A stretch of 25,184 bases of DNA from a virus. Positions 1 through 25,184 of this stretch are shown piece after piece (position 1 is the first letter of the stretch; each line of letters opens with the position of its first letter). The stretch covers positions 1 to 25,184 of the IMG/VR virus record IMGVR_UViG_3300007509_000058. The stretch is one strand, 5' to 3'. Under the pieces are notes generated by a model that worked only from the letters and a program-made list of their open reading frames with translations, did no database searches and was not told the DNA's origin. Position numbers and translations under genes: made by a program.

Positions 1-71
1 GACAGGCTTGGGTTGACGATAAACGCCCTGAAATAGGCGTTGAGAGCGTCAACGATCATAACTCGTTTCAT
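1..71 (-). CDS. FEN / T4 RNase H-like 5'-3' nuclease, N-terminus only
   Basis: Only the first 23 codons are inside the window; the gene runs off the left edge. The peptide starts MKRVMIVDALNAYFRAF. This matches the opening beta strand of PIN/FEN-type phage 5'-3' nucleases, where the Asp after the hydrophobic strand (here D9) is a metal ligand. In T4-like phages such a protein (RNase H) removes RNA primers and flaps during lagging-strand synthesis. The ATG is preceded by TTAGGGGATACAC, a good ribosome binding site, and a near-perfect sigma70 promoter lies just upstream. The call rests on about 23 residues, so the family is likely but not certain; other PIN-domain nucleases are possible. Confidence 0.6.
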   Translation of the reverse strand, partial: MKRVMIVDALNAYFRAFIVNPSL

Positions 72-92
72 GTGTATCCCCTAACACTATAG

Positions 93-121
93 AGTATACG
101 TTATACGGGGCTTGATGTCAA
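93..121 (-). promoter_or_regulatory. Consensus sigma70-type promoter for the nuclease gene
   Basis: On the minus strand TTGACA (116-121) is followed by a 17-nt spacer and TATACT (93-98). That is a perfect -35, optimal spacing and a one-mismatch -10. The expected start is near position 86, giving a leader of about 15 nt with a GGGGA ribosome binding site before the ATG at 71. It overlaps the last codons of the 64-aa gene. It is the only such strong host-type promoter I noticed, which suggests that the nuclease and genes beyond the window form a separate early or middle unit. Confidence 0.75.
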
Positions 122-124
122 GCC
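109..124. repeat. 16-bp palindrome over the -35 box
   Basis: GGCTTGA-TG-TCAAGCC is a perfect inverted repeat with 7-bp arms and a 2-bp centre. It contains the -35 hexamer and the stop codon of the 64-aa gene. A second dyad, GTATA-ACG-TATAC, covers the upstream edge of the -10 box (about 95-107). A dyad centred on a -35 box could be a repressor operator; this is inference. Confidence 0.55.
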
Positions 125-312
125 TTCTTTTTACTTTGTTTCCAGTCTAACCAGAAGCCAACGGCCACCATGAGATGCATCAGGATGGATGCCCCGTACT
201 CCCAGGCGTCATGGTAGGTGGCAAAGTGCAGATGCACATGGCCCAAAACCCAAAAAGGTATAGCCATTTGCTGACTATACCAGATTAGGAAGAACTTTGC
301 AAATTCTTTCAA
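118..312 (-). CDS. Small hydrophobic membrane protein
   Basis: The 64-aa product is rich in aromatic and hydrophobic residues. It has two plausible membrane segments (about residues 6-27 and 41-55), a His-rich link between them and a basic tail ending KQSKKKA, which would sit on the cytoplasmic side. I do not recognise the family. The reading starts at TTG (312), 14 nt after the stop of the 121-aa gene; an internal ATG at 267 would give 49 aa. Neither start has a strong ribosome binding site, so the true start is uncertain and translation may depend on coupling. Its stop lies inside the next promoter. Small phage membrane proteins of this sort can act in lysis or superinfection exclusion, but nothing here decides between them. 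Confidence 0.5.
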   Translation of the reverse strand: MKEFAKFFLIWYSQQMAIPFWVLGHVHLHFATYHDAWEYGASILMHLMVAVGFWLDWKQSKKKA

Positions 313-326
313 GGGTTTTGTTTTTT

Positions 327-692
327 CTATTTCAGCAAGGCAGGATTGTGTTTCACCATTTTTTTAAGGATGATCGCCTTCATCTTGTGTGCTTGGGGGT
401 GCTTATCCATTACCGCCATAATCATCGCCGCGACACCTTTGGGGAGTAGGGGTGATAAGGCATCTCTGAGTTCGCCATGGGTCATCTCGGGGTTGGCGAG
501 AATGGTGGCGAGCTGGTCGTTGCCACCCTGTGCGGGTTTCCCTGCCGCGGGCGATGGCGCATCTCCACCCTTGCGTGTGACGCCGGCAGGGAGTTTCCCC
601 TGTGCCTTGAGGGCGTCATACATGGCCGGCGCTAGCTCGGCTTCGTTCATAAACTGATCCCAGTTTTCCATTATAAGTTTCATATCAGACAT
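327..692 (-). CDS. Probable internal head protein with capsid-targeting N-terminus
   Basis: The 121-aa product begins MSDMKLIMENWDQFMNEAEL. Its first 17 residues resemble the short amphipathic capsid-targeting peptides of T4 internal proteins (MKTYQEFIAEA type). Those are cut by the prohead protease gp21 after Glu in an (L/I)xE-like context; the matching site here would be after E17. The rest has a Gly/Pro/Ala-rich linker (about 35-58) and a basic helical C-terminus ending KKMVKHNPALLK, which would suit DNA contact. The start at 692 is fixed by TTAGGAGA eight bases upstream. The gene sits just after uvsX but carries the CTATTTA motif otherwise found before virion genes, which supports late expression. 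No known homologue was recognised; the function is inference. Confidence 0.55.
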   Translation of the reverse strand: MSDMKLIMENWDQFMNEAELAPAMYDALKAQGKLPAGVTRKGGDAPSPAAGKPAQGGNDQLATILANPEMTHGELRDALSPLLPKGVAAMIMAVMDKHPQAHKMKAIILKKMVKHNPALLK

Positions 693-717
693 CGCGTAGG
701 TCTCCTAAGACGTATAA

Positions 718-724
718 TAAATAG
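718..724 (-). promoter_or_regulatory. Putative late promoter element CTATTTA
   Basis: The minus strand reads GACTATTTATTATACG between the uvsX stop and the 121-aa gene, 25 nt upstream of its ATG. This is the only copy in the replication half. The same 7-mer lies at five structural gene starts (15189, 16871, 19776, 22053, 25026). Confidence 0.6.
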
Positions 725-726
725 TC

Positions 727-1848
727 TTATTCTTTATCTACGTCGTAGAAATCTTCGGCGCTTCCCTCGCGTGTGTCGAACTTACGAATGATCTCTTCAT
801 CCATGATCTCGAACACTCGGTTCTTGAACTTCTCATCTTCCAGTTTGGAAACCCAATGAGCGCTCTGAAACTTCTCTTCGGTTCCGTCCTTATGGACAAG
901 CGCAAACCAAGCGCCGGCTTGCTTCAGATTGTCGGAGCCCTTGATGGCTTCCAGCCAACTCGCGGCGTCTTGGATACCAACGTCGTCTGTGCCCCATAGG
1001 ATCTTGAAGGCACAGTTGCGTCCCTGTGTACCGAAGCGAGACTTCTCCAGCTTCACCTTCACCTCGGAGCCAATGCGGAAGCCAGCCTCATCCTCGATGA
1101 AAGCAGACTTCGCCTTGCGCCCTGTCAGCCAGATGCGGAGAGAGTATACATAATGCATAGCCTTTCCACCGGGGGTGATGTAGGGTGTCGTCATTGCGAC
1201 GATGCGTGCGTTCGGGCCCTGCGGAATATTAGTCTTCAACTGGTTGAGAACCAGAAAGGCAGACTTTGTATTCGCAATCGGGATTGTTAGTTTAGACATT
1301 CCCTTTGAAAGAATGCGTGCTTTCATAGCCATAGTGGATTGAGGATTGAAATCCCCCTCCACATCCGATACGGTAGGAGTCAGAGCCAGCGAGTCCCAAA
1401 TAAACAGAGTCCTTGCGGCTCCAGAGTTTAGAACACTCTCAACAGTCTCTAGAACATGCTCAACCGACTGAGCCTGGACGTATATGAGTTCGTCAAGATT
1501 ACATCCAGTACGTTCTAGGAATCCTGGGTCAATCGCTGACTCTGAATCCATATAAATTACCGTCATACCCAGTTTTTGGGCATTTGCTGCTACCTGCGCA
1601 GCCATAAAAGATTTACCAGTCGATTCTAGACCAGCAATCTCTGTGAACTTGCCGACTGGGATGCCGGCTAACTGTCCACGACATGTAATGGAATCCAACC
1701 AGCGAGAGCCAGTTGGAATCCATTCCGTTACTTCTGTTGGATTGGCTTTTTTAAGATTATGTGCCACATCCAATCCTGATGTTTTGTTGATTAAGGTTCG
1801 CAGACCATCAACTGATATTTTTCCTGCTTTTGATTTACTTTTTGCCAT
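727..1848 (-). CDS. uvsX: UvsX/RecA-like recombinase
   Basis: The 373-aa protein forms filaments on ssDNA and drives strand exchange for recombination-dependent replication and repair. Walker A is GLESTGKS (73-80). IYMDSES (98-104) is the RecA-type catalytic Glu strand, and Walker B is LFIWDS (148-153). QLKTNI (203-208) followed by TPGGKAMHY (225-233) matches the RecA L2 loop region. The length is close to T4 UvsX (about 390 aa). The ATG at 1848 lies 14 nt inside the end of the 54-aa gene, with GAGAAAGAG as ribosome binding site, so the two are likely co-translated. Its partner here is the gp32-like protein encoded upstream in the same operon. I saw no uvsY-like mediator in the window. Confidence 0.95.
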   Translation of the reverse strand: MAKSKSKAGKISVDGLRTLINKTSGLDVAHNLKKANPTEVTEWIPTGSRWLDSITCRGQLAGIPVGKFTEIAGLESTGKSFMAAQVAANAQKLGMTVIYMDSESAIDPGFLERTGCNLDELIYVQAQSVEHVLETVESVLNSGAARTLFIWDSLALTPTVSDVEGDFNPQSTMAMKARILSKGMSKLTIPIANTKSAFLVLNQLKTNIPQGPNARIVAMTTPYITPGGKAMHYVYSLRIWLTGRKAKSAFIEDEAGFRIGSEVKVKLEKSRFGTQGRNCAFKILWGTDDVGIQDAASWLEAIKGSDNLKQAGAWFALVHKDGTEEKFQSAHWVSKLEDEKFKNRVFEIMDEEIIRKFDTREGSAEDFYDVDKE

Positions 1849-1999
1849 GGTGCTCTTTCTCTATTATTTCAAACCGAAGGTCATCTAGCCCTCTGCATAC
1901 TGCGTTAACACAGTCCTCAAGTTCCCGTACTCTAGTGTGCATGCTCCACATTATCCATACCGTACTGAATCCCATAACAAATACTAAAAATCCAATCAT
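1835..1999 (-). CDS. 54-aa single-span membrane protein
   Basis: This short frame fills the gap between the Smr gene and uvsX. The product starts MIGFLVFVMGFSTVWIMW, one hydrophobic helix. A charged, probably helical cytoplasmic part follows (about 21-54, with RVRELEDCVNAV) ending HHGKK. Its ATG overlaps the TGA of the Smr gene as ATGA, and its TAA lies 14 nt inside uvsX. Such tight overlaps on both sides favour a real, translationally coupled gene. The layout (N-terminal anchor plus short coiled coil) is common among small phage membrane proteins of unknown role. No family recognised. Confidence 0.6.
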   Translation of the reverse strand: MIGFLVFVMGFSTVWIMWSMHTRVRELEDCVNAVCRGLDDLRFEIIEKEHHGKK

Positions 2000-2220
2000 A
2001 CCGAAAACTCTAGTTCAGTGATTACGAGGCACCCTTCGTTAGAGAGCCCCTCATAGTGTGTATAATACCCTAAAAGACCCACGGTGTCAACCACTATCTT
2101 TCTCATTTTTTCAGATTTGCCGGTGATGATCTTCACTGGTAATTCGTTATTATACACAAAACTGTGTACCTTGCGCTGTGCAATGTCATGACCATCACCG
2201 TGCAAATCTAAAGTTTTCAT
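1996..2220 (-). CDS. Smr (MutS2 C-terminal-like) domain protein
   Basis: The 74-aa protein is little more than one Smr domain: LDLHG at 4-8 is the hallmark motif, and IITGKSEKMRKIV (31-43) matches the IHGKGxGxLR segment, with His replaced by Thr. Smr domains are small nucleases or nucleic-acid-binding modules found at the C-terminus of MutS2 and as stand-alone proteins. Known members cut branched DNA or RNA, so a role in recombination or mRNA cleavage is possible. I chose ATG at 2220, 7 nt after the preceding stop. A TTG at 2238 would add six residues and overlap the upstream gene. It ends with an ATGA overlap into the 54-aa gene. Confidence 0.75.
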   Translation of the reverse strand: MKTLDLHGDGHDIAQRKVHSFVYNNELPVKIITGKSEKMRKIVVDTVGLLGYYTHYEGLSNEGCLVITELEFSV

Positions 2221-2227
2221 TCTCTTA

Positions 2228-2734
2228 TTATTGGTCAAGTGTCAGAGTGCCGGCAGGCGTCTTAACAGAAACCTCAAAGCCACTAACAAATGAATCTGCG
2301 TTGGTGGCGAGTGCAACCACATCGGCTGCTCGAACTCGAACATTGACCGAAATGTCACAACGGCCGCGCTTATAATCATATTGCTCAGTGGAATACTCTA
2401 GAGAATACTCATTATCATAAATGGTTTCCTGCAGCTTCTCGGTGATGTACTCCTCGAAGTACTCTTCACCTCGCTCATAATCATCGAGTGCTCCGTTGGC
2501 GCGCATTTCATTTAAGATATCGCCGCCGTCGCTGACCTCACCCCAGTTGCCAAATACAGGGACGCCCGAAGCGAGAATCCCCCCGAGCATGCTTGCGGTC
2601 TCGGTCTCAGCAACCGTCTCCTCAACATGACTCTCGTTAATGTGCCACACATCTGCGCCCTCTGTGTAACTCAAGCTCAATAGTGCGTCATCACTAACAT
2701 TTAATTCTTTCAAAGTACTTACAATCTTACTCAT
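2228..2734 (-). CDS. Acidic conserved-type hypothetical protein
   Basis: The 168-aa product is strongly acidic. It has a Gly-rich hydrophobic patch (about 48-66, MLGGILASGVPVFGNWG), an Asp/Glu/Tyr-rich middle (about 80-122) and a C-terminal half that looks like beta strands (CDISVNVRVRA onward). There are no catalytic motifs I recognise and no signal peptide. The ATG at 2734 has AGAAAGGGAGAT upstream. Its leader carries the second copy of a hairpin element also found before the Hc1-like gene, so the two may share post-transcriptional control. It sits between the Hc1-like and Smr genes in the replication/recombination block. Function unknown. Confidence 0.7.
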   Translation of the reverse strand: MSKIVSTLKELNVSDDALLSLSYTEGADVWHINESHVEETVAETETASMLGGILASGVPVFGNWGEVSDGGDILNEMRANGALDDYERGEEYFEEYITEKLQETIYDNEYSLEYSTEQYDYKRGRCDISVNVRVRAADVVALATNADSFVSGFEVSVKTPAGTLTLDQ

Positions 2735-2762
2735 TTTATCTCCCTTTCTAATATTGTAATAA

Positions 2763-2795
2763 TTGAGACCCCTGTATCCCCGGGCCTCCCTGCGG
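2763..2795 (-). repeat. Duplicated RNA hairpin element, copy 2
   Basis: On the minus strand CAGG is followed by GAGGCCC, a 10-nt loop and GGGTCTC (arms 2782-2788 and 2765-2771; one G-U pair). It lies in the 70-nt leader of the 168-aa gene. Flank, stem and loop match copy 1 at 3015-3049, and the stem differences keep base pairing. Confidence 0.6.
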
Positions 2796-2805
2796 CTGTC
2801 AGAGT

Positions 2806-2997
2806 TTAACCCGAGTTCTTAGTCTCTTGGACCTCAACACGGAGTTCCTGTGCTAACGTCTTCACTTCTTGCATTGCCTTACGAACACGGGTTCCTGCGG
2901 CATTGTTTCCAGTGCCAAAAAACTTCGCGTGATCGTCCCGAGTTTCCTCAAGAATGGTAATCAGCTGTTCTAAACGATTTGTATCAGTAGTTGTCAT
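2806..2997 (-). CDS. Hc1-like (histone H1-like) small nucleoid protein
   Basis: The 63-aa protein is almost wholly helical. It carries the pattern FFGTGNNAAGTRVRKAMQEV (27-46) followed by KTLAQELRVEVQETK. This GN-AAGTR-RK-(L/M)QE-K-LAQ-LR signature is shared with the short bacterial Hc1-family histone-like proteins, which bind and compact DNA. Here the overall charge is near neutral and the basic tail of larger Hc1 proteins is missing, so DNA binding should not be taken for granted. The gene follows the ssDNA-binding protein gene after a leader containing the duplicated hairpin. The ATG at 2997 has AAAGGAAGAG as ribosome binding site. Family call fairly good; role inferred. Confidence 0.65.
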   Translation of the reverse strand: MTTTDTNRLEQLITILEETRDDHAKFFGTGNNAAGTRVRKAMQEVKTLAQELRVEVQETKNSG

Positions 2998-3014
2998 AAC
3001 TCTTCCTTTCTTTT

Positions 3015-3049
3015 TTGAGGCACCTGATAACCCTGTGCCTCCCTGTGGG
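3015..3049 (-). repeat. Duplicated RNA hairpin element, copy 1
   Basis: On the minus strand CAGG is followed by GAGGCAC, an 11-nt loop and GTGCCTC (arms 3035-3041 and 3017-3023, perfect 7 bp). It sits between the gp32-like stop and the Hc1-like start. An A-run follows the stem rather than a U-run, so it is not a standard terminator for this strand. Confidence 0.6.
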
Positions 3050-3057
3050 GGGGATAT

Positions 3058-3834
3058 TTAGAGCGTCCCAAGCTCCGCGAAAGCCTGGTCGACGGCATTC
3101 GTGGTAGTATCAGCGGTGCTGTTACCATACTTCTGTGTCTCAGTACTAACTGACTCAGGATCATCGACCTGAGAATTGACAAACGTATCGAGAATAGTTT
3201 GTACATCAGCAGTCGTCTTCCGCTCAAACAGTCCAGTAAAATCTGGGATGCTGTCCAGCAACTCCGCGCACTTCTCCGGCGTCAGTTCCTCGCAAAGCGG
3301 GGAAGACCGTCGACGAGGCACAAGCTTGGTCTGTGGGAAGGATGCGCCCGGAGGCTTTCCGTAGGTCATCGTGAGATCCGTGCCGGTCTCGGTGTCAGTG
3401 ATATCACCATACTCCGGGTTAAGCACAAGGTTCAAAAGAGACTCGTAAGCGGTCTTGCCGTAACCCCACACGCGTACTCCGCGCTCTTCCTCACCTCGCA
3501 CCATGACGGGGCTGAAGAACCGCTGTCGCACGAAGAGGGACTTTGCCACCTTCTTACTGTGCTCGTCGTTGTTGTCGGCTCCTTCGCGCCACAACTGTGA
3601 GGCGAACTCACATACAGGACATTCGTCTCCGTAGTTGCGCTTGGGGCACATGAAACCACCCTTTTCGATATTGTAGTGAAACCACATATCCTTGAAAGGG
3701 TCGCCGTCCGGTGTTGGAACGATTCGAATAGTCTGGTCGCCGTCCTCTGGTCGCCAGAATGTGTCATTTGAGGAGTTTCCGTCTCCGCGTAGTGACGAGA
3801 GCTTTTCTCTCATCTTATCTAAATTGATACCCAT
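3058..3834 (-). CDS. 32: Single-stranded DNA-binding protein, T4 gp32-like
   Basis: The 258-aa protein coats ssDNA at the replication fork and during recombination. The zinc site is visible as H53-x9-C63-x8-C72-x2-C75, matching the H-C-C-C ligand set of T4 gp32 in position and spacing. The N-terminus (MGINLDKMREKLSSLRG) is the basic, helical, cooperativity-type segment. The aromatic core (for example WFHY, SLFVRQRFF, VRVWGYG) fits an OB fold, and the last 50 residues are flexible and acidic to neutral. T4 gp32 is 301 aa. The ATG at 3834 follows AAGGAGATAAAAAA. The leader has an 8-bp hairpin, recalling that T4 gp32 represses its own translation through a leader structure. Confidence 0.92.
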   Translation of the reverse strand: MGINLDKMREKLSSLRGDGNSSNDTFWRPEDGDQTIRIVPTPDGDPFKDMWFHYNIEKGGFMCPKRNYGDECPVCEFASQLWREGADNNDEHSKKVAKSLFVRQRFFSPVMVRGEEERGVRVWGYGKTAYESLLNLVLNPEYGDITDTETGTDLTMTYGKPPGASFPQTKLVPRRRSSPLCEELTPEKCAELLDSIPDFTGLFERKTTADVQTILDTFVNSQVDDPESVSTETQKYGNSTADTTTNAVDQAFAELGTL

Positions 3835-3864
3835 TTTTTTATCTCCTTGTAGTTGGGTTAAAGT

Positions 3865-3888
3865 ACGATCAGCTAATATCCTGATCGT
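3865..3888 (-). promoter_or_regulatory. Hairpin in gp32 leader spanning the upstream stop codon
   Basis: ACGATCAG (3865-3872) and CTGATCGT (3881-3888) form a perfect 8-bp stem with an 8-nt loop. The stem includes the TGA of the tubulin-like gene and ends 30 nt before the gp32 ATG. It has no following U-run, so a translational control element is more likely than a terminator. Confidence 0.5.
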
Positions 3889-4717
3889 CTATGTCTATAT
3901 ACGATTGTACCATAGATGAATATTTAATGCAATAACAATATTTCTGGTCATAGGTGGTCTTAAAAACACCATAGGATACATTGATATCATCATCGAGTTG
4001 AGACTTTACATAATTGGTAATAGTTTTAAACAATGTGCCGTCCCTCTCTAGCTCTTCCTCATTGATACCATAATAGTATACCACATCTCGGACGTTTGTC
4101 AAGTCATAAAACCACTTTTCTTGCGATTTTTCGATATCGAGGACTCCAATAGTGGCAATTCTGCTTATTTCAGAGGGCTTCATGAAGTTGCCCAAAACAG
4201 GCTCTGAATTCTTAAATACATTTATCATATGAACCATGTTTACGAGGGCCTGATTGAGCACCTCATAGTATCCCATTATGGGAACATCTCCAATTCCTTG
4301 TTCGATCTTCTGGTTGTCTATCAGCCAGACAGCATCTATCATACCAGACCGGGCAAATTCCTGCAACACATTAATCACTATTTTTTCCTGTGTTTTTTGA
4401 ATCTCGCTCGCTAGCGAGAGATCGGACTGGATATATAACACTGTTATTGAATTGTTTTTGATTTGGTCGAGGAGCCTTAAAATTCCCCCTGAGATTGTTG
4501 CGGCGCCGGCGACAACCACTAATATCTCTTCGCCAGAAAACTTCAACTTTCTCTTGAGGCTTGGAAAATGCGCGTCGTACTCTTCATGAGTCTTTCTCTC
4601 TTTAATGGTGATATCTGCCTCTTTAGAGACGTCAATTCCATAAGCTTCATATTGTGGAAACTTAGAAAATGCATTGGCTATGTTGCAGCCGGCTGAACCG
4701 AGACCAATAACTTTCAT
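3869..4717 (-). CDS. Divergent tubulin/FtsZ-superfamily protein
   Basis: The 282-aa protein opens with MKVIGLGSAGCNIANAF, the first strand and phosphate loop of FtsZ/tubulin (GxGGxGxN type). VVVAGAATISGG (67-78) stands where the tubulin signature GGGTGTG should be, followed by a helix and ITVLYIQSDLSL (91-102), like the VVTxPF strand of FtsZ. The segment to about residue 168, with LNQALVNMVHMI, fits the core helix H7 region. The signature has lost most glycines, and the catalytic NxDxxD loop of FtsZ is not recognisable, only GNFMKPSEI at 176-184. It may thus bind nucleotide but hydrolyse poorly. It is shorter than FtsZ (about 380 aa). It overlaps the MazG-like gene by ATGA and precedes gp32. 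Fold call moderate to good; function unknown. Confidence 0.7.
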   Translation of the reverse strand: MKVIGLGSAGCNIANAFSKFPQYEAYGIDVSKEADITIKERKTHEEYDAHFPSLKRKLKFSGEEILVVVAGAATISGGILRLLDQIKNNSITVLYIQSDLSLASEIQKTQEKIVINVLQEFARSGMIDAVWLIDNQKIEQGIGDVPIMGYYEVLNQALVNMVHMINVFKNSEPVLGNFMKPSEISRIATIGVLDIEKSQEKWFYDLTNVRDVVYYYGINEEELERDGTLFKTITNYVKSQLDDDINVSYGVFKTTYDQKYCYCIKYSSMVQSYIDIDDQDIS

Positions 4718-5031
4718 CTCTCCTCAACCCACTCCAAAACATAGCCCATATTGAAAGAGCCGCGGAGGACACGCTTGGAGAGCCGTTCGGCGTGGATACT
4801 AGCCGTGCCTATTCTCTCGCGTTCGCAAATGATATCAAAAATCTCCAGCACATCCGCTGCTTCTTCAGCACACGGATTTTCAAGAAACTCATCAATCTCT
4901 TCGCGTAACTTCTTAAAGGCATACCTCCGCAGTGTCTTCGAGTCGACCTGGGTGACACATGCAACTTTTCCATCGCGGTCGATGATCTCCGGGATGCGAT
5001 CGCGGACGAGTTTATCGTATACTTTCTTCAT
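4714..5031 (-). CDS. MazG-like nucleoside triphosphate pyrophosphohydrolase
   Basis: The 105-aa protein belongs to the all-alpha NTP pyrophosphatases. It has the family opening VYDKLVRDRIPEII (4-17) and the metal-binding set EExxE (E44, E45, E48) followed by ExxD (E57, D60). These enzymes hydrolyse NTPs or dNTPs to NMP and pyrophosphate. Phage MazG proteins are thought to adjust nucleotide or alarmone pools during infection, though substrates vary. Its start overlaps the polA stop and its stop overlaps the tubulin-like start, both as ATGA. Polymerase, nucleotide hydrolase and tubulin-like protein are therefore translated as a coupled set. Confidence 0.85.
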   Translation of the reverse strand: MKKVYDKLVRDRIPEIIDRDGKVACVTQVDSKTLRRYAFKKLREEIDEFLENPCAEEAADVLEIFDIICERERIGTASIHAERLSKRVLRGSFNMGYVLEWVEER

Positions 5032-6215
5032 AATTTTAATTCCTTCATTTCTCCAAGATTCTTTCCAGCGGAGACATTAACCTTGAACACATCATAACGC
5101 GTTTTCTTGAATATGTCAAGCAAATTCAACAATTCATATCGATCCTCTGCGGCGAGGTCAATATACACAGCGTCGTGAATAAGAAATGCGATGTGGCTTT
5201 TTCTCCCCTTCAAAAGCTCGTAGACCTTATAAGCCTGCTCATGCACCATATCAATTGTGGTGCTCTGAACGATGTAGTTGAGCGCATGATGCTCATCTAC
5301 ATTCTCTATTATTCTACCATAATCTGTCTTAATTTTACAGCCATCCCAGTATTTATTTCGCACTAAATCCTTGTTGTAGAGGCGCTCTAAGTCCTTGTTT
5401 TCATTGTTAGAATACAACCAAGCGAAGGTTTTCACTTTGGCTTCTTCGCGGCTGAGTTCACCATCGAAAACGTTCTTGACATTCCAATTATGGATGTCGT
5501 TCTTAGGTTGCTCAGCACCCGTTAGTGCCAGGAGCACCCTCAACTCTGCCGCGTTGAAATCAAGTTCAATAAGGTAGTCGTTCTTTGGCTCGATGCAAGC
5601 CCTAAACTCTTTGTTCATCGTGAGAATCGGGAGGGTGTTTGGATTTGTCGATAGGCGACCGGTAACTGTCCCCCATGGGTTATAGTCAAAGACGTTCTTG
5701 ACGGTTTGCAATGTGCGGTGAAAGTTCTGACCGCGGACACTACTCAAAAGATGCTTAATTGGACCAACGTCGATGCTAACGGTCTGTGAACGGATGCTAG
5801 AGAGCATTTCCACGAGGTTGTACATAAACTCATAGTTCTCTGGTCTGGGGTGGGTCTCTAAAACGTGTTTGGTGATCTTATTCTTGGCCGCAAGATACTC
5901 ATAAAGGAAGTATTCGGGCAATACATCATAAAAACAATTATGCGCCAACGAAAGGTGTGCCGTGTTAAAGGACTTGAGACACGCTCTAAGCGTTTTCTTG
6001 ATGCGGGACCACTCCTCCTTCATCTCCTCAGGACAAACGTCTGTGAGAGCCGCTCCGTGGCTGTAAATACGTCCCAGCTCATAATGTCTCCCCGGGAGAT
6101 GCGAGGAATATTCCCAAGTGCTCCCCTCCGAAGGAAGAATTGGGGTTGGGTTAATAATGTTGGCGGAATAAAATCCGATGCAATCTCTCTTGTTGTCTAA
6201 AAGCTGGAATAACAA
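5028..6215 (-). CDS. polA: Family A DNA polymerase, polymerase domain only
   Basis: The 395-aa protein replicates the phage DNA. Visible motifs: TGRLST-NPN (185-193) of the thumb/palm; motif A DFNAAELRVL (219-228) with catalytic D219 and E224; motif B R256-x3-K260-x3-F264-x3-Y268 of the O helix; the YIVQSTTIDM helix (314-323); motif C IHDAVYID (346-353) with D348. The usual Glu after that Asp (HDE) is Ala. There is no 3'-5' exonuclease domain; only about 180 residues precede the palm. Proofreading would need a separate protein, as in phage RM378. The start is TTG at 6215, fixed by AGGAGA five bases upstream. The upstream neighbour is a structural-region gene, so replication genes follow directly on tail genes. 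Confidence 0.9.
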   Translation of the reverse strand: MLFQLLDNKRDCIGFYSANIINPTPILPSEGSTWEYSSHLPGRHYELGRIYSHGAALTDVCPEEMKEEWSRIKKTLRACLKSFNTAHLSLAHNCFYDVLPEYFLYEYLAAKNKITKHVLETHPRPENYEFMYNLVEMLSSIRSQTVSIDVGPIKHLLSSVRGQNFHRTLQTVKNVFDYNPWGTVTGRLSTNPNTLPILTMNKEFRACIEPKNDYLIELDFNAAELRVLLALTGAEQPKNDIHNWNVKNVFDGELSREEAKVKTFAWLYSNNENKDLERLYNKDLVRNKYWDGCKIKTDYGRIIENVDEHHALNYIVQSTTIDMVHEQAYKVYELLKGRKSHIAFLIHDAVYIDLAAEDRYELLNLLDIFKKTRYDVFKVNVSAGKNLGEMKELKL

Positions 6216-6219
6216 GATG

Positions 6220-6225
6220 TCTCCT
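6220..6225 (-). promoter_or_regulatory. Strong RBS that fixes a TTG start of polA
   Basis: AGGAGA overlaps the TAG stop of the 460-aa gene and lies 4 nt before the TTG at 6215. No in-frame ATG nearby has a comparable site. The stop/SD overlap suggests reinitiation coupling at a weak start codon, which would keep polymerase yield low. Confidence 0.6.
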
Positions 6226-7606
6226 AGTAGAGCTGGCGTAAGCTAGCATTTTCTACTAGTATTGTATCACCTAGGGTGCGATTGTCAAGTGCAAAATTAA
6301 CTCCGTTTTTGAACTGGAGATCCATGGCGCCGTAATCGTAGATATAATCGCGAAAGACTGTGTTCACGTAATCTGCTACATTCTGGAGGGGCGACAGTGT
6401 CTGATTCGGTCTCACAGAGTATACCTCATATGCTGTCATCTTTACACTCTTGAGCTTGGGGGGTGCCAATGGGGCGTTAACCTCAGTTTGGCGCAGATCG
6501 ACGTACAAGTCGATTAGCATCCTGGTGGGCAACGTATCTGCCGGCGCAGTACCGTCGATAACCTGTTGTGCTGTGGCACCTAGCGGCGCGCGAGGGACGG
6601 TCTTGATTGGGCAGGTGCTGTTAATTAGTTCAATCGGCGTATCCGGTAATGCCATCCCGCGGATTCCGAATGCGTCATCTTCATAACGTGGAGACATTTT
6701 TAAAAGCTTTAAATAAGAATTAACTAATATATTAATCAAATCATTAAAATCTGTCAAGTGTGTTTTGTTATAAAAAGTGCTAAAGAATGTGTCTTTGCTA
6801 ATAGCAGTTCCGTCACTTAACATTATATTCTTTAATCCCGTATCCATAAAGGCACTTGAGAATAAATCGGCTGTTAAAACCCACGGCATATCTTTATTGA
6901 CTGTAAATCCATACTTTTTTGCACACCTTCTATAGAACTCGAAGTTGGGATCGCTTATGAATTTTTCATACTTCTCTCTATCATCGCCGGCATCATCTCC
7001 AGAAATTGAAATGCTGATGCCTGATGTAAAGATGCTTACCTTATTTGATAATAAATAATTTGTTTTTGTAATTGGTGTCAGGGTGGCAACTGTTAATAGG
7101 TAGTTCTGGTATGCCTTCAAAAATGTGGGGAAGTCTTTAATCTCGGATGCTATCTTCCCTTTGAGGGATCGAACAAATGCATTACATAAACTTTGAGCAA
7201 ACACTGCATAGCGTGAGTCGGGTGAGTCAAATCCTTTATACGCTTTCATTTCAAGCAACCGTGGATTTCCTGTACGCACAACGGCGCCGACAGTGTTAGC
7301 TTTGGCCATATGTCGCACGAACTTCTCAAATGCGACGACGGCAACATTCAGCGCAGAGACACGCACACCAGCAGAAGATGGTATTGATTTCAAATTTTCA
7401 GTTCCCGGCAAAATAGAATTCTGGAATTGGTCGAGGCGCCCATATAACAGTTTATTATACCATACATCGAGGGGTGGTGGGAAGGTAGAAGGATATATTT
7501 TTTCTTTATATAAAGATCGCTGATAAAAGAGTGCCTTCGAGGACATAGAGTTGCGCCCTCGTGGGTTTGTTAAATCGGCGATTGGATAGTTGAAAGTGTC
7601 GGTCAT
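6224..7606 (-). CDS. Unidentified protein at the tail/replication junction
   Basis: The 460-aa product shows no motif I know. It is mixed alpha/beta with many Tyr, Phe and Asn residues, no membrane segment and no signal peptide. A Ser/Ile-rich stretch (about 190-206, ending SGISISISG) is followed by an acidic patch. A Pro-rich linker (LAPPKLKSV) leads to a C-terminal part with YSVRPNQTLSPLQNVADYV. Its ATG is two bases after the hub stop and its stop abuts the polA ribosome binding site. Placement after the hub suggests a baseplate or other virion part, but a replication role is not excluded. Its middle (about 6690-7110) is clearly more A+T-rich than the genes around it. Confidence 0.6.
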   Translation of the reverse strand: MTDTFNYPIADLTNPRGRNSMSSKALFYQRSLYKEKIYPSTFPPPLDVWYNKLLYGRLDQFQNSILPGTENLKSIPSSAGVRVSALNVAVVAFEKFVRHMAKANTVGAVVRTGNPRLLEMKAYKGFDSPDSRYAVFAQSLCNAFVRSLKGKIASEIKDFPTFLKAYQNYLLTVATLTPITKTNYLLSNKVSIFTSGISISISGDDAGDDREKYEKFISDPNFEFYRRCAKKYGFTVNKDMPWVLTADLFSSAFMDTGLKNIMLSDGTAISKDTFFSTFYNKTHLTDFNDLINILVNSYLKLLKMSPRYEDDAFGIRGMALPDTPIELINSTCPIKTVPRAPLGATAQQVIDGTAPADTLPTRMLIDLYVDLRQTEVNAPLAPPKLKSVKMTAYEVYSVRPNQTLSPLQNVADYVNTVFRDYIYDYGAMDLQFKNGVNFALDNRTLGDTILVENASLRQLY

Positions 7607-7608
7607 AG

Positions 7609-10600
7609 CTATAGAAATCGTCCTGCCGCGGCAGCGGCTTCATCAGCGCGCAGCTTGTCGCTATATCTGTTCCCTTCCTCCGTCGCTGTCGCGAGGTCTT
7701 CCCCTTCCGCGAGCAGTTCTTCCGTTTTTGCCTCGCCTAAAGATTGGTTTATTTCTTCTTGCGAGCTGTGTATGTTGACCGCGCCGGTGGTGGTGTCGTC
7801 AGCGCGCTCGTTGGCATACAGCATCGACAGAAGCATGGGATTAACATGCGGCGCATCTAGTCGAGTCACGCCGCGGATCGGCACCACATCTGCTGTGCGT
7901 CCACCCATCTTTCTGAGTCCTTCTTGAAGTGCGGAGACCGACACTGTATACCCACTTGGGGATATCGTATGTTTCACACTTTTTATCATAAAATATCCCC
8001 CCAAGCCCAATAAAGTCGCCACTCTTTCGTCTGTATTAATGGCAGTTGGCCAAATATAAATATACTGACCATTCTTAAATAAGGTGTTCCCTACTAATTC
8101 TAAATTGGCACTATAAAGTTCTCTTAATTGAGCGGCGCCGAGGTTGCCTTCTTTTTGAATCTTTGCTTCGCGGAGATACTGCTGATCTATGCGACTGAAA
8201 TTTATGCTTTTAACAAGACCAGTCGAAGAACCCAAATAATTATGATATATACCATCACGAATGTCTTGTCCGAAATCGCCAGACCTACTCTTTGGTTTTG
8301 CATCAGTGCTGTATAACACCAGCCCCTGAAGTATACTATATTTATTTTTATCAGCCGAATCGGTCGGCGCTATATCGCCGGTATCATCTAGGTTGCCTTT
8401 TGCTCTAGCTAGATCAATTACCGCGGCAGTCTCACCAGGTTTTAAAGTCCTAGCTGTGTTGCTGAAGCTGACTATAGATGTGTCAAATCGAGTTTTATTG
8501 TAGGCACGATTACCGAAGCACGTCTTACCCAGAGCCTCCGAAATCATTCCGCACATATCTTTTAAAAATCGTATCAAAAAATATGTATCCTTGCCTGGTT
8601 TGACCACGTTATCCTTAAACCATACATTGAAAACATCTAGTGATATTGGAATACTACCGATATTAATACGCCTCTTGATTGCACCATTACCATCCCAAGT
8701 AAAGTCATAGCCCGCGTCGCTGAGATCTTGTATGAGAGCCGCTTCATTGATATTATCTGCTGCAGCTAACTGCCGCGGGTTTGAAGCCTGGAATAGCAAC
8801 AGAGGATTGATAATATCAATCTCCCCAAAGAACGTCATATAATCTAGCACCCCATCACCATCAGGGTCAAAGATGCTCTGATTTCGCCCCAGGATGGAAT
8901 CAATCAAATCGCCCAAATAGAAAAAAGGAATATAAATATTTTCGTGCCCTAGGGCGCCTTCTCCATGCTGCATCCAACTTGAATCAAAACTGCTATCCAT
9001 AGCCTCTGTGTCAATAGGCTCCCCTGTATTAATAGACTCGTTTACAAACTGAAGCATATCCTTGCCTTGAGCACCTGGTTTACTTTGATTGGGTGTAAGA
9101 GTTTCTTTAGGATCCAATAATCTATATCCTCTTTCAGCCGTGCTAGCTGACATTTTACGTCTGGCTTCAGCAGCTCTGCGTTTTTCGTCGTCTATCTCTC
9201 CTAGGCGTTCCAGCATAAGCTCCGCAGGGTTGACCTCAAGGGTTTGCATCTTTATAAATCCAGGTATAGGCTGCCCATGATCATTTCTTCCATAGAGGGG
9301 GTTTAAAAATCTCTTATACTTTTTTAGCCTATCCTCGTTTTCAATCTTTTTCTTCTCTGCTAAGAGTTCTTTTTTTTCTTTCGGCTTCATACACTCCCAA
9401 TTCTTATTCCAACGTTTCAGGCGGGCACCATGTCCACCCAAGATATCTGCCTGGGGGGATACCAAGATTCCAGTCAACGCTGCTTTATACTCGATTGAAA
9501 GTTCTATTGACCCATCCTGCTTAAACTGCAGATTATGACGCGTCTGTTGTAAAAACAATGAAATACGTGTCGAGCGTAAAGCCCTACGTAATTTTTGAAT
9601 GTCCTTAAGCTCGATGCCACTATCCGGAGCCAAAAGATCCTCTAGATTAGGCGGGGTCGACCACCCGGCAACCACTTTTATGCGGTAGGTTTCTCCAGCA
9701 TGTGCGCCTTGCGAAAACTGGGATTTAATATCATCAACGTTTGTAGCACTGTTGGCATTAGCATCCCGGGGATCGCATCCTGCCTCATCCCGAATTTTCT
9801 TAAACGATGGGGGTGATATCAATAGGTCAAGGGGACTTGGTTTACTGCGTCCGGCGGCCATGGAGCCCTGGAATAGATCCTGTACACTCTGAAAGTAAAA
9901 TGTCAAATTAGCAGAAATGTTATTCTCTACAGTTTCAGGCTGCATACCGTCAAGGCTCCATGTAAAGCTCTTTAATCCGTACCCAGAGAAGCGACCTCCG
10001 CCTGATCGCAACATTCCAGAAATTTCCTCTGGATCTATGAAGTTGGGAATCTCCAACTCCTGTTGCCTTATGATACGAGTTGGATTTGTTTTATCATAAT
10101 CGACTCGATAAATTTTAATATGTGGAACCAGCAGCGCCTGAACATGCGGGGACAAATTTAATAACTGCCTAACAGCAGATGTTTTAGCACCGTGCTGTAT
10201 TTTAGAGATAGTGGTACCCGGGTCGCCGGAGAGGGGCACGATGTGCTGGTAATCTGCGTTTCTTTCTTGATAGGCTGATAGGGTATCTATGTTTTCCATT
10301 AAGAAACATTGATAATCAAAGGGTTTGATCTTGATCTTTTTTAGTTCGCTGATCTCGGCAGCTTTGTCTATAGTGCCATATCCAACCGATGAGGGTGAGA
10401 CGGCGTCTAAGACCTCGCTCTCTACCTGCACCCCCTTGAGATTCTTGGCGAGCGTGTTAAGCACTTCTTGGTATAATTCTTTATATCTAGGGTGGTTCTT
10501 AAATGTCGCCACATGCATATCAGACAAAGCCTTATATACGTCGTTCTGGATCGGTTGGCTCGTGGCGCTAGTGCGGATAAGAACTTTCGAGTAGTCGACA

Positions 10601-11214
10601 CCAACTACATCTTCAAAGCGAGGAGCGTTGAGGGGGCCCGTGGCGATGAGAACTTCCTTGGTCTCGCTAACGAGCCTCAGTACTACAGGATTGGATTCAT
10701 CGTCGCCGAGGACGCGCTGGAGATCAACTGGTCGCAACTGACCCGAGGATCCTGCCAAACTGTTTCGATATGCAATTGCCAATAATTGAATATCTTTTAC
10801 ATATTGTAGCTTGGTGAGGCTCTCGATCCCTTCGGACGCGATCGCGTATTTCAAATTAAGTATCTGGCGATTGTCGAGCTTTTTTATCGCCTTCTTGAAA
10901 TCTGAAGAATTCTCTGCATAAAACCCTCCGTGCAGTTTTGCGGCAGTTTCAATCGCGCCGGCATCTTTAAAAACGTAGAACTGCTCGTCGCCGGTTCCTT
11001 TAGAATCTGGAAAGAAAACGGGCACCTTCATCAGCTCTTGAAGGACCTCCTTGTTGGTGTCAATGTTATTTAAGTCATCATTGAGATCCCGATCGTCATG
11101 AGCATCATTAAATATATTTATAATATCTTTAAATATCAGTTCCTTTGTCAGGATCTCGACTACGCCATGCCAGTTCTCTATAGCATCGTTAAGATTGTAG
11201 GTGTTAGAGCTCAT
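7609..11214 (-). CDS. Large baseplate hub-type structural protein
   Basis: At 1201 aa this is the largest protein here. The C-terminal region (about 1010-1135) resembles the end of gpD/gp27-type hub proteins. A strand GNTLFKNGQYIYIWP is followed by LGLGGYFMIKSVKHTISPSGYTVSVSA, the pattern of the closing domain that rings the spike. A Lys/Glu-rich coiled-coil stretch lies near 600-640 and again near 670-690. An EF-hand-like loop DPDGDGVLDYMT (783-794) offers Asp ligands for calcium. The tail end is Ala-rich (RADEAAAAAGRFL). It follows the LysM wedge gene after 17 nt. T4 gp27 is only 391 aa, so this protein must carry extra domains; parts may replace other hub or wedge proteins. General role fairly likely, exact equivalence unknown. 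Confidence 0.6.
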   Translation of the reverse strand: MSSNTYNLNDAIENWHGVVEILTKELIFKDIINIFNDAHDDRDLNDDLNNIDTNKEVLQELMKVPVFFPDSKGTGDEQFYVFKDAGAIETAAKLHGGFYAENSSDFKKAIKKLDNRQILNLKYAIASEGIESLTKLQYVKDIQLLAIAYRNSLAGSSGQLRPVDLQRVLGDDESNPVVLRLVSETKEVLIATGPLNAPRFEDVVGVDYSKVLIRTSATSQPIQNDVYKALSDMHVATFKNHPRYKELYQEVLNTLAKNLKGVQVESEVLDAVSPSSVGYGTIDKAAEISELKKIKIKPFDYQCFLMENIDTLSAYQERNADYQHIVPLSGDPGTTISKIQHGAKTSAVRQLLNLSPHVQALLVPHIKIYRVDYDKTNPTRIIRQQELEIPNFIDPEEISGMLRSGGGRFSGYGLKSFTWSLDGMQPETVENNISANLTFYFQSVQDLFQGSMAAGRSKPSPLDLLISPPSFKKIRDEAGCDPRDANANSATNVDDIKSQFSQGAHAGETYRIKVVAGWSTPPNLEDLLAPDSGIELKDIQKLRRALRSTRISLFLQQTRHNLQFKQDGSIELSIEYKAALTGILVSPQADILGGHGARLKRWNKNWECMKPKEKKELLAEKKKIENEDRLKKYKRFLNPLYGRNDHGQPIPGFIKMQTLEVNPAELMLERLGEIDDEKRRAAEARRKMSASTAERGYRLLDPKETLTPNQSKPGAQGKDMLQFVNESINTGEPIDTEAMDSSFDSSWMQHGEGALGHENIYIPFFYLGDLIDSILGRNQSIFDPDGDGVLDYMTFFGEIDIINPLLLFQASNPRQLAAADNINEAALIQDLSDAGYDFTWDGNGAIKRRINIGSIPISLDVFNVWFKDNVVKPGKDTYFLIRFLKDMCGMISEALGKTCFGNRAYNKTRFDTSIVSFSNTARTLKPGETAAVIDLARAKGNLDDTGDIAPTDSADKNKYSILQGLVLYSTDAKPKSRSGDFGQDIRDGIYHNYLGSSTGLVKSINFSRIDQQYLREAKIQKEGNLGAAQLRELYSANLELVGNTLFKNGQYIYIWPTAINTDERVATLLGLGGYFMIKSVKHTISPSGYTVSVSALQEGLRKMGGRTADVVPIRGVTRLDAPHVNPMLLSMLYANERADDTTTGAVNIHSSQEEINQSLGEAKTEELLAEGEDLATATEEGNRYSDKLRADEAAAAAGRFL

Positions 11215-11231
11215 TGTACAAACCCATCTTT

Positions 11232-11570
11232 CTAACTCTTGGTGACGCGAAGGACGTTGTTAAGGGGAAGTGGTATAATAACCACATCGCCAATACGTAC
11301 GCTGGCTTCGGTTGGAAGTTGGTTATATAATGCAATCACCCACCAATACTGGGGGTCGTCATAATAGCGAATTGCCAACTTATAAAACCTATCCCCTACT
11401 GACCATACATGGCGGATTCTTGTTAAGTCGCTGCGCTGGCGCGCGTTGGGTGCCAACATTCTGGATGTTCCATAATATCGGATAAAGGGAACTCCACGTT
11501 CTTCCAAGATATCCCGGTAAGATTCGTCTTCGTTTTTAAAGATTATGCGGTTGTCGTATCTATTTCCCAT
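11232..11570 (-). CDS. 53: LysM-domain baseplate protein, gp53-like
   Basis: The 112-aa protein ends in a LysM-like module (about 55-108): VWSVGDRFYKLAIRYYDDPQYWWVIALYN, then VRIGDVVIIPLP. The pattern 'GDR-lA-ryY-dp-yWWvIalyN' is typical of T4 gp53 (wedge) and related phage baseplate LysM proteins, which clamp baseplate parts rather than bind cell wall. The N-terminal 50 residues contain FIRYYGTSRML and are not diagnostic. T4 gp53 is 196 aa, so this is a short version. It lies between the tube-initiator candidate and the hub gene, as expected for a baseplate part. Gene symbol is by analogy. Confidence 0.65.
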   Translation of the reverse strand: MGNRYDNRIIFKNEDESYRDILEERGVPFIRYYGTSRMLAPNARQRSDLTRIRHVWSVGDRFYKLAIRYYDDPQYWWVIALYNQLPTEASVRIGDVVIIPLPLNNVLRVTKS

Positions 11571-11585
11571 GTGTTGTAGTTCCTA

Positions 11586-12593
11586 TTACTCGTCGATGAT
11601 CTCGCCGTCCGGACCGGAGTAGCTCTGGTCGACAACGACTTGTGATGCATCAGAAAAGGCCCGGTTAAGTTGCCCAATGTCTGCTGCGTTATCTGGGGCG
11701 TTGGCCAGGCGCCGTTCGGCATCACGCTGAAGCGTGAGAGCGCGCTGAGCATCGGATTCCCCCGCGTTGGCTGCTTGCTGGGCTATGGAATCAGGATCAG
11801 CCCCGGGGGATCCTGCGGGATCGCTAGCGGAATTGGTGTCGGGAGACTCAGCCAAAGTTGCAGGTTCCTCAAATCCAGCGTCAACGAATGGAAAACTGTT
11901 TTGAATCTCCTTTTTGCCTCCAAAAACAAATGATGAATTGAATCCCATCGCTCTCAGGGTCGCGGTAGGTGTAAAACTGGGTGCCCAGCCTACCAAGTGT
12001 GTATGCAAAACGGTAAAACTAAAATTCAAACTTACTTTTTTGGGAATATAATTCTTTATGCCCGCTATTGGGTTCCGGTTCCTAAAGGAGAGGCTACGGT
12101 TCTCAGGTATCGACGGTGTCATAAACCCACCCTCACCCATGTCGGGCTGATATGACAGACCGCCATTAATATAGCCAACGAGGCGGGAACCATTTGCATT
12201 AGAAATCAAATTCGTCCACTTAATTGACAAAAGTGGAGCGCCCTGAAGCACGTTCTGGATCGATGGGGTTTTGTTACTATATACAGGATATAAGAATTTC
12301 ATAAATTTGGCAATCTTTTGCAAGTTCTCCTGTCCGTGTTCTAAAGAATCGTTAACAACGTCGAATCCCAACGAGATGCTACGGCGCGTACCCTGGAAAG
12401 TAGAGAGAGGATCCATTCTGCCATATACCTGAGTCTCATTCCATTGTGAAGTGTAGTTATCCGAAAATGTAGTCACCCAACCTTCAAACTCCACCATCTC
12501 ACCGGTGGGGATGTGCTGGATTGATATTGTAAAGAACTCATTTGTTCGCAATGCTGGATATGCGTTGGTGGTTCCGGGGATATTGGTGCTCAT
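11586..12593 (-). CDS. Probable baseplate tube initiator (gp48/gp54-like)
   Basis: The 335-aa protein lies just after the tape measure gene. Its first about 235 residues look like a tail-tube-type fold with strands such as FFTISIQHIPTG, FEGWVTTFSDNYTSQW and TRRSISLGFDVV, and KVSLNFSFTVLHTHLVGW near 185. This resembles proteins that start tube polymerisation on the baseplate (gp48 and gp54 in T4). The last 100 residues are disordered: Ala/Asp/Ser/Pro-rich with QQAANAGESDAQRALTLQ, ending acidic. I infer the role from position and strand pattern, not from a decisive motif. Alternatives are another tube-fold baseplate protein. Confidence 0.55.
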   Translation of the reverse strand: MSTNIPGTTNAYPALRTNEFFTISIQHIPTGEMVEFEGWVTTFSDNYTSQWNETQVYGRMDPLSTFQGTRRSISLGFDVVNDSLEHGQENLQKIAKFMKFLYPVYSNKTPSIQNVLQGAPLLSIKWTNLISNANGSRLVGYINGGLSYQPDMGEGGFMTPSIPENRSLSFRNRNPIAGIKNYIPKKVSLNFSFTVLHTHLVGWAPSFTPTATLRAMGFNSSFVFGGKKEIQNSFPFVDAGFEEPATLAESPDTNSASDPAGSPGADPDSIAQQAANAGESDAQRALTLQRDAERRLANAPDNAADIGQLNRAFSDASQVVVDQSYSGPDGEIIDE

Positions 12594-12608
12594 GATTTCC
12601 GATACTCC

Positions 12609-14828
12609 TTAAGCCATGTTGTTCTTATAATATGGGGTGGGACCTCCGCCATTCTGAAGTCCGTTTTGTGTCACTTGGGTTGCAAATTGAGTTCCGGCGG
12701 ATAACTCAACATTTACGTTTCTGCCAGCCTTGGTTGCTTCGATCAACTCAACTAAAAGCTGGTTAGTATCAGCGCTGCTTGCCCCGCCTGAGGCACCACC
12801 TCGTGCCCGGGAAGGGATTGAGGCTCCTAACCGTGGGGACCTAGGAGACGAGGTGAAATCTCCAAAAAGGGGACCTCCGTCTTTGCCGACCAGGGCGGCA
12901 TCGTCCTTGTGTATTTCAGTTACTTTTCCATCCTTGAAAATAGCGTCATTAACTTTTTTAGTCCCGGAGCTTGCGAGGCCAAAAGTTGCAGCGCCGAGGG
13001 TGCCGGCAATGCCTGCCCACATCGCGACGCTAGCGCCGCCCGTAAACGGAGCAGCAATCATAGCCGCTACGCCTGCCGCCATGAGCCCAGCAGTGGCAAA
13101 ATGAGGAAGCATATTGATTGCTTTCCCGAGCCAACCGGCAAAGGTAGCAAATACTTTAATCATCGGTACCAGAGTCTGTTCAACAAACGGACGAAGATCT
13201 GCGGCAAGTGCAGCGAAAGCGGATTTTAATTGATCCACCATCTTTTGGGTAGAACGTGCCTGCTCTTCTAGTTCCTTTTGAGTCTGTGCCTGCAACTCAT
13301 ATTCAGCTGTCGACATCTTCATGATTCTGGATGCCTCGTCGACACTCATACCAAGTGCAGAGGCAATTGCTTGTTTTTCAAATCGATTCATTGCATCAAA
13401 TTGCATGCCTGAGGCGTCGACAGTATCGCGGATCATCTGCAGCCGTTCACCTTCCTTGGCGTTCAACATATCAATTGAGTTGAGATATGGACCACCCAAG
13501 ATTGCATTCAACTTGCCAACAGAGGTTGCGGCACCCTCGAATGTATCGAATTGTTTGGCTATTGACATAAGTTTGCCGACGGCAATACCTGTTGCTTTTG
13601 CTTGCTTGGCTAAGTCTTCAAAGACATCTATTGCCTGGGCGCCGTACTTACTGAGTTCTCCAAAGGCGCCTTCAAAGTCGGAGGCCATCTTGTCCATGGG
13701 AACTTCGAGAGAGGCTGCAGCACCACCAATCCGCAACATCGTGGCTTGAATAGATCTCGGTCCTTGTCCAAGAGAACGGGATAGTTGATCAAAGATCTTC
13801 CCAGCAGTACCGGCGGAAACACCTAGCTTCTCGTACAGGACTGCTGTGTCGACAAGGAGCGCGCGGTTGGCGCTGCTTAGTTCTGTAAACTGAGAGAAAC
13901 TGGAATAGAGAGCCTGGAAAGCTTTGCCGGCATCTGCTGCTGATACGCCGGCGACGACATTGCGACGTTCAGTTTGAGCAATCTCTAGATTATACTTTGT
14001 GCTGGCTCCTGTTGCTTTGCGGAAAGAAGAGATTGCTTCATCTTGTGCGGTGATGAGCTTCATTGTGCCACCAATTGCCAACTCGGCGACCTTTAAGAAT
14101 CCTGCAGCGCCGAGTGATTTAGAAACCAACCCCATTGCTTTTGATAAGCCGCCGGGACCTGTGGCTGTTCCCTTCATCGTGAGGAATTGCTTTTTCAAAT
14201 TCATCATGGTTTCTACCGCCCCGCCGCTCTTCAAACCCAAGCCGAGCGTCTTTTGTCCGAGGTGTTCAAGCTGTTCGGTCAGTCCTTTTTCACCCGCGAG
14301 GGCCCTGGTTGTTAACTTGACATCGTGCTTTAATAGTATTAACTGGTCACGGAGTTCTTTGGTCCCCTCGGCGACCTCCTTGTCGGTCGCTTTGTTCCTG
14401 TACATCTCCTTGCGCTTCGATGCCAGAGCGACCTCGGCATCCTGGACGCGGATTTCCTGTTCCTTAAGTTCTTTGGCAAAAGCTTTTGATGTACTTTCAG
14501 TAAAATCGTTATAGATTACATCAATCTCTTTAAGTTCCTGTCGAAGGAAGTCCAGGGCCTTTTTTTGTTCACCCAACGCATCATTGGCTGTCTGCACTGA
14601 GCGCGCGTAGGCATCCTGAGCAAGCCGAGCATCGCCGAAGACCTTCTCGTTCTCTGTCGCGGCTTTGGTGGTTTGCTCCAAAGCCTCTCTTTCTTCGCCG
14701 GAGGATTGCGCTGTACCGGTTGAGGGTTTTCCGGATTTCTTATCCCCTGACTTTTTACCTCCAGGAGATTTGGCGCGCTTTTTTAATTCATCTAAAATTT
14801 CTTGTAGGAGTTGTGCCTCGGACGCCAT
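12609..14828 (-). CDS. Tail tape measure protein
   Basis: The 739-aa protein sets tail length and is injected with the DNA. The N-terminal 200 residues are charged helices with a Lys/Gly/Ser-rich linker (17-45) and long coiled coil (about 80-180). The centre is Ala/Gly/Lys-rich alternation (AMGLVSKSLGAAGFLK, KAFQALYSSFSQFTEL, KLMSIAKQFDTFEGAA). A hydrophobic helical hairpin lies at about 579-618 (GLMAAGVAAMIAAPFTGGAS then MWAGIAGTLGAATFGLA), the usual membrane-inserting element. The C-terminus is Gly/Ser/Asn-rich. If helical spacing of about 1.5 angstrom per residue applies, the tail would be near 110 nm, close to T4. It follows the chaperone-type genes, the standard order. Confidence 0.85.
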   Translation of the reverse strand: MASEAQLLQEILDELKKRAKSPGGKKSGDKKSGKPSTGTAQSSGEEREALEQTTKAATENEKVFGDARLAQDAYARSVQTANDALGEQKKALDFLRQELKEIDVIYNDFTESTSKAFAKELKEQEIRVQDAEVALASKRKEMYRNKATDKEVAEGTKELRDQLILLKHDVKLTTRALAGEKGLTEQLEHLGQKTLGLGLKSGGAVETMMNLKKQFLTMKGTATGPGGLSKAMGLVSKSLGAAGFLKVAELAIGGTMKLITAQDEAISSFRKATGASTKYNLEIAQTERRNVVAGVSAADAGKAFQALYSSFSQFTELSSANRALLVDTAVLYEKLGVSAGTAGKIFDQLSRSLGQGPRSIQATMLRIGGAAASLEVPMDKMASDFEGAFGELSKYGAQAIDVFEDLAKQAKATGIAVGKLMSIAKQFDTFEGAATSVGKLNAILGGPYLNSIDMLNAKEGERLQMIRDTVDASGMQFDAMNRFEKQAIASALGMSVDEASRIMKMSTAEYELQAQTQKELEEQARSTQKMVDQLKSAFAALAADLRPFVEQTLVPMIKVFATFAGWLGKAINMLPHFATAGLMAAGVAAMIAAPFTGGASVAMWAGIAGTLGAATFGLASSGTKKVNDAIFKDGKVTEIHKDDAALVGKDGGPLFGDFTSSPRSPRLGASIPSRARGGASGGASSADTNQLLVELIEATKAGRNVNVELSAGTQFATQVTQNGLQNGGGPTPYYKNNMA

Positions 14829-14840
14829 TTATAAACCCCC

Positions 14841-15170
14841 CTAGTTGGCAAATGGCCAGCGGATGCCGGTTTCGAATTCGAATTTTCTTACGGCATCATC
14901 GAGCTGGTATTTTGAGTTTAGTGTCTGTGCATCATTGAGACCATGCTTTACAAAAGAGTCCATATAACGCTTTTCACGTTGGAGGGCGGTAAAAAAAGAA
15001 GTTATTTGTGAAGGATTGCCGCCCATTGAAACATTTAAGCTGGGAGCGCGCCCGCTATACAAACTTTGCATTAAAAAATATACATCATTTGAAAAATCGC
15101 TATAAACGTCCTCTGTGAGAATCGCATTATTCTTCATATTCAAGTTCAGATGAATCTTCTTTTTTATCAT
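14841..15170 (-). CDS. Small unknown protein between chaperone and tape measure
   Basis: The 109-aa product begins basic (MIKKKIHLNLNMKNN), has a Ser/Gly-rich middle (SGRAPSLNVSMGGNPS) and ends with a helical segment KHGLNDAQTLNSKYQLDDAVRKFE and GIRWPFAN. No known motif. It sits 12 nt before the tape measure gene and carries its own CTATTTA motif 18 nt upstream, with GAGGG as ribosome binding site. Location suggests a part in tape measure or baseplate hub assembly. Confidence 0.65.
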   Translation of the reverse strand: MIKKKIHLNLNMKNNAILTEDVYSDFSNDVYFLMQSLYSGRAPSLNVSMGGNPSQITSFFTALQREKRYMDSFVKHGLNDAQTLNSKYQLDDAVRKFEFETGIRWPFAN

Positions 15171-15188
15171 TTATGAGCCCTCATTAAA

Positions 15189-15195
15189 TAAATAG
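15189..15195 (-). promoter_or_regulatory. Putative late promoter element CTATTTA
   Basis: The minus strand reads GCGACTATTTATTTAATG, 18 nt before the ATG of the 109-aa gene. It comes just after the end of the gp51-like frame. It would head the tape measure/baseplate transcription unit. Confidence 0.55.
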
Positions 15196-15219
15196 TCGCT
15201 GGCGCAAAAAGGCGTCGGT

Positions 15220-15426
15220 TCAACCCTTCATCGCTTCTTCGATTTGTTTATTTTCTTCTTCGTACTCTTTAATTAGTCTTTCTACAAACCAATGTCGCAG
15301 CTGAATGGGCAAGTTATATGCCTCGAAAAATGACCAGCCGCCATGATGCTTCAGAATAAAGAGCTCTTCGTATACCGAAGCTTGATAATCAGTCGCTAGG
15401 CCAAAAAAAGTCTGCCGTGAGCGGCA
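15220..15426 (-). CDS. gp51-like frame, reachable by +1/-2 frameshift from the gp26-like gene
   Basis: After a TAA at 15427-15429 this frame stays open to TGA at 15220-15222. From the slippery T-run it encodes about 60 residues: GLATDYQASVYEELFILKHH, GGWSFFEAYNLP, IQLRHWFVERLIKEYEEE and a tail EEAMKG. The core (ILKHHGGWSFFEAYNLPIQLRxWFVERL) looks like the short helical proteins of the T4 gp51 or phage tail-assembly chaperone type. There is no ATG or GTG start; the first TTG (15312) is halfway through the conserved part. The frame overlaps the last 13 codons of the gp26-like gene. Shifting +1 or -2 at the seven-T run would fuse the two into a protein of about 341-342 aa. A homopolymer sequencing error is the alternative. 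Confidence 0.7.
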   Translation of the reverse strand, partial: CRSRQTFFGLATDYQASVYEELFILKHHGGWSFFEAYNLPIQLRHWFVERLIKEYEEENKQIEEAMKG

Positions 15427-16246
15427 TTACCACCTTCCCGGCGTAGGAGCAGCGATCGCAGGTAAACTCGTGATTGAGGTCGACGTCGGGCTTGATCTTC
15501 TCATAAATGCGACGTAGGAAGCGGGAATCCATTGATGGCATTAGATCTACAAATTGTGCCACCATGCCAGGATCTACTACACCATTCACTGAAACGATGA
15601 CAGCTTTCAGTAGATCGGTGCTGCGACTATCAGGAAGATTCATTTTCTTCTTTCTTTCTGCAGCGGCAGACAATTGCTTCTCGATGCCGGCAGTTAAAAG
15701 TCGCACCTCTAAGACGACGGCAGTGGTGGGAAGTTTAAATTTAAATGTGCCCGCGGGTGTTGCCTCGATGTCCTCGGGGATTGAGTCTGCACAATGGAGG
15801 CTTAACGCATGCAGATCGAATGTTGTGTCGTTTACCTCATTGCAGTTGGGGCAAGTCAAACTCGTAGCATAATCAGCACCAAACCCTGTGATGCGAGCGC
15901 CGATGACGAGCGCGTTTTTATCTCCAATTAAGAAGTCATCCAGATTTAATCCCTGATCAACCAAGAGCGCCTGGAGCATTCTATCTAAGGCGATGCCCTT
16001 TTTCAGCAATGCTTCACTTGTTAAAATGTCTTCTTCTTTTGCCGTCATGTGACGGAGTTCCACAGACTCTACGCCTGCCAGGGGACTGTCTTCTGTGTAA
16101 AATCTACCTTTACTGGGGAGATCAACAAATTCTGTTGGTGTTACAAATGAAAAAATATCTCCACCCGTAGTCATGGTGGGTGGTGGGGGGCTGTTATCCT
16201 CGGGGCGTGGTGGTGTAAGTCGCTCTGAATTCTTTTTGCGAGCCAT
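15389..16246 (-). CDS. 26: gp26-like baseplate hub/assembly protein with zinc ribbon
   Basis: The 285-aa protein has the T4 gp26-family core. LPSKGRFY (43-50) leads to VELRHMTAKEEDILTSEAL (62-80), LKKGIALDRMLQALL (81-95) and LIGDKNALVIGARITGFGADY (106-126). Two Cys pairs, CPNC (132-135) and CDRC (263-266), would form one zinc ribbon bringing the ends together. The first 30 residues are Pro-rich and disordered. The frame ends WPSD just after two Phe codons on a seven-T run, from which a gp51-like frame can be entered. T4 gp26 and gp51 are needed to assemble the baseplate hub; tail chaperone pairs of other phages (lambda G/GT, P2 E/E') use similar shifts. Position between tube and tape measure is as expected. 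Confidence 0.8.
   Translation of the reverse strand: MARKKNSERLTPPRPEDNSPPPPTMTTGGDIFSFVTPTEFVDLPSKGRFYTEDSPLAGVESVELRHMTAKEEDILTSEALLKKGIALDRMLQALLVDQGLNLDDFLIGDKNALVIGARITGFGADYATSLTCPNCNEVNDTTFDLHALSLHCADSIPEDIEATPAGTFKFKLPTTAVVLEVRLLTAGIEKQLSAAAERKKKMNLPDSRSTDLLKAVIVSVNGVVDPGMVAQFVDLMPSMDSRFLRRIYEKIKPDVDLNHEFTCDRCSYAGKVVMPLTADFFWPSD
15403..15410 (-). promoter_or_regulatory. Probable programmed frameshift site CTTTTTTT
   Basis: The mRNA reads GAC-UUU-UUU-UGG in the gp26 frame. Phe-tRNA in the P site on UUU can re-pair perfectly after a +1 step (next codon GGC) or a -2 step; both enter the gp51-like frame. A -1 step would meet UAG two codons later. Confidence 0.6.
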
Positions 16247-16264
16247 TAATTACCTTCTTTCTTA

Positions 16265-16840
16265 TCACGGATCGGCAGAAAATGAAATCGCAGGTCCGGG
16301 AGTGTATATGGCATAATCATACCGCATTGTGACCGAAACATTAAGTAATTCTGTATCATTGTCGTAGTTTAGATCGCCAAAGGTTGCATTAGTTACAAAT
16401 GCATTAATCAATTGCCATTCACCAACATTGCCACCTTCGCCATTGAGTTCCTGAATGTTCACGAGACCAAGAGCGGTGAGTGCGTCTTTCTTATTAACTG
16501 TACCAGGCGCCTGATTGCTGTTAATGACGTCTTCCTGGAAATCCGGTCGCAAGTAGCCCATATCAGTAAGGGCGTTCATAAGGAGAGCATTGCCGTCAGG
16601 GTTGATGGCGTTAACGATCACAGCGTTGACGGTTTGCCATTCAACAGAGCCGGGATAGTAATAGGTATTTCCCAAAAACTTATGGGGAGCTTCGCCCACC
16701 GTATAAGCTGGCTTCGTGACCGACTTGGCAAGATATTTAGCGTACGTGAACTCGCTGCTGGGACTTACAAGCCCCGGGATGTCTAAGATAAATCTATGTG
16801 CGCGTTTTGGTTCTGATAAAGCGCTTGTCCAGAATGGCAT
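16265..16840 (-). CDS. 19: Tail tube protein, gp19-like
   Basis: The 191-aa subunit stacks as hexameric rings to make the inner tail tube. The N-terminus (FWTSALSEPKRAHRFILDIP), the loop SVTKPAYTVGEAPHKFLGNTYYYPG (41-65) and VEWQTVNAVIVNAINPD match the T4 gp19 family, and the C-terminus LLNVSVTMRYDYAIY is the closing strand. The length is close to T4 gp19 (163 aa). The gene has its own CTATTTA motif and the leader TAAGGAGTATATAAACA before ATG 16840. It follows the sheath gene after a hairpin terminator, as expected for sheath and tube made in different amounts. Confidence 0.92.
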   Translation of the reverse strand: MPFWTSALSEPKRAHRFILDIPGLVSPSSEFTYAKYLAKSVTKPAYTVGEAPHKFLGNTYYYPGSVEWQTVNAVIVNAINPDGNALLMNALTDMGYLRPDFQEDVINSNQAPGTVNKKDALTALGLVNIQELNGEGGNVGEWQLINAFVTNATFGDLNYDNDTELLNVSVTMRYDYAIYTPGPAISFSADP

Positions 16841-16870
16841 TGTTTATATACTCCTTATAAGTTCTAAAGT

Positions 16871-16877
16871 TAAATAG
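16871..16877 (-). promoter_or_regulatory. Putative late promoter element CTATTTA
   Basis: The minus strand reads ACACTATTTAACTTTAG, starting 1 nt past the sheath terminator stem and 30 nt before the tube ATG. The leader contains AAGGAG. Confidence 0.65.
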
Positions 16878-16878
16878 T

Positions 16879-16900
16879 GTGGGAGGTAAAAACCTCCCAC
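16879..16900 (-). terminator. Hairpin terminator after the sheath gene
   Basis: A perfect 9-bp stem GTGGGAGGT/ACCTCCCAC with a 4-nt loop (TTTT on the transcribed strand) starts 4 nt after the sheath stop. The following sequence ACTATTTAACTTT has no continuous U-run, so termination may be partial. Confidence 0.7.
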
Positions 16901-16904
16901 TTTA

Positions 16905-19742
16905 TTAATCGTCAAATGACGCTCCTGTTCTTGTGATATTAAAATCAATTGCGATAAATTCAATAGCTCGTGTGGGCTTCAGGAATATACGCGCATACAT
17001 TATGTTTCTATCAATCAAATCCGGAGTTGTCGTTGTGTCATCAAGAACAAGTTTATAATCAGAGAGACCGAAGTTTGTCTTGATGTCAGCAAGAATCGGT
17101 GTAACTGCTGAGATAAACCGATTCCAAGTTGTCTGAACGTTAGGATCGAAGAGAAGACGCGAGGCAACTTGCGAAATACGCTTCTTAACAAAGATCATAA
17201 GACGTCGGACATTAATGCGATCCAATGCTGATGGTGTAACCTGAAGGGTCTTCTGACCGAAGATTACAATCCCTTCTGCGGGGAACTTAGCAATGGGGTT
17301 GATATTGGCTGCATACAGATCATCCCGGTCGACGCGGCGGAGCTGATGTGAAACATCCGTAATAGGAATACCAGCTGCACCCTCAGTGAGTCCACCGCGG
17401 TTGAAGCCAGCCGGCGCGAACCAGACCTGGGTCTTCTTCTGCGAACTTGAGAACGTTCCCAAAGCAGCAACAGAAGGTGGCAACCAGACGGACGAGCCGT
17501 TAATGGTGTCGCGAGCACGGAGCCATGGGAAGAAAGCACAAGCGTAAGAGCTATTGATCGCTCGGGATCGTAGGCTGTTAATAACACTGCTAATTTCGCT
17601 AGCGGTGTTATTGCGTACGACGGCGGTGCCCTCGGCTCGGGGCTTGAAACCACCCTCAAGATCAACAACTGCCAGAGCATCTGCGCGGTCTTCACACACG
17701 TTAATCAACTGGTTCGTAAGACCGCTCTGCTTAATGCCCGGGATGGATGCGAGATTCATCTCAACCACCTCAGGATCTGCTGTAGAGTCGATAGACTGTC
17801 GAATCGAGTTAAAGGTGTAGCTCGTCGTGTCGGTAGGCGTAGTGCCATCCCACTGACTATTACGGAAGGGATCAAGCTCGGTAATATCTAAGCCATCGAA
17901 ACCACCGTAGAGGGGTACCGTAAAGCGGTCGAAGCCAGCGTCGAGGACGCCAGAAACAGCACCGTTAACATTCACCAAGGCGGTGCCATCGGCATGCGAA
18001 CCAGAGACCCAAGTACCCGCGGAACCACTGATGTCATCCAGAGTGAAATACATCGAGAGTTCCCTGACTCCAGTAGAGGCGCCGGCGAACATGTCGCCAA
18101 CCATTTGTCCGCGGGGGCGGAGCAAATCGATATTAGACTGGTCAAAGACGGTTCCGCCGGCGGTGCGGCTAGCCTGGAACCCAAAGTATGCATCGGTCGC
18201 GTTATTAAGGTTACCGGATGCAGCGCTGACGCGCAGTTCGGGTGCGGGATAAAGTACTGAAGCACTGAGTTGTGATCCCGAGACAACGAAAACACCATCG
18301 GTGATTAGAGCGGCGCCCGAGATGCTCACGGGACGGGCTTCTACGTGGAGGGCTGAACCGGTGACCCAGTTTCCAGCAGAAGTAGATGCAAGGACGGTAT
18401 CGTCCTCATACTTCACAATCCCCCTAAAGCCAAAGGGAAGCAAACTAGCATTTTCACCAACCGTATCTTCATTAACGGCCACGCGGATGTACTGGGAAAC
18501 ATTGTTATAGTCACCCTGTTGGATGTAGCGGCGTTCTGTTGAGTTCCATGTAGTATGCTTATCACCAATTTTGCGGGCGATGTAATTCAACGACTCTGGG
18601 TTCAGGGACAGATCATTGAACTGTTCAATGATCTTAACCACGTTGTCTGAATCGTCGAGCTTACGAACAACCAGAGAAAATGAGCCGTAATCACTTGATT
18701 CATTGGTCGATATCTTGATGTCCTGGATAGAGACCTTAAGGTTTCTATTGGTCCAGTCTCCGGGCTGGTTAAGAGCGTGAACTGTGAACAGAGTGGGCAT
18801 ATCGAGAACACTAAAAGAGTTTGATGCCGCAGCGCGTTGAAGAACATCGCAACCAATAATAGCCGGGGACTGAGCGCTTTGGACAGGGCTCCTAAAATTA
18901 TCGGCATCATTGCCAGAGTTGGCAAGATTGACGATCGCAGCGTATGTGCTGCCGCCAGGATCTGTGATATTCGCCTTTAAGTGGCGATCAAACGTCTCTC
19001 CCAAGAAATAGTTATCAGTCGACGTCATAATCGTACTATTAGTACGCTGGGGGGTTGTATTAAACACCTTTCGAATATACTTTGAGTCATTTACACTAAA
19101 GTTGAAACTAGTGGTCTTATTAGTTCCCGCCGAGTTGGCATTGTTGACAATCATCTTGAACTCATACGGATTTCCGCTGTCAACGACGACCACGTTAGAA
19201 CCCGTAGTAGCAACATCCGAACCGCTAACACTTACACCGGCTGTCGTAACCAAGGTGCCAGACAGCTGAAGGTAAGTGGAAGCATCCGTGGTATAGAATA
19301 CAGCAGCAAGCGCGCCAGTAAGAGAGAGTGCTCCTGCAGATTCAAACACCACAAGTCCCCACGCCTTACCATCGTCACCGCCGCTCCAGCCGGCTTTACC
19401 AGCGGCTGCGGCGGACGAGTCTTCATTTCCAAGAAGACGAATATAGGTTAAGGGAGAACTATTACGAAGATAAGCTTGTGCAGCATAGGCTCCATATGTA
19501 GGAGCGGAAACATTCGCGCCTAGGCGCCAAACATCTCCATTGAGGGCTCCGGGAATTGGAGCACCAAATACATTGACAAACTCGGAAAATGAGTTAACCG
19601 TAGTGGGACGCAAGGCTGGTCCTTTTTCTGCACGACCTATAACAACCGGTCCTATTCCTGCTGGAGAGGCTGGCATTTGAGAATTATCAATTTCGTTGAT
19701 AAAAACTCCGGGTGATACAAATCTATAATTTTTTACTGACAT
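16905..19742 (-). CDS. 18: Contractile tail sheath protein, gp18-like, enlarged
   Basis: The 945-aa subunit forms the contractile sheath. The N-terminus (SPGVFINEIDNSQMPASPAG, then VIGRAEKGPALRPT) and the C-terminal third (about 690-945) are the conserved sheath core. Visible there are VWFAPAGFNRGGL, AANINPIAKFPAEGIVIFGQKTL, RINVRRLMIFVKKRISQVA and the closing strand IEFIAIDFNITRTG. T4 gp18 is 659 aa; the extra 280 or so residues lie in the middle. They are Ser/Thr/Gly/Val-rich, beta-type sequence that probably forms added outer domains. The ATG at 19742 has TTTAGGAGAT upstream and its own CTATTTA motif; a terminator follows the stop. The bounds are clear and I see no frameshift. Confidence 0.95.
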   Translation of the reverse strand: MSVKNYRFVSPGVFINEIDNSQMPASPAGIGPVVIGRAEKGPALRPTTVNSFSEFVNVFGAPIPGALNGDVWRLGANVSAPTYGAYAAQAYLRNSSPLTYIRLLGNEDSSAAAAGKAGWSGGDDGKAWGLVVFESAGALSLTGALAAVFYTTDASTYLQLSGTLVTTAGVSVSGSDVATTGSNVVVVDSGNPYEFKMIVNNANSAGTNKTTSFNFSVNDSKYIRKVFNTTPQRTNSTIMTSTDNYFLGETFDRHLKANITDPGGSTYAAIVNLANSGNDADNFRSPVQSAQSPAIIGCDVLQRAAASNSFSVLDMPTLFTVHALNQPGDWTNRNLKVSIQDIKISTNESSDYGSFSLVVRKLDDSDNVVKIIEQFNDLSLNPESLNYIARKIGDKHTTWNSTERRYIQQGDYNNVSQYIRVAVNEDTVGENASLLPFGFRGIVKYEDDTVLASTSAGNWVTGSALHVEARPVSISGAALITDGVFVVSGSQLSASVLYPAPELRVSAASGNLNNATDAYFGFQASRTAGGTVFDQSNIDLLRPRGQMVGDMFAGASTGVRELSMYFTLDDISGSAGTWVSGSHADGTALVNVNGAVSGVLDAGFDRFTVPLYGGFDGLDITELDPFRNSQWDGTTPTDTTSYTFNSIRQSIDSTADPEVVEMNLASIPGIKQSGLTNQLINVCEDRADALAVVDLEGGFKPRAEGTAVVRNNTASEISSVINSLRSRAINSSYACAFFPWLRARDTINGSSVWLPPSVAALGTFSSSQKKTQVWFAPAGFNRGGLTEGAAGIPITDVSHQLRRVDRDDLYAANINPIAKFPAEGIVIFGQKTLQVTPSALDRINVRRLMIFVKKRISQVASRLLFDPNVQTTWNRFISAVTPILADIKTNFGLSDYKLVLDDTTTTPDLIDRNIMYARIFLKPTRAIEFIAIDFNITRTGASFDD

Positions 19743-19775
19743 TCGTTTTATCTCCTAAACCTGGGATATCGTTAT

Positions 19776-19782
19776 TAAATAG
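19776..19782 (-). promoter_or_regulatory. Putative late promoter element CTATTTA
   Basis: The minus strand reads ATACTATTTAATAACG in the 62-nt gap before the sheath gene, 33 nt from its ATG. Confidence 0.65.
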
Positions 19783-19804
19783 TATTGGTTGATCCTAATA
19801 GAAA

Positions 19805-20752
19805 CTAATCTCTATAAAATCCGCCTTTAATATTCTCCGGGATATCTCCAAAAATTACCTTTTCTCGCGAAAGTTTAAACTCGACCGCGTTTTCACGTCG
19901 GACAATGACCGGTTTTTCCTGGTTTTCGCCCTCTCCTATAAGATAGCCGAGTACTTCAATATTTATTGTATTTTCATAATTTCGACGGTCCATCCCTAAA
20001 GAGGCTTTGTTCGAAGTATTGCCAAAATTACCATCGATGAAAACTTCATAATAATGATTCTCGTAACTAATCCTCTTTGGCATCCGAGAATTACCTGGGA
20101 TCGTTATGAAGGGACGAATAAGCTCATTGAGTTGTTGTTGGTATTCTGTACGAACTGTTATCTCATAATTTACTGTTACCCATGTTGGGATAGGGATCGT
20201 GATGGTCTCATATACGGTCCTTTGAGCAGACATGTTCCGCTTGTTAGAATTCGCCATCTTCCCGCTAACACTTTTATCAGGACCATATTTTCTTTTTGCA
20301 TAAGCATTCTGAAATTCTGCTGTCTTCTTCTGGTTGATCTGACGTGCAACCGTAATGGTGCCCCCTTTAGCATCGGGCTCGGGGTACAGGTTTGCATATA
20401 TTGTACCTTTCCGAGTCGGGTCTTTATTCACAGAAGCACGGTTAATGGAGATAAGAGGCAACACTAAAAGCTCTGAATTGTCTCTCAAGTCCTTATTGTG
20501 CTTAATTTGATAAGCGCGCTCGGCTGTGACCCACAAAACGGGAACCTTCTTGAACCCGTCATTGGTGGTGACTGATAAATTTAAGTCTTCATCGATAAAC
20601 CGAAGCATCGCGCCATCAATTGTCTCCAGAGATGATGGCATAATCTCTATTTCTTGAAGTTTTTCTTCTACGCCCTTGTTACCGACGTAATCAAAGCGAT
20701 CTTTGCGCGCTTTATCTTCAATTTGAGCCTGCGATTTCTTGCTTCGAGCCAT
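19805..20752 (-). CDS. 15: Tail terminator / sheath stabiliser, gp15-like
   Basis: The 315-aa protein caps the tail tube and sheath and joins the tail to the neck. The diagnostic part is about 185-280: IPIPTWVTVNYEITVRTEYQ, QQLNELIRPFITIPGN and YYEVFIDGNFGNTSN, which matches the 'VTYxITxxTxYQQQxNxLI' strand-helix pattern of T4 gp15. The N-terminus is basic (MARSKKSQAQIEDKARKDRF). T4 gp15 is 272 aa. The ATG is 3 nt after the stop of the upstream gene, so the two are coupled, and the sheath gene follows. Good family match by pattern. Confidence 0.75.
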   Translation of the reverse strand: MARSKKSQAQIEDKARKDRFDYVGNKGVEEKLQEIEIMPSSLETIDGAMLRFIDEDLNLSVTTNDGFKKVPVLWVTAERAYQIKHNKDLRDNSELLVLPLISINRASVNKDPTRKGTIYANLYPEPDAKGGTITVARQINQKKTAEFQNAYAKRKYGPDKSVSGKMANSNKRNMSAQRTVYETITIPIPTWVTVNYEITVRTEYQQQLNELIRPFITIPGNSRMPKRISYENHYYEVFIDGNFGNTSNKASLGMDRRNYENTINIEVLGYLIGEGENQEKPVIVRRENAVEFKLSREKVIFGDIPENIKGGFYRD

Positions 20753-20755
20753 GAT

Positions 20756-22027
20756 CTACCCCACAAAGATGCCGGCAGGCACGTTTTGGAGGACCTTGGC
20801 AGTAGAATCTTGCAACGTAGAGTCAACCGTGGCCATTTCTGCGTATGTAAGCTCATCCAGAGTAGTTTTCAGTTCTTCTCTTAGAGCATCTTGCTCTGAT
20901 TTTGATTGCGAAAGCAAATCTGATGCATTTAAGGTTACACTCTCACCAGGAATGGGAACAGTTGAGAACTTTCCGCGCACTTGTCCTAAGATTTCCTTCG
21001 TGAGGGCAAGTGCGAATCGCCGAATCCATTGCTTGCCAATTGCATTGATATTTTCATACGGAATATTCTGGAACGGCAACGTATTCATATTATTGATACC
21101 ATCGATACCGGATTTTGGCTGTCCTGCGCCTTCTTCCCATGGCGCATATTGTTGATCGATCGTAAACTCAACCCAAATCTTTTTAGGGCTTGTATCATCG
21201 GGACGGGGGAAAATCCTTAAATTATTATCTTTTAATTCATATGAATAATGCGAAATTCGAGTCCACAAGGCATCTTCGTATGCCATGGCTTGGAGTTTGT
21301 TTTGCCATGTTGGAACAATTTCAAAGGTAGAGTCATCAGCATACTGTCCATACGTCCTCATATTGCCGACAACTGAAAATCCGCCATAATATCCATAAAA
21401 TCGCCACATTGCTCGGGGGGTCTTAAAGAATACTTTCCGGATTATTACCCTTTTATCCTTAATTTGATCATAGTAAGGAAGTGACGGAGTTAAAGCCGAA
21501 GATGCCGAAAGGAGTGTCTGCAAATCATAATCTTGTTGCTGAGACACCCGATCGATAGATCCCGAATAAATTGGTAGCGTGCCTCCGAGTCCAACTTCCG
21601 TGATGGTTCTATCAGAAACGCGGCGGGCGAAGCCATAATCAAACCTAGGATATTTAAGGCTAACATCTATTCCTTCAAGATCGTCGCCGCTAACGATTTG
21701 ACCGTCCTGGTCAAAAGATGCAGTCTGTGCTCCTAACAAATTAGATAACGAATTCTTACTCTGATGAATATTAACAATATAGGAATATTCTAAAACGGCT
21801 TCCTCATAAGCAGCGTAAACACTACCCTCGGCCAATTCAATATCCAGAACATCTCCTCCAAGCTTCTTATAGGTATATGCCACTTGGTCGGAGGCGCCGG
21901 ATAGGAAAGCATCCGACCCGGCATATATACCGAATGGGAGGGTTACTGCCACCATGGATGCAGACCCAGTTGCTGTTAAAACATTCGAATTGGTTGTTGA
22001 GCGCGGATTTAAATTTGGAATTGCCAT
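20756..22027 (-). CDS. Candidate neck / head-completion protein (gp13-like)
   Basis: The 423-aa protein lies between the capsid and tail terminator genes, where neck proteins are expected. A well-ordered middle includes LEYSYIVNIHQSKNSLSNLLG (79-99), YPRFDYGFARRVSDRTITEVG and AMWRFYGYYGG. A C-terminal helical part (LTKEILGQVRGKFSTVPIPG, then QSKSEQDALREELKTTLDEL) follows. EILGQVRGKFxxxPxPG with NASDLL resembles the end of head-tail connector proteins of T4-like phages. T4 gp13 is 309 aa. A late promoter motif and AAGAGAG ribosome binding site precede the ATG. Virion role likely; equivalence to gp13 (or a gp13/gp14 merger) is inferred from position. Confidence 0.6.
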   Translation of the reverse strand: MAIPNLNPRSTTNSNVLTATGSASMVAVTLPFGIYAGSDAFLSGASDQVAYTYKKLGGDVLDIELAEGSVYAAYEEAVLEYSYIVNIHQSKNSLSNLLGAQTASFDQDGQIVSGDDLEGIDVSLKYPRFDYGFARRVSDRTITEVGLGGTLPIYSGSIDRVSQQQDYDLQTLLSASSALTPSLPYYDQIKDKRVIIRKVFFKTPRAMWRFYGYYGGFSVVGNMRTYGQYADDSTFEIVPTWQNKLQAMAYEDALWTRISHYSYELKDNNLRIFPRPDDTSPKKIWVEFTIDQQYAPWEEGAGQPKSGIDGINNMNTLPFQNIPYENINAIGKQWIRRFALALTKEILGQVRGKFSTVPIPGESVTLNASDLLSQSKSEQDALREELKTTLDELTYAEMATVDSTLQDSTAKVLQNVPAGIFVG

Positions 22028-22052
22028 GGATGTCTCTCTTATAATCTAATAC

Positions 22053-22059
22053 TAAATAG
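22053..22059 (-). promoter_or_regulatory. Putative late promoter element CTATTTA
   Basis: The minus strand reads TTTCTATTTAGTATTAG at the foot of the capsid terminator, 25 nt before the neck-protein ATG. It shares one base with the stem. Confidence 0.65.
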
Positions 22060-22090
22060 AAAGCCCCGCCTCAAAAGAGACGGGGCTTTC
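22059..22090 (-). terminator. Strong hairpin terminator after the major capsid gene
   Basis: Arms 22077-22090 and 22059-22072 form a 14-bp stem with one G-U pair and a UUUU loop on the minus strand (GAAAGCCCCGTCTC-TTTT-GAGGCGGGGCTTTC). The 3' side ends CTTTCTATTT. Placed 27 nt after the capsid stop, it would limit read-through from the most abundant late mRNA. Confidence 0.85.
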
Positions 22091-22117
22091 ACTATTTTGA
22101 CCTTACGTCAAGTATGT

Positions 22118-23869
22118 CTAGACTAAGTCGCGAACGACAACCAATCCGTACATGTCAGGACGAACCATCTTCTTGGCATATCGAGTCATCACGCCCTTGC
22201 GAGGCACGAAGTCTTCAACGCCGAAGATCGTCGGGGTGGTCTGCAGCGGCACATAAGGTGCATACACATAACCACTCTCAAGGAAACTACTTCCACGTCG
22301 TCCAACAAGGACAAGCTGACGTGGGAAGTAAGGATCGACCATAATGTCGAACTTCTTCGAAAGCGAACCAACCTTAATAGCACCCGCGTCGCCGCGGTCA
22401 CTATCGGCAGTCACATTGGCACGGAAGCCAGCAGTGAACTCAAGGATGTTGGCAACTTCAGGCGAACAAACGACAAAGTTGGCAGCACCGCGGAGAGTCT
22501 TGCGGTGGATCTGTGCAGAGACATCGTTGATAGTTTCAACAAGAGTCTCGTACCACTCACTCACGTTACCCGTGAAGTCAGGAGTACCACTGGCACCGAT
22601 TTCGGCACCGGTCTCGCGGTTCAGGAAACGACCTGGAGCGCGTGACCAAAAGCGGGTACCAGCAGTGGCACCGCGGACGAGGTCCTCAAGGATCTCGCGA
22701 TCGATCTCAAGAGCAATCTGCTCCGAGAGGATCTGTGTAAGCTCAACCTCTGCGTCAAGGTTGTGGTAGGCGTTAAGATCTTGTCCTAACTCCGGAGTCC
22801 ACTTAGCCTTGAGCTTCTTGGTGATAGCTGTAACAGCCACAGAGTCGACCTTGATGTCGATCTCGGGGATGTTAGCCTCATTCTCCAAGCCCCACAGAGG
22901 ATCACCGATGACACTACCAAGAGCACCACCAGACTGGAAATCGTCTGTGATTGTGAACGATGCGGTATCGCATGCAGCGAGCGCGATCGAAGACGCGTCG
23001 GCAGAGCCGGTTGTGCTTGTATCCATCACAAAAAGAATCTGCGTGGAATCACGGAAATCCTCACGTGTCAGGCGTCGCACCTGGCGAGCGCTCGACAGAG
23101 GAGCGGTGCCGATGGCGCCGTCCCACAGTGTAATGGTAACAAAGTCTTCAGCGTTCCACTGATCAGTGCTCGGCGAGATATCACTCGCGGCGCACTGTGC
23201 CACAGCGACATACGAACCCGACAGATCCGGATCGAAGTCGACGAGGCGATCTCCATCAGCTGCAGACTGTGCTGCAGTACGACCGGTACCACTGGCGCCG
23301 GTCCAAGAAGACGGAACACCCACAGTACCCGAAGCAACAATTGTCAGTGACACGGCAGCTGAACTGGTCGGAGACGAGTAACCGTTATTGAGTGCGTACG
23401 GACCAGCTTCTGCGTTCTGCCCTGTGAGCAGCACACCGCCGGTGAGTTCCGAACCAATTCGTCCGCCACCATAGAGCGACTGCTCCTCGCCCGCCAAGCC
23501 GTAACCGACTCGGGGGAGACCCGGACCACTTGTAGATGTGGTGAAGTCCAGGAAGAAGATGAGACCACTGGGTAGACTCATCGGTTGAACGCTAACGAGT
23601 TCGTTGGCGATCAGGTTGCCGAATACACGGCGAACGAGGGGGAATGCGACAGCCGCAAAACCCTCAACGTCTCCGCCCGCCATGGACGAAGACTCACGGA
23701 GAAGCTCTTTTGCCTGATTCTCAAGCAAACGGGCCATACCGTTCCGAACCGTATCATCACCGAGACCCTCAAGAAGACCTGTGTTCTCCCACTTAGAAAT
23801 GAGAGCAGAGCCTTCCGCAGAAAGGTCGCGATTAACGATACCTTCGGTCAATTTCTGTACAATAGACAT
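22118..23869 (-). CDS. 23: Major capsid protein, gp23-like
   Basis: The 583-aa protein is the HK97-fold shell subunit. RRVFGNLIANELVSVQPMSLPSG (85-107) matches T4 'RRAIPNLIAFDICGVQPMNSPTG'. KKLKAKWTPELGQDLNAYH with EVELTQILSEQIALEIDREIL matches the T4 spine-helix region, and the C-terminus has GYVYAPYVPLQTTP. The expected gp21 cleavage is in LLRE-S, after E59, removing the N-terminal delta domain (T4 cuts after E65). An insertion of Ser/Thr/Gly-rich sequence (about 160-310) makes it about 60 aa longer than gp23. The ATG at 23869 has CTAGGAGGTTATATTA upstream, the best ribosome binding site in the window. The scaffold gene precedes it by 21 nt and a strong terminator follows. Confidence 0.96.
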   Translation of the reverse strand: MSIVQKLTEGIVNRDLSAEGSALISKWENTGLLEGLGDDTVRNGMARLLENQAKELLRESSSMAGGDVEGFAAVAFPLVRRVFGNLIANELVSVQPMSLPSGLIFFLDFTTSTSGPGLPRVGYGLAGEEQSLYGGGRIGSELTGGVLLTGQNAEAGPYALNNGYSSPTSSAAVSLTIVASGTVGVPSSWTGASGTGRTAAQSAADGDRLVDFDPDLSGSYVAVAQCAASDISPSTDQWNAEDFVTITLWDGAIGTAPLSSARQVRRLTREDFRDSTQILFVMDTSTTGSADASSIALAACDTASFTITDDFQSGGALGSVIGDPLWGLENEANIPEIDIKVDSVAVTAITKKLKAKWTPELGQDLNAYHNLDAEVELTQILSEQIALEIDREILEDLVRGATAGTRFWSRAPGRFLNRETGAEIGASGTPDFTGNVSEWYETLVETINDVSAQIHRKTLRGAANFVVCSPEVANILEFTAGFRANVTADSDRGDAGAIKVGSLSKKFDIMVDPYFPRQLVLVGRRGSSFLESGYVYAPYVPLQTTPTIFGVEDFVPRKGVMTRYAKKMVRPDMYGLVVVRDLV

Positions 23870-23890
23870 TAATATAACCTCCTAGTATTA

Positions 23891-24991
23891 TTATTGTTTT
23901 GTTAAACCTGCTAAATGCAGCATTCGATCCATTTTAGGATCTTTTGTTGCCGGGTTGTTTTTCTTAGAGTTGAGCAAAAGCGATACAGGTCTTTGAACGG
24001 CTTCACGAAGTGTTTCGGGGCGACGGGGATCAGCCGACGTTCCACTCACTGCGTTTTGAATTGTTTCATAGATTATGTTCGCTTCTTCAACAGAATTGGC
24101 AGATTGAACAGCTTCGACAATATTACTTTTTTGTCGCTCATTCAGGGAGGCGCTGCTTAGTGCCTTGTTTTGATAAACAAGTTTGGCGTTTTCCAAGTTC
24201 AACCTTGTGAGTTGATCCTTGGATTCAATTAAAAGAGCACGAAGCTCTCTTGTTGATTCATTAAGGTCAGAGATCTTAGATTCATAGAGCCCAGCATCCG
24301 ATACCACATCGGGGGCGGTATGTACGGTCTCTTCGATCTCTTCTTCTTCGAGATGGGCGGCTGCTGCTTCCTCCATAGCCTCGTCATTAGCTTGGACGAC
24401 ACTATTATAAGCAGACCCCTCAGCGGACCAGCCTTGGGGGCGCGCAACCATATCTACCACTAGCTCTTCAACCAAAGAGGATAACAGTTCTTCGGTGAGG
24501 GCGATATCTTCATCTTCTTCTAATCCTGTTTTGGCATCTCCGCGCAAGTCGGCAGCGTCGATGGGACCGGGTTCGTTTGGATCTTCCACGGTGGCGGCAT
24601 CGTCGTCGGGATTCACTGACACAGCGACCTCAGCAAGGTCCATTGCAGCTTCAGTCGCAGGTATCAAGTCTGCTGGGGTCAAGTCGGCTCCTTCTGCGTC
24701 GATGCGCTCCTTAAGCGCATCAAAGTCGATCTCGATCAGTTCTTCGGTGGCTGCGCCTTCGAGTTCTTCGTTTTGAAATGCGTAGGGAACGTCTTCGGTA
24801 AAGGTAGCGTCGGCGCCATCCTCTTCGGATTCTTCCAGACCAAGTCCTAGTTCGTCCTGCTCTAAAAGTGTAGTAAGGGCGCCTTTTACTTCCGCGGAAT
24901 ACTTCTCTAAAACGGCATTCTCTGCGTTTTTAAGGGCGGCTTCCTTGAGGGCTTTAGCGTCTACAATCGCTTCTTCTAATAGTGAAGACAT
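23891..24991 (-). CDS. 22: Prohead core scaffold, gp22-like
   Basis: The 366-aa protein is very acidic and mostly helical. It has an N-terminal helix (LEEAIVDAKALKEAALKNAENAVLEKY, 4-30), a long Glu/Asp/Ala region (about 45-235) and a coiled coil (about 238-282, ESKISDLNESTRELRALLIE). The C-terminus is basic (LLNSKKNNPATKDPKMDRML). This resembles T4 gp22 (269 aa), the internal core on which gp23 assembles and which the prohead protease then digests. Many LxE tripeptides are present, fitting that fate. It directly precedes the capsid gene, as in T4. The ATG at 24991 has TTTGGAGTT upstream and a CTATTTA motif. Confidence 0.85.
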   Translation of the reverse strand: MSSLLEEAIVDAKALKEAALKNAENAVLEKYSAEVKGALTTLLEQDELGLGLEESEEDGADATFTEDVPYAFQNEELEGAATEELIEIDFDALKERIDAEGADLTPADLIPATEAAMDLAEVAVSVNPDDDAATVEDPNEPGPIDAADLRGDAKTGLEEDEDIALTEELLSSLVEELVVDMVARPQGWSAEGSAYNSVVQANDEAMEEAAAAHLEEEEIEETVHTAPDVVSDAGLYESKISDLNESTRELRALLIESKDQLTRLNLENAKLVYQNKALSSASLNERQKSNIVEAVQSANSVEEANIIYETIQNAVSGTSADPRRPETLREAVQRPVSLLLNSKKNNPATKDPKMDRMLHLAGLTKQ

Positions 24992-25025
24992 AGAATTAAC
25001 TCCAAATCTGATGACTTATCAAAAA

Positions 25026-25032
25026 TAAATAG
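25026..25032 (-). promoter_or_regulatory. Putative late promoter element CTATTTA
   Basis: The minus strand reads GAACTATTTATTTTTG, 34 nt before the scaffold ATG, in the 77-nt gap behind the partial gene. It would head the scaffold-capsid unit. Confidence 0.65.
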
Positions 25033-25068
25033 TTCGTAAGATAGGGAAATGACTAATAGTTGTGATAA

Positions 25069-25184
25069 TCACATCAAGCTGTTATCCATCGTCCTCATTG
25101 CTTCGGGCGAAATAAAGGATGCTTCTTCAACTTGCTCCAGATCTGAGAGCGCTTGTTGGCGCTGTGCTTGTGCTGTTGTATACG
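25069..25184 (-). CDS. C-terminal end of an unidentified head gene
   Basis: The last 37 codons and a TGA are present; the gene enters from the right edge. The peptide is Gln/Ala-rich then acidic (TTAQAQRQQALSDLEQVEEA) and ends SFISPEAMRTMDNSLM. This is the only frame of the three without an early stop up to the gap before the scaffold gene. In T4 the gene in this position is the prohead protease (21), with the portal (20) further upstream, so one of these is the natural guess. The fragment itself has no diagnostic motif. Confidence 0.45.
   Translation of the reverse strand, partial: YTTAQAQRQQALSDLEQVEEASFISPEAMRTMDNSLM

Follow-up and report, generated by a model that had tools for sequence, protein, structure and literature searches.

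If the second reading frame that overlaps the end of a gp26-like gene encodes a protein domain, how could that domain be made when its frame has no start codon of its own? The question is raised by a stretch of viral DNA of 25,184 nucleotides (IMG/VR record IMGVR_UViG_3300007509_000058, hereafter the window), in which a gp26-like gene on the minus strand (16246-15389, encoding 285 aa) closes with GCA GAC TTT TTT TGG CCT AGC GAC TGA. As the original prediction had it, this gene ends about 13 codons into a second frame, whose open stretch begins 38 nt ahead of where the gp26 stop codon ends and runs to a stop codon of its own at 15222-15220. That frame has neither ATG nor GTG, and TTG first appears at residue 38 of 68, inside the conserved core. 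Read in the +1 frame from GGC (15402), it gives ORF2 (15220-15402, minus strand, including the stop codon), a gp51-like domain of 60 aa with three predicted helices. The overlap contains GAC-UUU-UUU-UGG with a run of exactly seven Ts (15409-15403), a slippery site of the form UUU UUU U(GG C), and a -1 shift there runs into a stop codon at once (..LFLA*), again as predicted; the coding strand of the 20 main window genes has just one further T7 run, in a gene at 14841-15170. Translation with a +1 step yields a predicted fusion of 341 aa (15220-16246, minus strand) with the junction ..TADFF-GLATDY.., and a -2 step would yield 342 aa with the junction TADFFFGLATDY, in agreement with the 341-342 aa for the fusion and 285 aa for the short form proposed at the outset.

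The short form is recognizable by its sequence, its predicted structure and its neighbours. Residues 43-282 match the whole PF12322 domain (E = 8e-11, 42.4 bits, cut-off 24.5), and the protein also falls into PHROG 150 (baseplate hub). Its AF2 model (pLDDT 84.9) has viral Foldseek matches to T4-type baseplate hub proteins with E down to 5e-20, and nothing significant in the PDB; the ORF2 model (pLDDT 88.8) has no Foldseek matches. Immediately upstream of the gp26-like gene is a tail tube gene (16265-16840, minus strand; PHROG 4542, E = 3e-16, and PHROG 45, E = 1e-9), and downstream of the locus is a tape measure gene (12609-14828, minus strand; PHROG 167, E = 1e-6), an order that recurs in Flavobacterium phage immuto (L003) and in LIS04 (L006). 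Tailed phages usually carry their tail assembly chaperones between the tube and tape measure genes, and what the locus encodes is very probably such a chaperone, from a marine contractile-tailed phage of the T4 superfamily, with the 285-aa protein as its predicted short form (TAC-N) and the fusion as its predicted long form (TAC-NC). The gene at 14841-15170, flanked by ORF2 and the tape measure gene, encodes 109 aa with no Pfam or PHROG match.

Because all 20 main genes of the window start with ATG and 15 of them carry a Shine-Dalgarno-like motif (18% would be expected by chance), the lack of any start codon in the region of ORF2 stands out and is not a matter of chance. Relatives were gathered from a first scan of 581 encoding stretches, of which the best 80 were kept, and from further scans of 80, 20 and 2 loci; after duplicates were removed there were 138 distinct complete pairs, including the window, IMG/VR contigs and isolate phages (named members are the Microcystis phage Mel-JY01, Flavobacterium phage immuto, GXN1, LIS04 and LR756508). 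The alignment of relatives that had been suggested as a check came out in favour of the prediction: the gp51-like domain lies in the +1 frame at the site in every one of the 138. In 73 of these, the ORF2 frame has no ATG, GTG or TTG up to codon 13, and in 65 some such codon occurs upstream or within the first 13 codons, at positions that are not conserved. The median dN/dS of the ORF2 frame among relatives is 0.16, a comparative signature of purifying selection.

The site itself is more constant than its coding role requires. The commonest form among the 138 is TTYTTTTGGCCT, and a relative from genome contigs (L231) has the same TTTTTTTGGCCT site. TTT TTT TGG CCT accounts for 113 sequences, TTC TTT TGG CCT for 14, CTT TTT TGG CCT for three and TTT TTT TAC CCT for two, with TTT TTT CAC, TTT TTT CGT, AAC TTT CTA, TTT CTT TGG, TTC TTT CGT and TTT TTT AGT seen once each. 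The P-site codon is TTT in 137 relatives and CTT in one, counts that are not independent trials because the sequences are related (identity to the window ranges from 99% to below 30%); four other conserved Phe columns have TTT in 71-82% (background 75%), and the codon preceding the P-site codon shows only a mild bias (89% TTT). The next base is T in 133, C in four and A in one, such that re-pairing after a +1 step (UUU to UUU or UUC) is possible in 137 of the 138, the exception being L006 (UUUA); in L003, where the site is the RF2-like CUU UGG C, the step would be from CUU to UUU.

Comparative sequence evidence of this kind establishes the frame, the site and the homology of both parts, and makes it very probable that a frameshift joins the gp26-like and gp51-like parts, as originally proposed. 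We conclude that a programmed +1 frameshift most probably links the gp26-like protein to the ORF2 domain, both the slippage and its efficiency being predictions of the model. Most ribosomes would stop at TGA and release the short form, and a minority would pause with UGG in the A site; peptidyl-tRNA-Phe on UUU (15406-15404) would then slip +1 onto UUU (15405-15403), and with GGC as the next codon, translation would pass into the second frame and add the 60-aa domain. A small hairpin upstream, refolding as the mRNA leaves the ribosome, probably biases the slip forward. The two products may act like lambda's TAC-N and TAC-NC, coating the tape measure protein and recruiting tube subunits.

The same fusion, with one extra Phe, could arise from a -2 shift, the direction used by Mu, and the seven-U run of the window does let Phe-tRNA re-pair after such a step. 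The original prediction left the choice between +1 and -2 open, and variation at the site decides it for +1: in 15 relatives with TTC TTT (14 with TTC TTT TGG, plus GXN1, L004), a Phe-tRNA moved back by two would meet UCU and has no possibility of re-pairing, and because these relatives permit +1 re-pairing only, we take the shift to be +1. A hairpin upstream, such as the one described below, attenuates backward (-1) slips in vitro (PMC6321510), which likewise speaks against -2. Moreover, L003 (TTT CTT T) and L002 (AAC TTT C) are compatible with +1 only, and the preceding codon is mildly biased whereas the P-site codon is fixed; a -2 shift is therefore improbable. Transcriptional slippage on homopolymers occurs in bacteria, and RNA polymerase slipping on the T run, which is T7 in most relatives, could supply mRNAs that have lost one U or gained two. 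Yet 16 relatives with runs of only 3-4 Ts (TTC TTT T, TTC TTT C or AAC TTT C) retain the arrangement, and selection acts on the in-phase P-site UUU, not on run length. Because the variant sites have such short T runs, slippage by the polymerase is still less probable, and it is rejected along with the -2 shift on the slippery-site variants.

It might also be supposed that ORF2 is a separate gene with a non-standard start codon, coupled to the gp26 stop: three relatives (L005, L186 and L191) do have it as a separate gene, with an ATG in another frame, and small gp51 is annotated as a gene of its own in P-SSM2, HTVC008M and KVP40. However, there is no conserved start codon in the +1 clade, coding need does not account for how strongly the slippery codon is conserved, and in T4 gp51 the domain is fused to a PF12322 domain; we hold this explanation to be about as improbable as a -2 shift. 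Relatives with a normal ATG had been named in advance as evidence against frameshifting, and such relatives exist, but ORF2 lies in another frame in all three and two of them (L186 and L191) read as derived. With translation of ORF2 starting at an ATG of its own in these three, it follows that some phages can use the domain without fusion. Finally, since the two frames differ by a single T within a seven-T run, an assembly or sequencing error could have split what is really one continuous gene, an explanation refuted by the 138 distinct sequences, which keep the same phase throughout, in isolates as well as at sites that lack a long run. The occurrence of the arrangement in isolate genomes and in more than 130 distinct sequences shows that it is not a sequencing error, and the chance of one is close to nil. 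Eight or six Ts had been expected to signal a continuous gene; a run of six (or of nine) would indeed join the frames, but one of eight would lead into the -1 frame and an immediate stop.

The predicted +1 frameshift is accompanied by a putative stimulator, an upstream RNA hairpin whose 3' arm ends 5-9 nt before the P-site codon. In the window it is UGCCG-CUCA-CGGCA (15426-15413, minus strand), with the arm ending at -7 and a predicted energy of -7 kcal/mol when folded alone. In 20 representatives of the window's clade that share less than 80% identity, the strongest stem for which the 3' arm ends at -6 to -9 exceeds that obtained by synonymous recoding (z of 5-8, and 7-8 at the place of the window's hairpin; 0/200), and no other position in the stretch tested shows as strong a stem signal. 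A stem is kept despite differences in sequence and register in L037, L042, L047, L050, L054 and L064; in a second clade, the Microcystis-phage group, the signal is much weaker (z of 3.0 at -7). By this comparison, the stem at the hairpin position is conserved beyond codon needs. There was no convincing downstream RNA stimulator (mean z of -0.05 to -0.9 against synonymous recoding), nor any Rfam match in the window. On 70S ribosomes in vitro, +1 shifts are stimulated and -1 shifts attenuated by a hairpin that lies upstream and adjoins the E site (Huang et al. 2018, PMC6321510), and the same upstream effect is described in synthetic constructs carrying a SARS coronavirus element, as is a 5' stem loop for the bypassing of T4 gene 60 (Atkins et al. 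2016, PMC5009743). The hairpin probably makes the forward slip easier and backward slips harder, a role that we infer, since a longer upstream stretch of the window is predicted to form an alternative, longer fold.

What, then, is the relation of this fusion to the gp26 and gp51 of T4, which are listed as hub assembly chaperones (PMC3004832)? Both T4 proteins (gp26, 208 aa; gp51, 249 aa) contain PF12322 and are paralogues, with gp51 extending about 48 residues beyond the point where gp26 ends. ORF2 aligns with a set of small gp51 proteins (from P-SSM2, S-PM2, HTVC008M, Cr30, KVP40 and RaK2) at an hhalign probability of 96.7 (P = 4e-10, 0/100 column shuffles), and this set aligns with the C-terminus of T4 gp51 at 96.5 (P = 9e-10). 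Because the direct comparison of ORF2 with the T4 gp51 C-terminus is weak (probability 3-6, P = 0.006-0.014, with 5/300 shuffles as high), the homology rests on the cyanophage and KVP40 intermediates; the fusion is co-linear with T4 gp51 across the junction. From the paralogy of gp26 and gp51 and the resemblance of ORF2 to the gp51 extension, it follows that the short form is gp26-like and the fusion gp51-like. Calling ORF2 itself gp51-like, as had been done, is apt if gp51 means the small protein of cyanophages and KVP40, the counterpart of the C-terminal piece of T4 gp51; T4 gp51, by contrast, is a paralogue of gp26 over the full length of PF12322. Since it is also encoded divergently from gp26, T4 makes its pair by gene duplication and not by frameshifting, contrary to the suggestion that both share one mechanism. 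A more distant resemblance, of ORF2 to DUF6760 (PF20546; 38 of 72 members give matches with E of 0.1 or lower, the best being 1e-4), is suggestive of remote kinship only, the window's own ORF2 giving E = 0.006 and 17 bits, below the curated cut-off of 27 bits. DUF6760 occurs in clusters of contractile injection systems, where a shared chaperone is possible.

Other T4-type phages reach the domain differently, which counts against the +1 fusion. In Cr30 (L223), RaK2 (L225), P-SSM2 (L219), S-PM2 (L220), HTVC008M (L222) and KVP40 (L224), ORF2 lies in the -1 frame at U-UUU-UUY, likely a -1 shift site, and a GGAGGG- or GAGGG-like motif lies upstream in P-SSM2, S-PM2, HTVC008M and Cr30. No more than one PF12322 copy is detectable in the large genomes that have a shift site, and T4 has two. 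In a tree of the short proteins, +1 members cluster, and T4 gp26 and gp51 form one duplication group; the placement of RaK2 and L005, both on long branches, is unsure. L186 and L191 nest inside the +1 clade beside L003, with an ORF2 ATG after the gp26 stop (near 2705) and a decayed site, and for these reasons read as a derived loss of frameshifting. In L005, ORF2 has its own ATG near 3711, at or after the gp26 stop, with an altered site and a frame other than +1, which likewise looks like a loss of the shift. A tentative reading, to which we give slightly less than even odds, is that homologous chaperone genes have switched among -1 shift, +1 shift, duplication and separate initiation, that the 5' element (a distant Shine-Dalgarno-like motif or a near hairpin) would set the direction, and that a widespread natural +1 shift may be stimulated by hairpin refolding at the mRNA exit.

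Among known systems, the closest in plan is lambda gpG/gpGT, with which the locus shares its position as a tape-measure chaperone locus and, as predicted here, a short protein with a low-level fusion and a shift shortly before the first frame ends (PMC5009743); lambda shifts -1, whereas the shift here would be +1 on UUU UUU U, with an upstream hairpin and a PF12322 protein, and no sequence relation of the PF12322 short form to lambda gpG was detected. T4 shares the C-terminal extension of gp51 homologous to ORF2, but has two divergent genes and a gp26 end (TTC TTT GAG TTA CTA TAA) without a U run. The cyanophages, HTVC008M, KVP40, Cr30 and RaK2 share a single PF12322 gene, followed on the 3' side by a small gp51 domain, and a poly-U junction; they differ in the -1 frame of ORF2 and, in most, an ATG near it. 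In E. coli RF2 (CUU UGA C), a P-site YUU likewise re-pairs +1 on UUU beside a slow A-site codon, L003 having CUU UGG C, but RF2 relies on an internal Shine-Dalgarno duplex and a stop codon where the present site has a hairpin in a similar place and a sense codon.

Frameshifted tail chaperones of the lambda type are well known (TAC-N/TAC-NC; Xu, Hendrix & Duda 2004, in Atkins et al. 2016, PMC5009743), and the same review singles out T4 as an exception to the conserved tail-chaperone frameshift. The idea was not as absent from the literature as had been supposed: the KVP40 record already notes the similarity of its ORF to the gp51 C-terminus, and Vladimirov, Gautam & Davidson (2022, Virology 566:9) identifies tail assembly chaperones of T4-like phages and is credited, in text citing it, with poly-T -1 signals there. 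The +1 variant appears to be new, as does the upstream hairpin as an element, and the open-licence literature searched yielded no account of either. In the +1 clade, fusion is the sole evident route to ORF2 expression, which supports the view that in T4 one chaperone exists in a short form, gp26, and a long form, gp51. The gene family offers a defined switch of shift direction, and the hairpin a natural test of whether a hairpin at the mRNA exit sets the direction of slippage.

ORF2 is unannotated in LIS04 and GXN1 (L004), and the annotation of Flavobacterium phage immuto (L003:3701-3943) shows no more of it than a hypothetical fragment of 36 aa (3833-3943), with the frameshift product missing; automatic annotation evidently misses the long form. 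Elsewhere in the window, the tail sheath protein (16905-19742) is unusually long, at 945 aa, with its sheath matches mainly in the C-terminal half.
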